Source: Candidatus Fermentithermobacillaceae bacterium
GTDB taxonomy: Bacteria > Bacillota > Sulfobacillia > Fermentithermobacillales > DUSS01
Direction of reading: 5' to 3'
DNA length: 64,000 bases
Assembly (NCBI GenBank): GCA_020725645.1
Contig: DYEQ01000034.1
Coordinates: 1-64,000, forward strand
Part shown: piece after piece, positions 1 to 64,000 of the stretch
Position numbering within the stretch: the first letter of the stretch is position 1
How the letters are laid out: each line of letters opens with the position of its first letter
The notes under the pieces: generated by a model
The model's input: the letters and a program-made list of their open reading frames with translations, nothing else
What the model was told of the DNA's origin: nothing
Database searches by the model: none
Made by a program: the position numbers and the translations under genes

Positions 1-195
1 GACGTCGTGGGAATCTTCCCGGACGTAAGGTCGGCTCTCCGGCTTTTGGGTGCGATACTTGAAGAGCAGCAGGACGAGTGGCTGGCATCACGGCGATATT
101 TCAGTGCCGAGTCCATGTCCAAACTTTACGAAGGGGCGGCAGACAGCGGACACGAGACTGCTGACTTAGCTAGGACAGGATCTGGTGCTGGCTAA
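1..195 (+). pseudogene. C-terminal fragment of an IS256/mutator-type transposase (continues off left edge)
   Basis: Reading frame open from base 1: DVVGIFPDVRSALRLLGAILEEQQDEWLASRRYFSAESMSKLYE, typical of IS256-family transposase C-termini; stop at 193-195. Confidence 0.75.
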
Positions 196-369
196 TAGAC
201 TCTGACCTGAAGGGAGGGCAAATTACACCACTTGACGGGACGTGACCTCGACTCCCATCGGCTCCACCAGCGTAAGTCAATCAGTTTGGGGTTTCTGCAT
301 GTTTGACAGACAACTGACAGCCACGCAGATCGCCAAGTGTTTCCCACTGCTCTTCAGTAGTTGTCCTTA

Positions 370-740
370 CTTACCTTGGACTACCCCAGCCACATCTTCG
401 CCCTGGCGATCGGAGCGGGCAAAACGGTCCTGATCGGCACAATCATCGCCACCGAATTTGCTGTGGCCCTGGAGTACCCCGATGACAACTTCGCAAGACG
501 ATCGTAGAAGCCCTGCGTGAGCTCGCGGAAGTCCCCTACGACCGTATCCTGCCGCCACGCCTGTACAAACCCTTCGCAGCTTCGGTAAAGCTAACGTTTA
601 CCCGCGACGGCGATCGAGATATCCCGGTCATACGAGGGTCCAGCTTCAACCTGATCGTCACCAACACCGAGAAGATCCGCATCACCGCCCAGGCCATCCG
701 CAAGGGTTATACAGGCCTCCTCACTGTCCAGTGGGATTAA
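370..740 (+). pseudogene. Frameshifted fragment of a type III restriction/DEAD-like helicase subunit
   Basis: Frame of base 394 gives ...DYPSHIFALAIGAGKTVLIGTIIATEFAVALEYPDDNF (Walker A GAGKT) then a stop; frame of base 495 continues KTIVEALRELAEVPYDRILPPRLYKPFAASVKLTFTRDGDRDIPVIRGSSFNLIVTNTEKIRI... to TAA at 740. Confidence 0.75.
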
Positions 741-1270
741 CCGCCGTGCCGGCGCACAGCGCATATTGAGAATAGATGGGCGATTTGAGGTGTCTTTGAG
801 GTATTTTACGATTTTAACTCCGCATAACGTTACGGGACCCGGTCGAAAGTCTCTGTTTCCGGATTCCACTTGAGACTAAAGGCGTACTCCCATGTATACT
901 CAGGTATTGCGCTCCCTTCGCGTGATACGATTTTCCGCTGGTAGAGTCTTATTCGGTCTCCACCTATCTCTACCGGCTTGTCGATCCAGAATGCGGTCCG
1001 TCGTAACCACCTGCCATTTCGAAACACCAAGAAGCCGCCCCCTCTCTTTCCAGGCACGATCATATGGGTTAGACGAAGTTCGGGGTCAAGTTGTTACCGA
1101 ATAGGTGGCGGGCTCGCAGCCGCAAAACCCCCTCCATCGGAGTCATAGTAGACCTGCACAGCCCCAGGCCAAATCTCCTTGAACGACGGTAAGGGGGAGC
1201 GCTTCCACCGGGTGCGCAGGTCCGTTCTTTTCCCTTGAAACCCGCGGTGCTATACTGAATCGAGTGTGAT

Positions 1271-2719
1271 ATGCTGTTATGCTCTCACGCATTTCTGAAC
1301 CGGTTCGAGGAGGCAGTTCCGCTGGATAGACAACATGCTCGACAGGATTTTACCGAAGGCAGCATCCCAAGGCACCTCATAACGTTCGCCATACCCATGT
1401 TTCTTGGGAATGCCCTTCAGGCCCTGTATAACACGGTTGACAGTATATGGGTCGGTCAATTCCTGGGAAGGAACGGCCTGGCAGCCGTCTCTGTCAGTTT
1501 CCCGGTCATCTTCGCCACCGTCGCCATGGCCATGGGGATAGCGATGGCTACAACCGCTCTCGTCGCACAGCATGCCGGTGCGAAAGACATGCCCATGGTG
1601 AGGAAGACCGTCACGAACTCCCTTCTCATAACGGCGGCCCTCGGCGTTGTCTTGAGCGTTATCGGCGTTTCGGTGCGAGTACCGCTCCTTCGCCTCATCA
1701 GGACTCCCCAGGAAGCAATGGCGCAGGCCCAGTCCTACCTTGGCATCGTGATGGCAGGCGTCACGGCGACGTTCTTTTACAACGCCGTATCGGCCATCCT
1801 GCGAGGCCTTGGGGATTCTCGTACCCCGCTCATCTTCCTTACCTACGCGACCGTCCTCAACATCATCCTGGACCCCTTGATGATCTTCGGCGTCTGGCCC
1901 TTCCCGCGGATGGGAGTTTCAGGAGCTGCTCTTGCCACCGTCGTCGCCCAGGCGATCTCTGCGTTCCTGGGGATCCGGTACATGGCCAAAATCGGCCTCA
2001 TCAAATGGGAGAGGCAGGAGTGGACTCTAGATACGCAGATCGTGGGGCAGACCTTCGGGATCGGGCTTCCCGCAGGAATCCAGCAGATCATCGTCTCTAT
2101 GGGGATGCTCACAGTCACCTCGCTCGTCAACAGGTTCGGCGCGGTCGTCACGGCAGCCTTCGGCGTCGGAGGGCGGCTTGACCAGTTCGTCACGATGCCT
2201 GCAATGACCGTGGGCCTCTCGGTCACAGCCTTGGTCGGACAGAACCTTGGCGCCCGTAAGTTTGAGAGAGTCAGGGAGGTCATACGGTCCAGCGTATACC
2301 TGACCACCGGAATCACCGGTGTGATCAGCATAATCGTAATAGCCATTCCGCAGGTTCTCTTACGGATGTTCACGTCCGACGCGGCGGTGATGGCGGAGGG
2401 AACGAAGTACCTGCGAACCTTCGGTTTCGCCTATATCCCGATGGCTTTGATGTTCACCCTGGCAGGCATCATGAGGGGGGCCGGGGACACCGTCCCTTCC
2501 ATGATAATCTCCATCGTAACCCTCTGGGTTGTGAGAGTACCCGCAGCATTCTACCTGTCCAGGATTTTCGGCAGCAGGGGGCTGTGGCTGGGGATGGCTG
2601 CGTCCCCGGTGATCGGTACGGCCCTGAACTACGCCTATTACCTGTCAGGGCGATGGAAGCGCCGGGTCCTGACGCGGGATACCTTTCAGAGGGCGAATCT
2701 GCCGGACATACAGGACTGA
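1271..2719 (+). CDS. MATE family efflux transporter
   Basis: 482 aa ORF with multiple TM segments and MATE-like sequence (IPMFLGNALQALYNTVDSIWVGQFLG; GVSGAALATVVAQ); start codon uncertain. Confidence 0.93.
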   Translation: MLLCSHAFLNRFEEAVPLDRQHARQDFTEGSIPRHLITFAIPMFLGNALQALYNTVDSIWVGQFLGRNGLAAVSVSFPVIFATVAMAMGIAMATTALVAQHAGAKDMPMVRKTVTNSLLITAALGVVLSVIGVSVRVPLLRLIRTPQEAMAQAQSYLGIVMAGVTATFFYNAVSAILRGLGDSRTPLIFLTYATVLNIILDPLMIFGVWPFPRMGVSGAALATVVAQAISAFLGIRYMAKIGLIKWERQEWTLDTQIVGQTFGIGLPAGIQQIIVSMGMLTVTSLVNRFGAVVTAAFGVGGRLDQFVTMPAMTVGLSVTALVGQNLGARKFERVREVIRSSVYLTTGITGVISIIVIAIPQVLLRMFTSDAAVMAEGTKYLRTFGFAYIPMALMFTLAGIMRGAGDTVPSMIISIVTLWVVRVPAAFYLSRIFGSRGLWLGMAASPVIGTALNYAYYLSGRWKRRVLTRDTFQRANLPDIQD

Positions 2720-2841
2720 GCTGCCGGAGTGCACCTGATCCCCTTCGGCAGCGGCCTTTGGTCCCACCCCTTTGCTAACGGGTAAAGAAGCTCATTTCGG
2801 TTCGCCACGCCGGACAGACTAGCATAAGCAAGGGGGACTGC

Positions 2842-3444
2842 ATGAAGAGGATGAGACCACCCAGGTTCAGTCACAAGCAACCGGAAAGGGATAGAAAGAA
2901 GCGCACGGGTAGCGAATACAGTTCGCAGCGTCCCGGCAATCTCGATGACGACCTGAAGGAGCACCTGCAGGCGCTTCTCGATCTCGATGTCAACCTCAGA
3001 AGTTACGGCCTCAAGGCGGACGTAGTGGAGGGCGAAGCACAGGTCCATGGAGTTGTGGACACGCTCCGCGAAAAGGAGTACGCGCGGGAACTCGCCAGGA
3101 CGGTACCCGGCATCAAGAAGGTATCCGACAGGATATCCATCAGCACCGATGGACCCATCACCGACCGGGCTGTAGAATTTGAGGTTGCTGAGGAGCTTGA
3201 AGCTGCCCCAGGGGTGGATACCCGGCAAATAGGAGCGGAAAGCTCCGGCGGGGTCGTGTCACTGGTAGGAAGGGCGGAGGATCCCGCCGCCATCGAAGCT
3301 GCGAGGCAAGCAGCAGCGAAAGCCCGCGGGGTGGCGAGGGTGGTGAGCAAAGTCAAACCGCAGGGCCGGCCCCGACCAGGAGAGTTTCACAGTCAAGTTC
3401 GGACCGATAAGGAGCGAGGCCCGGGAGGAAGGGAGGAGGGGTGA
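2842..3444 (+). CDS. BON-domain protein (two BON-like repeats)
   Basis: LKADVVEGEAQVHGVVDTLREKEYARELARTVPGIKKVSDRI and a second SSGGVVSLVGRAEDPAAIEAARQAAAKARGVARVVSKVK. Confidence 0.75.
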   Translation: MKRMRPPRFSHKQPERDRKKRTGSEYSSQRPGNLDDDLKEHLQALLDLDVNLRSYGLKADVVEGEAQVHGVVDTLREKEYARELARTVPGIKKVSDRISISTDGPITDRAVEFEVAEELEAAPGVDTRQIGAESSGGVVSLVGRAEDPAAIEAARQAAAKARGVARVVSKVKPQGRPRPGEFHSQVRTDKERGPGGREEG

Positions 3445-3445
3445 C

Positions 3446-3931
3446 TCACATCCTCCCTACGGTGGACTTTTTCCGTATCCCCAAGGCTTTCTCCAAGTCG
3501 ATGGAGTGATTCTGCTCCACCAGTACGATGTTCCTTATCTTCTGGGCGGAGTCGTATAGACCGGCCGACTCCAGCTGATCGATGCGCTCGAGATATCGGG
3601 CGATAGCGTCGTATTCGGCCTGAAGATCCTGTCTCAGCATTTCCACATTGTCCTCTGAGGTCAGCCTCTGGGCCACCTCTACCGTAGGTGTACCGCCGAG
3701 GTAGTTTATCAGGTCCGAAAGGATGACGGCGTGCTCATGCTCATCCTGGGCGTGTTCCAGTTCCTCCCTGATGACTGCCGTGTATTCGGGTCCGGTCAGG
3801 ACCGTTGCATGCTGGATGTACTGAATCATCGCTGCATACTCGTACATCAGATCTAGGTTTAGACCGTCCAGGATCTCCTGTCTTTGCCTTGGCGATATAT
3901 TCCTCACACCTATCTGCTCGTCCCGTCCCAT
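3446..3931 (-). CDS. Ferritin-like/bacterioferritin-type diiron protein
   Basis: MGRDEQIGVRNIS...YEYAAMIQYIQHATVLTGPEYTAVIREELEHAQDEHEHAVILSDLINYLGGTPT; internal ATG at 3929-3931 preceded by GGAGGTG. Confidence 0.85.
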   Translation of the reverse strand: MGRDEQIGVRNISPRQRQEILDGLNLDLMYEYAAMIQYIQHATVLTGPEYTAVIREELEHAQDEHEHAVILSDLINYLGGTPTVEVAQRLTSEDNVEMLRQDLQAEYDAIARYLERIDQLESAGLYDSAQKIRNIVLVEQNHSIDLEKALGIRKKSTVGRM

Positions 3932-4202
3932 CAAGGGAGACACCTCCGATCTCTTGACGAAATGCGATTGTCGTAAACATCCTATTCCCTGCGCCCGAAC
4001 ATTGTGACCTTCGCCCGCGCCAGCAAACACGGGTCCCGAAGACGTGCTCCTTCCCGAATTCCGCCGCCGCACCATATCGACGGCGGCATCGACAGCCGGA
4101 GGCGAGGGGCACGGCTGACGGGTGCTCAGTTTCTGGTGAGTCGGTAGAAGCGGTCCCACAAGGATGTGCGAGCGGCGGTGTTGAAACGAAATACGCATAG
4201 CC

Positions 4203-4691
4203 ATGCCCGCATCGACGGGACTGGCCCGCTTCTCCCGCCTTAACGTCATACCTTCCGTGCAACCCTCCCATGTAGTGGCCAACAGGTACATGGCCGACAG
4301 GGAGTGGGGCCGGAGATCGAGGCAAGCATATCCGTTCGTAAGCCTGGAAAAGAGCGGAGTCGTGCTCGTGTTCGGTTCCGATGCACCGGTCGAAGTACCC
4401 GACCAGCTGTTCGGAATCCACTCCGCTGTCAACAGGGCCCTTCCCGGTGAAGCACCTCAACTCGCATGGCATCCGGAGGAAAAAGTCCCGGTAGTTGAAG
4501 CGATCGAAGCTTATACGCACAACCCGGCTTATGCCGCCGGCAGAGAAAACAACCTGGGAAAGCTGGAACCGGGTAAGTGGGCAGACTTCGTGGTCCTGGG
4601 CGAGGACCCTACGCAGGTCCGGGACGGCGACATGTCGCGGATTCCCGTCGGGGCAATGTGCGTGGGAGGCCGCTTCGTAATCGGCCTTTAG
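4203..4691 (+). pseudogene. C-terminal remnant of an amidohydrolase-family protein (YtcJ-like)
   Basis: ARFSRLNVIPSVQPSHVV...GVVLVFGSDAPVEVPDQLFGIHSAV...AIEAYTHNPAYAAGRENNLGKLEPGKWADFVVLGEDP matches only the C-terminal part of the family; no N-terminal metal-binding region upstream. Confidence 0.75.
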
Positions 4692-4788
4692 CTCAGCGTG
4701 AAGGTGAAAGGAGTTCAGCACTTCAAACTGCCATCTTTTTGGTGCAACGCTGAATGAGGGACAAATGGTTCCAGGAAGACTTAGAACC

Positions 4789-5166
4789 TCAGTCAGCTTC
4801 GGGCTGGCGAACTTCGAGCTTCTCCGCGTCGCCCCACAGACGCTCGAGCCCGTAAAAAACCCTCTCCGTGTCCCTGAAGACGTGCACTATTACGTCGCCG
4901 TAGTCGAGGAGCACCCAGACTCCGAGGTCCTGACCCTCCACATGCACCTTTCTCGAGGTGTCAACGTACTCCAGGAGTCTCCGGGCCAGAGCTTTTACCT
5001 GCGTGGAGCTCCTCCCCGAAGCAATTACGAAATAGTCGCTTATGAGGGTAATCCCTCTGACGTCCAGGACCGTGACGTCTTTAGCTTTTCCTTGGATGAG
5101 AACCCCGGCTATTTCCGTCGCCAATTCCCGCGAGTCTTTGTCCTGTGAAAGAGGTCGTTCGGACAC
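4789..5166 (-). CDS. rsfS: Ribosome silencing factor RsfS
   Basis: KDVTVLDVRGITLISDYFVIASGRSSTQVKALARRLLE...DYGDVIVHVFRDTERVFYGLERLWGDA. Confidence 0.95.
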   Translation of the reverse strand: MSERPLSQDKDSRELATEIAGVLIQGKAKDVTVLDVRGITLISDYFVIASGRSSTQVKALARRLLEYVDTSRKVHVEGQDLGVWVLLDYGDVIVHVFRDTERVFYGLERLWGDAEKLEVRQPEAD

Positions 5167-5209
5167 GTCAGCGCGGCCTCCGGGGCCTCTACCCGGTTCC
5201 CGTGGGTTC

Positions 5210-6493
5210 CTACGGTGAATTCGCGTCGCCCCCCGTACTCGTTTTGAAGTCCTTTCCCACTATAACCCTTACATCCACTTCGGACTTGCCCGAGACCTTG
5301 AAGGGTTTAGAAGCCGGCAGAACGGGCCGAACGCTCCGCAGCACCCTCATGGCGGCGCCTTCGTTGTCCCCGAACAATTCCACTCTGGATTCGGCGTAAT
5401 CTTGCCGGGATGCGTTGGTCACCGAGCGGACGTCGTAGCCCTGGTCTCGCAAAAGCTGGGCGACCCGCTCGGCGGCTCCGGCTATTCCGCACCCGTTCTC
5501 CACCGACACCCTGATGGTCGCGTTGACATTTCGATCGATTCCTCTGACGAGTTCATCTACTACCTTCTCAGTTTGGTCCCGGTCGGGTATCCAGTAGCTA
5601 AGCTCCCCATGTTGGTCCTTGATCATTTGAGCTGAACCAGGGACGATCGCCATTTTCACCGATTGCACGTTCACCTTTGTACCGAGGTTGGCCAGATACA
5701 GCATTTCATCGAAGGTGAGGTCGGTCACGACGTAGTTCTGCAGCTCCCTCAAAAGAGTCGGGACCTTCCACACTGTGGTTAAACTAATGACCTTCTTCCC
5801 CAGCGCCTTGAGGAATACCTCCTGAGCTTGTATTCGGCCGATATCTCCGTTCTCGTACTGCCTGTACCGGACGAACTGGAGAGCCTTTTGCCCATCAAGG
5901 ACCTGCCGTCCCTTTTTCAAATGGATGTACAACCCCTGCACAGGGTCTTCGTAATTCATGTCCTGGGGAACATCGATCTCTACGCCCCCTACTATGTCCA
6001 CGGCCCTCACAAAACCCTCATAGTCGATTCGAATATAGTGGTGGATATTTATCCCGAGGAAGTTTTCCACTGTCTTGACGGCAAGACTGGGGCCGCCGTA
6101 AGCGTGGGCGTGAGCTATCTTTTCCCAGGAGCCCGTACCGGGGATGAGAACCCGGGTGTCCCTGGGAATCGAAAGTACGCCTACGTCTTTTGTCTCCGGA
6201 TCGACGCTGACCACGATGAGCGTATCAGACCTCGTGGCGTTCTTCAGGGATCTGGACTGCTGTCCGTTGACGCCTATGTCGATCCCTAGGACGAGGATGT
6301 TTACCCTACCCTCGTAATCTGAAAGCTCCTTTACCTGTTCTTCGGGGTAATCCCGGATATATTTGAAAGCTCCGTAGGCCATCCCGCCCGCAAAGAGAAG
6401 CATACCCAGAAACACGACGAGGATTACCCGGCCCCATCTCACCTTAGGACGACCGGAACCTCCGTTTTTCCTGTATATTCTGGTTTCACCCAT
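5210..6493 (-). CDS. LytR-CpsA-Psr (LCP) family protein with C-terminal LytR_C-like domain
   Basis: RSDTLIVVSVDPETKDVGVLSIPRDTRVLIPG; VDIVGGVEIDVP; QFVRYRQYENGDIGRIQAQEVFLKAL; ATG at 6493 chosen, ORF open to 6529. Confidence 0.93.
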   Translation of the reverse strand: MGETRIYRKNGGSGRPKVRWGRVILVVFLGMLLFAGGMAYGAFKYIRDYPEEQVKELSDYEGRVNILVLGIDIGVNGQQSRSLKNATRSDTLIVVSVDPETKDVGVLSIPRDTRVLIPGTGSWEKIAHAHAYGGPSLAVKTVENFLGINIHHYIRIDYEGFVRAVDIVGGVEIDVPQDMNYEDPVQGLYIHLKKGRQVLDGQKALQFVRYRQYENGDIGRIQAQEVFLKALGKKVISLTTVWKVPTLLRELQNYVVTDLTFDEMLYLANLGTKVNVQSVKMAIVPGSAQMIKDQHGELSYWIPDRDQTEKVVDELVRGIDRNVNATIRVSVENGCGIAGAAERVAQLLRDQGYDVRSVTNASRQDYAESRVELFGDNEGAAMRVLRSVRPVLPASKPFKVSGKSEVDVRVIVGKDFKTSTGGDANSP

Positions 6494-7088
6494 TTCGAAA
6501 CCTTCCTCGCTCCAGCCGGGAGAGCTCACCCAAAACCACCACCGTTTCGGGATCTACAGGACAGCCGGCCTTCGAGCAGTAAGAGATGGACAGAAGAACC
6601 GCTTGCCTCAATGCGCCCCGGAAGTCACCGGCTGTCAGCATGTTCCTAATCTCTTCAACACCCGGGTACGAACGCCCGGGTTCCACCTTGTCTGCCAGGT
6701 AAACCACTTGCTCCAGGCGGGTCCATCCCCGCCTTCCGGTGACGTGGGACGATATCGCCAGCAAAACCTCTTCGTCACCCACACCGAGTTCATTTCTGGC
6801 CAGTACAGCCCCGACCGCCCCATGCAAAACCACAGGGGAAGCTCGTCCCACTTGCGTGACCATTATACCGTGTTCCTCGGCGAGGCGTAAGATTTCTTCG
6901 GGAGCGAGATCCCTGGCCACGTCATGTAAAAGTCCTGCCAGCTCCGCCCGTTCGGGGTCCGCCCCGAACCTGGACGCCATCTCCTTGGCCGTGGCCGCGA
7001 CTCTCATACAGTGTTCAATCTTTTCCCATCCGAGAAACCGCGAAAGGAACTCCCACTTGCCCCGGCGCATCAACCCACCGTACACCAC
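6486..7088 (-). CDS. yqeK: YqeK-type HD-domain hydrolase (bis(5'-nucleosyl)-tetraphosphatase, symmetrical)
   Basis: HCMRVAATAKEMASRFGADPERAELAGLLHDVARDL; next to nadD and rsfS. Confidence 0.92.
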   Translation of the reverse strand: MVYGGLMRRGKWEFLSRFLGWEKIEHCMRVAATAKEMASRFGADPERAELAGLLHDVARDLAPEEILRLAEEHGIMVTQVGRASPVVLHGAVGAVLARNELGVGDEEVLLAISSHVTGRRGWTRLEQVVYLADKVEPGRSYPGVEEIRNMLTAGDFRGALRQAVLLSISYCSKAGCPVDPETVVVLGELSRLERGRFRNG

Positions 7089-7247
7089 CTGGAAGCAGTA
7101 AGGACGTCCGTCCCCGATCGCCGGTCCCTGGTCCCTGACCTATGATTCGGTAATCGCTGATGCCCGATCCTTGATCCGACCATATAATTCGACACGGCCC
7201 TACTTCTTTTGACGTAGGATAACACGAAGGGTTCCCTACGGGAGCTG

Positions 7248-7853
7248 TTAATCTTTGTAAAGTCCGTTCCTCTCAATGTAGCGTCTGACCATTTCGGGTG
7301 TGAGGTAGCGGATGGAAAGGGATTTTCTGACGCGCTCTCTGATGTCGCTGGAGGATATGGCTAAGCTTGTTACGGTAAATACGTGAATCCTGGAATAGCA
7401 GCAGTCCCCGATGAGCGGCCTCAGGCAGTTCAGCGACTCCATGGAGTAGCCGGGCCGCGTCACCGCTATGAAGTCCGCGAGCTCAAAGAGATCCTTGTAG
7501 CCGTTCCAGCCATGCACCGATAGGATGGCATCGGCGCCCGTGATGAAGTACAAGTTATCCCCGGGGAACCTCTTTTTAAACTCCTTCAACGTATCCAGAG
7601 TGTATGAAAACCCCGGCCTGTCTATTTCGACCCGGGAAACCTCGAAGTTCGGGTGATCCATGGTAGCCAGAACCGTCATGAGATACCTGTGTTCGGCCGA
7701 GGAAATCTTCTCGCCGGCTTTATGAGGGGGATTTCCCGCCGGCACGAAAATCACCCGGTCGAGATTGAAACCCTGGAGGACTTCTTCAGCAGCTCGGAGG
7801 TGTCCAAAGTGGATGGGATCGAACGTCCCTCCCATTATACCGATGTTCGCCAC
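7248..7853 (-). CDS. nadD: Nicotinate-nucleotide adenylyltransferase
   Basis: MANIGIMGGTFDPIHFGHLRAAEE; SSSDIRERVRKSLSIRYLTPEMVRRYI. Confidence 0.96.
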   Translation of the reverse strand: MANIGIMGGTFDPIHFGHLRAAEEVLQGFNLDRVIFVPAGNPPHKAGEKISSAEHRYLMTVLATMDHPNFEVSRVEIDRPGFSYTLDTLKEFKKRFPGDNLYFITGADAILSVHGWNGYKDLFELADFIAVTRPGYSMESLNCLRPLIGDCCYSRIHVFTVTSLAISSSDIRERVRKSLSIRYLTPEMVRRYIERNGLYKD

Positions 7854-7899
7854 GTTTCCGTTCCTCCAATTGTGTTTCTCCTGCCGGAACTCCGGAGCT

Positions 7900-8946
<1,047 letters not shown>

Positions 8947-9273
8947 TTACGCCTCAACGGCCAATTCTTCCCCGTTAGCTACAGAAACAACTTTGTCCTG
9001 GCGGCCTTTCCTCGAAAACCGCACGTACCCATCAACCCGGGCATAAATCGTGTGGTCTTTGCCCATTCCCGTGTTCTCACCCGGATGAATCCTCGTGCCG
9101 CGCTGGCGGACTATAATGCTTCCCGCCGTGACGAATTGACCGTCATGAGCTTTGACCCCGAGCCGTTTGGAATGAGAGTCTCTCCCGTTGCGGCTGGAGC
9201 CGACTCCTTTCTTATGAGCAAAGAGCTGAAGGTCCACGACCATGAGTTCTTTCGCAAGCTTCGTCAAAACCAA
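8947..9273 (-). CDS. rpmA: 50S ribosomal protein L27
   Basis: [49 protein letters not shown]-terminal extension with a Prp-type cleavage context (LQLFAHKKG). Confidence 0.97.
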
Positions 9274-9424
9274 AGCCCCCTTTCCCGCGGTCTCCTGATC
9301 AACCTATAAACCTTGTTTTAGCTGACCCCATTCCGGCTGGTTCCCGGTCCCGGCCGAACTTCCTGCCGACCACAGCACCGGTTCTGGTCCGCAGGATCCT
9401 GACCTCTTGCCGGGCCGGCCGGTT

Positions 9425-9748
9425 CTACTGTCGGGAGTCCACAAACTCCACGTTTCCCGGATAGCTTCTTCGGATCGCCTCGATCTCAAGCTCGAAAGCT
9501 CTCAATATGGCCTTGACTTCGGGGAGAGCTGCGGCGTGAGCCGGCACTCTGACCTCCATGTAACCGCTACCCTTTTCCAGATCTACGCCTTTCCCCAGGA
9601 CGTCAACAAGTCCGACGAGAGCCATGTGGGAGGCGGCGGACACCCCCGCGCACACCACATCTTTTCCCCACTCGTCCCAGCCCGCATGGCCCCGGACCCT
9701 GAACCCGATTACGGTCGTTCCGTCCCGCAGGAGTTCAACCCTTAACAT
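9425..9748 (-). CDS. prp: Ribosomal-processing cysteine protease Prp
   Basis: GFRVRGHAGWDEWGKDVVCAGVSAASHMALVGL; between rplU and rpmA. Confidence 0.93.
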   Translation of the reverse strand: MLRVELLRDGTTVIGFRVRGHAGWDEWGKDVVCAGVSAASHMALVGLVDVLGKGVDLEKGSGYMEVRVPAHAAALPEVKAILRAFELEIEAIRRSYPGNVEFVDSRQ

Positions 9749-10055
9749 TCGGTTCTATGCTGGATATCTTTATCTCCGTAAACGACTGCCGGTGACCGTA
9801 CCGTCTCCGGTAATTCGACTTAGCCTTATACTTGAACACCCGTATTTTTTTCGCCTTGCCTTGACGCAGTATAGTAGCCTTGACGACGTAATCCTCGAGG
9901 TAAGGACTTCCAGTCGTGACCTTTTCGCCCCCGACCATGAGGACCTTGTCGAATACGACCGTGTCCCCGCGGTTCCCGGGGACCTTTTCTACTCTCAGGA
10001 CCTCGCCCTGAGTAACTCTATACTGCTTACCGCCGGTTTCAATCACAGCGTACAC
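9735..10055 (-). CDS. rplU: 50S ribosomal protein L21
   Basis: VYAVIETGGKQYRVTQGEVLRVEKVPG...KKIRVFKYKAKSNYRRRYGHRQ; GTG start at 10053-10055. Confidence 0.96.
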   Translation of the reverse strand: MYAVIETGGKQYRVTQGEVLRVEKVPGNRGDTVVFDKVLMVGGEKVTTGSPYLEDYVVKATILRQGKAKKIRVFKYKAKSNYRRRYGHRQSFTEIKISSIEPNVKG

Positions 10056-10157
10056 CGCAAATGCCCTCCCGAAGGTCCTTGACTGCTTAAAGCACGCCAT
10101 AGTCTAGCATGCCGTTGAAAAGAGTGTCAAGGAAACAGCTCTGTCACCCAAGCACCG

Positions 10158-11888
10158 TCAGCGAGCGCTTTCGATGGCGGCACATTCCTCGACCATTTTG
10201 GCCCGGGCGTGGGTTCTATGGCATGAAATCACCTGTACTAGGATCTTCTTGCCCACCAGGTTACCTGCACCTTCCACGTTAAGCACGTACCCTTCGACTC
10301 GAGCTATCCCGTCCAGGGGCTTGGAGGAGTGAGCTTCTTCGATGACCACTTCCACAACGTCTCCAGGACTCACCGGCATGGCTTTCTTCTCAACTTCGCT
10401 CTTCCGCCCTATGGCCTTTAAACTGGCGTCTTCAACTCCGAGGGATTCCGAACCCCGGATGAATATGCTCTTGCCCGTTTCTTTCTCGAGTTCTCTCAGG
10501 TTTGACCCGCCAGGTCCGATCAGAATCGATGCCACTTGAGGGTTTGCTTCCAGCAGGATAGCTTCGCCCGACGCCGTCCGGGCAACGGATAGAATCTCCC
10601 GGCGGATTCGGGAAGCTACCGTTCCCTCGGACAAGACCCGCCCTTTGCCATGACATGTCGGGCAGGGCTTCTCGAGCACCTCGTCCAGACTCTGCCTCAC
10701 CTTTTTCCTGGTCATCTCCACAAGACCGAGACCGGTGAGGCCCAGCACCGTCGTTTTGGTATGGTCCTTTCTGAGCTCTTCCTCAAGTTTCCTCAGCACC
10801 GCGTTTTTATGCTCCGGGCTGGTCATGTCTATGAAATCGATGATGATTATGCCACCGATATCTCTGAGCCTGAGCTGTTTGGCTATTTCGGTGCACGCCT
10901 CCATGTTCGTCCTGAACACCGTCTCGCCCAGGTCGTGCGAACCCACGTACTTCCCGGTATTCACGTCGATGACTGTGAGAGCTTCCGTTTTGTCTATCAC
11001 GATGTACCCGCCGGATTTGAGCCATACCTGGCGTGATAGCGCCGACTGAAGAGCTTCTTCCACCCCATACAGACTGAACAGCGGGGTTCCTTTTTTTCTG
11101 TAATAGATGACCCGGTCCTTTAGCTCGGGGGCGACGGCGTCCAGGAGAGCCAGCACTTTCTCGTAAACACGGGCGTTATCCACAAGCATCCTCGTGGTCG
11201 TAGCGTTGAATTCATCCCGGACGATCCTGAAGACCAGCCCGAGGTCGTGATGAATCAGGGCGGGGGCCCTGGCCGTCTTCGCTTTTGCGGAGATTTTTCC
11301 CCACAATTTCAGCAAGAACTCGAGGTCGGCCCGGAGCTCGTTCTCGGTTTTACCCTCAGCGACGGTCCTGACTATAAGCCCCATACCCGCCGGTTTCAAC
11401 GTTCGAGCTAACCTCTTTAACCTCTGCCTTTCGCGAAGGTCCGCGATGCGCCGGGAAACTCCCACGTAACTCACGGTGGGCATCAGTACCAGGTATCTGC
11501 CGGGCAAACTCACGTGCCGCGAAACCCTGGCCCCTTTCGTGCCCATAGCTTCTTTGGTAACCTGAACCAGGATTTCTTCACCGGGTCTTACGATTTGACC
11601 TATGGTCTTCCTATCCGTCCTCTTTCTCCGTCCGGACTCGTAAACTTCGTCTTCTTCCCCGGGTACAAAGGCGTCGTCCACATACAGAAAAGCGTTTTTG
11701 ACCTCGCCTATGTCGACGAAGCACGCCTGCATTCCCGGGAGGACGTTTTCGACTTTTCCCAGGAATATGCTGCCTGCAAGACCGTGCGTAGTGGGTCTTT
11801 CCACGTAGAACTCCACCGGTGACCGGTCCTCGACTATAGCTACCCTTGTTTCAAACCTGTCTTCACTTACGAGGATCTCACGAACCAT
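10158..11888 (-). CDS. rng: Ribonuclease G/E (Rne/Rng family)
   Basis: SIFLGKVENVLPGMQACFVDIGEVKNAFLYVDD; IIIIDFIDMTSPEHKNAVL; CPTCHGKG; likely start at 11888. Confidence 0.96.
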   Translation of the reverse strand: MVREILVSEDRFETRVAIVEDRSPVEFYVERPTTHGLAGSIFLGKVENVLPGMQACFVDIGEVKNAFLYVDDAFVPGEEDEVYESGRRKRTDRKTIGQIVRPGEEILVQVTKEAMGTKGARVSRHVSLPGRYLVLMPTVSYVGVSRRIADLRERQRLKRLARTLKPAGMGLIVRTVAEGKTENELRADLEFLLKLWGKISAKAKTARAPALIHHDLGLVFRIVRDEFNATTTRMLVDNARVYEKVLALLDAVAPELKDRVIYYRKKGTPLFSLYGVEEALQSALSRQVWLKSGGYIVIDKTEALTVIDVNTGKYVGSHDLGETVFRTNMEACTEIAKQLRLRDIGGIIIIDFIDMTSPEHKNAVLRKLEEELRKDHTKTTVLGLTGLGLVEMTRKKVRQSLDEVLEKPCPTCHGKGRVLSEGTVASRIRREILSVARTASGEAILLEANPQVASILIGPGGSNLRELEKETGKSIFIRGSESLGVEDASLKAIGRKSEVEKKAMPVSPGDVVEVVIEEAHSSKPLDGIARVEGYVLNVEGAGNLVGKKILVQVISCHRTHARAKMVEECAAIESAR

Positions 11889-12588
11889 GGGAGCCACCAT
11901 CTCCCCAATCCAACCACTCTCGATCAACCACAGATTCCCTCGGGTCAACCCCTTCGAGACCGCAATGTTTCACCAGAAATTCGAGAACCCATGCGGGCCT
12001 CACCGTTCTCCCTTCGAAATGTCTCAAAACAATCCTCAATGCAGGAGGAGCGGAGGTCACCACCTCAATCCGGCGCACGAAGAGTTTGAGGTCTATCTGG
12101 CGATTCTTTTCCCGCGTGTCATGAGACTCGCGCGTTTCACGCGCCTGTTCCCGCGCCTCACGGTGGAACTTCGCTTCATCCTTGCCGAGGAAACACTCCA
12201 GGGCTCGTTTCAAAGGGGCGTCTTCAGCTCCGTACACCAGTACGCGATAAGTCGAAGCTGTTATTCTCGTCTCCAGTGTTGACTCGTCCGGGGAAATCCT
12301 CCAGACCTCCTTCAACTTGAAACCCGGCGGCATCGCTTCCCCCAGCGAACGTCCCAGATCCTCGAGGGACCTGCTTTCTGATAGATATACGTCGGCCACC
12401 TCGTTGAGGCCCGCTGTGCCTACGGGAAGCGGCGCCACCATCTCCACCTTCGGCCTGGGAGTATAACCCTTTGTCATCGCCACCGGCCATCCGGCGCGGG
12501 CCAAAGCCATCACCAGTGCCCTCCTGACTTCGAGGTGACCCAGAAACCGCTGTTCATCTCCTTTTTCGTACCTGATTCTCACCCTCAT
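11878..12588 (-). CDS. TIGR03936/DUF2344 family radical-SAM-associated protein
   Basis: MRVRIRYEKGDEQRFLGHLEVRRALVMALARAGWPVAMTKGYTPRPKVEMVAPLPVG; ATGA-type overlap with the upstream radical SAM gene. Confidence 0.9.
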   Translation of the reverse strand: MRVRIRYEKGDEQRFLGHLEVRRALVMALARAGWPVAMTKGYTPRPKVEMVAPLPVGTAGLNEVADVYLSESRSLEDLGRSLGEAMPPGFKLKEVWRISPDESTLETRITASTYRVLVYGAEDAPLKRALECFLGKDEAKFHREAREQARETRESHDTREKNRQIDLKLFVRRIEVVTSAPPALRIVLRHFEGRTVRPAWVLEFLVKHCGLEGVDPRESVVDREWLDWGDGGSHGS

Positions 12589-14600
12589 CGCGCCCGGTCT
12601 CCCGCCCCTTTCGAGGTGCCATCCCTCCCGGCTAAGACGGGGGCGACCCCGAATCGCGGACATACTCCACAACCGGGGCACGGGGCTTCCCTGCAATCCG
12701 GAGTCTTTTCCGCCCGCCGCGCCCTCGCCCTTTCCAGAAGCAGGAATCCTTTCGTGACTCCCGGGTCCAGGTGATCCCAGGGTAGGATCTCATCCTGTCC
12801 TCGCTCGCGAGTGTAAAAACCCGGCTCGAGAGAAGCTTCTTTCATGCACGACAGCCAAAGGTCGAGGTCAAGCATATCGGGCCAGGAATCAAACCTGGCA
12901 CCCCGGCGGTACGCGTGGTAAACGACGCGCCCGAGACGCCTGTCTCCCCTGGACAGGATAGCTTCGAGGTACGTTTGCCTCGAATCGTGGTACCGAAACT
13001 CGAGCCCCGGACCCCGAAGGTGTTTGGCGAGGAGCGACTGCCGCCGTTCGATTTCGTCCCGCCCGACAAAGGGTTCCCATTGAAACGCCGTGTGAGACTT
13101 GGGAACGAATCCAGATACGGACACAGCGATCGTGGGCTTCGTCCCCATATCACGTCCGAGCTGCCGTATGCGGTACGCCAGGTCGGCGATGGCCAGGACA
13201 TCTTGGTCGGTTTCGCCGGGAAGCCCGATCATGAAATAAAGCTTGATCCTGGTAAATCCCCATGAAAAGGCCGCCTTCGCAGCGTCCATAACGTCTTCTT
13301 CCGTCACGTTCTTATTGATGACGTCCCTCATCCGTTGGGAGCCCGCTTCGGGCGCCAAAGTCAGCCCTCCCCCCAGAAGCTTGGAGAGCTCCACGGAAAA
13401 TGAATCTACCCTCAGCGAAGGCAACGACACCCGAGCCGGGCAGGGGCTACGGGTGAGGACATCTTCGATGACCTCCCGTATAGGAAGGTAGTCAGCTGAC
13501 GAGAGGGAGACGAGGGAAACCTCATCGTAACCGGAAGCTGCGAGGATCTTCCGGGCTATCCGCGACACGGTTTCGGGTTTCCTTTCTCGAACAGGCCGGT
13601 ATAAGGTCCCCGCCTGACAGAACCTGCATCCCCTGGTACATCCTCTAAAGATCTCAACCATGGCCCTATCGTGTACCGGCTCGAGGAAAGGAACGACCGG
13701 TCGCTCAGGGTAGGGCGCCTTCTCGAGGTCACTGAATATCCGCCGGCGGACCCGCCCAGGTGCACCCGCTTTGGGGCGAACTTCTACCAGAAGCCCTTCA
13801 TCGCTGTGCTTTACATCGTAGAGGGACGGCACGTATACGCCTTCGATACCGGCGAGGCTCTCCAGAAGTTCCAGTCTGGGCCTTCGCGATGCCCTCCATT
13901 TCTTGTAGCAATCTACGATCTCCCCGGCGAGGTCCTCCCCGTCACCCAGGGCGAACGCATCGATGAACTCGGCCAGGGGTTCTGCCGCCATAGACACGGG
14001 ACCTCCTGCTATCACCAGGGGATCCCGTTCATCTCGTTCTGTGGAAAATAGTGGCAGCCCTCCGAGGTCCAAGGCAGCGAGGACGTTCGTGTACGTCAGC
14101 TCGTAGGCCAGCGAAAACCCGATTATATCAAAGGAATTCAACGGGGACCTCGATTCCAGCGTAAAGAGAGGCCAACCCCGCGCCCTGGACAGTTCCTCCA
14201 TATCGGGCCAGGGGGAATATGCCCGTTCGCAAGCGGTATCATCCCTGGAGTTCAACACATGGTAAATGATCTGCGAGCCGAGATGGCTCATGCCCACTTC
14301 GTAGACATCGGGAAAGACCAGAGCGAACCGGACGGAAACGGAAGACGGGTCCTTCCTCACTGCATTGAGTTCGCCCCCCGTGTACCGGGCCGGTTTCGTC
14401 ACTTTGTTTAGGTGCCTTCTCAGCTCTTTCCAGGAAACGATCTCTTCGTCGTGTTCTCTCAGTTGTCTCACAGAAGCTTTCCTTTTCAACGTCGTCCGGC
14501 GAGCTTTGTCGCTCGCCTTGACATGGTTGGACCGGTCACCATCCCTGCATTCTGGCCGGCAACGGCCGGGATAGCAGGCAATAGCCCAGGGTGATCGCAA
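12585..14600 (-). CDS. TIGR03960 family B12-binding-site radical SAM protein
   Basis: VEIFRGCTRGCRFCQAGTLYRPVRERKPE (CxxxCxxC) and family-wide similarity; N-terminal start uncertain. Confidence 0.92.
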   Translation of the reverse strand: MRSPWAIACYPGRCRPECRDGDRSNHVKASDKARRTTLKRKASVRQLREHDEEIVSWKELRRHLNKVTKPARYTGGELNAVRKDPSSVSVRFALVFPDVYEVGMSHLGSQIIYHVLNSRDDTACERAYSPWPDMEELSRARGWPLFTLESRSPLNSFDIIGFSLAYELTYTNVLAALDLGGLPLFSTERDERDPLVIAGGPVSMAAEPLAEFIDAFALGDGEDLAGEIVDCYKKWRASRRPRLELLESLAGIEGVYVPSLYDVKHSDEGLLVEVRPKAGAPGRVRRRIFSDLEKAPYPERPVVPFLEPVHDRAMVEIFRGCTRGCRFCQAGTLYRPVRERKPETVSRIARKILAASGYDEVSLVSLSSADYLPIREVIEDVLTRSPCPARVSLPSLRVDSFSVELSKLLGGGLTLAPEAGSQRMRDVINKNVTEEDVMDAAKAAFSWGFTRIKLYFMIGLPGETDQDVLAIADLAYRIRQLGRDMGTKPTIAVSVSGFVPKSHTAFQWEPFVGRDEIERRQSLLAKHLRGPGLEFRYHDSRQTYLEAILSRGDRRLGRVVYHAYRRGARFDSWPDMLDLDLWLSCMKEASLEPGFYTRERGQDEILPWDHLDPGVTKGFLLLERARARRAEKTPDCREAPCPGCGVCPRFGVAPVLAGRDGTSKGAGDRAR

Positions 14601-14643
14601 CCGTCTCTTAGATGATTATATCCGTTGCCGGCGCGGGAACGAC

Positions 14644-14686
14644 AGCTCCTGCCCGGAGGTTTCCTTTTCCCCTCCGGACAGGAGCT
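14644..14686 (-). other. 16-bp-arm stem-loop between the B12-protein stop and the next radical SAM gene
   Basis: Arms 14644-14659 and 14671-14686; minus-strand RNA pairs fully with one G-U, plus-strand RNA has a C/A mismatch; no U-tract follows on minus. Confidence 0.75.
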
Positions 14687-14760
14687 TTTACTGGGGAAGG
14701 TGTTTTCCATATCCTCGACGCCCGGACCGGCGGGGCCCGATCTCCACCCGGGGACGGTGC

Positions 14761-16440
14761 TCAGGCCGGAACCCGTACTGGCGCCGCCTTCCTTACGCTC
14801 TCGAGAATCCGGCCTATCCTCTCCTCCTCATCGATGGGTCTGCCGGTCGCGGGGTCAACGGCACGGCAGGAGCCCCCTACGATCCTCGTAACTACCACGC
14901 CTTTCGCCGCGGGATTGCCTCTCAATTGCGGAGCATCCATGATCCCCAGCTCAACGGATTTCGCCAGGGTGTGAGGATCGCTCCAAGGGTCCTCGACCCC
15001 GGAAGGAGCTATCTCTTTCAAAGCGTTCAGGATGACGCGGGACTCCTCCAAGAGTTCTTCCTTGCGCTCCTGCACGCGAGCATCCCGGGTCATATCGGGC
15101 ATTCCGTCAAGGCAGTTCCTGATCACTCCCCTAGCTATCTTCGCGCTTTCTATCACGTCCTCTGCGGTCGCGGCGTGATGCCCCTCACAGAAGCCCACCA
15201 CGTGAACGATGTGGGGCTTAAGGTTCATGCTAACTAGAGTCGAACTGCCAAGGTGCCCCTTGGCGAGCGCGAGATCCGCCGGGAAACTCGAAAGCCCAGC
15301 TCTGACCTGCTTCCAAATCCGGAAGTCGTCGTCCGCCAGCGCCTCGATGAGTTCGAGCTTGGCGAGCATCTTGCCGGTATCCATTACGGCGCTGGTCCCC
15401 GGCGGGGTGTTCCACATGAACTGCGCCACGTAGTCTCTAACGCCCGCCCGTTTGGCGTTATAGGCTGCAAGGAAAGCGGCGGCGACGGCCACCGAATCCG
15501 GGGCATCTCTCAAGCTCCAGTGGTGAGCTTCGTTCACCTCCACCGGGATGCCTCGTTCCGCATGCCATCTCATGGCGGCCTGAGCTTCGCGGATGGATTC
15601 CTCCACTCCGCGCGGGCCTCGTTTATCCAAAACGTTGTACCAGAACAGAGGTATCGCCGCCCATGCGTTGTTGATCGTCTCCTTCAAAAGCTCGGCGAAC
15701 CTGAGGACGTCTCTGGTCCCGCTGTAACAGCGCATGAGAGGGAAATTGCCGCAGCGCGAAGCCTCGTAGAGTCGCCGGAAGTCGCAGGCGGTTCTCACGG
15801 GGACACCCCCGGCTCCGTCTTGATCAGGGTCCATCTCCTCGGGGCGGAAGAAGCTTTCCTGGGCGTTTTGATCGGGTCCGAGGGATATCACGTCCAGGAC
15901 TCGAGCTTCAGATATCTTTCTCACCCCATCCACGGTGTCTTCCAGAGATGGCAAGCCGAAATGGTGTCTGATAAGCGGATAGGGCTCCTTCCAACGGATC
16001 CTCTCCACGAGAGAGGACGGGTAATCCCGCTCGTCCCGGGCGGTCTTTTGACCCTTCAGGTAAGCTACCACGTCATCGATATCCTCGAGCCCGGAAAAGA
16101 CGGCCTCGAATAGGCCGTTGGCTCGAGCAACCTCAGCGACGGGCGGCGTTCCGCCGAAAACGAGCCTGGGATGAAACCCGCTGGCATCCAGGGAAGCTTC
16201 GAGCCGCTCCAGAAGGCGCCGGGCGGGTCCCGGTGAAAGCCTGTATCCGATGGCCAAGATGTCTGGTTTGAGTTCCCGAGCTTTTTCCACGATTTCCTCG
16301 GGAGAAAGTGCCTGACCCAAAAGCACCGTCCTGTAGCCGCAGCTTTCCGCAAGCCGCAGGAAATTGAGGACACCGGCCAGGTGAATGCAGTCCCCCATGG
16401 ACGATGCTGCTATAAGAGGTTTGTCTTCCCTTATCGTCAT
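14761..16440 (-). CDS. Cobalamin B12-binding-domain protein with mutase-like C-terminal region (function unknown)
   Basis: N-terminal MGDCIHLAGVLNFLRLAESCGYRTVLLG...PRLVFGGTPPV B12-fold pattern; C-terminal region LMRCYSGTRDVLRFAELLKETINNAWAAIPLFWYN...EVNEAHHWSLRDAPDSVAVAAAFLAAYNAKRAG. Confidence 0.7.
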   Translation of the reverse strand: MTIREDKPLIAASSMGDCIHLAGVLNFLRLAESCGYRTVLLGQALSPEEIVEKARELKPDILAIGYRLSPGPARRLLERLEASLDASGFHPRLVFGGTPPVAEVARANGLFEAVFSGLEDIDDVVAYLKGQKTARDERDYPSSLVERIRWKEPYPLIRHHFGLPSLEDTVDGVRKISEARVLDVISLGPDQNAQESFFRPEEMDPDQDGAGGVPVRTACDFRRLYEASRCGNFPLMRCYSGTRDVLRFAELLKETINNAWAAIPLFWYNVLDKRGPRGVEESIREAQAAMRWHAERGIPVEVNEAHHWSLRDAPDSVAVAAAFLAAYNAKRAGVRDYVAQFMWNTPPGTSAVMDTGKMLAKLELIEALADDDFRIWKQVRAGLSSFPADLALAKGHLGSSTLVSMNLKPHIVHVVGFCEGHHAATAEDVIESAKIARGVIRNCLDGMPDMTRDARVQERKEELLEESRVILNALKEIAPSGVEDPWSDPHTLAKSVELGIMDAPQLRGNPAAKGVVVTRIVGGSCRAVDPATGRPIDEEERIGRILESVRKAAPVRVPA

Positions 16441-17570
16441 CGATTATCCCCTCCTTCCACGGCAAATCTCTGGATGTCCTCCACGCTCATGCGGGAGATC
16501 CCCATCTCCCGAGCTTTCCTTCCGGTTTTCCAGTAATCGACCCCGTGAAGACTGGAAGCGAGCTTGATGGCCGCCTCTATGACCGGTGTTTTCACGCGCG
16601 CGACTCGCGCAAGTGACACCAGTGGCACGAGGCTGTAGGGGACGTCTTCCCAAATGTACCTGGTATTCAGATCCGGGGGCGCTTTGATCCCTTCGTAAGC
16701 GTGATTTGCTTTAACTGCATCGACGATGGATCTTTCTTTGACTCCGTATGTTCTCTCCATCCACTCCAGGCACGATCTGGCCTGTACCCCGTAGGCCCGA
16801 GCGACTGCCAGCCTTTCCGCGTCAAGTGCCTCGAGAACCCTACCGACAGAGGGCGTTATGCCCTGCCTGTAGTGCTCGAACGCGCCTCCGGTATCCTCTA
16901 TCCTTCCCGCGTTCAAAATGGTGGGAAGGGGATGAAATATAGCACCTATGTTGTCGAAACTGGTGTAGAGACAGTTTTCCGCCGGAACGAATTGGGGATA
17001 AGCTTTCTTCACCGCCCTCAGAACTTCCATAGTCCTTGAAGACGGAAGCGCCGCCAGAGGGACTTTCTTCTTGATTCCATAAACGTGGCACCTTCCGGGT
17101 TCAAGGGCGCGGCTCGCGTAGATGAACGTGCTGGCTTCAGCCACTACCACGTCCCGGTCACAGCCCGCACGCACGAGCGCGTGCTTGAACTCAAACGCCC
17201 CGCCCGTCCGCCCCGGGTTGAGGACGACGATCTGGCCGTCGACCAGGTAAGGCGCCATTAAGCGCGCCACTTCCGCGTGGGCGGAAGCTGGCACCGTCAC
17301 CATGATCACCCTGGCCCCTGTGACGGCCATCTCCATCGAGGTGGTGACGAGCTCTGGCGAAGCGAATTCCCGTAGATGGCCTTCGAGCTGAATACCCCCG
17401 CGCCGGTTTATCCGCCGAACCTTCTCTTCGCTGCGGTTCCACAGGGAAACGACATATCCCTGAAGGGCGAGGTGGCCGGCCATAGCTTGCCCGCCGTTCC
17501 CTGCGCCGATCACGGCGAAATCTATGTGGGTCTCCTCTACACTAAGTAACCTTTCAGCCATTCTCAGCAC
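16437..17570 (-). CDS. NAD/NADP octopine/nopaline (opine) dehydrogenase family protein
   Basis: FAVIGAGNGGQAMAGHLALQGYVVSLWNRSEEKV Rossmann motif; Octopine_DH-like C-terminus (NCLYTSFDNIGAIFHPLPTILNAGRIEDTGG). Confidence 0.85.
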   Translation of the reverse strand: MLRMAERLLSVEETHIDFAVIGAGNGGQAMAGHLALQGYVVSLWNRSEEKVRRINRRGGIQLEGHLREFASPELVTTSMEMAVTGARVIMVTVPASAHAEVARLMAPYLVDGQIVVLNPGRTGGAFEFKHALVRAGCDRDVVVAEASTFIYASRALEPGRCHVYGIKKKVPLAALPSSRTMEVLRAVKKAYPQFVPAENCLYTSFDNIGAIFHPLPTILNAGRIEDTGGAFEHYRQGITPSVGRVLEALDAERLAVARAYGVQARSCLEWMERTYGVKERSIVDAVKANHAYEGIKAPPDLNTRYIWEDVPYSLVPLVSLARVARVKTPVIEAAIKLASSLHGVDYWKTGRKAREMGISRMSVEDIQRFAVEGGDNR

Positions 17571-18532
17571 CTCCTTTCGGTTTTCCTCTTGGTGGCGCAG
17601 TCCAGGATTTCCCCAACCAGCGTGGGGTAATCCATTCCCGCCTTCTCCGCTATCCGGGGAACCTCACTGTACCCGGGTTGGAGCCCGGGAAGGGTGTTTA
17701 CCTCGAGGACGTATGGTCTTCCGTCGTTGGAGAGCCGTATGTCCACCCTTCCAATGTCCCTGCACTTCAGGGCCTTGAAAGCCTGGATGGCGATGCTTTG
17801 GACCTCGTAGGCCACCTCCTCCGGAAGGTCCGCCGGGCAAACGGGAATCACGTGATCCCTCGACTTAACGGAATACGTGTACATGCCATCCTCGTGGAAG
17901 ATGATCTCTTCCACGGGAAGCGCCCGAACATCCGGGTAGCCCAAGAGAGCTACGGTGAACTCGCGCCCTTCCACGTACTCCTCCACCAGGATGGGTGGTT
18001 CGAAGACCTTCAGAAGCTCTCGGGCCAGTTCCAGCGCATCCTCGGGATCGTTCTTAACGCTGTCGCCGGTAATTCCGACGCTGGAACCCTCGCCGGACGG
18101 CTTAACTATCACCGGATACCGGAGGTCCTTTTTGAGGTCGTCGGCCTCGGTGTAGATGACGTCGAACTTCGGAGTGGGCACGTCCCGGGATAACCAGACC
18201 ATTTTGGCCAGGTGTTTTTCCAATCCTAGCATGTGCCCTACGGAACCTGAGCCTGTAAACGGAACGCCGAGAAATTCCAGCATGGCCGCAATGTGCCCCT
18301 GCTCCCGCTTGCTCGAGTATCCGGTGGCGATGTTGAATACGACGTCCGGCCCGAGATCTCCGAGAGCTTGCAACATATCCGGCCCGGCCCGTACCACTTC
18401 CACTTCGTGCCCGAGAGATTTCAGGGCCTGACTGACCGCTTCCAGGGTTTTTTCCCCCTGATAAAAGGCGTGAGGATCCGCCTGGTACATCCTGGCCCCG
18501 CGTTCAGGGCATGCCAATACCGAAACGCGCAA
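17564..18532 (-). CDS. D-alanine--D-alanine ligase-like ATP-grasp protein
   Basis: ATP-grasp motifs (YPVIVKPSGEGSSVGI; LVEEYVEGREFTVALLG; VLEVNTLPGLQPGYSEVPRIAEKAGMDY); TTG start preceded by GAGGAGGTGG. Confidence 0.88.
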   Translation of the reverse strand: MRVSVLACPERGARMYQADPHAFYQGEKTLEAVSQALKSLGHEVEVVRAGPDMLQALGDLGPDVVFNIATGYSSKREQGHIAAMLEFLGVPFTGSGSVGHMLGLEKHLAKMVWLSRDVPTPKFDVIYTEADDLKKDLRYPVIVKPSGEGSSVGITGDSVKNDPEDALELARELLKVFEPPILVEEYVEGREFTVALLGYPDVRALPVEEIIFHEDGMYTYSVKSRDHVIPVCPADLPEEVAYEVQSIAIQAFKALKCRDIGRVDIRLSNDGRPYVLEVNTLPGLQPGYSEVPRIAEKAGMDYPTLVGEILDCATKRKTERRC

Positions 18533-18583
18533 CGTACCACCTCCTCTTCGCGGTAGTTGCCGTCAAAGAAGGGAAAACAGAAA

Positions 18584-18601
18584 GACCCGAGAAAACGGGT
18601 C
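18584..18601 (-). terminator. Intrinsic terminator in the leader (riboswitch expression platform)
   Basis: Minus strand GACCCG TTTTCT CGGGTC followed by TTTCTGTTTT. Confidence 0.75.
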
Positions 18602-18654
18602 CGAGACACAAGCCGCTTCTCCAGCCAGCGAAGATAGTGACAGCTGGAGTGACG

Positions 18655-18800
18655 GCCGGGGTCCGTCTCCCTTTCCCACGCTTACGAGGTTAGCTGACGG
18701 GCTCGGACCGGAAGGGTCTGGCCCTACCCGCTTTCGCGGGATTAGCCCCGAAATTCTTGGGTCCCCCGTTCCCCGGAAACCCGGGGATTCAGCGCTCAGA
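18655..18800 (-). ncRNA. Cyclic di-AMP (ydaO/yuaA) riboswitch aptamer
   Basis: Minus strand GGGGGACCCAAGAATTTCGGGGCTAATCCCGCGAAAGCGGGTAGGGCCAGACCCTTCCGGTCCGAGCCCGTCAGCTAACCTCGTAAGCGTGGG carries the GGGGACCCA / CCCGTCAGCTAACCTCGTAAGCG hallmarks of the ydaO class (matched from memory). Confidence 0.92.
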
Positions 18801-18822
18801 CGGCTTTTGGTTTTGTGGTTCC

Positions 18823-18852
18823 ATTATATATGGACTTTTTCCAATAGGTCAA
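18823..18852 (-). promoter_or_regulatory. Sigma-A-like promoter for the riboswitch leader
   Basis: Minus strand TTGACC (18847-18852), 18-bp spacer, TATAAT (18823-18828), just upstream of the aptamer. Confidence 0.75.
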
Positions 18853-18862
18853 TATCGGGATT

Positions 18863-19771
18863 CTACACAGGTTCCTGTAATAGGGAGTCAAGGCGCCGGA
18901 GGATCTCCCCCTTGTAGTAAGCTTTTAGAATATCCCCCTCGGTCAACTTCCCCAACTCCCGGAGTTTCCCGTTGACCACCGTTATTATATGATACCTTGC
19001 AGGCCGGAACCTTAGAACGACGTCCCTCACGCGGAGGTCACCACGGCAGACGAGTTGTTCCACCCGGAGTATCCCCCGTTTGCCGAGCTCTTCCTGCCGG
19101 GTAAGGAGCTTTGCGACCGAGTGGAAGCTGGAATTGTCCCGCTCAGCCAGAGCTCCCCACGTCACGATGACGCCGAGAATTCCCACCGGGTCGTAGGGAT
19201 TCCCAGTGAAAAACCTCATCACTCCGTAAATCATCATACCGAGACCCGCTACCACCCCCAGGTTCGAAGCTATGCGCGAAGCTTGAAGATAGCCGGTCTG
19301 CAGAGAAAGCCAGGCCCGGAGTATCCTTCCGCCGTCCAAGGGGAGGCAGGGAAGAAGGTTGACTGCGGCCATGGCCAGGTTGGTCCGGACGAGGAGCTCG
19401 AGCAACGGGAAACTCATGCCCGGGTAAAGTTTCGGAAGGATCGTGCGTTGGATGAGCCAGCTTGCCGCTGCCATCAGTATGTTTTGGCCGGGACCAGCGG
19501 AGGCGATCAGGACCTCGGCGCGGGGTTCGAGCTGCCAAGCTCGTTCGAGCTTGGCGACAGCTCCGAAGGGCCACAAGTGAACGCTTTTCACCGTCGCTCC
19601 CTCGATAGAAGCTTTCAAGAGGTGTCCCCCTTCGTGGAGGAGAAGGCTTGACAGGAGAACCAGGAACTCGAGACCGTAGCCGCTTACGAAGGAGATTCCC
19701 GCGACTGCGATCAAAGTTGGATGCAGGTATATGCCGGTGCTGCCCAACCGGCCGAGGCGGATACCCGACAC
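18863..19771 (-). CDS. Site-2 protease family M50 metallopeptidase (SpoIVFB-like)
   Basis: LLLHEGGHLLKA (HExxH variant HEGGH) and LLPCLPLDGGRILRAWL (NxxPxxxxDGG-type motif). Confidence 0.9.
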   Translation of the reverse strand: MSGIRLGRLGSTGIYLHPTLIAVAGISFVSGYGLEFLVLLSSLLLHEGGHLLKASIEGATVKSVHLWPFGAVAKLERAWQLEPRAEVLIASAGPGQNILMAAASWLIQRTILPKLYPGMSFPLLELLVRTNLAMAAVNLLPCLPLDGGRILRAWLSLQTGYLQASRIASNLGVVAGLGMMIYGVMRFFTGNPYDPVGILGVIVTWGALAERDNSSFHSVAKLLTRQEELGKRGILRVEQLVCRGDLRVRDVVLRFRPARYHIITVVNGKLRELGKLTEGDILKAYYKGEILRRLDSLLQEPV

Positions 19772-19775
19772 TTGT

Positions 19776-20486
19776 TCATGGCCCTTTCCCCTGCGGAGGC
19801 AGTACCGTCATGGGATCTATCTCGACACCGTCCTTTCTCACCTCGAAATGGAGGTGAGGTGTTCCGGCCTCGCCGGTGTCGCCGACGTTCCCGATGCGGT
19901 CGCCCCTGGCGAGCCTCTGGTTTTCCTTAACGACCGCGGTGTCGAGGTGAGCGTAAAGGGTAGAAAGTCCGCCCCCGTGGTCCACCTCCACGACGAGACC
20001 GAACTCGGGAGACTCTCTTACGCTGACCACCACCCCCGGTAGAACCGCGTAAACCGGGGTCCCCTTGGGTGCCGCTATGTCGATCCCCTTGTGCAAGATC
20101 ATCCCCGGACCGGTCTGATTTGGCTGCCACCCGAATAACGATGTGACCTCTCCCTGCGCCGGCCAGGCCAGAGTCATCCCCTCCATACCGGCGTGCCTTC
20201 TCCAGAAGACGGTTATGTCCAGGTTACTCCATCTTAAGGAGGCCAGCTTGTCGGGGGCCTGTCTTAACCATACCAGAGCTTCATCCAGTGTGAGGTCGTG
20301 GTCCACCGCGTATCTCGAGGCCGCGAGGATCTGGGCGGAGAGCCCCGCAGGAGAACTGCCCGCGCCCCAGAGAAGGGCGAATATGAACAGGGCAGCTAGA
20401 GTTTGACGAACCCAGGTTGGAACGGATACCTGGTTCTCTTCCGGCGAAACGCTTTTCGTTTTCTCTCTCCAGCTCATAGCTACCAC
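19776..20486 (-). CDS. M23 family peptidase (SpoIVFA-like)
   Basis: TSLFGWQPNQTGPGMILHKGIDIAAPKGTPVYAVLPGVVVSVRES...VEVDHGGGLSTLYAHL...GTPHLHFEVRKDG; upstream of M50 gene. Confidence 0.88.
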   Translation of the reverse strand: MVAMSWREKTKSVSPEENQVSVPTWVRQTLAALFIFALLWGAGSSPAGLSAQILAASRYAVDHDLTLDEALVWLRQAPDKLASLRWSNLDITVFWRRHAGMEGMTLAWPAQGEVTSLFGWQPNQTGPGMILHKGIDIAAPKGTPVYAVLPGVVVSVRESPEFGLVVEVDHGGGLSTLYAHLDTAVVKENQRLARGDRIGNVGDTGEAGTPHLHFEVRKDGVEIDPMTVLPPQGKGP

Positions 20487-20636
20487 GCTCGCCTCGGGTT
20501 GTCTAAGGAAATCTATTGGTCATCTTGAAGAGATATGCGTAAGGTTGTCCCGGAAAGCAGGGTTTCTGCGTTGCCGGTGAAGAATTATGTCTTTTAGGGG
20601 CGGTTGGCTTTATGCTGACGGCATCAACTTCTCTCG

Positions 20637-21149
20637 ATGATGCTCAAGCATGATGGCTCCTTTCCAAACCAGCCGCCCTCCGGCGTAATCGGAACCGCTG
20701 AAAGCATGGTGGGGAAAGGCGGGTATCTAGTGAAATCCGCGCGGGTAATCGTAGGTTGTATGGAGGACGCGGGAAGAAGCATTCCGGTCGTCGCTCTGTC
20801 TCTGGCGACACCCCGGGAAGCCCAGGAAGTAGCTTCGCTGGTCCTCCGTTGCCAGAACGGCTCGCGACCCTTCTCCTCAGGACCTGCCGTTTACGTGGGT
20901 GACACCCAAATCCGCGTTACCGTGTTGGAAAAAGACGCATGTTATGTAGAAATAGATGCCCGAAAGGACCCGCGTCACTTGACGTCGGCCTACTACGTTA
21001 TGGCGCTTGTCCCCCGGCAAACGGCCGAGCTTTTTCTGAAGCTATTTGAGTTGACCGGACATTACGTCCTGACCGTAGCTATATCCGAAAACCCCGCCCT
21101 TGAAATGCTCGACCTGGTGAAGTACGTTATCTACCGTAAGAAACTTTGA
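20637..21149 (+). CDS. Hypothetical protein
   Basis: 170 aa ORF overlapping the start of the next plus-strand gene by 4 bp; no family recognised. Confidence 0.5.
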   Translation: MMLKHDGSFPNQPPSGVIGTAESMVGKGGYLVKSARVIVGCMEDAGRSIPVVALSLATPREAQEVASLVLRCQNGSRPFSSGPAVYVGDTQIRVTVLEKDACYVEIDARKDPRHLTSAYYVMALVPRQTAELFLKLFELTGHYVLTVAISENPALEMLDLVKYVIYRKKL

Positions 21150-21832
21150 GAGGAGATTTTCAACCATTGAGTGAGAGAGAAACCGAAAGAAGCGTGCCGG
21201 GCAAAGCGACGGAGCCGTTTGCCGAGGAGCTGATCCTGGCCGTAAACGCGCAAGCCATATTCGGGACCATAGGAAGGTTCCGCGGCCTGCGCAGAGAAAC
21301 TCCTGAAGTGTGGAAGGTGCTCGCCTCACGGTCAGGGTTTTACCGTAGAAGCATGCTGGAGAACGATCCGGCATACAAACAGCTCATCAGCTACACGGTT
21401 TTCGTTTCCAAAGGCCAGATCTTCGTCATGAAGCGGCTTGGGGGGCAAGCTGAGTCGCGCCTGCGGGGACTCCTTTCCGTAGGCGTGGGAGGTCACATGA
21501 ACCCCGTTCCGGAAACGGGGTGGCCGGGTAAGAGGGCCATCTACCGGTTCAAGGCGCTCGTTCACGCCAACATCCTGCGGGAGATCCGGGAGGAGGTCAT
21601 CATCCCGTGGACACCTCCCCTCACTTTCCTCGGATTCCTCAATGACGACGAAACGGAAGTAGGGCGGGTGCATCTGGGCATGGTCTGTCTCGCCACCCTT
21701 GCTCAACCGCTTCTGGCCATCCGTGAGGGCGACAAAATGGTAGGGGCATGGGTACCCATGAGCAAGCTTCATGACCTCGGAAGGTTCGAGAGCTGGTCTT
21801 CCCTTCTTTTGAGCGCCATCAAACTCCGCTGA
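21146..21832 (+). CDS. NUDIX-like hydrolase/phosphoesterase
   Basis: GVGGHMNPVPETG...LVHANILREIREEVIIPW resembles an expanded Nudix box; FLGFLNDDETEVGRVHLGMVC. Confidence 0.7.
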   Translation: MRGDFQPLSERETERSVPGKATEPFAEELILAVNAQAIFGTIGRFRGLRRETPEVWKVLASRSGFYRRSMLENDPAYKQLISYTVFVSKGQIFVMKRLGGQAESRLRGLLSVGVGGHMNPVPETGWPGKRAIYRFKALVHANILREIREEVIIPWTPPLTFLGFLNDDETEVGRVHLGMVCLATLAQPLLAIREGDKMVGAWVPMSKLHDLGRFESWSSLLLSAIKLR

Positions 21833-21862
21833 GGACGGCATACTTGTAGTGGAGGGTCCGTA

Positions 21863-22243
21863 ATGACCAGGCATGATGTGGCCGTAGCTCTGTTCCTCCT
21901 CTTGATCGCGGGCGTGGCGTGGGCCCTTTTCTATCTCCCTGTACGGTCGGCCAGAGAGCTCGTAGCCGTCGTCAGAGTGGACAACAAGGTGGTGGCAAAG
22001 CTCCCGGTATCCGCGCCGGAACTCTCCGTCAAGCTCGTAAAAGTCCCCCGGGGTGAAGCCCTTATCGAGTACGGTCAGGGAAAGGTGAGGGTCCTTCCGC
22101 TGCCTCCTGACGTATGCCCGAGGGGGATATGTTGGAGAACGGGGTGGATTTCCAGATCGGGGCAAGTTATAGTCTGCCTGCCTAACCGGATGACGGTGGC
22201 TCTCGAAGGGGGCACCCCCGAAGTAGACACGGTTGTCCGGTAA
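21863..22243 (+). CDS. NusG domain II-containing protein
   Basis: N-terminal TM helix then ...VDNKVVAKLPV...VCPRGICWRTGWISRSGQVIVCLPNRMTVAL. Confidence 0.8.
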   Translation: MTRHDVAVALFLLLIAGVAWALFYLPVRSARELVAVVRVDNKVVAKLPVSAPELSVKLVKVPRGEALIEYGQGKVRVLPLPPDVCPRGICWRTGWISRSGQVIVCLPNRMTVALEGGTPEVDTVVR

Positions 22244-22295
22244 CGGCATCCTGGTTTAGCTTTCTGCCGGGCTCTTTCCCCTTTATCTCTCGCCT

Positions 22296-22808
22296 CTAGC
22301 TCTTTCCCGAAATGAACTCCTTGAGTTTGGAATTTCTCTCGATTACGAGGAGCAAGGGATATCCCATCCCGAACGTCGCCACCGTTTCCCCCAGGGCGAT
22401 ATATAGCGCCGTTACCCAGTAAGGAACCCCGGAAAGACGGGCCACGTAGGCTGATACTACCAGCGCGTTTATCACGATGGGCGGAATGGGAGCTAGGTAG
22501 GCCCGGGGCATCTTGCTGGTGCCGTATGCTGCAAGGAGAGTCGCCAGCGCCCCGATGGTTACGTCCCAGGCCAAGAACGGACTTGCCAGGTTTCCCAATA
22601 TGCACCCGAAGTACAGTCCCCACACCGCCCATGGGGCGACATAAGGAAGTACGGTAAGAGCTTCGGATACCCTGACCTGCACCGGCCCGTAACTCAAGCT
22701 CGACAGGGGGGGTAGGGCAGTGAGAACGGCGTAGACGGTGGCGAGAAGACCGATGCGGGAGACATATTTAACTAGAGGAACCCGACCCACAACGATCCCT
22801 CCATCCAT
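22296..22808 (-). CDS. QueT transporter family protein
   Basis: SYGPVQVRVSEALTVLPYVAPWAVWGLYFGCILGNLASPFLAWDVTIGALATLLAAY. Confidence 0.88.
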   Translation of the reverse strand: MDGGIVVGRVPLVKYVSRIGLLATVYAVLTALPPLSSLSYGPVQVRVSEALTVLPYVAPWAVWGLYFGCILGNLASPFLAWDVTIGALATLLAAYGTSKMPRAYLAPIPPIVINALVVSAYVARLSGVPYWVTALYIALGETVATFGMGYPLLLVIERNSKLKEFISGKS

Positions 22809-22889
22809 TAAACTTCCCCGCGGCTCAGGGCGCGGGGTCCTGTGGAGAAGCGGCAGTCATGCGCATGCTCGCTCCATATGCTCCCCGTG

Positions 22890-24260
22890 CTAAGAGTCCC
22901 ATCTTTCCGGTATTCTCCCGATGTCCTTCCGGTAATGAGCCCCCTCAAATCGTATCAGGGAGCATGCTTCGTAGGCTCTCCTTCTGGATTCCTCGAGGTC
23001 GGTACCTAAAGCTGTCACCGAAAGAACCCGTCCGCCCCAGGTTTTGACCGGAACCAGAGAACCGGGGTGCTTTTCCCCAACTTCATTTGATGCGCCTTTT
23101 AGGGCGCTTTTAGGCGCGGTATCCCGGGAAGACGCCGGAGATCCACCACCCAACGGCATGGTGCCGGCTTGAAAGACCAGGACGTTCCCGAGGGCCAGAG
23201 CGTCTTCGATTCCGCTGATGACAAAGCCTTTTTCGTATTCTCCGGGATAACCCCGGGAGGCCATCACCACTGTGGTGGAAGCTTCGGGCCTGACCGTTAG
23301 CTGGACACGCTCCATACGACCCTGGGCCACCTCAAGGAAAACCGCCGCCAGATCGCCCTCAAGCCGGGGAAGCACGCACTGAGCTTCGGGGTCCCCGAAC
23401 CTCACGTTGAACTCGAGAACTTTGGGTCCCTCAGCCGTGATCATGAGCCCGGCGTACAGAACACCCCTGTAGTCCAGCTCCTCCTCCTGGAATCCTCGGA
23501 GTGCCTTTTCAAATATATCCTTTTCAATAGCCCGGACGTCCTCAGGTGAGAGAGGCGGAACGGGCGATATGGCCCCCATTCCTCCGGTCATCGGACCCTC
23601 GTCTCCGTCCAAGAGACGTTTATGGTCTTTCGCGACCGGAAGCATATGAAAACGTTCCCCACCCACCAGAGCCATGGCGGTAACTTCGTATCCCGAAAGG
23701 TATTCCTCGATGACCACCCTCCTGCCGGCACCCTGGAGGATCTTTCCCGACATCATGTTGGACAGAACTCTCAGCGCCTCGGAGCGGTCACCGGTAACCA
23801 CGACGCCTTTGCCCAGTGCCAGGCCATCAGCCTTGATCACCCAGGGACCCGGAGTCCCGCTGACGTACTGTTTGGCCTTGACCGGGTCTTGAAACGCCTC
23901 GAAGCGGGGATGGGGAATTTGGTGCCTCGACATGAATTGTTTCGCGAAGGCCTTGGAAGCTTCCAGTCTCGCCGCCATTTCTCCGGGCCCGAACACGGAT
24001 ATTCCTTTTGCTCTCAGGTAGTCCGCTATGCCGTTCGCTAGCGGATTTTCGGGACCCACTACCACCAGGTCCATCCGGATCCTCTGGCAAAACTCCAGTA
24101 CGGCGCCGAAGTTCATCGGGTCAATGCCTATATTCTCCCCAAGGGACAGCGTCCCGGGGTTGCCGGGCATTATGTAAAGCTCGCTCACCGAGGGACTTTT
24201 GGAGAGAGCCCACGCTAATGCGTGTTCCCTTCCTCCGGATCCGATCACTAGAACCCTCAT
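22890..24260 (-). CDS. purD: Phosphoribosylamine--glycine ligase
   Basis: MRVLVIGSGGREHALAWALSKSPSV...IMPGNPG; ATP-grasp domain; NVRFGDPEAQCVLPRL. Confidence 0.97.
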   Translation of the reverse strand: MRVLVIGSGGREHALAWALSKSPSVSELYIMPGNPGTLSLGENIGIDPMNFGAVLEFCQRIRMDLVVVGPENPLANGIADYLRAKGISVFGPGEMAARLEASKAFAKQFMSRHQIPHPRFEAFQDPVKAKQYVSGTPGPWVIKADGLALGKGVVVTGDRSEALRVLSNMMSGKILQGAGRRVVIEEYLSGYEVTAMALVGGERFHMLPVAKDHKRLLDGDEGPMTGGMGAISPVPPLSPEDVRAIEKDIFEKALRGFQEEELDYRGVLYAGLMITAEGPKVLEFNVRFGDPEAQCVLPRLEGDLAAVFLEVAQGRMERVQLTVRPEASTTVVMASRGYPGEYEKGFVISGIEDALALGNVLVFQAGTMPLGGGSPASSRDTAPKSALKGASNEVGEKHPGSLVPVKTWGGRVLSVTALGTDLEESRRRAYEACSLIRFEGAHYRKDIGRIPERWDS

Positions 24261-24350
24261 CAGATCTCACCACCTGGAAGCGAGTAAGCTTGCGGTTCGA
24301 AGCGGGACCGGCGACGCGGCTCGACGGACCTTTTTCCCTTCGAACCCGCT

Positions 24351-25898
24351 TCAATGCAAAAAATGCCTGGTCCCGGTAAAAACGAGGCTCACGCCGAGGC
24401 GGTTTGCGGTTCCTATGGACTCAGAGTCCCTCTTGGAGCCTCCCGGTGTCGCTATGGCCGTCACACCTGCCCGGGCCGCTTCCTCGACGGAATCGGGGAA
24501 TGGGAAAAACCCGTCCGAAGCCATACATGCCCCTCGAGCTCTTTCCCCCGCTCTCTTGACGGCGATTCTTACGGCGTCCACCCGGTTAGGCTGGCCTCCT
24601 CCTATCCCGACGGTCATCATATCCTTGGCCAGCACCACCGCATTGGACTTGACGTGTTTGGCCACGGTCATGGCGAAGGCCAGGTCTTTAAGCTCTTCCT
24701 CCGAGGGCTTCTTTTCCGACACTACGTTCCAGTCCTCATCTTTGGGCAGACGCCTGTCTCTCTCCTGTACCAGTATTCCTCCCAGTACCTGCCTCACCGA
24801 GTAAGAAGGAAGCTTCCCCTCCTGAGGGTCAGGCATGAACGCGATCCTCAGATCCTTCTTTTTCTTCAAGACCTCCAGAGCGTGCTCGGTGTAGCCGGGT
24901 GCCAGGACCATCTCGATGAAGCATTCCTTCATGCTGAGGGCGTCCTCTTCATCAAGACACCGGTTGAAGGCGACGATGCCGCCGAAAGCGGATACGGGGT
25001 CCCCTTCATATGCCTTTGCAAAGGCCTGCCCCGCAGTTTTCGCCACCGCCGCGCCGCACGGGGAAGCGTGTTTGATGATGCAAGCGGCCGGTTCGCGGAA
25101 CTCCGTGACGAGGCCCCAGGCAGCATCGGCATCAAGAAGGTTATTGAAGGAAATCTCCTTTCCGTGGATGACGCGGAAACCCGCCAGGGTGTCCGGTTCC
25201 GGTACGAGGCTTGCGTAGTAGGCGCCCTTCTGGTGCGGGTTTTCGCCATATCGCAAAATCGCCGAGCGCCTGTAGGAGAAGGTGAGCTCAGAGGGAAAAT
25301 CCAGGGGCCAGTTGCCCCACTCCCGACCGAGATAAGCGGAAATGGCCGCGTCGTAAGCGGCCGTGTGATGAAACACTTCGGCGGCAAGATTCTGTCTGGT
25401 CGCGAGGTCGATGTTACCCTGCTCTTTGAGCTTCTGCACGACTTCCTCGTACCGTGCGGGGTTACACAACGGAATCACCCATTGCCAGTTCTTAGCTGCC
25501 GCCCTCAACAGCGCCGGTCCTCCGATATCCACCTGCTCCATGACCTGCGTAACCGGGAGAATAGGCCTATTGGCGTGTTCCACGAAGGGATAGAGGTTTA
25601 CGCATACCATGTCCACCAGGGTTATTCCCAGCCGTTTTACGTCTTTCATATGGAAATCGTCGTCTCTCCTGGCGAGGATCCCGGCGTGAATCAGTGGATG
25701 AAGGGTCTTAACTCGTCCCCTCAGAACCTCTGGAAACCCGGTAACGTCGGAGACCTCTTTTACCGCGACTCCGGCGTCTCTCAAGAGGGAAGCAGTTCCG
25801 CCGGTGGATACGATCTCCCAGCCCATTTTCAGAAGATCTCTGGCGAGCTCGATCACACCCGTCTTGTCGTAGACGCTTATTATGGCCCGTCTTTTCAT
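24351..25898 (-). CDS. purH: Bifunctional AICAR formyltransferase/IMP cyclohydrolase
   Basis: AIISVYDKTGVIELARDLLKMGWEIVSTGGTA; RYGENPHQKGAYY; CIIKHASPCGAAV. Confidence 0.97.
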   Translation of the reverse strand: MKRRAIISVYDKTGVIELARDLLKMGWEIVSTGGTASLLRDAGVAVKEVSDVTGFPEVLRGRVKTLHPLIHAGILARRDDDFHMKDVKRLGITLVDMVCVNLYPFVEHANRPILPVTQVMEQVDIGGPALLRAAAKNWQWVIPLCNPARYEEVVQKLKEQGNIDLATRQNLAAEVFHHTAAYDAAISAYLGREWGNWPLDFPSELTFSYRRSAILRYGENPHQKGAYYASLVPEPDTLAGFRVIHGKEISFNNLLDADAAWGLVTEFREPAACIIKHASPCGAAVAKTAGQAFAKAYEGDPVSAFGGIVAFNRCLDEEDALSMKECFIEMVLAPGYTEHALEVLKKKKDLRIAFMPDPQEGKLPSYSVRQVLGGILVQERDRRLPKDEDWNVVSEKKPSEEELKDLAFAMTVAKHVKSNAVVLAKDMMTVGIGGGQPNRVDAVRIAVKRAGERARGACMASDGFFPFPDSVEEAARAGVTAIATPGGSKRDSESIGTANRLGVSLVFTGTRHFLH

Positions 25899-26536
25899 GG
25901 CAGTGTCTTCACCCTTCTACCCTGGATTTCAAGTCGACCTTCCGCAAAAAGTCTCACCGCTTCGCACAATATCCTGTGCTCTTCCCGAAGGATCCTCGCG
26001 GAAAGCGTTTCCTCATCATCGTCGTCCAGCACGGGGACAGCAGCCTGGAGGATAATCGGTCCCCCGTCAACCGATTCATCTACAAAAAAGACGCTGCAGC
26101 CGGCTATCTTCACGCCGTATTCCAGGGCCTGTCGCTGCGCGTGAAGACCGGGAAAGGCCGGGAGAAGCGAAGGATGAATGTTGATGATCCTCCTCGGGAA
26201 GGCGTTCAGCATTTCCTCACCGACAAGCCTGTCGTAGCCAGCTAACACCACGAGCTCTACACCGAACTTCCTGAGGATCTCCACGATCTTTCGCTCGTAG
26301 GGCCGGCGGCAACCCGGCCACTGTCCGAACTCCCTGGAAGTGACCACGAAGGACGGAACGCCGGCTTCTTTCGCCCGCCCCAGAGCCATTGCCCCTTTGT
26401 GATTGGAGATGACCACACGGACCTCGACGGGGATGAGCCCGGCTTTCGAGCTATCCAGGATAGCCTGAAGGTTGGTTCCCCTTCCCGAAACGAGAACTCC
26501 GACGGGCAAGAGTCGCCTTTCATAACGGGGGATCAT
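25895..26536 (-). CDS. purN: Phosphoribosylglycinamide formyltransferase
   Basis: VGVLVSGRGTNLQAILD; INIHPSLLPAFPGLHAQRQALEYGVKIAGCSVFFVDESVDGGPIILQ. Confidence 0.97.
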   Translation of the reverse strand: MIPRYERRLLPVGVLVSGRGTNLQAILDSSKAGLIPVEVRVVISNHKGAMALGRAKEAGVPSFVVTSREFGQWPGCRRPYERKIVEILRKFGVELVVLAGYDRLVGEEMLNAFPRRIINIHPSLLPAFPGLHAQRQALEYGVKIAGCSVFFVDESVDGGPIILQAAVPVLDDDDEETLSARILREEHRILCEAVRLFAEGRLEIQGRRVKTLP

Positions 26537-27584
26537 ATAAGACCTCCCTTCCGCCCGGTACGACCGTCCCTATGACCTTCGCCCCGAACCCCAGCGATTT
26601 GAGGATGTCAATAGCTTCCAGAGCATCGCTTTCGGGCAGGACCAGGATCATGCCGATACCCATGTTAAAAACAGAAAACATTTCCTCGTCATCGATCTTT
26701 CCGGTTCTCTGCACTAGCGTGAACACGGGAGGAACTTCCCAGCTCCTCCTGTCTATTCGGGCCGCCACGTTTTGAGGCAGGATGCGGGGAAGATTCCCGG
26801 TTACCCCGCCTCCCGTGATGTGCGCTATGCCCTTGATATCCAGGCGGTCCTTTAACGTGAGTACTGCCCGGCAATATATCCTCGTGGGCTCTAAAAGCTC
26901 TTCCCCAAGCGTCCGGCCGGTATCGGCGAAAGGCGCTTCGAGTTTCATGCGCCCTTCATCCAACAGCACCCTTCTGACCAGGCTGAACCCGTTGGAGTGG
27001 AGACCCGACGAGAAGAGACCCACCAGAACGTCCCCTGGGATTATTCTCCTCCCGTCGACTATATCCTTTCTGGATACCAGCCCCACGGCAAATCCCGCCA
27101 GATCGTATTCGCCGGGCGGGTACAATCCAGGCATTTGCGCTGTCTCGCCGCCCAAAAGAGCGCATCCCGCCATCTCGCATCCCTTTATTATCCCGGACAC
27201 TATGGATAGAACCGTCTTCGGGGAAAGGGAGCCGAGAGCGATATAATCGAGGAAGAAAAGGGGTCTTGCTCCGGAACACACGACGTCATCCACGTTCATA
27301 GCGACCAGATCTATACCCACCGTGTCGTGTTTGTCCAAGAGGGACGCTATCTTCACCTTCGTTCCAACGCCGTCGGCCCCGGCAGCCAGGACGAGCTCTG
27401 CCCCACCCAGGCGTGAAAGGTCGAAAAGCCCCGAAAAGCCCCCTACTCCGGCCAGGACCTCCGGCCCCGAAACCCTGCGGGTCAGCTCCTTGATCGCTTC
27501 TATCAACCCATCGTGACCTTGAATATCCACGCCGGCTTGGAAATATCGGGGAAACTGGAACGGCGTTTTTTGATCATCGGACAC
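26520..27584 (-). CDS. purM: Phosphoribosylformylglycinamidine cyclo-ligase
   Basis: AGADGVGTKVKIASLLDKHDTVGIDLVAMNVDDVVCSGARPLFFLDYIALG; GGETAQMPGLYPPGEYDLAGFAVG. Confidence 0.97.
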   Translation of the reverse strand: MSDDQKTPFQFPRYFQAGVDIQGHDGLIEAIKELTRRVSGPEVLAGVGGFSGLFDLSRLGGAELVLAAGADGVGTKVKIASLLDKHDTVGIDLVAMNVDDVVCSGARPLFFLDYIALGSLSPKTVLSIVSGIIKGCEMAGCALLGGETAQMPGLYPPGEYDLAGFAVGLVSRKDIVDGRRIIPGDVLVGLFSSGLHSNGFSLVRRVLLDEGRMKLEAPFADTGRTLGEELLEPTRIYCRAVLTLKDRLDIKGIAHITGGGVTGNLPRILPQNVAARIDRRSWEVPPVFTLVQRTGKIDDEEMFSVFNMGIGMILVLPESDALEAIDILKSLGFGAKVIGTVVPGGREVLYDPPL

Positions 27585-27650
27585 CTGAAGTCACCTCCGA
27601 GCTCGGGTTCCGGACACAGAACTCCTTTCCGGAAATCTTCCAGGGGTGAA

Positions 27651-27776
27651 CCTGCCAACTTGGCATCTTCCGGGTGGCAAATCTGCCAACTTGAGACCTT
27701 CCAGCTCTTCAAACCTGCCAACCCGGCACCATCCTGCCGGCAAACCCACCAACTTGGCACCTTCTCATCCGCTGCC
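27651..27776. repeat. Four imperfect ~32-bp tandem repeat units in the purF-purM intergenic region
   Basis: Units start CCTGCCAACTTGGCATCTTCC (27651), CTGCCAACTTGAGACCTTCC (27683), CCTGCCAACCCGGCACCATCC (27714), CCACCAACTTGGCACCTTC (27746). Confidence 0.8.
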
Positions 27777-27814
27777 GGGCCAGACTTTTCGAGACTTTAT
27801 TTCGAGACAGGTAC

Positions 27815-29194
27815 CTACTGAAGTTGATTCGAGATGCCCGCGGGGTAATCACCGGTAAAGCAGGACAGGCATAACCCACCTGCGGTCGAAAGTACTTCTT
27901 CCAGGTCTTCTATCCCGAGGTAAGCGAGAGTGGTTGCCCCTATCGCCTTCCGGATTTCCTCTACCGACATGCGGGCTGCAGCTAGCTGACCTGCGGAAGA
28001 TGTGTCTATCCCGTAGTAGCAAGGAAATCTATAGGGAGGAGAGCTGATCCTCACGTGCACTTCCGTAGCTCCGGCTGATCTCAAAAGCCCTACGATATGC
28101 CTGGAAGTGGTCCCTCTCACGATGGAATCGTCCACGAGAACAACTCGTTTACCTTTGAGTATGCTTTTCAACGGATTCAGCTTGAGTTTTACCGCGAGTT
28201 CCCGTAGAGATTGTTCCGGAGCGATAAAAGTCCTTCCCACATACCTGTTCTTGACCAGTCCCATTTCATAAGGGATACCGAGCTCCTCCGCGTAGCCGCT
28301 GGCCGCCGAAAGCGACGAGTCGGGCACACCGGTGACCAGGTCGGCATCGGCTGGATGCGACCGGGCAAGCTTCCTCCCCAGGAGTTTCCTTGCCCTGTGT
28401 ACGTTCAGGCCAGCTATGTCCGAGTCCGGCCGGGCGAAATAGATGAACTCGAAAGCGCAAAGACGCTGTGGCTTCTTCGGGGAAAACCTGAATTCCGAAA
28501 AGCTCGTCCCGTCCGATATTAGAATCTCACCGGGCTCTATCTCTCCAATGATGCTCGCGCCGACGGAATCCAGAGCGCAGGTTTCCGAAGCTACGAGCGT
28601 AGCTCCATCGAGTTTTCCAAAGCAAAGGGGACGGATGCCCATGGGGTCTCTCGCTGCCAGGAGCATCTGCGGGTGGAGCGCGACCAGCGCAAAAGCTCCG
28701 CGCAACTTGGAGAGCACTTCGGCGAAAGCTCTGTCCACCGCGGGTTCCTTTGACCTGGCCATGAGGTGAGGAATGACCTCGGTATCCAGGGTGGTTTGAA
28801 AGATAGATCCCTGACTTTCCAGAAAGGCTCGTTGTTCTCGAGCGTTCACGAGATTTCCGTTATGGGCTACGGCGAACTCGCCGCGCCAAAGCTTCACCGC
28901 AAGCGGTTGTGCGTTTTCGGGCACGCTTTCTCCCGTTGTCGAATAGCGGACGTGCCCGATAGCAAGAGGCCCAGTCATATCTTCCATGTCCTTTAGGGAA
29001 AAGACCTCGGAAACCAATCCCATTCCCTTTTTGGTGACGAGACGGCGACCGTCGCTCACACAGATGCCGGCCGACTCCTGGCCACGGTGCTGCAGGGCGA
29101 AAAGTCCATAGTAGCAGAGGGAAGCCGCCTTCGGGTGCCCGGCGACTCCGAAAATCCCGCACTTTTCTCCGAGCTCCGGGGCCAGAGGACTCAC
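27815..29194 (-). CDS. purF: Amidophosphoribosyltransferase
   Basis: CGIFGVAGHPKAASLCYYGLFALQHRGQESAGI; RVVLVDDSIVRGTTSRHIVGLLRSAGATEVHVRISSPP. Confidence 0.97.
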   Translation of the reverse strand: MSPLAPELGEKCGIFGVAGHPKAASLCYYGLFALQHRGQESAGICVSDGRRLVTKKGMGLVSEVFSLKDMEDMTGPLAIGHVRYSTTGESVPENAQPLAVKLWRGEFAVAHNGNLVNAREQRAFLESQGSIFQTTLDTEVIPHLMARSKEPAVDRAFAEVLSKLRGAFALVALHPQMLLAARDPMGIRPLCFGKLDGATLVASETCALDSVGASIIGEIEPGEILISDGTSFSEFRFSPKKPQRLCAFEFIYFARPDSDIAGLNVHRARKLLGRKLARSHPADADLVTGVPDSSLSAASGYAEELGIPYEMGLVKNRYVGRTFIAPEQSLRELAVKLKLNPLKSILKGKRVVLVDDSIVRGTTSRHIVGLLRSAGATEVHVRISSPPYRFPCYYGIDTSSAGQLAAARMSVEEIRKAIGATTLAYLGIEDLEEVLSTAGGLCLSCFTGDYPAGISNQLQ

Positions 29195-29736
29195 CTGCTT
29201 TCAGTCGAAGGTTTCCAGCCGGGTAAACCCAGGGACTCGGGGAAGGAGAGGCGTTCCTCCCCTTCCCTCGCCATCTTCTCCCTGTACTCTTCGAGTTTGT
29301 TCCATAGGGCCGGTTCAACCAGGGCGATTATCCGCAAACAGCACAGAGCGGCATTCTTTGCGGACCCGATGCCGGTGGCCGCGACCGGCACCCCCGGGGG
29401 CATTTGGACCATGGAAACGAGGGCATCCACCCCGCCGAGAGGCCCGGTCTTCACCGGAAGCCCTATCACCGGGAGCGACGTGTAGGCGCTCAGTACACCG
29501 GGGAGAGCTGCGGAAAGACCGGCGGCGGCCAAGATCACTGCCACTCCTCGTCCCGGAGCTTCCAGCGCATATCGCCGGAGAAGGTCGGGAGTCCTGTGAG
29601 CGGAGATCACCACCACATCGTATTTCACGCCGAATTCGTCGAATATAGCTACAGCATCCCGAACTGCCTCAAAATCACTGGTGCTTCCCAGAACCACCCC
29701 GACCCTGGGAAAACCCGGTGCCTTCTTCGGTTCCAT
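29191..29736 (-). CDS. purE: 5-(carboxyamino)imidazole ribonucleotide mutase
   Basis: VGVVLGSTSDFEAVRDAVAIFDEFGVKYDVVVISAHRTPDLL; PVIGLPVKTGPLGGVDALVSMVQMPPGVPVAATGIGSAKNAA. Confidence 0.96.
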   Translation of the reverse strand: MEPKKAPGFPRVGVVLGSTSDFEAVRDAVAIFDEFGVKYDVVVISAHRTPDLLRRYALEAPGRGVAVILAAAGLSAALPGVLSAYTSLPVIGLPVKTGPLGGVDALVSMVQMPPGVPVAATGIGSAKNAALCCLRIIALVEPALWNKLEEYREKMAREGEERLSFPESLGLPGWKPSTESR

Positions 29737-29801
29737 TTGTCGTCCCTCCCGCGCTGCCCGGGTCTTCTACGAGGGGGAAACCCGGGCATTCTAGGTTGTT
29801 A

Positions 29802-31151
29802 TTACAATCCCAGCGCCGCAAAAAGGCCGGGAGCCAGGTGAATCAAAGACAGAACGCCGAGGACGTACACCAGCCAGTGCACTTCTTTGCCTTTTCCCGC
29901 CACAGCTTTCACTATCGGGTAAGCTACGAACCCAGCTGCAATACCGTCGGATATGGAGAAGGCGAAGGGCATCATGGCGATGGTGATGAACGCCGGGAAA
30001 GCTTCGGTGAAATCGGACCAGTCTATGTCCTTCACAGGCAACATCATCAACACGCCTACGATGATAAGGGCCGGCGCCGTAGCATACGCCGGAACCATTC
30101 CGGCCAGCGGAGCAAACACCAGCGAGAGCAGGAACAGCACCCCGACCACCACAGCTGTGAGTCCGGTGCGACCCCCTTCAGCGATACCGGCGGAGGATTC
30201 CACGTAAGTGGTGACCGTACTGGTACCGAGGATCGCCCCCAAAGAGGTCCCTATGGCGTCCACGGTCATGGCCTGGCGTATTCTCGGAAGCTGTCCCTTT
30301 TCATCCAGCATGTTGGCGCGGGACGCGGTTCCCATGAGCGTTCCCACGGTATCGAACACGTCCACGAACCAGAAGGCGAAAATCGTCATAAAACCGAGGC
30401 TCAAGGCACCTTTGAAGTCCATTTTAAAGAAGATCGGCGAAAGGGACGCAGGCATCCCCACAATGCTTCCGGTTATCTTCGTGACCCCCATCGGGATACC
30501 GATGATGGTGGTGATGATGATCCCGAGCAGGATCGCTCCGCGAACCTTCAAAGCAAGGAGGATTGCTGTGATGAGCAGGCCGATGATCGCGAGGAGCGGT
30601 CCGGACTGCGTGAGGTCTCCCCTGGTGACGAGGGTGGCGGGACTCGCCTGGATGAGACCGGCATTGTGAGCTCCGATGAAAGCTATGAAGAGACCGATGC
30701 CTACGCCTACGGCCCTCTTTATCGTTTGAGGGATAGCTGCGTCGATTTTATTGATGGCGCCCGTTACCGCCAGCAGGAGAAAGATTATGCCTTCCAGGAA
30801 CACCACCGCCAGCGCCGCCTGCCATCCTGCTTTCTGAGCGACCGTGAAGGCGAAAAACGCGTTAAGCCCCATCCCGCTGGCCAGGGCGTAGGGGTAGTTG
30901 GCCACAAATCCGCCGAGAAGCGTCGTCAACCCGGCGGCGAGAACCGTCGCCGTCATAACCGGTCCGAAGGGCATACCAGCGTTGCTCAGAATGCTCGGGT
31001 TGACGAATATGATGTAGGCCATGGTCATGAAGGTGGTGATTCCCGCGATGACCTCGGTTCTGACATCGGTGTGGTTTTCCTTGAGTTTGAATAACCTCTC
31101 TAACACGGGTGCTTCCTCCTCACTCTCGTTGACATGTCGTAATCCCGTCAA
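29802..31151 (-). CDS. NCS2 family purine/xanthine permease
   Basis: EVIAGITTFMTMAYIIFVNPSILSNAGMP; FVDVFDTVGTLMGTASRANM; AVVVGVLFLLSLVFAPLAGMVPAYATAPALIIVGVLMM. Confidence 0.94.
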   Translation of the reverse strand: MTGLRHVNESEEEAPVLERLFKLKENHTDVRTEVIAGITTFMTMAYIIFVNPSILSNAGMPFGPVMTATVLAAGLTTLLGGFVANYPYALASGMGLNAFFAFTVAQKAGWQAALAVVFLEGIIFLLLAVTGAINKIDAAIPQTIKRAVGVGIGLFIAFIGAHNAGLIQASPATLVTRGDLTQSGPLLAIIGLLITAILLALKVRGAILLGIIITTIIGIPMGVTKITGSIVGMPASLSPIFFKMDFKGALSLGFMTIFAFWFVDVFDTVGTLMGTASRANMLDEKGQLPRIRQAMTVDAIGTSLGAILGTSTVTTYVESSAGIAEGGRTGLTAVVVGVLFLLSLVFAPLAGMVPAYATAPALIIVGVLMMLPVKDIDWSDFTEAFPAFITIAMMPFAFSISDGIAAGFVAYPIVKAVAGKGKEVHWLVYVLGVLSLIHLAPGLFAALGL

Positions 31152-31197
31152 GGCGTCCGGTTTCCTCCTATACTGCCGCCGCTTTAGCCCGTCAAGG

Positions 31198-31734
31198 TCA
31201 CCTCCTCTGCTTGAGGACCCCTACGTAGGGAAGGCCCCTGTAACGTTCCTCGAGGTCCAGTCCATAGCCGACGACGAACTCGTTGGGAATGATGAAACCG
31301 TAGTAGTCAAGAGGAACCCTCACCCTTCGCCGGGCGGGCTTGTCCAGCAAGGCGCAGACCTTTAAGCTGGCCGGTTGCCGCGCCCTTAACGTATCCAGCA
31401 AGTAGCGGAGGGTGAGCCCCGTATCCACGATGTCTTCGATGAGGAGCACATCGCGCCCGGCCACGCTGTCCTCGAGATCTTTCGTGATGCGCACCTCTCC
31501 CGAAGACTGCGTGGACGCACCGTAGCTCGACGTACCCATGAAGTCTACGGTGAATTCGATGGTGAGGCGTCTTATCAAATCGGACATGAAGACAAAGCTG
31601 CCCTTGAGGATACCGATTAAAAGGGGATTCTTACCCTGATAATCCCGGGAGATTTGTTGCGCCAACTCGTCTATGCGCTTGTCCAGCTCTTCCTTTCCTA
31701 TGAGGACTTCCACCTCTTCCGGCACGTTGCCCAT
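31198..31734 (-). CDS. hpt: Hypoxanthine phosphoribosyltransferase
   Basis: LLIGILKGSFVFMSDLIRRL; DVLLIEDIVDTGLTLRYLLDTLRARQPASLKVCALLDKPARR. Confidence 0.96.
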   Translation of the reverse strand: MGNVPEEVEVLIGKEELDKRIDELAQQISRDYQGKNPLLIGILKGSFVFMSDLIRRLTIEFTVDFMGTSSYGASTQSSGEVRITKDLEDSVAGRDVLLIEDIVDTGLTLRYLLDTLRARQPASLKVCALLDKPARRRVRVPLDYYGFIIPNEFVVGYGLDLEERYRGLPYVGVLKQRR

Positions 31735-31939
31735 TCGCCACCCACCTTTTTTCATCGAGCTCACCACCTATTTATCACAACACTGAGTTATTGGCAAGAA
31801 TAATGTGCGCACCTCGTAAAGTGTCAAACAATTTAGCTATCATATCGTACCCTTCGCCGTTACGTATTCTAAGTAAGAGGGACGAGGGCTCTACCCGCGC
31901 TCTTGGCGATAATCCTGTGTATCGAAAGGGGAATAGGGT

Positions 31940-32146
31940 ATGAAAAGACTATACCGTTCACGAAAGGACAGGCGAATCCTGGGTGTATGCGGAGGACTGG
32001 CCGAATACTTTGAGGTGGACCCAACCTTGATACGTTTAGCAGTTGCCGTCACCACCGTCCTCACCGGTTTCGTCCCGGGTATCGTTCTCTACATTTTGGC
32101 CGGCGTCATAATGCCCGAAGAAGGTGAGACCCGGTCTGGGAGCTAG
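31940..32146 (+). CDS. PspC domain-containing protein
   Basis: KRLYRSRKDRRILGVCGGLAEYFEVDPTLIRLAVAVTTVLTGFVPGIVLYILAGVIMPEE. Confidence 0.92.
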   Translation: MKRLYRSRKDRRILGVCGGLAEYFEVDPTLIRLAVAVTTVLTGFVPGIVLYILAGVIMPEEGETRSGS

Positions 32147-32150
32147 ACGT

Positions 32151-32420
32151 TCATTCCATCAGGCGACCGGCCAGAGACAGTATGAATCCCATTACGGTGG
32201 CGCAGGCCAAGACGATTCCCAGCTCTCTTAGGCCTGCCCCACCGGCAGCGTATTTGGAGAACCACCATGTAGCACTGCCCAGGAAGGTGGAGAGCCATAG
32301 AAACCCCAAAATCATACTGTACCTCTTATGCCGGCGCCAAATCGACATCTTTTCCTCCCAGGGAAGGTTCTCCCATTCATCCGTCTCCCAGATGGGCGGT
32401 TTTCTCCTCAAGAGGCGCAT
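32151..32420 (-). CDS. Small membrane protein, unknown function
   Basis: 89 aa with two probable TM segments, co-directional with upstream cassette. Confidence 0.55.
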   Translation of the reverse strand: MRLLRRKPPIWETDEWENLPWEEKMSIWRRHKRYSMILGFLWLSTFLGSATWWFSKYAAGGAGLRELGIVLACATVMGFILSLAGRLME

Positions 32421-32447
32421 ACCGATCCCCCCCCAGGGGTGCCATCT

Positions 32448-33854
32448 CTAGCTCCAAACCTCGAGATTCGCCTCGGCCACCGTCACGAGCTTTCCATCGT
32501 CCAGTCTTACCCTGGCCACTTGCAACACCGCACCCGACTCAACTCGTTCCGGCTCAGCGGGGACCTCTTCCACTGTTCCCCATAATCCGAAATACGGTGG
32601 CATAACGCACCGCACTCTATTGCCGGGAGCGATTTCTCTGGTTTCGACCATGGACCCCTCCTTCGTCGTTTCCACCAGGGGAAGCGCTTCGTCGCCGGGG
32701 CACTCGCCGGAACAGACGACTATCTCGGGTCTCAGGACACCTGCTCTAACCTGAGTTGAACCATCCACGAATGTAAGGGCTCCTTCTCGCTCCCTCAGGA
32801 TTTGCCACGTAGATGCGGAGACCGGTATAACACCGAAGCCCTCCAGAAGGATCAGGGTGAAGTCCACGTCTTCCACTCCGGTGACCCCAAGAGAAATCTC
32901 CGTCCCCAGGAACTGCACGATGTCGAGGTTGGAGGCGCCTCCGGTGATGAATCCGCGGGCGCCGGAGCTTTTTGCCCTTTCGAGGGCATCGGCCGTTACG
33001 AAAGCTCCCCCCACGAGTATCTGTCCATCAACGTCGTCGGGGATGTCCTCGCGCCTCACGATAGAAGCAGGTCCGTCCGCTATAATCCGCAGTATGCCGT
33101 TTTGTTCCCCGCCTATGCCGAACACCCCTTGTACGAAGGTTCCGGCGCCTTCCACTATGGCCCCTTCGTCCGGAATGACCGAGACTACCTTCCCGGTAAT
33201 ACCGGCTACGACCGTCGTAGCTTTAATCGGGCGCACTATGGTTACCGTACCGGTGCGGGGGCATACTTTCTCCACCACACCGCTGGTGGGCGCGTAGACG
33301 TATTCGAGGCCGCTCAGGGACGGCGCTGCCGCGATGATCTTCCCTTCGAACACCGGATCTCCTTCCTTCACCGTGGTGTATGCCCGGATGAGACGGGGGA
33401 ATATCCTCAAACGCGATGCCACCGCCACTATGCTCATGGGTTTCGCCGACCTGGGGTCTTCTCTGATGATGATGCTCGCCCGGGTTTTCGATACGAACTC
33501 GATTTTCCCATCAACCGGCGAGATTATCTCTTTTACCGGCTCCCAGAAGCTCTTTTGGTACCTCCCTATGACCTCGCCGGCCTTGACGGCGTCCCCGGCC
33601 TTTTTTAGTACTATCCTTTCAACCTGGGACGGATCGGGCTTAAAACCGAGCTCGCTTTGGAGGTCAATAACGTACGGGTTACCTTTCACGTATTCAGCCC
33701 GGGCGATGACAGTATCAGGCCGTACGCTGTCACCGGTATTCACGAGAACCGTCCCGGGCGTGGGCAGTCTCCGTTCCTTCCTGATCCGTGCCCTTTTTAA
33801 GACCTTCAACTGGGAACTCACAGCCATCGCTGTTCCCTCCTTCCAAGTCTCCAA
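32448..33854 (-). CDS. Barrel-sandwich (biotinyl/lipoyl-like) multi-repeat protein with C-terminal KOW-like segment; partner of MutL-like gene (copy A)
   Basis: Repeated sandwich-like segments (TPGTVLVNTGDSVRPDTVIARA; KKAGDAVKAGEVIGRY..ISPVDGKIEFVS; KEGDPVFEGKIIAA..APTSGVVEKV) and C-terminal GNRVRCVMPPYFGLWGTVEEVP; paralogous to 61475-62596. Confidence 0.75.
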   Translation of the reverse strand: METWKEGTAMAVSSQLKVLKRARIRKERRLPTPGTVLVNTGDSVRPDTVIARAEYVKGNPYVIDLQSELGFKPDPSQVERIVLKKAGDAVKAGEVIGRYQKSFWEPVKEIISPVDGKIEFVSKTRASIIIREDPRSAKPMSIVAVASRLRIFPRLIRAYTTVKEGDPVFEGKIIAAAPSLSGLEYVYAPTSGVVEKVCPRTGTVTIVRPIKATTVVAGITGKVVSVIPDEGAIVEGAGTFVQGVFGIGGEQNGILRIIADGPASIVRREDIPDDVDGQILVGGAFVTADALERAKSSGARGFITGGASNLDIVQFLGTEISLGVTGVEDVDFTLILLEGFGVIPVSASTWQILREREGALTFVDGSTQVRAGVLRPEIVVCSGECPGDEALPLVETTKEGSMVETREIAPGNRVRCVMPPYFGLWGTVEEVPAEPERVESGAVLQVARVRLDDGKLVTVAEANLEVWS

Positions 33855-33880
33855 CCCCGGTCATGATACCGCCGGCGATC

Positions 33881-35653
33881 TCAGGAAGCTACCAGGGCAT
33901 CCATGGCGGTCATCCACTCCCGTACCGCGCGCCTCCGCACTTCCGGGTTTTCTGGCATCCTAATGGGCCTTCCCCGGCCATCCAGCACTATCCCGCAGTA
34001 CCCACCTCGGAGGCGGGCCTTCACGCTTACGCCCGGCCCTGCTCCGGCATCGAATTTCTTTTGAGGAACGATCTCGGTTTCGAGGATTTCGCCGGGTTCC
34101 AGCGGAATCCGTTGGATCCCGCCGGAGAAGATACGGACCGTCTTACCGCCCACGGTCAACTCAGCGATCACCGTACCGTCTGCCACCGGCGGACCCTTCG
34201 GAGCTATAACAGTTCCGAGGGGCACTAAAGCGATGTTGAAGAGAATATCCCGGGCGGCATCCGGAACTGTCTTGAGGAACATGCCCACGTGAGGAAAGAG
34301 GAAGTCCCGGTCCATGTATATCTCAGTAACTCCTCCAGGCTCAAGACCGTCGTTGAGCATCATCATCGCCTGCCCGTACCTGGGAGCGTACGAGATAGCT
34401 CCCCCCGTTCCGACGACGGCACCCACTTTCGACATGTCCAGCTTGACCTCACCGGTCCCCGTTTGATTGAATATGTCGCTTATTTCCCTCTTCTTCTGAA
34501 TACCCTTCAAGCCCCGGGCGAGAGAGCGATGGTGCTCCAGGGACAACCTCAAAGCTTCCCTGCACAAAGCCTGCTCCAGCATGAGGTCGACGGCGGTCTG
34601 GGGCAGGGTTGTGGGCCGGATCATCTTGTTGAAGTTCCAATCCCTCAACTCTCTCTCGGTGATATCTGCGGGAACCCACCGTAGGACGTTGTCGGGACGG
34701 GCCTCGACCATCACGTTGCCCATGCTGTACGACATCCCGAGGTTAGCTGAAACGGTCCTGTAAAACTCCCCGTTCAGTACGGAAAAGACGTCGGTGGTAG
34801 CTCCTCCCACATCTACCCCCAGCACTCCCGAACCGAGCGTGGTCCGGAGGTATTTCAACACTTCGCCCACGGCGACGGGGGTGGGTGAGATCCTGTCACC
34901 CGCCCAGGTCAGGAGAGTCTCGTAGCCGGGGGCATGCGACATAACGTGGTCCAGAAATAACCTATGGATTTCGGCAATACACGGCTCCAGCACTTCGTGT
35001 TCGAGGTCGGGTCGCAGATTATCGGTGAAGGTGACATCCATGATGTCGGACATGACGTCGTTTACGTACTCCCGGGCGGATACGTTTCCCGCGAACACGA
35101 CGGGGACCTTAAATCCTTGTCCGAAACGGGGCCTCGGGTTAGCTGCTGCGACGAACTCGGCGACCGCTGCGACGCTCGAGATGTTCCCTCCGTCCGTCCC
35201 CCCCGTGATGAGGATCATGTCGGGCCGGAGCTTCCGTATCCGCTCTATCTTCTCCGATACCATCCGCGCGTCATCCATGGCAATGACATCCAGGACCACC
35301 GCGCCCGCACCCAGCGCAGCCCTGTGAGCTGATTCCGCGGTGAGGTGTTTGGCGAGGCCCGCGACGAGCATTTGGAGACCGCCGCCCGCGGACGAAGTCG
35401 CCACGAACAAATCGACTCCTTCCGGTCCCGCCGAGGGTGAAAGAAGCCTCCCGGCTTCCAGGAGATTGAGAGCTGTCCTGGATTCGAGCCTTCCCAGAGC
35501 CTTCCTCACCCCGATCATTACGTCTAAATGAGGCGCCTCGACGGTAGTGGGCGCAGTAGCTTTTCCTTTCATTTCCCAACCAGAAGAGCTTCTTTCAAAA
35601 ACCGTAGCCTTTGTCGTAGTGCTTCCCACGTCCACCGCCAGGATGCGTTGCAC
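33881..35653 (-). CDS. MutL/GlmL-like ASKHA-fold ATPase (glutamate mutase L family, copy A)
   Basis: MQRILAVDVGSTTTKATVFE phosphate-1 motif; ILITGGTDGGNISSVAAVAEFVAAANPRP; GVLGVDVGGATTDVFSV. Confidence 0.88.
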   Translation of the reverse strand: MQRILAVDVGSTTTKATVFERSSSGWEMKGKATAPTTVEAPHLDVMIGVRKALGRLESRTALNLLEAGRLLSPSAGPEGVDLFVATSSAGGGLQMLVAGLAKHLTAESAHRAALGAGAVVLDVIAMDDARMVSEKIERIRKLRPDMILITGGTDGGNISSVAAVAEFVAAANPRPRFGQGFKVPVVFAGNVSAREYVNDVMSDIMDVTFTDNLRPDLEHEVLEPCIAEIHRLFLDHVMSHAPGYETLLTWAGDRISPTPVAVGEVLKYLRTTLGSGVLGVDVGGATTDVFSVLNGEFYRTVSANLGMSYSMGNVMVEARPDNVLRWVPADITERELRDWNFNKMIRPTTLPQTAVDLMLEQALCREALRLSLEHHRSLARGLKGIQKKREISDIFNQTGTGEVKLDMSKVGAVVGTGGAISYAPRYGQAMMMLNDGLEPGGVTEIYMDRDFLFPHVGMFLKTVPDAARDILFNIALVPLGTVIAPKGPPVADGTVIAELTVGGKTVRIFSGGIQRIPLEPGEILETEIVPQKKFDAGAGPGVSVKARLRGGYCGIVLDGRGRPIRMPENPEVRRRAVREWMTAMDALVAS

Positions 35654-35668
35654 CTCGAGTTCCCCCTT

Positions 35669-36367
35669 TCATAAGCCTCCACACGCACCGCACTTAGCGC
35701 AGGAGGGATTGGGTATGACATAAACCGGTTTGTTCATCAGGAGCTGGTCGGTAGTCGCGTTTTTCAAGAGGAGAAGCGGCAAGAGGGAGCCCAGAAAAAC
35801 GGCGCCCAGGGCGATGCCGGCCGAAGCTAGAATGGATGCAGGCGACGTGAGCCAGGTGCCCCACACTAATTTGGAAGCTACCTGTCCGGTCCCAAGACCC
35901 AAAGGTATTCCAGGAGCACCCGTGAGGAGGGCTTCGAAAAGGAGCAGCCTCTGGAGTTCCTTGGTGGTGCCTCCAACCGCCCGCATTACGCCCAGAGCTC
36001 TCTTCCGTCCCAGGAGGGAGGCAGTCAAAAGACACGTTATCGCCGCGGCGCCCAGCACGGGAAGGAAGGCGAGAACGCTCCTCCAGCCGCCTAGAGCAGC
36101 CCTACATGCATCCCTGGCGAGCATCCGGCCGGCGAATTCCGGCCCTGCGGGTTCCAGCTCGCACACGTCGTCGCATACCAAGTTCGGAGCGCGAACCCTG
36201 GCCACCGTCGTTTCTACGACGGTTCCCATATATCCGAGGACCATCATCGCCATCACCGCCGTAGATGCCACTACAAGGGAAATGAACACCATCTGAAACG
36301 GGCGCATCTTTACCCTCCTGATGGCGAGGAGCAGGTATATGTCGACCTCCCTCACACCAGCGCGCAC
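35669..36367 (-). CDS. Short FtsX-like ABC permease with C-terminal Cys cluster
   Basis: Multiple TM segments with GLIRVVG-like LGVMRAVGGTTKELQRLLLFEALLTG; ends ...VIPNPSCAKCGACGGL. Confidence 0.75.
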   Translation of the reverse strand: MRAGVREVDIYLLLAIRRVKMRPFQMVFISLVVASTAVMAMMVLGYMGTVVETTVARVRAPNLVCDDVCELEPAGPEFAGRMLARDACRAALGGWRSVLAFLPVLGAAAITCLLTASLLGRKRALGVMRAVGGTTKELQRLLLFEALLTGAPGIPLGLGTGQVASKLVWGTWLTSPASILASAGIALGAVFLGSLLPLLLLKNATTDQLLMNKPVYVIPNPSCAKCGACGGL

Positions 36368-36414
36368 GACCTCCTCGGCCCCCTTTCCGGACGGGATGCT
36401 CTTTTAAGTGGTAA

Positions 36415-37116
36415 CTATTCCATTATCCTGCCGTCCCTCAGTTTCACCACTCTGGTGGCGTACTCCTCAAATTCCGAAGCGTGAGACGCGACGATGAAGG
36501 TTTGGCCGTCTATACGGTTAAAATCCCTGAACAGCTCCATAACTTCCCGGGCGGTCTTGCTATCGAGGTTTCCCGTAGGTTCGTCCGCCAGTATGAGCGA
36601 GGGCTTCGGCGCCAGCGCCCTTCCGATCGCGACTCGTTGCTGCTCCCCTCCGGAGAGCTCGACGGGATAGTGATTGGCCCTACCGTCGAGATGTAATCTG
36701 GATAAGACACTTGCCACACGCTCGTGTATCTCGCTGGGAGCTACGCCGGCTATCCTAAGAGGAAAAGCTATGTTTTCCCATGCGGTAAGTTCCGGAATCA
36801 GATTGAAGAACTGAAACACAAATCCCAAATCCTTCCTCCTCAAGAGGGCCAGGTCGTCCTCGCTCATTCTCGAGAACTTTCTGCCCTTCATGATGACCTC
36901 ACCATGGGAAGGACGATCTATTCCTCCGAGGATGTTGAGGAGCGTGGTCTTGCCCGATCCCGATGGCCCCTCGAGGAGCACGAACTCACCCGGATACACC
37001 ACGAGATGCACGTTCTGAAGGGCGAACACTCCGTCCCCCACCGGGTAGAATTTGGTCACTTCGTGGCACCTGATTATCGCGTTTTCATACCTGTCCACGG
37101 GCGAGCACCTCCGCAC
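36415..37116 (-). CDS. ABC transporter ATP-binding protein (MacB/LolD-like)
   Basis: LLEGPSGSGKTTLLNILGGIDRP; LSGGEQQRVAIGRALAPKPSLILADEPTGNLDS. Confidence 0.96.
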   Translation of the reverse strand: MRRCSPVDRYENAIIRCHEVTKFYPVGDGVFALQNVHLVVYPGEFVLLEGPSGSGKTTLLNILGGIDRPSHGEVIMKGRKFSRMSEDDLALLRRKDLGFVFQFFNLIPELTAWENIAFPLRIAGVAPSEIHERVASVLSRLHLDGRANHYPVELSGGEQQRVAIGRALAPKPSLILADEPTGNLDSKTAREVMELFRDFNRIDGQTFIVASHASEFEEYATRVVKLRDGRIME

Positions 37117-38515
37117 ACGGAAGTCTCGAAGCGAAAGCGACCACGGACGAGCCCATAACCAGCGAAATCACGACCGCGGCGCCGAAGGCAAGTCCCACGT
37201 CAGCGAGAGCGGCCTTTAGGAACGGCGAAATGGGTAACTCGGACCCGATCCAGTCGAGAAATCTCAAGCACTCCGCCGGGACGAGCCCGATGGCCGAGCC
37301 GACCAGGAAAACCCAGAGCATGACGGAGTATACGTATACTGCGATTTGCCTGGACGTAGCTCCGACAACCCTCAATAGGCCGATTTTCCGCCTGGACTGC
37401 GAGATCATGATGTAAACGCTTCCACACACAATGGTTCCGGAAAGGGCGTAGGTCAGAACGAGCATGACGAGCTTGGTATCGGACAGGGCGACGGGCAGGG
37501 GCAAACCGGCGACCCGGATCTCGCCGAGTTCTGGGATCGTGAAAACGGCGTACCGGCCGTGTAGCGCATCCCGGACGGCCCGGGCTACCACCTTAACCAT
37601 GGCCATTTTGTCAACCCGGACGGCGAGCTGGTAACAAGCGAGTTCCCTCCACCCGGCCCTGACACACATGCTCCGAAATACCTGTTCAGTGACCATAATC
37701 TCGGGCCGGTCCCATTCGAAGGTCGGCGGACCTTCGGGGGCCGGCACTCGACCGCCAGTCGGGACTCCCCTTCCCCCTCCGGGAATCCCGGCCTCCCGTA
37801 GTCGCCTCGACATGTCGTACTGGCCCGAGCTTCTCAGAGTAAACTCAACGCACCTGGTCCAATCCACCTCCCCGGGGATTGCCCCCGGTGCGGGGAGAAC
37901 CAGTTGGAAACTTTCGCCCGCCCGGACTCCGGCGATGGCCTTCCCCCGGAAAACGGGAACGATGGCTTCTTCCTCACCCCGGTTCCACAACCGCCCGTCT
38001 GCGAGATACTCGGTCATCGAGTAAAGGTCCGTCTCGAACGCGGGATCTCTAGCTCTGAGGATGGCCTCGAACTTTCCTCGGGAAGTCTCCACGTAACACG
38101 GAAGGGAATAATAGGGGATCGTAGCGGTGACTCCGGGAATCCCCCGGATCTTCCCGGCGATCTCCTCTAGGCTCAGGGGAGCCCATTCGGGTGTCCCCGG
38201 GAAAGCTAGATAGCCCCGGGACGGGAGGTCGGGGAGGTAGTATTCGAGGTACGATTGCCAGGGACGGCCTTTCCACGGTCGCCACTCCATTTCCGGACCG
38301 GATCCCGGCGTCAGGAGGTCGATACCGGAGAAAATCAAAATCTCACCGCCGGCAAGAGCCCTCATCTCCGGAGCGAACCCCTGTGGGTACCCCGCGAGAA
38401 CAGCTCTATATCCCACCAGGGAAAACGCGGCAATAGCTACAGCAATCAACGCCGCCGTTACCCTGGTGGGATTCGCCCTGAGTTCCCTTACGGCTAGCAG
38501 CGGGAAATCCAGCAC
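37085..38515 (-). CDS. FtsX-like ABC transporter permease
   Basis: N-terminal TM, large extracytoplasmic domain, C-terminal TMs with KIGLLRVVGATSRQIAVYVYSVMLWVFLVGSAIG. Confidence 0.88.
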   Translation of the reverse strand: MLDFPLLAVRELRANPTRVTAALIAVAIAAFSLVGYRAVLAGYPQGFAPEMRALAGGEILIFSGIDLLTPGSGPEMEWRPWKGRPWQSYLEYYLPDLPSRGYLAFPGTPEWAPLSLEEIAGKIRGIPGVTATIPYYSLPCYVETSRGKFEAILRARDPAFETDLYSMTEYLADGRLWNRGEEEAIVPVFRGKAIAGVRAGESFQLVLPAPGAIPGEVDWTRCVEFTLRSSGQYDMSRRLREAGIPGGGRGVPTGGRVPAPEGPPTFEWDRPEIMVTEQVFRSMCVRAGWRELACYQLAVRVDKMAMVKVVARAVRDALHGRYAVFTIPELGEIRVAGLPLPVALSDTKLVMLVLTYALSGTIVCGSVYIMISQSRRKIGLLRVVGATSRQIAVYVYSVMLWVFLVGSAIGLVPAECLRFLDWIGSELPISPFLKAALADVGLAFGAAVVISLVMGSSVVAFASRLPCAEVLARGQV

Positions 38516-38771
38516 AAGCTCTCACCTACCTCCCCACTCTCACATCCCCTGGAGAGCTACAACCCGTTTGGACTGAGTATATGATGCAACAATGTGAGTC
38601 TCCTCCCTCGCGTTGCTGAAATCTAATGCGATTAAATGGCAGGCCTAATTGCTGGGTGCCGGGTATTGCTCAAGGTAATTTAAAATGGTAAACGGGTCAC
38701 GGTCCGACATCAAAGTTACCCACAGTGATGAAGCACCGAGAAACCGGTGCCGTCTCCAAAAGCCTCGAACG

Positions 38772-40751
38772 TCATCGCATATTCGTCCGCAGCCAGTTAC
38801 CGCGTTCCTGCATCACCCGGTAGAGGGGGTCGCCCTCTTCTTCCATGAAAGTCGCGTATGCATGGCATGCCCAGGACTCAAGAGAAGGAGCTCCGTGCTC
38901 CTGGGCAATCCGTATCGCCCTCGTAAACAGGTCTCGCGCCTTCGTCTTGAGCCCGCGGGCCGAGAAAACCTCCGCCTGCGCGATCAGTGCCAGAACGAGA
39001 CCTTTAACCATCTTGGTTCGTTCGAACAGGGTGAGGGCGGTTTCCAACTCGGGAACGAGCTCAGCCAAATCCCTCGATCTATGCAGCAGAATAAGCGACC
39101 TTACTGCCCCGGCCACAGCCATCCCCAGGAACTCGGCGTCGTCGAGCTTTCGGGCAAGCTTCCGGGCCTCTCCGAACTGTTCCAAGGCTAGAGAGGCCTT
39201 TCTCTGCATGAGGAAAACCCGCCCGAGCTCCAGCCGCGCCCGCAAGCCAGGTTTCCGGTCCCCCTTTTCCGAAAGAGCCAGGACCCGGGTCAAATTGGTT
39301 TTAGCATCGTCAAGCCTGCCTTTCTCGATAGAGAGCATTCCGAGACCGAGAAGGGCTCGCTGGAGACCGCTGGAGTAGTCGATGGTTCTGGAGAGGTCTA
39401 AAGCTCTTTCCAGCTCCGCCTTTGCCCGACCGAGATGCCCGCGCTCCAAAAGGATCTCCCCCAGGGTGCACCTGAGTCTCGCCTCTTCCTCCCCCGTCTT
39501 CGCAAGTTCCAAGGCTTCCTCAATGGCCTTTTGAGCTTGTTCCCATCTGCCCGATCTGGCTTCCACAACCGCTAGGAACTCTAGAGCCAGGACTGTTTCG
39601 GCAACTTTGCCCAGGGACCGCCATATTCCCAGGGCTTTTAGCTGGCTTTCGCGAGCCTGCACCAGTTCTCCCAGTTCCAGGCAGCACGTAGCAAGCATCC
39701 CGTGGCAGTACGCCTTTTCAGAAGGGGGTGCTTCGAGAAGGCGCAAAAGCCCGAGTTCCACTTCAAGGAAGCCCCGCACTCTCGACCATTGCCGGCCCTC
39801 AACCGATTGCTCCCAAGCTTTCCGGTAGTACTCCCGTGCCCGTTCGAGCTCGCCTGCGCTGAGAAACAGGGCCCCGATGTAACTCGAAAGGTCGTCTCGG
39901 ACGAGGTCTTTCAAGGCTCTAGCTAGTGACGAAGCAAGCTGCCTGAGACGTCCGGTAGAAAGATGCTTCCGGATCCGCCACCAAAACTCGTCCTCGTTGA
40001 CAACGGCCATAAGACCTCCTTCTCCGTCTTTTGTAAGAAGGGCAAGCCCGTTCTCTTGAAACCACTCAAGCCCCGCGATCACCCTCCCCACCGGCCATCG
40101 CAAAGCATCGACCAGCACGTCAACGGGAACGCCTCCGGGAATCTCCATGGTGAAGCTCAGCGCCCCCGCGAGGGTCCGCAAATCCTCATCGACCGGGACA
40201 TTTTTTGATCGCTCCACCGCATCCTGCAGGAATTCTACCGGCACGGTCCCCACCAGGTCAGCCCCCGAAACACCCGGCGCCGCCGCCTTTGCCCGCAACC
40301 GGGAGGCCCTCACCTTGTTCCAGTCTTCCAGAGTGCCACGGATGACAGCTCCTAGTCTCTCTAGCTCCTGCTCGGAGAGCGCGTTCAACCGCCTGTACAG
40401 GGAACTTTTGAATGCGAGATCATCGACCCCAAGGGCGAGAAGGAGGTCGTCGACGGCCAGGATAGCTTCGGGGACTCCCGAAGATGCCAGCTGCGAAACA
40501 GCTTCTCCGGGGCATATCAGGAGTTCCTCCTCTAAGTCCGCGTCCTCTCTCAAAAGCTGCCATACGCTCACTCCAAGAGCTAGGGCGATGGCGTCTTTGT
40601 GGAAGTCTGAGAGGTTTTCGCGCTCGCCCGACAGTATTAAGGACAGGTACGAGGGGCTGAGGCCCACCATCGAAGCGAGCTCTTTAACCTTTATACCCCT
40701 TTTGTCCATGAGTTTCTTGACGTTTTCCCGGAAGAGCTCGGCTGATTTCAT
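38772..40751 (-). CDS. XRE-type HTH regulator with long TPR-like C-terminal region
   Basis: N-terminal ENVKKLMDKRGIKVKELASMVGLSPSYLSLILSGERENLS HTH; many helical repeat segments; ATG at 40751 preceded by GGAGGG. Confidence 0.85.
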   Translation of the reverse strand: MKSAELFRENVKKLMDKRGIKVKELASMVGLSPSYLSLILSGERENLSDFHKDAIALALGVSVWQLLREDADLEEELLICPGEAVSQLASSGVPEAILAVDDLLLALGVDDLAFKSSLYRRLNALSEQELERLGAVIRGTLEDWNKVRASRLRAKAAAPGVSGADLVGTVPVEFLQDAVERSKNVPVDEDLRTLAGALSFTMEIPGGVPVDVLVDALRWPVGRVIAGLEWFQENGLALLTKDGEGGLMAVVNEDEFWWRIRKHLSTGRLRQLASSLARALKDLVRDDLSSYIGALFLSAGELERAREYYRKAWEQSVEGRQWSRVRGFLEVELGLLRLLEAPPSEKAYCHGMLATCCLELGELVQARESQLKALGIWRSLGKVAETVLALEFLAVVEARSGRWEQAQKAIEEALELAKTGEEEARLRCTLGEILLERGHLGRAKAELERALDLSRTIDYSSGLQRALLGLGMLSIEKGRLDDAKTNLTRVLALSEKGDRKPGLRARLELGRVFLMQRKASLALEQFGEARKLARKLDDAEFLGMAVAGAVRSLILLHRSRDLAELVPELETALTLFERTKMVKGLVLALIAQAEVFSARGLKTKARDLFTRAIRIAQEHGAPSLESWACHAYATFMEEEGDPLYRVMQERGNWLRTNMR

Positions 40752-40952
40752 TTCTTGCCCTCCGTGCCCCGGCTCGAGCCTGAACACCGGCCGGTGCTCC
40801 AGATTTCGTCTTCATCGCCTCGATATCCTGTCTTTTGGATGTCTGGTAGCTTCCGTTGTCAGGAGAAATCTCCCGTGATAGACTCGGGAAAACGAGATGC
40901 TGTTCGTGTGACGGCGCTCCTCTTACAGCTATCCTCGGGAGGTTTGATATAG

Positions 40953-42410
<1,458 letters not shown>

Positions 42411-42590
42411 GGCGCCCAACGAGCACTCAACCTTCGCCCGGTGAATCTAGGGGTTTGCGGCCTGACTCTTCCGTCACGCCGTTGTGTCCGGCGCCGGATG
42501 TGACGCCACCAGGCCACAGTATTCCTGAGGACAGACATCTTTCACCCCGCGCCGGAACGGCCCCTTGTAAACCTGTACCTAAGGCTCCCA

Positions 42591-43970
42591 TCAACGCGTG
42601 GGGGAGCTTTCCGGCGACGCCCCGGAACTTGCATCGACGGTGGGTCGACCGGGGGCACCCGGAGGAAGATGCTCCACACCCCGGGTGTACCGGTTCCCCG
42701 CGTTCCAGAGAAGCCATGTATTGATGCCATGTTCGTACGTAGCTTTGATCTGCGCCTCGACCTCGCCGGGCCCGTACTGGATATTGAGGCTGAAGTCCTG
42801 AAGCCATGGTCTTATCTTGGCCCGGCGACCTTCCGAACGCCTCAACGCGTCGGCCAAAGCTCGCTTTACCACTTCGTAAGGGTGAGCTTCCGGCACTTCA
42901 AACCCGTAGATCCCGCTGTTGTAGTAATGTGATGGGTACACCATGGGTGAGACGAAATCGACCACGTCACATATCTCTTCGAACTTCTGTCCTATCCCCA
43001 TATCATCCTCGGCCAGCGTAGTAAACCCGAAGACATCGGCGGAGAGGAGAACGGGATTATTCCCTTCCTTCAGGGTCTCATCGATGTATTTCAAAAAAGC
43101 TTTAATGCAGGCCGTTCTCGAACCCAACCCCCGTTCGTCCGGCATGATGGCGCCCCCTGCCGTCTTGGGGAGGTTGTCCGGGAACCTAACGTAATCCAGC
43201 TGTATTTCGTGAAATCCCATGTCCTTAGCCCAGAGGCAGACGTTCCTTATGTGTTCCCAGTTTCTCATGTCATAAGGATTAAGCCATACCATCCCCCCTC
43301 TGTCCCTCCACAGGGCCCCGCCGGGATAGCGTATGGCCCGCTGGGGCTCGAGATTGGCCAGATAGGGGTCCTGGAAAGCGACAACCCTGGCGATGAGATA
43401 GTATCCGTTTTCTCTCAATAGCCGGATAAGAGCTTTAAAGTGCGTGTAGTTGTGATGACGCCCCGGCACCCCTTCCGGAGGTGCGCAAGGAAGGTATCCG
43501 GCGTTATCTTTTACGTCGATGACCAACGCGTCAAGCCCGGAGTCGTCTAGAAACCTGATCAGGGGTAGGAAAAACTGGGGGTTGCCGGCCGTCCGCATGG
43601 TCACGTACAAGCCCCGGGCCTCGAGTCCCCGGTTCATCAGGTCCTTAAGTGCTTGAGCTCTGACTTCTTCCGGACTCGGCTTGTTCCCGGTACCAGCTTT
43701 TTCCCCGTTCCCCGAGGGCTCCTGCGAAATAGGTGGGGCCTCTTGCGGTTTGGGGGAAGATTCCCGGTACGTCCCAGGATATTGAGCGTCCGGCAGATCC
43801 GGGCGTTCGCGCCCCACGGGAACGGTCACGGCCAGCATCACCGGCAGTAGGAGGTACAGAGCGACGATGCTCAGGCGACCAAACCTGTTAGAAACCGGGC
43901 GACAGTCCGTCGGAGAACCCGTTTCCCCGGGCGGTTTCGTCCTTTTAGCCGACTCGGGATATTCGAACAA
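42591..43970 (-). CDS. Putative glycoside hydrolase (DUF4015-like)
   Basis: GLYVTMRTAGNPQFFLPLIRFLDDSGLDALVIDVKDNAGYLPC; MGFHEIQLDYVRFPD; MVYPSHYYNSGIYG. Confidence 0.88.
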   Translation of the reverse strand: MFEYPESAKRTKPPGETGSPTDCRPVSNRFGRLSIVALYLLLPVMLAVTVPVGRERPDLPDAQYPGTYRESSPKPQEAPPISQEPSGNGEKAGTGNKPSPEEVRAQALKDLMNRGLEARGLYVTMRTAGNPQFFLPLIRFLDDSGLDALVIDVKDNAGYLPCAPPEGVPGRHHNYTHFKALIRLLRENGYYLIARVVAFQDPYLANLEPQRAIRYPGGALWRDRGGMVWLNPYDMRNWEHIRNVCLWAKDMGFHEIQLDYVRFPDNLPKTAGGAIMPDERGLGSRTACIKAFLKYIDETLKEGNNPVLLSADVFGFTTLAEDDMGIGQKFEEICDVVDFVSPMVYPSHYYNSGIYGFEVPEAHPYEVVKRALADALRRSEGRRAKIRPWLQDFSLNIQYGPGEVEAQIKATYEHGINTWLLWNAGNRYTRGVEHLPPGAPGRPTVDASSGASPESSPTR

Positions 43971-44061
43971 AGTAGCGACCTCCGGTCCAAGTGAGAGTAG
44001 TTTCCCACATTCTTCGTGTTAGACTGGGATTTACCCTTCTTTGTTCCCGGAGGTCGTACCT

Positions 44062-44541
44062 CTATTTCGGGCCTGTCGAATCATACCTGAGAGCTACCGA
44101 TATCTCCAGGTAACCGAGCCTCAATTCCAGGGGTATCACCAACCTTTGGATGTCCAGGGTGGAGATGACCACTCCCCGTCCGGCGATTATCGACGGCGGG
44201 CTCAACCGGCAGCGGAACCCCTCTTCCTCTAAACCGGAAGCAGCTCTTCCGGTGATGATGTTCCCCATCTCAGCGATGGCCGACTCAGCCAGGGCATCGA
44301 AAACCGGCACCGGTTCCCCTATCAATACCGAGGCGATGCTCTTCGCGGTCCTCTCGGACATCGAATACAGTACAACACCCTCGGCGTCGCCCGTCACCCC
44401 TATGGCGACGTTCACCTCTCCGCTCGTGCACTTGGACGAATCGAGCCTGAGCTGACCTCTCGTGACCTCCATGTTCAAATGTTCCTCGAGGAAGCTGTAC
44501 GCAGCTTTCAGGAACGGGTTTACTATTTCAGCTTTCAGCAT
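44062..44541 (-). CDS. CheX-like chemotaxis protein
   Basis: MLKAEIVNPFLKAAYSFLEEHLNMEVTRGQLRLD...VAIGVTGDAEGVVLYSMSERTAKSIASVLIGEP...ALAESAIAEMGNIITGRA. Confidence 0.88.
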   Translation of the reverse strand: MLKAEIVNPFLKAAYSFLEEHLNMEVTRGQLRLDSSKCTSGEVNVAIGVTGDAEGVVLYSMSERTAKSIASVLIGEPVPVFDALAESAIAEMGNIITGRAASGLEEEGFRCRLSPPSIIAGRGVVISTLDIQRLVIPLELRLGYLEISVALRYDSTGPK

Positions 44542-44545
44542 TCCA

Positions 44546-45415
44546 TCATCCTCCTCGATGTTTCAGCCCTTTAGAAGAACCCCAGGGGCCCGGGTCATCC
44601 GGCATCCTCCGGTAGAATAGGGGATATTCCTGCTTCAGACCATAAGCACCTGGGGAGAAGATCGCTTCGGTTGCGCCGGTGAAGAGAAAACCTCCCGGCC
44701 TCAGTGAGGAAGAGAGCCCCCGTAAAACCCTTTCTTTCCCCTGGTCTTTAAAGTATATAATCACGTTCCGGCAGATCACGAGATCGAAACCGGTTGGATA
44801 TTCCTCGCGGAGTAAATCGTGGTGCCGGAAGGAAACCAAGCTCTTTACGGCGGGCGACACCTCCCAGACGTCGCCGGCCCGGATAAAAAACCTGTCCTTC
44901 ATATCCGCGGGAACACCCGCGAGCTCACTGTCGGTGTAACGACCGGTCCGGGCCTTCTCGAGGCTCTTTCGATCGATGTCGGTGGCCAGGATCCTGTGAT
45001 ACCTTTCGGGATAAGCGTCCGCCAGGAGTAAAGCCAGAGAGTAGGGTTCATGACCCCCCGAACACCCTGCGCTCCACGCATTCACCCCTGCGTGCGCCGG
45101 GAGGGCTTTTACGATTTCAGGCAAAACTCTCTCCCTGAGAGTTCCCCAGTGCTCTGGGTTTCTGAAAAACTCGGAAACGTTGATCGTCAGAAAATCCAGG
45201 ATTTCTCTAAGCTTTGTCGGATCCCGCTGGATAAGCATTCCATAAGCGAAGAAATCGGGCAAGCCCCTTCTGCGCCTGAAGGCGTCGAGCCTCCTGTGCA
45301 TCTGCTGGTCCTTGTAATCCGCGAGGTCGATCCCGGAAAGCTCTTTGAGCTTCCGCCGGAAATACGCGTAGTCCTGCCCGTATTGGCCGATATCATCTTC
45401 TAAGGGCTTGCTCAC
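44546..45415 (-). CDS. cheR: Chemotaxis protein methyltransferase CheR
   Basis: FFRNPEHWGTLRERVLPEIVK; WSAGCSGGHEPYSLALLLAD; FDLVICRNVIIYF. Confidence 0.95.
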   Translation of the reverse strand: MSKPLEDDIGQYGQDYAYFRRKLKELSGIDLADYKDQQMHRRLDAFRRRRGLPDFFAYGMLIQRDPTKLREILDFLTINVSEFFRNPEHWGTLRERVLPEIVKALPAHAGVNAWSAGCSGGHEPYSLALLLADAYPERYHRILATDIDRKSLEKARTGRYTDSELAGVPADMKDRFFIRAGDVWEVSPAVKSLVSFRHHDLLREEYPTGFDLVICRNVIIYFKDQGKERVLRGLSSSLRPGGFLFTGATEAIFSPGAYGLKQEYPLFYRRMPDDPGPWGSSKGLKHRGG

Positions 45416-46437
45416 CGGCTTTCCAACTCCTTTACCAGAGCGTTAATGGTGGGCGCCATCTGTTCGATGGGCAGCACCACATCGGCGGAGCCGAGCTCCA
45501 CCGTAGCCCTGGGCATGCCCCACACTACCGAGGTGCTTTCGTCCTGTACCAGAACCCTGGCCCCCGCCTTCTTGGCGGCCCTGGCGCCCCTCGCTCCATC
45601 AAACCCCATGCCCGTCAGGATCGCTATGATAAGCTTTGGACCCCAGAATCTGGATGCGTCTTCTATGGCCACATCCACCGACGGCCTTACGCCGTGAACC
45701 GGGCTCCCCTCGTCGAGAAATACTGCTGTCGGCGACGAAAGCCTCAGATGGTAACCACCTTTGGCCACGATGACCTTGCCCTTTTCCAACTCCTGTCCGT
45801 CGAAAGCTTCCTCCACCCGCAATTTGGATACCGAGTCCAGCCTGCGAGCCAGGGACGACGTGAACCCCGCCGGCATATGCTGAACGATTATGCCTGATAC
45901 TCCGGGGTCGATTCCCACCATGATTTCCTCGAGGGCCTGGGGACCACCGGTAGACGCTCCGAGCAGGACAAGGGATTGGGGCGGCTCGGCGGACGGCGAC
46001 TTTGCCTCCCTCGTTTCCCTCACTTTACCCATTCTAACCCGGGCATGGGCCACAGCCAGGGTCTTCGATACGAGTTCTTCGGAAACCTTGGATAGAGAGA
46101 GGGGCCCTCCGTCGGGCTTGGGCAGGAAGTCCACCGCCCCCAGGGATAAAGCTTCTATTGTGGTCCGGGCTCCCTTCTGAGTGCGAGACGAGAACATTAG
46201 AACTGGAGTGGGATGGCGCTTCATTATCTGTTTAAGAGCTTCGAGCCCCGACATCCGGGGCATTTCCACGTCCAGTATTACGACATCCGGATCGAGTTCC
46301 AGGACCTTTTCCACGGCCTGGACGCCGTCGGTCGCCTCTCCGACGACGGAAAACCTTGCGTCGCCTTCGAAGCTCTTCTTCACGATATGTCTCGCGAGAA
46401 ATGAATCGTCGCAGACCAGAACCCTCACCGGTTTCAT
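45412..46437 (-). CDS. cheB: Chemotaxis response regulator methylesterase CheB
   Basis: Receiver domain VLVCDDSFLARHIV...DVVILDVEMPRMSGLEAL; catalytic domain LLGASTGGPQALEEI; VQHMPAGFTSSLARRLD. Confidence 0.96.
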   Translation of the reverse strand: MKPVRVLVCDDSFLARHIVKKSFEGDARFSVVGEATDGVQAVEKVLELDPDVVILDVEMPRMSGLEALKQIMKRHPTPVLMFSSRTQKGARTTIEALSLGAVDFLPKPDGGPLSLSKVSEELVSKTLAVAHARVRMGKVRETREAKSPSAEPPQSLVLLGASTGGPQALEEIMVGIDPGVSGIIVQHMPAGFTSSLARRLDSVSKLRVEEAFDGQELEKGKVIVAKGGYHLRLSSPTAVFLDEGSPVHGVRPSVDVAIEDASRFWGPKLIIAILTGMGFDGARGARAAKKAGARVLVQDESTSVVWGMPRATVELGSADVVLPIEQMAPTINALVKELESR

Positions 46438-46458
46438 GCGGTTTTCTCCGCTCCTTCG

Positions 46459-46821
46459 CTAGGACTCAATCTGCTTCTTTACCGCCGCCAAAAGCTGTTC
46501 TGGCTCAAACGGTTTGAGCACGAAATCCTTGGCACCCGATTTGATGGCCTCCAGCACCATACTTCGCTGTCCGAGCGCAGTACACATTATCACCCGCGCC
46601 TCGGGGTGGTCCGCGAGGATCTTTTTGAGAACTGCTATTCCGTCCATCCCGGGCATCGTTATATCCATGAGGACCACGTCCGGTCGTTCTTTGGCATACC
46701 TTTCCAGAGCTTCTTCGCCGTTGGAGGCCTCTACCACGCTATAGCCCTCGTCGGTGAGGAGCTTTGACGCTTTGGTCCGCATGAACACGGCATCGTCGAC
46801 AACCAAGACCTTGGGCATCAT
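46459..46821 (-). CDS. cheY: Response regulator CheY
   Basis: VLVVDDAVFMRTKASKLLTDEGY...PDVVLMDITMPGMDGIAVLKKI; KPFEPEQLL. Confidence 0.95.
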   Translation of the reverse strand: MMPKVLVVDDAVFMRTKASKLLTDEGYSVVEASNGEEALERYAKERPDVVLMDITMPGMDGIAVLKKILADHPEARVIMCTALGQRSMVLEAIKSGAKDFVLKPFEPEQLLAAVKKQIES

Positions 46822-46918
46822 CGATCACCTCGAATGCTTTAATCGATCTTCGCTCCGTCTACTCGTTGGACTCTTTTATTTGAATTGCAAGGGTGAGGCA
46901 CCCGGCGCTCCAGAGGAG

Positions 46919-47461
46919 CTATATCTCCTTTTTGACCCCGAACGCCGTCGCCACCGTCGTCCTACCGGTCCGGATCTCCAGTCGCATCGTCCTGCCGCAG
47001 TTTCCCCCGACGTCCGAACCCACGATCGGGATGGAATGCTTTTGGAGGATTTCCACCACTGCACTGACGTTTTGAGCTCCGATGTCCGGCATTTCCCTGA
47101 ACAGCCCGGGAAATAGACTCGCACCCCCTGCCATCCGCGCCACGAGTCTCTTCCGGCTCGCCCCCTTTCGTTCCATTCTCTCGATGAGAAGAGGTACGCC
47201 TATGTCCGCAAACCGGGGTGCCTCCTCAAGCCGGGAAATTTCGCGCCCGTTGGAGGAAGGGAGAAAAACGTGGGCCATCCCTCCGATCCGCTCCACCGGA
47301 TCCCACAATGTCAGCCCTACGCAGGATCCTAGGGAGTACGCAACCAGAAGATCCTCCGGTCTATCCGACCAAGCTATTTGTCCGAGCTTGACTACGATTA
47401 CGTTCTGCTTGACTTCCGCCATCGTCCCTTGCCTCTTTGCCTCGGATTTGACTAGCTTCAT
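46919..47461 (-). CDS. cheD: Chemoreceptor glutamine deamidase CheD
   Basis: AYSLGSCVGLTLWDPVERIGGMAHVFLPSS; IGAQNVSAVVEILQKHSIPIVGSDVGGNCGRTMRLEIRTG. Confidence 0.95.
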   Translation of the reverse strand: MKLVKSEAKRQGTMAEVKQNVIVVKLGQIAWSDRPEDLLVAYSLGSCVGLTLWDPVERIGGMAHVFLPSSNGREISRLEEAPRFADIGVPLLIERMERKGASRKRLVARMAGGASLFPGLFREMPDIGAQNVSAVVEILQKHSIPIVGSDVGGNCGRTMRLEIRTGRTTVATAFGVKKEI

Positions 47462-48009
47462 TCAGGAAGGAATATCATTTCCGCTCCGGCATCCGTCTGT
47501 CCCAGCTTCATCCTCACATCCACTACGGGGACTTTCTCCGACAAAACCGTTCCGGAAACCAGAGCTGCCTCGAGGATGGCCCCCGCCATATCCCGAACGA
47601 TACAGGGCGGTGAGGGTCTGAGAGTGCTTTCCGTCCCGTCCGCGATGGCGTTCAAGGCAGCGGAGCCGAGGATGTTTGATACCTCGCTTACGACCGATTC
47701 CAGAAGATCTTCCGTCTCCTCCTCTTTGAGCTCGGCGCAGAACTCCGGAGCGAGGGCGCGGGCGAGGTCTTTGGCGTTATCGGGACGGTACAGGATCAAG
47801 ATCTGCCCCCGGCAGTCTCCGGAAAACCGGATGTACGACGCAAGGACTACCGAGTCAGGCGCCCCTGCCAGAAAGGGGACCTCGCTCAAGCTCATCTCGG
47901 ATCTTTTGACCGACGTCACCTCTACGTCCTTTCCGGTCAGGGTGCCCAGGGTTTTCCTCGCCGACTCAAGACCCTCGCCGATATGCCTTATGACATCATC
48001 ATAGTTCAC
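47458..48009 (-). CDS. CheC-like chemotaxis phosphatase
   Basis: LLESVVSEVSNILGSAALNAIADGTESTLRPSPP. Confidence 0.88.
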   Translation of the reverse strand: MNYDDVIRHIGEGLESARKTLGTLTGKDVEVTSVKRSEMSLSEVPFLAGAPDSVVLASYIRFSGDCRGQILILYRPDNAKDLARALAPEFCAELKEEETEDLLESVVSEVSNILGSAALNAIADGTESTLRPSPPCIVRDMAGAILEAALVSGTVLSEKVPVVDVRMKLGQTDAGAEMIFLPE

Positions 48010-48043
48010 TTCGTTCTCACGCCCCCCTCCCGGCCGGGTCGGG

Positions 48044-50263
48044 CTATACCAGGTAGTTCACATCCAAGATGACGGCGGGGTCTCCGTCGGCCAGGATCGT
48101 AGCTCCGGCGACCCCCCGCACCCGCGAAAGCAAGCGCCCCATCTCTTTGACCACGATTTCCTCCTCACCCAGTAGGTCGTCCACCGCAAGGGCCATCAGG
48201 CTCTTCCCGTTTCTTGTGAGAAGGGCGTATTGGCAGGACTTGCCCACGTTCCACATGGCACCCTCGAGAACGCCCTGGAGGGATATGAGAGGAAACACCT
48301 TTCCCCTCACCACAATGGTGGGTTTTCCCTGTATCGTCTGGAGGTCGTCGCCGGAAAAGTCCACGACCTCCTCCACAGAAGAAGTGGGAACCGCGTAGAT
48401 CCACCCTCCAGCCAGGACGAGGAGAGCTCGCATGATCGCCAGCGTGAGGGGAAGCCGCATCGTCACAGTGGTTCCTTGACCCCTCCTGGTCCTCACTTCG
48501 ACGGTGCCGTTTACCCGCTCGAGGTTCTCCCTGACCACGTCCATTCCGACTCCACGACCCGAGACCTCGGTGGGCTTTTCAGCTGTGGAGAAACCGGGGA
48601 GGAATATGAGCTCGAGAGCTTGTTTCTCGTCGATCTTGGAGACATCTTCGCTGGACAACAGGCCTTTCTTTACCGCTGATTCCTTTACCTTCTCCACGTC
48701 CACCCCGGCACCGTCGTCTTCCACCTGAATTAAAACGTGGTTTTCTTGGTGCCAGGCGGACAGGCGAATCACACCCCCGGGTGGCTTACCCTTCCTTCGT
48801 CGCTCCTCCGGGGTTTCGATACCGTGGTCGACGGCGTTTCTAAGAATGTGGATGAGGGGATCATCTATAGCTTCAATGACGGTCCTGTCGAGTTCGGTGT
48901 CTTCCCCGCTCATCTCGAACCTGATCTGTTTGCCGCACTTTACGCTGAGATCCCTTATGAGCCGCGGGAACTTGGCGAAGATGTTTTTGAGCGGAAGGAG
49001 TCTCGCCCGCATTATACCCTCCTGTAGTTCCTGGCTGATTCTCTGGAGGTGGGCCGCGAGCGTGCCGATGTCCTGGCCCGTGGCGGCTGTTTCGTCAGCA
49101 GCTTGTAGCTTCGAAGCGATCTGGGTGAGCCTGGTCCTCTGTATCACAAGCTCTCCCACAGTATCCATCAGGAAATCGAGGAGGGAGACATCTACCCGGA
49201 CTGTTTTGCCCAGGTCGGTCTTCCTGACGAGAGGTGCATGCTGTGCCGGTGCGACAGCTTCTGCCTGTTTTGAACCCCCCCGGTTCCCCGTTCCCCGCTC
49301 CCCGGTATCTTCGGGGGCCTCTTCGCTTTGTCCTTGAAATTCGCGTCCGCCGTCCGCGACCGAACCACTGTCTCCGGCCGAACGTCCCCCGGGTACCCCG
49401 GTAGCGGTCGTTGGTTCAGCCTGAACCGGGGGTTCGCCGGCTGTGCCGTGTGCCGGAGGTTCGAGCTCTTCCGGTGCCGGGGAAGTCTCGTCGACTTCCT
49501 GAGCCCTTGACTGGTCCACCGGTTCGACCGAAGCCAGGGTCACGTCGGTGACCGAAGAGACGGCCCTTACCACTGCTTCCCCTTTCTCCGCCGGGGTGAA
49601 GTAAACCGAAAGTTCCTCGCCTACCGCGTCCCTCTCGATTTCCTCCGTCGAAGGAATGGATCCGAGGACGTCAGCTATCTCGTCCGCATAGGTAATGACC
49701 TGGAAGGCCCTGACCGACAAAAAGGGCGCCTCCCGGCGGAACTTCACCTTGAGTACCGCGGGGGTCTTGCCTTGCGCAAGTGCGTTTTCAATTGCTTCTT
49801 CGAGAGGAGGCGGTAATCTCGTTTCACTTCCACCAGTGCCGGAAAGGGAATTCCCGGTGGGCCCGGCCGCCTTTGACGGCGAAAAGGCCCCTATAGCTTC
49901 AAGAAGGCTCACAGGGGAAGGGCGGGAAAGACCCGTCGAAAGAGCTTCTCGCCAGAGCTTGAGCCAGTCCAAGACGGAGAACAGGAGATTCACCATGGAC
50001 GAATCGAGGTGCCTCGACCCGGAACGGACTTCATCGAGGACAGTTTCCATGGCATGTGTGACCTTTACGCCGTCTTCCAGGCCGAGGGTCGCTGCACCGC
50101 CCTTTATGGTATGCATGGCCCTGAAGACCTCGGAGATGAGGCCGGGATCGCCCGGGGACTTTTCCAGCTCTACCAAATTAGCTTCGGTGAGCTCTACCAT
50201 TTCCCCCAGCTCATCCAGGAATATCCTGAATTCCTCAGAATCCTCGATGGACGCCGCTGCCAT
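48044..50263 (-). CDS. cheA: Chemotaxis histidine kinase CheA
   Basis: HPt AMHTIKGGAATLGLEDG; IHILRNAVDHGIETPEERRRKGKPPGGVI; GRGVGMDVVRENL. Confidence 0.97.
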   Translation of the reverse strand: MAAASIEDSEEFRIFLDELGEMVELTEANLVELEKSPGDPGLISEVFRAMHTIKGGAATLGLEDGVKVTHAMETVLDEVRSGSRHLDSSMVNLLFSVLDWLKLWREALSTGLSRPSPVSLLEAIGAFSPSKAAGPTGNSLSGTGGSETRLPPPLEEAIENALAQGKTPAVLKVKFRREAPFLSVRAFQVITYADEIADVLGSIPSTEEIERDAVGEELSVYFTPAEKGEAVVRAVSSVTDVTLASVEPVDQSRAQEVDETSPAPEELEPPAHGTAGEPPVQAEPTTATGVPGGRSAGDSGSVADGGREFQGQSEEAPEDTGERGTGNRGGSKQAEAVAPAQHAPLVRKTDLGKTVRVDVSLLDFLMDTVGELVIQRTRLTQIASKLQAADETAATGQDIGTLAAHLQRISQELQEGIMRARLLPLKNIFAKFPRLIRDLSVKCGKQIRFEMSGEDTELDRTVIEAIDDPLIHILRNAVDHGIETPEERRRKGKPPGGVIRLSAWHQENHVLIQVEDDGAGVDVEKVKESAVKKGLLSSEDVSKIDEKQALELIFLPGFSTAEKPTEVSGRGVGMDVVRENLERVNGTVEVRTRRGQGTTVTMRLPLTLAIMRALLVLAGGWIYAVPTSSVEEVVDFSGDDLQTIQGKPTIVVRGKVFPLISLQGVLEGAMWNVGKSCQYALLTRNGKSLMALAVDDLLGEEEIVVKEMGRLLSRVRGVAGATILADGDPAVILDVNYLV

Positions 50264-50772
50264 CAGCTATCACCCTCGTCCAGAACTGCGTGAGCCAGGT
50301 CCATTTCCTTGAGCATCCTCTTTTCTGCGTCGGTGATGATCTTGGCTATGTCGAGAAGGATGATGAGCCTGTCTTCGGTCTTGGCGATACCGATGAGATA
50401 CTGCGCTTCGGGCCCCGTGACCATGGGCGAAGGAGGCTCAATGGCGGAATCCGGCACTCTCATCACGGAGAACACCGAATCCACGATGATGCCGACGATT
50501 TCGCCGTCCACGTCCGTTACGACGATCCGCTGGTCCTCATCGGGGGGTTTTACGTCAAAACCGAAGTGCTTCCTGAGATCCAGGACGGGAATGACCCGAC
50601 CTCTCAAGTTGATGATACCTTGGACGAACTCTGGGGTCCTCGGGACCGGGGTTATCCTTTGCATGACGATGATCTCCCGGACGGACGCGATATCCACGCC
50701 GTAGGACTCGGTCCCAAGGGAAAAGACGACTATTTGCCTTTCGCTTCCGCCGGTTTGAGTTTCGGCAGCCAA
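50263..50772 (-). CDS. cheW: Chemotaxis adaptor CheW
   Basis: VVFSLGTESYGVDIASVREIIVMQRITPVPRTPEFVQGIINLRGRVIPVLDLRKHFG. Confidence 0.96.
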   Translation of the reverse strand: MAAETQTGGSERQIVVFSLGTESYGVDIASVREIIVMQRITPVPRTPEFVQGIINLRGRVIPVLDLRKHFGFDVKPPDEDQRIVVTDVDGEIVGIIVDSVFSVMRVPDSAIEPPSPMVTGPEAQYLIGIAKTEDRLIILLDIAKIITDAEKRMLKEMDLAHAVLDEGDS

Positions 50773-50903
50773 CTGACACGCCCCCCTTCGCTCCTCTCAA
50801 ATGATCATCGATTGAGAGGACCCATGAATTGAGTCCTTCCTAAAAAGACTCCGGGCGCCGGAAGTTCGGCGCCCGGAGATAGCTCTTCGAGAAAACTCGT
50901 AAC

Positions 50904-51911
50904 CTAGAAATCGAGGGGACTTTCCACCGCTGCGACGAGTAGGTTTATGCAGGCCTCCACATCGTTCTCGTCCACGACTTCGGAGGGACTATGGATGTAC
51001 CTGCAAGGAACCGAGATAACCGCGGCCGGAACTCCCGCTTTCGTCATTTGAATCGCTCCGGAGTCTGTTCCACCGGCCTCGAGAACCTCGAGCTGATAAG
51101 GAATGTTCCTCTCCGCGGCGAGCTTTTCCAGGTATTTTCTGAGTCCGGGGTGGCAAATCAAACTCGAGTCCTTGACCTTTATAGCTGCGCCCTTACCGAG
51201 GGAAACGTCCATCGTGATCCCTTTGGGAGTATCGCCCGTACGCGTCACGTCGACCGCGATGCCGGCGTCGGGTTCTATTCCGAACGCGGCCACTTTCGCA
51301 CCTCTCAAACCCACCTCTTCCTGAACGGCGAATACCCCGTAAATGGTGTGCATGGGCGATTTCATTCTCCTCAGAGTCTCCATCACGACCACGCAGCCGA
51401 TCCGGTCATCCATGGCTTTCGAAACTATGCGGGACCCCATCCTTTCCGCATACCTCTGAAAAGCGGCCATGTCCCCAACGCGCACCTTCGACTCAGCCTC
51501 GGCCTTATCCCTCGCTCCAATGTCTATGAAAAGCTTTTCTAGCTTGATCTCTTTCGGGTCATCGATCTTCTCGATCCCCACCACGCCGGTGGTGCCGTTG
51601 GCAAAGTACACCCTCTCCCCAAGGGTGATGTAGGGGTTCACCCCGCCCACGTTGGAGAACCTGAGAAAGCCCTTGTCATCGACGTGGGTCACGATGAGCC
51701 CTATTTCGTCCATGTGGGCGTCTAGCAGCACTTTCTTGCCGCCGGCGGGTCCCTTCTTCACGCAGATGAGGTTCCCGAGCGGGTCGGTTTTCACTTCATC
51801 CACGTAGTCCTTGACGCGGTCCTTGATGAACTCCCTGATAGGCTCCTCAGAGCCCGAAGGTCCGAAAGCTTCGGTTGCGCCCTTGATCAACTGGAACATT
51901 TCTTCGGTCAC
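50904..51911 (-). CDS. M42 family metallopeptidase (aminopeptidase), copy 1
   Basis: VLLDAHMDEIGLIVTHVDDKGFLRFSNVGGVNP; FAVQEEVGLRGAKVAAFG; DVTRTGDTP. Confidence 0.95.
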   Translation of the reverse strand: MTEEMFQLIKGATEAFGPSGSEEPIREFIKDRVKDYVDEVKTDPLGNLICVKKGPAGGKKVLLDAHMDEIGLIVTHVDDKGFLRFSNVGGVNPYITLGERVYFANGTTGVVGIEKIDDPKEIKLEKLFIDIGARDKAEAESKVRVGDMAAFQRYAERMGSRIVSKAMDDRIGCVVVMETLRRMKSPMHTIYGVFAVQEEVGLRGAKVAAFGIEPDAGIAVDVTRTGDTPKGITMDVSLGKGAAIKVKDSSLICHPGLRKYLEKLAAERNIPYQLEVLEAGGTDSGAIQMTKAGVPAAVISVPCRYIHSPSEVVDENDVEACINLLVAAVESPLDF

Positions 51912-52927
51912 GGCCTGAACCCTCCTTCTACGCTTTTCAAGAACAGAACCAAAAGCTTAACCACGCTCTCCAAATCCTTTTTGGACGCCACTGAGACCGG
52001 AGAGTGGATGTAGCGGCAGGGCACGGACACCGACGCTACGGAACAGCCGCTCCGGGCAAGCTGAATGGCAGCTGCGTCGTTGCCGCCCGCTCCCGATTCT
52101 CTGAACTGCACCGGTATCCCGTTTTCCCTGGCTAGTCTAAGGAGCTCCTCAACCATCCTGCGGGACGGGATGGAACCCCGGTCCATTACAGAGAGAGCTG
52201 CCCCGCCACCCAATTTGGTAACCCACTGGTGTTCTTCGCAACCGGGCAGATCCGAGCAAATGGTGCCTTCCACAGCTATGCCCATGTCGGGAGCTACTCC
52301 ATAGGCAGCTACCCTCGCCCCACGGGTACCCACTTCCTCTTGTGCCGCGAAAACGCAGTATAGCTCGATTTTCTCCCACTTTTCCTTGAGGAGTTGGAGG
52401 AGCACCGCGCAACCCACTCTGTCGTCCAGAGCTTTGGATTTGACGAGGTCGTCCCCGATCTCTTCGTATTCGGTGTCGAAAACTATGTAGTCACCCACCT
52501 TGACCTTCTTTTCAGCTTCCTCTTTGGACTTGGCGCCGATGTCGATGGTCAGGGTGTGCCACGGGATGACTTGTTCCCATTCCTTCGGTTCCTGCATGTG
52601 TATGGCTTTCACGCCTATGACGCCCGGCACCCTTTCTTGCCCGATGAAGACCCGTTTGGATAGAAGGACCCTATCGTCGATCCCACCAACCTTCTGGAAC
52701 CTGACGAACCCGTTCTTTTCGATGGCCGTAACCACCAGGCCGACTTCGTCCATGTGGGCGTCTACCACAACCCTGGGGCCGGAACCTCCCGCCCTCACTA
52801 TTCCGTTGCCCAATACGTCGGTCTGAGGTTCATACCCCATTTCCCTTACCCGAGTGATCACGGCCTCTCTAACCTTCCCTTCGTGGCCGGATACGCCGGG
52901 CAAAGAGGCGAGTTCTTTCAGATCCAT
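51908..52927 (-). CDS. M42 family metallopeptidase, copy 2
   Basis: VVVDAHMDEVGLVVTAIEKNGFVRFQKVGGIDDR; FAAQEEVGTRGARVAAYG; start at 52927 preferred over the long ORF. Confidence 0.94.
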   Translation of the reverse strand: MDLKELASLPGVSGHEGKVREAVITRVREMGYEPQTDVLGNGIVRAGGSGPRVVVDAHMDEVGLVVTAIEKNGFVRFQKVGGIDDRVLLSKRVFIGQERVPGVIGVKAIHMQEPKEWEQVIPWHTLTIDIGAKSKEEAEKKVKVGDYIVFDTEYEEIGDDLVKSKALDDRVGCAVLLQLLKEKWEKIELYCVFAAQEEVGTRGARVAAYGVAPDMGIAVEGTICSDLPGCEEHQWVTKLGGGAALSVMDRGSIPSRRMVEELLRLARENGIPVQFRESGAGGNDAAAIQLARSGCSVASVSVPCRYIHSPVSVASKKDLESVVKLLVLFLKSVEGGFRP

Positions 52928-53979
52928 TTGGTCAATCCCTCCACAAAGCCGGCGTCCACCGAAGCTATGAATCTTGCCAGTATCCTGCCGGCCTTTTCTA
53001 TGTCGCCTATGGACAGCGTTTCGACGGAGGTGTGCATGTAGCGGAGAGGTATCGATATAAGACCTGTAGCTACGCCTTCCCTGGCCATCTGCATAGCCCA
53101 GGCATCGGTCCCGGTCGGCCCCGGCGCCACCTCCTGTTGCACGGAAATCCCCAGGTCCGCGGCAGCTTTTGTGAGTCCCTCGTATACCTTGGGGTGGATG
53201 TTCCCACCCATGCACAAAGCTGGGCCCTTCCCCAGGGACTGTGTCCGCCACTCAGGTACTCCGGGGGTATCTCCTTGACAGACGTCTATTGCGATGGCCA
53301 CCTCGGGGAAAATCCCGTACGACGAAACGGCCGCGCCTCGCAGTCCAGCTTCTTCCTGAGTAGTAGCCACAGCGTACACGTCGGCGGTGTACCGGTACTT
53401 CTTCAGTTCATCCAGTGCTACCAGGATCGCCGCCACTCCCGCCCTATCATCGAAGGACTTCCCAGCGACGAGATCCCCCATGAGCTCCGTAAACTGCCTG
53501 TGGTACGTTACCAGATCTCCGACGGACACGAGTTCCCTCACTTTCTCCCCGGGGAGCCCCACATCGATGAAGAGATCCTCCATCTTGTAGGTTTTGGACA
53601 TCTCATCCCTGGTCACGACGTGGGGAGGCTTGACTCCCACGATTCCGCGGAGCGGCGTCTTTCCGTGCACGACGACTTCGTGTCCCGGAAGAATCCGTGG
53701 ATCTACTCCCCCCATGTCGGTGAACCGGAGGAAGCCCCGGTCCTCTATTTTGGTGACCATCATACCCACTTCATCCATGTGGCCGGCCAGCATGACCTTG
53801 GGGTTCCGGGTCTCGGCCTCACCGCGCTTTAGACCTATCAGGTTTCCGAGAGCGTCGGTTTTCACCTCGTCCACGAGAGGCGCCATGAACTCCTTGACTA
53901 TCGGGGCCACGGTGACGTACTCGAAACCGGAAATCCCCGGTGCCTCGGAAACCTTCTTTAAGAACGCCTTGACATCCAC
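52918..53979 (-). CDS. M42 family metallopeptidase, copy 3
   Basis: VMLAGHMDEVGMMVTKIEDRGFLRFTDMGGVDPR; ATTQEEAGLRGAAVSSYG. Confidence 0.95.
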   Translation of the reverse strand: MDVKAFLKKVSEAPGISGFEYVTVAPIVKEFMAPLVDEVKTDALGNLIGLKRGEAETRNPKVMLAGHMDEVGMMVTKIEDRGFLRFTDMGGVDPRILPGHEVVVHGKTPLRGIVGVKPPHVVTRDEMSKTYKMEDLFIDVGLPGEKVRELVSVGDLVTYHRQFTELMGDLVAGKSFDDRAGVAAILVALDELKKYRYTADVYAVATTQEEAGLRGAAVSSYGIFPEVAIAIDVCQGDTPGVPEWRTQSLGKGPALCMGGNIHPKVYEGLTKAAADLGISVQQEVAPGPTGTDAWAMQMAREGVATGLISIPLRYMHTSVETLSIGDIEKAGRILARFIASVDAGFVEGLTKWI

Positions 53980-54100
53980 CAGCTACCAGCACCTCGCTTT
54001 CTCCTTGTAGGGGATCACTACCGGTTATTCTTCGCCTTCCGGAATTATCCTGCACACACCGGTCCTCCAAAAGTTCCGAACCTGACCCACGGACGGGCAA

Positions 54101-55489
54101 TTACCCCGCCAACATCACCGGAATCCCAGTTACGGCGGAGAAAGCCTTATAAGGTACTCCTGTAAGGTCTCTGCCCCACACATCGAAAGCTCTCGCCGGC
54201 AGGACCACCACGTCCGGACGCCAGTCTCCTGCGGATTCCTCAAATGCCATGAGGAAGTCGGAGAGTACCAAAAGCCCCGCTGCCAGTATGTTCCCTCCGA
54301 AGAAATCGGAGCGGGTCTCCGCGACCCTGACGTCGATATCCAGGCGGGCGGCCAAATCCCTGATAAGGGGTCCTGCCAGGGCCGAGGTGAGGATCAGGAC
54401 CTTTCCGGCACGGGTCTCGAGGACTTTCGCTTCCCATTCCTCTACCTCGGAAAGGCCGAGGTCATCGTAGACCACGAATCCCGGCGACTGGAACCTGCGC
54501 TTTTCCAGGGTAACCTCGAATGTCCCCCCTTCCCTGTATATGGTGAGCACCGGATTTTGGGCGTTCCTCGAAAGCTCCATTGCGTGCCTGCGGGAAAAAA
54601 CGGTTGTTTTGTTAACCCTCAGTATCACGTCCCCAGCTTGGAGCCCGGCCTTCCTGGCCGGAGAACCTTTCAGGCATCCCTCCACCCTCGCCTCGAGACC
54701 GGACAGTTCCGGCGGGTCTGCGAGGACAGGGATACCGGTTCCGGCCGTCATGGCACGGGCGAGATCGCGTATCTCCCCCCATGCAGCTTTCGTGTCAGCT
54801 TTCCACAACGGGTGATACCGGGAAAAACCGGGAAGAAGTAGCCTGACCGACCGGGCGCCCAGTTCGATGAGATAGCGTACGGTTCTCTCGACGTCTTCGA
54901 TGCCGAAGAGGTCGGGGAGAGCTACGACCGACCCTTCGAATTCGACGCCTATGGACGCCATCGTTTCCACTTGGTTTAAGGTGTTACCCGGGTCCGGGTC
55001 CTTCATCCACTTGGACCTCAAGCCGGGGTCGGCCGTGTTGAGGGACAGAAGCGCGGTGACACCGAGCTCCTTAAGGAACCTGGACAGTTCCCCGGTGAGC
55101 AGAGTTCCGTTGGTGGTTAGCCGGATCTCCCGGTGCGGAAAGGTCTCCCTGAGAAGTCTCAGGATTTCGGGGAGACCTTTGTGAGTGAGAGGCTCCCCTT
55201 CGGTTACCCGCGTGACCGATTCCCCGATGGTGATGGGACCCCTTGATTCGTCCAGAAATGCAAGGTGTTGCCGGATATCCTCTATGGTCCTGGGAGCTAT
55301 TGAGAACGCCTCGAGGCCGGGAGGGTTCCCCGCCGCGGAGCAGAAGGCGCATGAGAGGTTGCACCGGGAGGTCAGGGGCAGGATCCCGTTCTTTTCAGCT
55401 TGGTAAAGCAAGGCCTCGATGTGAGGAGGGGGAATTTTCGGCAGATCGATCTCCACCCCTTCTCGACCACCGGAATTCCCGGGCCTCAT
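54101..55489 (-). CDS. Radical SAM protein with C-terminal PDZ and DUF512-like region
   Basis: LPLTSRCNLSCAFCSAAGNPPG (CxxxCxxC), PDZ-like SPARKAGLQAGDVILRVNKTTVFSRRHAMEL, then FFGGNILAAGLLVLSDFLMAFEESAGDWRPDVVVLP. Confidence 0.8.
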   Translation of the reverse strand: MRPGNSGGREGVEIDLPKIPPPHIEALLYQAEKNGILPLTSRCNLSCAFCSAAGNPPGLEAFSIAPRTIEDIRQHLAFLDESRGPITIGESVTRVTEGEPLTHKGLPEILRLLRETFPHREIRLTTNGTLLTGELSRFLKELGVTALLSLNTADPGLRSKWMKDPDPGNTLNQVETMASIGVEFEGSVVALPDLFGIEDVERTVRYLIELGARSVRLLLPGFSRYHPLWKADTKAAWGEIRDLARAMTAGTGIPVLADPPELSGLEARVEGCLKGSPARKAGLQAGDVILRVNKTTVFSRRHAMELSRNAQNPVLTIYREGGTFEVTLEKRRFQSPGFVVYDDLGLSEVEEWEAKVLETRAGKVLILTSALAGPLIRDLAARLDIDVRVAETRSDFFGGNILAAGLLVLSDFLMAFEESAGDWRPDVVVLPARAFDVWGRDLTGVPYKAFSAVTGIPVMLAG

Positions 55490-56505
55490 GGTCGATTGTC
55501 CTCCCAGCTTTTAAGTTCGAGGTCGGCGACGGCGTTCACATCGTAACTTGCCACCTGATCTCGCTGCAAACGGAAGTAGCCACATGAGGCCACCATGGCG
55601 CCGTTATCGGTACAATATTGCGGCTCGGGTAGCAACACGGGAAGCCCGCATTTGTCGCCGAGTCTCTTGACGCGCTCCCTGACAAGCCTGTTCCTGGAAA
55701 CCCCGCCCGTCACAGCTACACTCCTGGGACGAAATTCCGTGAGAGCTTCCTCGAGTTTCAGTTCAAGTACCTCTACGACGGCCTCTCTAAAGCTGGCGGA
55801 TAGGTTCCTCACTGTTTCTTCGGTCTTTCCCGAAGACTGGATGGCCAAGAGAGCTCTGGTTTTTAGGCCGGAGAAACTCATGTCGAAAGGACCGCCGCTG
55901 ACTTTCGGGATCGGGAAGTGAAAAGCTCGGGAATCTCCCTCCTCGGCGACGGCATCCACGTGGGGGCCCCCAGGATAATCCAGTCCGAGTTCGCGTCCGA
56001 CTTTATCGAAGACCTCACCGGGAGCGTCGTCCTTCGTGATCCCGAGGACCCGGTACTTGCCGTGCCCTTCCATAAGGATGAGGTCTGAATGCCCACCGGA
56101 AACCACGAGACATAAGAGGGGAAACTCGGGGACGCCCCGGTCCAGGAAAGACGAGTAAACGTGGGCTTCCAGATGATTCACGGCGATGATGGGAATGCGG
56201 AGACCAGCCGCGAGACTTTTTCCGAAACTCACGCCCACGAGAAGCGAACCCATGAGCCCGGGACCTTGCGTGACCGCCACCCCCGCGATTTCCCCCAGGG
56301 TTACACCGGCCTTTTGGAGAGCTTCGGTGAGAACCGGTATCATCATAGCAAGATGGTTCCTGGAAGCTATCTCGGGGACCACCCCTCCGTATCTCGAATG
56401 CAAATCCTCCTGGGAGGATACCACGCTGGACAGTACGCTAACCCCATCCCTAACTATTCCGATGGAGGTGTCATCGCAAGATGTATCTATCCCCAGTATG
56501 AGCAA
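55486..56505 (-). CDS. tsaD: tRNA t6A synthesis protein TsaD
   Basis: MLILGIDTSCDDTSIGIVRDG; VNHLEAHVYSSFL; VVSGGHSDLI; CTDNGAMVA. Confidence 0.97.
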   Translation of the reverse strand: MLILGIDTSCDDTSIGIVRDGVSVLSSVVSSQEDLHSRYGGVVPEIASRNHLAMMIPVLTEALQKAGVTLGEIAGVAVTQGPGLMGSLLVGVSFGKSLAAGLRIPIIAVNHLEAHVYSSFLDRGVPEFPLLCLVVSGGHSDLILMEGHGKYRVLGITKDDAPGEVFDKVGRELGLDYPGGPHVDAVAEEGDSRAFHFPIPKVSGGPFDMSFSGLKTRALLAIQSSGKTEETVRNLSASFREAVVEVLELKLEEALTEFRPRSVAVTGGVSRNRLVRERVKRLGDKCGLPVLLPEPQYCTDNGAMVASCGYFRLQRDQVASYDVNAVADLELKSWEDNRP

Positions 56506-56665
56506 TCTCGTCTCCCCTTCCGAAAGGCGCAGTCCGGATGGCGCTGATCCAGCCCGGTGCTCCGGCCCAGACGATCTCTCAGTGTCCCCCGTGTCCTTCC
56601 TGCGGGCCGTCCGGCACAGCCGGAGCTCCGCATGAAGGATCTTCGTCCTGCGAGATAGAAGCGTA

Positions 56666-57676
56666 GTGTTGCCATGGGGTATATTGTTCTTCCCGGGGCA
56701 GGTTATTCCTTCGACAAGTTATTCCTTCGAGGTGGGACTATTGGAGAACTCGCTGGATTTCGGAGGCTTCGCCGAAAGGGTCTCGCAGCGCGTGGCCGAA
56801 CTTGATTCCAGGCTGGTAGTGGGTATCGACCCGGACCCTGATTTCTTAAACCCTCTTGCCCCCGGAATACGTGCGGCCTTTGGTGATGAGCCCGAAGCTA
56901 TCCTGGAGCGGTTTTGCCGGACGGTGCTGGAGGCCGTAAAAGATCAGGCCGTCTGTGTGAAACCGCAGGCAGCCTTCTTCGAATCATGGGGACTGCCGGG
57001 CATGAGCGCGCTGGCGGACTGCATCTCCGAAGCCAGACGCGCGGGAGTACCGGTCATCCTCGACGCGAAACGCGGCGACGTGGGGAACACGGCAAAAGCT
57101 TATGCCAGAGCTTATCTCGACCCCTGTTCCCCCTTTTTCTCTGATGCCCTCACCGTTAACCCCTATTTAGGCGAAGATGCTCTTCGGCCCTTCGTGGAGG
57201 CAGCCTCGAGAAACGGGTGCGGCGTGTTCGTCCTGGTCAGAACCTCTAATCCCGCCAGCGGAACGGTCCAGTCGCTGCCGCTAAAAACCGGAGGAACCGT
57301 GGCGGAAAGCGTCGCTTCGATGGTTCGCCGGCTAAGCGAGGGTCTGACCGGGCCGTCGGGGTATTCGCCGGTAGGCGCCGTAGTGGGACTCACCCATCCC
57401 GAAGACGTCTTGAAACTCAGGATACTCATGCCCCGTTCCCTCTTGCTATTGCCCGGGTTCGGCGCCCAGGGCGGCCGGGCGGAGGATGCGTCTTGCGCCT
57501 TTCACCTCGGGGGGAAGGGAGCTCTCGTTTCAGCGTCCAGGAGCATAACGTCGAGCTTTCTCCGGGCAGGTGATGGAGAACTCCTTTCTCACGAGCAGGT
57601 GGCCGAGGACATAAGGACCAGAGCTATCCATGCCCGCGAAGAGATAAATCGCGCAGCTCTCAGATCATCCACCTGA
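56666..57676 (+). CDS. pyrF: Orotidine 5'-phosphate decarboxylase (type 2)
   Basis: LVVGIDPDPDFLNPL; VKPQAAFFESWG; VILDAKRGDVGNTAKAYA; start probably downstream of listed ATG. Confidence 0.95.
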   Translation: MLPWGILFFPGQVIPSTSYSFEVGLLENSLDFGGFAERVSQRVAELDSRLVVGIDPDPDFLNPLAPGIRAAFGDEPEAILERFCRTVLEAVKDQAVCVKPQAAFFESWGLPGMSALADCISEARRAGVPVILDAKRGDVGNTAKAYARAYLDPCSPFFSDALTVNPYLGEDALRPFVEAASRNGCGVFVLVRTSNPASGTVQSLPLKTGGTVAESVASMVRRLSEGLTGPSGYSPVGAVVGLTHPEDVLKLRILMPRSLLLLPGFGAQGGRAEDASCAFHLGGKGALVSASRSITSSFLRAGDGELLSHEQVAEDIRTRAIHAREEINRAALRSST

Positions 57677-58166
57677 GCCGGTCCTGCATAGGGGGTTCAG
57701 GGCCGAGATTATACTTCCACATGATGATGGCGTCTTCGTTCGTGTCGCTGTAATACCCCTTTCTCATCCCCTTGGCCTCAAACCCGAGCTTGCGATACAG
57801 GTTCTGGGCAGCGATGTTGGATACCCTCACCTCCAAGGTCATCCGAGTCGCACCCATCTTGCGGGCTTCGTCGAAGCAGTAAGTCATGAGCTTTTCGCCT
57901 ATCCCTTGTCTCCTGTGATCAGGATGAACTGCCACGTTGGTAATATGAGCTTCTTCCAGGATCACCCACATTCCGATGTAGCCTACGATCGATCGCCCTT
58001 TTCTCGCCACAAAGTACCTGGCGTAAGCATTGCCGGTGAGTTCGGACTCAAAGGCCCTTCTGGACCACGGGGTGGGGTACGAAACTGTTTCGATGCTGAG
58101 GACCTCGTCCAGGTCGTCCAGGGTCATCGGTTCGATGGTCACGTCCTCCGCGCGCATCTCGTCCAT
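57660..58166 (-). CDS. rimI: Ribosomal protein S18-alanine N-acetyltransferase-like GNAT
   Basis: GYIGMWVILEEAHITNVAVHPDHRRQGIGEKLMTYCFDEARKMGATRMTLEVRVSNIAAQNLYRKLGFEAKGMRKGYY. Confidence 0.94.
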   Translation of the reverse strand: MDEMRAEDVTIEPMTLDDLDEVLSIETVSYPTPWSRRAFESELTGNAYARYFVARKGRSIVGYIGMWVILEEAHITNVAVHPDHRRQGIGEKLMTYCFDEARKMGATRMTLEVRVSNIAAQNLYRKLGFEAKGMRKGYYSDTNEDAIIMWKYNLGPEPPMQDRLRWMI

Positions 58167-58188
58167 GCTCCCACGCTCCTCTGTTCAA

Positions 58189-59079
58189 TCAGACACGACT
58201 TTCCGTAACACCCCTCCGAGCGGGAGACTTCCGGTAATACCTGGGAAGGGCTTTTTCCGGAGGAACCGCTTTTCCCTGAAGGAACAACGCCCGCCCGATC
58301 CTAGCCAGCACCCCCGGACGGGGGAGAGCCAGATACGGGTCAGCCGGTAACAGAATCAAGTCCCTGGTCCAGCCCGAGCACGAGCTTCCCCTTCGACGCG
58401 CCCACTCTTCAAGAAGCGCCTGTGCGGCGTCTCCCAGACACAACATCTCCGCCGGGGACCCCGTTTCCGCGTGAACCTCTCTGATTCGTTCCGCCGCTTC
58501 ATCCAGGAAGCACCCGAGACTCCTATCCCTTGCTTCCAACAATTCCCTCGCCCCGCCGCGTCCGTCCGTAAGGTAGAGAGCTGTAATGGCTGAGTCTCGG
58601 GAAGAACCGGCTGCGAGAAGAGCGCCCCCTTTCCAGCCCGCCATGGATATCCCGGCGGACAGTACAAAAAAACTCGACACGGGCATTACCGGCTTCGACC
58701 AGGCCACCGCAAGTCCCTGGGCAGTTGCAAAGCCGATTCTGAGACCCGTGAACGACCCGGGACCCTCTGACACCACGAGGCAGAGGATATCTGCGGGTCC
58801 TACATCCCCGAGCTTCATAGCTTCCAGGGCAGCCGGGAGAAGCCAGGTCGAATGAATTCTGGGTTTCTCCGCTGCGAGTTCCACCACCACCGTCTCGCCG
58901 CACATGAGAGCTACACCCGCGCGGACCGTGGACGATTCGATGGCCAGGACCGCCCCGGTGTCATGGGACTCCGAATTCGAGCCTTCCGGCGAACTCGACC
59001 GGCAGGAGATATCTTGGCCTTTCGTGGGACTCGCCCGGGCACGGGACCCGGAGATCATTTGGAGGTCCCCCCCCGCCAT
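58189..59079 (-). CDS. tsaB: tRNA t6A synthesis protein TsaB
   Basis: AVLAIESSTVRAGVALM; VVSEGPGSFTGLRIGFATAQGLAVAWSKPV. Confidence 0.93.
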   Translation of the reverse strand: MAGGDLQMISGSRARASPTKGQDISCRSSSPEGSNSESHDTGAVLAIESSTVRAGVALMCGETVVVELAAEKPRIHSTWLLPAALEAMKLGDVGPADILCLVVSEGPGSFTGLRIGFATAQGLAVAWSKPVMPVSSFFVLSAGISMAGWKGGALLAAGSSRDSAITALYLTDGRGGARELLEARDRSLGCFLDEAAERIREVHAETGSPAEMLCLGDAAQALLEEWARRRGSSCSGWTRDLILLPADPYLALPRPGVLARIGRALFLQGKAVPPEKALPRYYRKSPARRGVTESRV

Positions 59080-59564
59080 CTTTCGATAGCTTTCCGGATT
59101 ATCTGACCTTGGGACGGGATATCCCAGGATATCGTCATCTTACGGGCATTCGGATCTTCACAGTACTCCATATCCACGCGTATCATGCCCGGTGTAGGGT
59201 CGCCAATCCGTTCCCCCCACTCCACTGCGAGGACGTCTTTCGGCCCGGCTTCCAGGGAGTTCCAGAACTCGGCCGCCTCGCTCGGATCTAACCTGTAAAG
59301 ATCAATGTGTCTCAGCGTCGTGCGACCCGTGTAGATCTTTTCCAACACAAAACTGGGACTGGTCACATCCCGAAGAACGCCAAGACCCTTCGCCAGCCCT
59401 TTCACTAGCGTGGTCTTACCCGACCCCAGGGGACCTTCCAGAAAGAGGACCTCGCCGCCTTCGAAAAACCGGCCCAGTTCAAAACCGAGTTTCATGGTGT
59501 CCTCGGGGGAATCCGACACGACCGTGATGGAGCTTTCCCTTTCCCCTCTTACGGCCACCCGCAT
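59055..59564 (-). CDS. tsaE: tRNA t6A synthesis ATPase TsaE
   Basis: LFLEGPLGSGKTTLVKGLAKGLGVLRDVTSPSFVLEKIYTGRTTLRHIDLYRLD. Confidence 0.95.
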   Translation of the reverse strand: MRVAVRGERESSITVVSDSPEDTMKLGFELGRFFEGGEVLFLEGPLGSGKTTLVKGLAKGLGVLRDVTSPSFVLEKIYTGRTTLRHIDLYRLDPSEAAEFWNSLEAGPKDVLAVEWGERIGDPTPGMIRVDMEYCEDPNARKMTISWDIPSQGQIIRKAIERWRGGTSK

Positions 59565-59574
59565 CCCACGCTCC

Positions 59575-60297
59575 TCAGGTTTCCCTGAGCAGGGGAATCC
59601 TGCCCTCTTTCTCATCGGAAAGCATTTCGATATAGACTTTCCTCAGCGCCTGAAAGTCTTCGAGCATAGGCTTTTTCTTGTTTTCATCCCGCAAGACAGC
59701 TGCAGGATGGTAGGTTACGAGATACTTACGGGAGTCCTTCGTCCACCACCTGCCCCTGTCCCGGGTGACGCGGATCGAGGGATCGACCAGCGTCTGGGCG
59801 GAAAGAGCGCCCAGACACACCACAACCCTCGGGTTTATTATGCGTATTTGGGCCTTCAGGTGTGGAAAGCAAGCGACCACTTCATCGGGAAGGGGCAGCC
59901 GGTTTTCGGGGGGTCTGCACTTAACGATGTTGGCGATAAAGACGCTGTCCCTCTGGAAACCAGCGGATCTGAGCATCGCATCGAGGAAGCGCCCAGCTTT
60001 ACCCACAAAGGGCCTACCCATCTCATCTTCGGTGGCACCCGGACCTTCCCCCACGAGCATGACGTGGGCCTGGGGATTGCCCTCACCGAAAACCACCCCC
60101 CGGGCCCCCTCCCTCAGCCGGCAGTCACGGCAAAGTGTGACTTTCTCCCTGAGGACTTCGAGGTCGTCCAGACCTTCCCAAGCGTTTTCCCTGCAAGGGT
60201 GAGTTTCAGCGTGAAAAAGCGTAGGTTCGCTTCCGGGGGCGAACCCTTCTTCGGAGAAGAGCGGTACGAGAAAGGGAGATTTTCGTCCCTGCTTCAT
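59575..60297 (-). CDS. Family 4-type uracil-DNA glycosylase
   Basis: CRDCRLREGARGVVFGEGNPQAHVMLVGEGPGATEDEMGRPFVGKAGRFLDAML; IANIVKCRPPENR. Confidence 0.94.
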   Translation of the reverse strand: MKQGRKSPFLVPLFSEEGFAPGSEPTLFHAETHPCRENAWEGLDDLEVLREKVTLCRDCRLREGARGVVFGEGNPQAHVMLVGEGPGATEDEMGRPFVGKAGRFLDAMLRSAGFQRDSVFIANIVKCRPPENRLPLPDEVVACFPHLKAQIRIINPRVVVCLGALSAQTLVDPSIRVTRDRGRWWTKDSRKYLVTYHPAAVLRDENKKKPMLEDFQALRKVYIEMLSDEKEGRIPLLRET

Positions 60298-61304
60298 CCC
60301 TGGCCCGCCTCCCCGTGGTCCTCGTCCCCCCGTGCGGTCCCGTCGTAGCTCCTCTGGTCCTGCTTCGTCGATTGCACTCGCGTTCTCTCAAGTTCCTGGG
60401 CTCGTTGTCTGGCCACGTCAGGATACTTGAGTACGAAGGAGACGTTTTCCTGCACACGTTTTTCGTACAGTGTCGGGAGTTGGGAGTCTATCTGCCCGAG
60501 CTCATGCATGAGCTTCTTTCCGAGGGCGGAAGCTTCCTCACACCAGGGAGTGCAAGGGAGAAAATCCCTGACGAAATAGGCGAAAACGTCGGGTTTCTCG
60601 TTTTCCCCCATCTCCTTGAGCTGATTGGACGCCCGCTCTTCCGGGCTGAGTATCCGGGACTTCCTGTCGAAAACGTACCGCTCGACGCAGCACGAAGGGT
60701 ACCCCAGGAGTTTGCCCAGCGCTCGCACAAACTCGGGATGGAACTGCTCGGGAAAGGCCATCTCCACAGGCGGGACTCCTTGAGGAGCTCTTCTCGACGC
60801 CTCGTAACGCAGGTCTTTTCTCAGGTCCTGAAGCGCATCCAGGCTCGAAGAAATGTCGGATGACTTAAACAGAAAGATCTCGCGAATGGTGGGCCTTGAC
60901 TGGAGCTGGCGATTCTTCAGCCCGAGCTTGCCGGCCCAAGACATGAAGCTATCGTAAGACGGGGAACTTTTGACCACTTCCTCGTAAATATCCGATAGCA
61001 GGTTAGCCTTGTACCGTGCTTCGGCCGCAGGCGACCTTTTCAAGAGTTTTCTCGCCTTGCGGGATAAGTAATCGCCTATCGAGTCGCCGGGCACCCACTT
61101 CCCCTGAATCTTTTGACGAAACCTCTCATCGATGGTGGCACCCAGTATAGATGCATCCGGCAGGTCATATGGAAATACCATCATCGAAGCTTGCCGCACT
61201 CCGAGAACGACTGCGAGGTAGTCCTCGATCTTCGTTCCCACCGGGATCAGGGGCTCTCTCATGAAATCCGCGATCGTGTCCCTCTGCAAGGAAGCCACCC
61301 CCAT
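60294..61304 (-). CDS. DUF483-like protein of unknown function
   Basis: ALGKLLGYPSCCVERYVFDRKSR; PCTPWCEEASALGKKL cysteine motifs. Confidence 0.7.
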   Translation of the reverse strand: MGVASLQRDTIADFMREPLIPVGTKIEDYLAVVLGVRQASMMVFPYDLPDASILGATIDERFRQKIQGKWVPGDSIGDYLSRKARKLLKRSPAAEARYKANLLSDIYEEVVKSSPSYDSFMSWAGKLGLKNRQLQSRPTIREIFLFKSSDISSSLDALQDLRKDLRYEASRRAPQGVPPVEMAFPEQFHPEFVRALGKLLGYPSCCVERYVFDRKSRILSPEERASNQLKEMGENEKPDVFAYFVRDFLPCTPWCEEASALGKKLMHELGQIDSQLPTLYEKRVQENVSFVLKYPDVARQRAQELERTRVQSTKQDQRSYDGTARGDEDHGEAGQG

Positions 61305-61474
61305 TCACTTAAGGTCTTAGCTTTTCGAGGAATTACTATGAAATCCCTCTACGGTCCCCGGTAATCCGGTGCGCGGCAGTAAGCTCGAATCCAAACGGGC
61401 GCCCTGGACAGGCGCCCGTCACCGTTCCCAATCTCTTTCGGTCCCGTGACCTGGTCATCCGGGACCGAACCCGC

Positions 61475-62596
61475 CTACTCTTCGATGATTTCGACGTTGG
61501 CCCGAGGTATCGTGACAACCGTCCCGTCCTCCAGCTTCGCGCGGAGGATTCGCACCTTAGCTTCGGTTTCTATGACCTGAAGCTCCGGCGGAAGGTCCAC
61601 TACCACGGCCAGCTTTCCGAAATAGGGCTGCCTGATGATCCGCACAGGTGTACCGGGGACGAGCCCGACGGAAAGATCCTGAGCTCCGAGGCTCCTCTTG
61701 GGTTTGTATCCGGGCACGACCACCTCCGGCCTCATGACGCCGGCTCTTATTTGCGTCGCGCCGTTTATCGAAGCTTTCATTCCCGAGAGATCCTTGAGAA
61801 GCCCGAAGGTCCTGTCGGCCATGCGCATTTTGCCGAATCCTTCCGTGACGATCACCGTTACCGGCACGTCTTCGTGACCGGTGATGGCCACGCCTATGTC
61901 GTGCCCGAGGTAAGCGATAAGGTCTGTGTCGATGATCCCGCCGGCAACGACCCCTACCGCGCCTACCTCCGCAGCCCTTTTGATGGCCCCAGCTGTCACA
62001 AGCGAACCACCCACGAGGATCTTTCCCTTGTGTTCCGGGCCAATGCTCTTGGCGTCCAAAACGTCATCGGGGTTCGACGCGAGGGCGGCGATTTGTCCTG
62101 TGGTCTCCCCGCCCACGCCGAAAATCCCCTGAATGAACGCACCTTCTGTCTTCACAACCACCCCTTCCCGGGGTAGGACGGATTCAACGGTTCCCTCGAT
62201 GTAACCCGTCACTTCGATGGGAATGGGATCCTCCCTCAGTGTAACCTGACCTGTAACGGTTGATATCATCTCCAGGGTGCCATCGACGGGAGACTCTACC
62301 GTCTTGCGTACGAGCCCGAAAAAGGCCTTATATTCCGCAATGACCTCGCCCTTCTTGACCCGGTCCCCCTCGTTTTTGACCATGTACCACTGTATATCGC
62401 CGGGCTCGACCGCGAGCAGGTTGGCAATGCTAAGGGCTTGCGGATTACCGGGGATTTTCGTTCGGGCCACGATGGTGTCGGGTGACACCGGGTCCCCTTC
62501 GGCAACCAGGACTTCGCCGGGAATGGGAAGGCGCCTGGTTTTACGAATTATCGCTTTCTCGGTCACTTTTAGACCAGGAGTATACGCATGTGCCAT
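61475..62596 (-). CDS. Barrel-sandwich/KOW-like partner protein (copy B)
   Basis: Paralogous to 32448-33854: RRLPIPGEVLVAEGDPVSPDTIVART; GAFIQGIFGVGGETTGQIAAL; GATQIRAGVMRPEVVVP; GTPVRIIRQPYFGKLAVVVDLP. Confidence 0.78.
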   Translation of the reverse strand: MAHAYTPGLKVTEKAIIRKTRRLPIPGEVLVAEGDPVSPDTIVARTKIPGNPQALSIANLLAVEPGDIQWYMVKNEGDRVKKGEVIAEYKAFFGLVRKTVESPVDGTLEMISTVTGQVTLREDPIPIEVTGYIEGTVESVLPREGVVVKTEGAFIQGIFGVGGETTGQIAALASNPDDVLDAKSIGPEHKGKILVGGSLVTAGAIKRAAEVGAVGVVAGGIIDTDLIAYLGHDIGVAITGHEDVPVTVIVTEGFGKMRMADRTFGLLKDLSGMKASINGATQIRAGVMRPEVVVPGYKPKRSLGAQDLSVGLVPGTPVRIIRQPYFGKLAVVVDLPPELQVIETEAKVRILRAKLEDGTVVTIPRANVEIIEE

Positions 62597-62611
62597 TTCA
62601 GCCTTCCCTCC

Positions 62612-64000
62612 TTAACTCGCCCTGGCGTACTTGCCAAGAGCTTCTTCTGGATACATGTCCACAGACTTGAACCACTCGAGGAGCTTCGCTCGTCTTTCCT
62701 TGTCGTTCTCAGGCAAGCTGAGCGGCCTGCCACGGCAATCGATCAGCACCCCGACTACGCCGCCTGTGAGATCCGTCTCGACGGTATGACCGTTCCCCTT
62801 GCCCACGTCGAACTGCCTGGACGGGTGGACTTCCGCTTTTACTTTTTCGTCCACGCCGAGGGGAATTCGCTTTATGGCACCGAAGGGCACTTGATGAACT
62901 TCTTCCTGGCCATTTTCTCTCTCGATCTTCACGGTGACGCACGGGTCGCCCGGCTTTACCCCGCCCGAAGGACCCTTGGGGGATATCGAGGTCCCTAGTT
63001 TAATGAGGCAGTCTCTGTCGAACACCTGCATCGAAGCTTTGGGATGGATCGTCGAAAGAATCCCCAGCTGCGGCATCATGAATATCGAGTCCACAGCTAG
63101 CATCGTCATGCCTTCAGGTTGGAACGCGTCCAGGAGCATCATCGCAGCTTGCACCCGGCGAGGAGCGTGAGATAGGACACCGCCCGATCCGATGAGCATG
63201 CCCAGTTGCATCATGTCGATGTAGCTCTGTCCGGTCCCCGTTTGCTCGAAAGTATCCGCGATAGTCCTCTCGATTTTGATTCCTTTCAGGCCTACCGCCA
63301 GGGATTTATGGTGAATGAAGGCCAGCCGCAAAGCTTCCCTGGAAATGGCCTGCTCGATGACGAGCTCATCCAGCGTTTGAGGGATGGTCGTAGGCCGGAT
63401 CATTTTATTCCGTATCCTGTTTCTGAGATCCGCCTCATCTATGGCAAAGGGGATCCACCTCATGATGTTCTTGATCCCGGCCTCCAGCAGCACGTTGCAG
63501 ATGGAGTAGCTCATCCCGAGGTTTGCCGACACGGTCCTGTTGAAATACTCGCCGAACACCGAGAACACGTCCGTCGTGGCGCCGCCGATGTCCACACCGA
63601 TAACGCTAGTGTCGTACTCCCTGGCAGCCGTCTGCATGGCAAGCCCGACTGCGCCGGGAGTGGGCATGATGGGAACGGGTGTCCACTGCATGAGCTTGTT
63701 ATATCCCGGCGCCTGGGCCATGACGTGCTCCATGAACAGGTTGTGAATTTCCTCCCTCGCAGGACCGAGGACCTCTTTCTCCAGGACTGGTCTCAAGTTG
63801 TCTACGACCCGGAGATCTGTTTTCTCGCCCAGGACATTTCGTACGTGGACCCTGGCGTCTTTGTTTCCCGCATAAATGACGGGGAGTTTGAACCCCGTCC
63901 CCAACCTCGGCTTGGGCTCTGCGGCAGCTATGAGCTCAGCTATCTGGGCGACGTGGGTGATGGTACCCCCGTCAACCCCTCCTGATAGGAGAATCATGTC
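62612..64000 (-). CDS. MutL/GlmL-like ASKHA-fold ATPase (copy B), N-terminus beyond right edge
   Basis: DMILLSGGVDGGTITHVAQIAELIAAAEPKPRLGTGFKLPVIYAGN parallels copy A; VIGVDIGGATTDVFSVFGEYFNRTVSANLGMSY. Confidence 0.88.
   Translation of the reverse strand, partial: DMILLSGGVDGGTITHVAQIAELIAAAEPKPRLGTGFKLPVIYAGNKDARVHVRNVLGEKTDLRVVDNLRPVLEKEVLGPAREEIHNLFMEHVMAQAPGYNKLMQWTPVPIMPTPGAVGLAMQTAAREYDTSVIGVDIGGATTDVFSVFGEYFNRTVSANLGMSYSICNVLLEAGIKNIMRWIPFAIDEADLRNRIRNKMIRPTTIPQTLDELVIEQAISREALRLAFIHHKSLAVGLKGIKIERTIADTFEQTGTGQSYIDMMQLGMLIGSGGVLSHAPRRVQAAMMLLDAFQPEGMTMLAVDSIFMMPQLGILSTIHPKASMQVFDRDCLIKLGTSISPKGPSGGVKPGDPCVTVKIERENGQEEVHQVPFGAIKRIPLGVDEKVKAEVHPSRQFDVGKGNGHTVETDLTGGVVGVLIDCRGRPLSLPENDKERRAKLLEWFKSVDMYPEEALGKYARAS

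Follow-up and report, generated by a model that had tools for sequence, protein, structure and literature searches.

A conserved opine dehydrogenase and B12 enzyme gene pair associated with a c-di-AMP riboswitch

c-di-AMP riboswitches frequently control wall hydrolases (PMC7266159), and the review-listed targets of the ydaO/yuaA class (RF00379) are transporters and wall hydrolases (PMC7266159, PMC3766115). The operon analysed here shares with RF00379 systems a full-length aptamer, a downstream intrinsic terminator and the position in the 5' leader, but the genes regulated are of other types. Its products can be compared with N-(1-D-carboxylethyl)-L-norvaline dehydrogenase (CENDH), with glutamate (methylaspartate) mutase MutS/MutE and with D-Ala-D-Ala ligase (Ddl). 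N-acetylglutaminylglutamine amide (NAGGN) is an amino-acid-derived osmolyte that is finished by an AsnB-like amide synthetase; the general logic of that pathway is similar, while the enzymes differ.

Leader and gene layout

Within the window, which is the whole 64-kb stretch of DNA analysed, we located every element that the original prediction had placed ahead of three minus-strand genes. A sigma-70-type promoter (TTGACC-N18-TATAAT, 18823..18852, minus strand), with 11 of 12 matches and 0.2 expected in shuffles, stands 5' of the c-di-AMP riboswitch aptamer (18664..18804, minus strand). Infernal bore out the ydaO-class assignment: the RF00379 covariance model was matched over its full length (1-134), scoring 89.7 bits where the gathering threshold is 38 (E 1.1e-19), and this is the sole Rfam match across the window. 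Between the aptamer and the first gene lies an intrinsic terminator (GGACCCG-TTTTCT-CGGGTCT followed by TTCTGTTTTC; 18583..18602, minus strand), a putative expression platform that is weak evidence by itself because one terminator was found versus 0.8 expected.

All three minus-strand open reading frames are intact. The first, with the TTG start that had been proposed, encodes a Ddl-like ATP-grasp ligase of 322 aa (17564..18532, minus strand; PF07478, 147.6 bits). It is followed by an Octopine_DH-like opine dehydrogenase of the CENDH type with an ATG start and 374 aa (16437..17561, minus strand; PF02317, 171 bits versus a cut-off of 30), and by a 559-aa protein that fuses a B12-binding domain to a MutE-like TIM barrel and carries a CxHxxG motif (14761..16440, minus strand; PF02310 and PF06368, both weak). 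The dehydrogenase and B12 genes overlap by 4 bp (ATGA), as originally described. A 7-bp overlap between the ligase and dehydrogenase genes did not hold: it presupposes a GTG start at 17570, which falls within the Shine-Dalgarno sequence GGAGGTG belonging to the ATG at 17561, and the latter start leaves a 2-nt gap.

The conserved pair and its riboswitch in relatives

GTDB genomes contained 431 relatives of the B12 protein, and the loci of the 80 best-scoring ones were compared, a choice that over-represents close kin. The genes for the opine dehydrogenase and the B12 enzyme adjoin in 78 of these 80 loci, and in a sample of 299 genomes the dehydrogenase was also present in 53 of the 58 genomes with the B12 gene. 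The conserved unit is this pair. We therefore rejected the trio of ligase, dehydrogenase and B12 protein as the unit; the three families do recur together elsewhere, as had been supposed, but the third gene, that of the ATP-grasp ligase, is optional and recurs in 20 of the 80 loci. Eight further loci encode an AsnB-like amide synthetase in its place, often with loss of the glutaminase cysteine, so that 28 of 80 loci, across several unrelated branches, possess some ligase partner. The loci belong mainly to Bacillota, with additional members in Desantisbacteria and Armatimonadota. Most hosts are anaerobic Bacillota, and named, cultured hosts include Thermoanaerobacter wiegelii, Caldanaerobacter subterraneus, Thermosediminibacter and Fervidicola.

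The aptamer is conserved upstream in relatives: a riboswitch immediately precedes the operon in 47 of the 80 loci (46 of the 72 with at least 600 bp of upstream sequence), and none was found at any other place within the operon loci examined. Riboswitch-bearing loci are scattered over the B12-protein tree, and in 32 of the 47 a terminator separates the aptamer from the first gene, versus 4.8 expected. The riboswitch is missing from 26 of the 72 full loci, so control by c-di-AMP does not extend to every operon. A whole-genome RF00379 search in the genomes of loci without a match detected ydaO in 14 of 33, at positions only partly mapped relative to the operon; cmscan of four such riboswitch-less loci revealed none near the operon. 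The genome of the window itself encodes a diadenylate cyclase, and its second ydaO stands before a SleB-like wall hydrolase, a usual type of target. Judged from these sequences, the operon is probably under c-di-AMP riboswitch control, presumably in the OFF direction.

Conserved neighbours beyond the operon were clade-bound (Lgt, thioesterase, NFACT, V-ATPase, lipoprotein acyltransferase and DUF2229). The same applies to the few ion-transport neighbours; in one Desantisbacteria locus (L094), a Na+/H+ antiporter + CBS gene lies immediately downstream.

Comparison of the enzymes with described relatives

The dehydrogenase matched CENDH (PDB 1bg6) over its entire length (E 6.7e-88). Its residues H210, R301 and D306 correspond to the catalytic H202, R292 and D297 of 1bg6 and were invariant among the operon dehydrogenases compared. 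Unlike CENDH, it neighbours a putative B12 mutase and a c-di-AMP switch.

For the B12 protein, an AF2 model (pLDDT 92.3) was compared by Foldseek. The best PDB matches were the glutamate mutase structures 6h9e (E 2.2e-18) and 1cb7, with TM values of 0.57-0.66 at 17% identity, and the next-best folds were 3kp1 and 9q1a (ornithine 4,5- and lysine 5,6-aminomutases). As modelled, the protein folds as an adenosylcobalamin mutase of the glutamate-mutase fold. It shares with MutS/MutE the B12 Rossmann domain, the TIM barrel and equivalents of R66 and E330, but is a single fused chain with the B12 domain first. The cobalamin motif of the main family reads CxHxxG...[YF]RL...GG, versus DxHxxG...SxL...GG in glutamate mutase. 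The B12 domain can be aligned with that of ornithine 4,5-aminomutase, whereas in contrast to the ornithine 4,5- and lysine 5,6-aminomutases the operon protein is one compact chain without a second subunit, and an invariant lysine for PLP is absent from its B12 domain. MutL, the accessory protein of glutamate mutase, is part of the same chain in distant homologues, whose genes are positioned after an Octopine_DH gene; the most distant homologue (L159) carries the motif DAHTLG.

We take the glutamate-binding residues of glutamate mutase to be R66, R100, R149 and E171. With correspondences read partly from model strand order and by eye, the global profile alignment with MutE being weak, R66 is kept as R158, the R100 position is occupied by Asp190, and the counterpart of R149 is ambiguous (R237 or Y239). 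In the region of E171, alignment and model inspection revealed no acidic residue; His20 and a Glu at the position of E330 are retained. The PF06368 score of the window protein was 26.5 bits versus a cut-off of 26.6, with relatives reaching 30.6 and true MutE up to 780. On site residues and this score, we rejected the assignment as an ordinary glutamate mutase.

The ligase shares the ATP-grasp fold and the Mg/ATP residues with Ddl but differs at the D-Ala site. Aligned to a true ddl (L079), it carries T70 and S224 at the His and Tyr positions, which we take to be His63 and Tyr216 in E. coli DdlB numbering. It also remained below the curated NCBIfam Ddl cut-offs (216.5 versus 243 and 177.9 versus 245.65), and the genome encodes another Ddl elsewhere (225.7 bits). 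For these reasons a role as housekeeping Ddl was rejected, and by its site residues the substrate is predicted not to be D-Ala-D-Ala.

A putative pathway and its alternatives

Sequence and predicted structure establish the riboswitch, the terminator, the operon, the conserved pair, the folds and the catalytic residues; from these we infer the OFF direction, the substrates, the reaction order and an osmolyte role. With about even confidence, we propose a c-di-AMP OFF-switched operon whose product is of the opine type and probably serves as a compatible solute. At low c-di-AMP, under osmotic or K+ limitation, the aptamer would be unliganded, termination would not occur and the operon would be transcribed; at high c-di-AMP it would be off. 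The opine dehydrogenase would reductively join a 2-keto acid and an amino compound into an N-(carboxyalkyl) amino acid, and the adenosylcobalamin radical mutase would rearrange the amino acid that serves as precursor or the opine itself. Some of the genomes also encode an ATP-dependent ligase, which is of the ATP-grasp type or else AsnB-like and then often without a working glutaminase; it may subsequently form an amide bond, yielding what is probably the compatible solute. The osmolyte idea follows by analogy from the usual c-di-AMP regulon and from the amide-forming partners. The AsnB-like proteins of the operon score under the NAGGN model cut-off. A more specific version, which we regard as doubtful, is a new AdoCbl reaction on the opine made by the partner enzyme, for example a shift from N-(1-carboxyalkyl) to N-(2-carboxyalkyl) followed by closure through an amide or lactam synthetase.

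Wall hydrolases often stand under c-di-AMP riboswitches (PMC7266159), also in the window's own genome, the ligase is Ddl-like, and a DAP epimerase homologue comes after the pair in one locus (L115). The operon might thus make or modify a cell-envelope precursor, an opine-type or unusual amino acid for peptidoglycan or a wall polymer, which the Ddl-like enzyme would add to a dipeptide. Most operons, however, have neither a ligase nor a Mur-type gene nearby, the ligase of the window lacks the D-Ala-site residues, and its genome has a separate Ddl. The wall-precursor role raised in the original prediction thus gained little support, and we consider it unlikely.

Improbable, too, is a catabolic or fermentative amino-acid pathway, in which an opine or amino acid would be broken down by the mutase and the dehydrogenase, by analogy with the part of glutamate mutase in fermenting glutamate. 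Glutamate mutase and aminomutases are catabolic in anaerobes, the mostly anaerobic hosts would fit, and MutL homologues exist. But no transporter, lyase, CoA or ammonia-lyase genes recurred beside the pair in the loci examined, the repeated ATP-consuming ligases suggest synthesis, and catabolism under c-di-AMP OFF control would be unusual. Staphylopine-type metallophores are made by opine dehydrogenases, which would allow for a metallophore or another secreted secondary metabolite. Against this, the dehydrogenase is of the PF02317/CENDH type with its full-length 1bg6 match, control is through c-di-AMP rather than metal, and no metal transporter, exporter or nicotianamine-synthase-like gene recurred in the loci examined; such a product is very unlikely.

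The operon is widespread and apparently undescribed. Our literature search found no account of it, just as the original prediction knew of no described pathway, and a bare listing in early ydaO papers (Block 2010; Nelson 2013) is possible. As cultured, named hosts exist, the product can be sought directly. The B12 protein, with its unusual cobalamin motif and rebuilt active site, points to a new glutamate-mutase-like branch, and the conserved c-di-AMP-switched pair of uncharacterised enzymes suggests that this salt and turgor signal also governs the synthesis of a further metabolite. If the mutase does act on the opine made by its partner dehydrogenase, anaerobic bacteria would have a new class of compatible solute under c-di-AMP control.

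Operon architecture and conservation

The Rfam scan returned a single match in the window: a c-di-AMP riboswitch (ydaO, RF00379; minus strand, 18804-18664) that covers the full model and scores 89.7 bits (gathering score 38). As originally predicted, a near-consensus sigma-70 promoter (18852-18823) and an intrinsic terminator between aptamer and gene 1 (18602-18583) were found on the same strand. Three intact open reading frames follow, encoding an ATP-grasp ligase (gene 1, 18532-17564), an opine dehydrogenase (gene 2, 17561-16437) and a B12 enzyme (gene 3, 16440-14761). The 4-bp overlap (ATGA) claimed for genes 2 and 3 was confirmed. The 7-bp overlap claimed for genes 1 and 2 was not, as it rests on a GTG at 17570. 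Since this GTG falls within the Shine-Dalgarno sequence GGAGGTG of the ATG at 17561, the latter is the best start and leaves a 2-nt gap. The operon lies downstream of Site-2-protease-like and M23-peptidase genes in a SpoIVFB/SpoIVFA-like arrangement (18863-20486, minus strand). It also adjoins a B12-binding radical SAM protein (TIGR03960, 750 bits; 12585-14600, minus strand) that is unrelated to the mutase.

We analysed conservation in two samples. Among 299 genomes of the phylum, 62 encoded the B12 protein (58 as strong matches) and 54 encoded gene 2, with a close gene 2 homologue in 53 of the 58 (Fisher P = 9e-52, a statistic that ignores shared ancestry). Under a strict test the two genes were adjacent in 48/54 pairs; three further pairs are adjacent too, their B12 domain having been matched as a separate piece. 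A scan of GTDB contigs yielded 431 gene 3 relatives, of which the best 80 were retained (L053-L132). In 78 of these 80 the dehydrogenase gene lies immediately upstream of the B12 gene (exceptions: L069 and L071; L063 and L086 are partial or split), but a co-directional ATP-grasp ligase belongs to the operon in only 20. The conserved unit is thus the pair and not the proposed trio. Relatives of the window at 94 and 91% come from Ca. Fermentithermobacillaceae; further hosts among the best 80 include Thermoanaerobacter, Caldanaerobacter, Thermosediminibacter, Halanaerobiales, Symbiobacterium, Tissierellia, Desantisbacteria and Armatimonadetes.

Using a covariance model built from ten leaders of these operons, we detected the riboswitch in 47/80 loci (46/72 when counting only those with at least 600 bp of upstream sequence). 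It was always immediately 5' of the operon on the same strand, and this model matched nowhere else in the 1.22 Mb of the 80 loci. The interval between aptamer and gene contained a terminator in 32 of the 47 (4.8 expected from shuffles). On the B12-protein tree, riboswitch presence required 10 changes versus 24.4 for shuffled labels; it is therefore clustered, yet scattered over distant branches. From the known behaviour of the class and the terminator, it follows that the riboswitch would be an OFF switch. The window genome encodes a diadenylate cyclase. Its second ydaO riboswitch (G000:C88:28975-29110, L002) directly precedes the gene of a secreted SleB-like wall hydrolase, a usual target type of this class.

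The dehydrogenase and the B12 enzyme

Gene 2 encodes an Octopine_DH protein (PF02317, 171 bits), whose closest solved structure is CENDH (1bg6, whole length, E 6.7e-88). The catalytic residues of CENDH, H202, R292 and D297, are kept as H210, R301 and D306 (numbers read off the alignment).

Profile searches identified a B12-binding domain in gene 3 and matched MutE weakly. Its AlphaFold2 model (pLDDT 92.3, pTM 0.85) places a Rossmann domain ahead of an eight-stranded barrel. Foldseek ranked glutamate mutase first (6h9e, E 2.2e-18; 1cb7), followed by ornithine 4,5- and lysine 5,6-aminomutase and methylmalonyl-CoA mutase; the predicted fold is therefore that of an AdoCbl isomerase. In a correspondence with MutE drawn partly by eye, R66 and E330 of glutamate mutase match R158 and E419 of gene 3, both invariant. 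In contrast, R100 is replaced by D190 and the E171 region holds no acidic residue, which makes glutamate an unlikely substrate. The family's cobalamin motif reads CxHxxG...[YF]RL...GG, and Cys18 is invariant among 48 sequences. Across 14 sequences including the distant L157-L160 group, H20, R158, H160, R237, Y239, D272, R274, E301, N303, H306, R311, D315 and E419 are invariant.

Distant homologues and MutL

Two gene 3 homologues of 35-36% identity, from two other genomes, are fused to MutL (L157:443-5383, 1214 aa; L158:2306-7339, 1233 aa). MutL is the accessory protein of glutamate mutase, and its fusion supports AdoCbl radical chemistry. Both fusions stand after an Octopine_DH gene of another subfamily and represent a second subfamily of the pair. 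An Octopine_DH-type gene also precedes the still more distant homologues L159, which retains the canonical DxHxxG, and L160 (split). Because all four follow such genes, the pairing is probably older than the riboswitch-bearing families.

Separate MutL homologues occur in 12/13 operon-bearing genomes, one of them inside the window. This GlmL/MutL family protein (33881-35653, minus strand, 372.6 bits) is encoded beside FtsX/LolD-type ABC transporter and RnfC_N-domain genes. Two further homologues lie across or just past the window end (C108:63008-68302); no recognised mutase stands alongside.

ATP-dependent ligases and a candidate pathway

Gene 1 is Ddl-like (PF07478, 147.6 bits) and scores under the NCBIfam Ddl cut-offs. 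A function as Ddl was ruled out, since T70 and S224 replace the D-Ala-site His and Tyr and the genome encodes a separate Ddl (225.7 bits). The ligase gene lies 5' of the pair in Fermentithermobacillaceae, L088, L102, L114 and L120, and 3' in L075, L093 and L131. In 8 other loci of the 80, an asparagine-synthase-like gene follows the pair. Four of these AsnB-like proteins keep the glutaminase nucleophile Cys (L083, L097, L098, L103). The others have Ala (L081:8703-10205, Caldanaerobacter), Ile (L108:5293-6624), Ser (L109:10746-12167) or a degenerate site (L086:8824-10461), a loss also seen in lactam- or amide-forming relatives. That two types of ATP-dependent carboxylate-amine ligase were acquired independently points to amide-bond formation in a subset of lineages.

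In a Desantisbacteria operon (L094:8614-10286), a CBS-domain gene and a Na+/H+ antiporter stand immediately 3' of the pair and overlap the mutase gene's end. A DUF2229/CoA-activase-like gene pair occupies this position in two other loci (L066:8771-10917, L126:3941-6024).

A literature search did not find a c-di-AMP riboswitch combined with an opine dehydrogenase and a B12 mutase, although a listing of these genes in Block 2010 or Nelson 2013 is possible. We rate the riboswitch class and the superfamilies as known, and the pathway and the mutase branch as undescribed.

Besides transporters for K+ and amino acids, the c-di-AMP regulon includes genes of wall remodelling and of osmotic shock (PMC7266159; PMC3766115). 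In the mechanism we propose, low c-di-AMP would permit read-through of the leader; the dehydrogenase would then make an opine, with an AdoCbl-dependent rearrangement next and, in some lineages, an amide bond formed at the expense of ATP. Based on this regulon, the amide-forming partners and the few ion-transport neighbours such as that of L094, we infer that the end product is probably a compatible solute.
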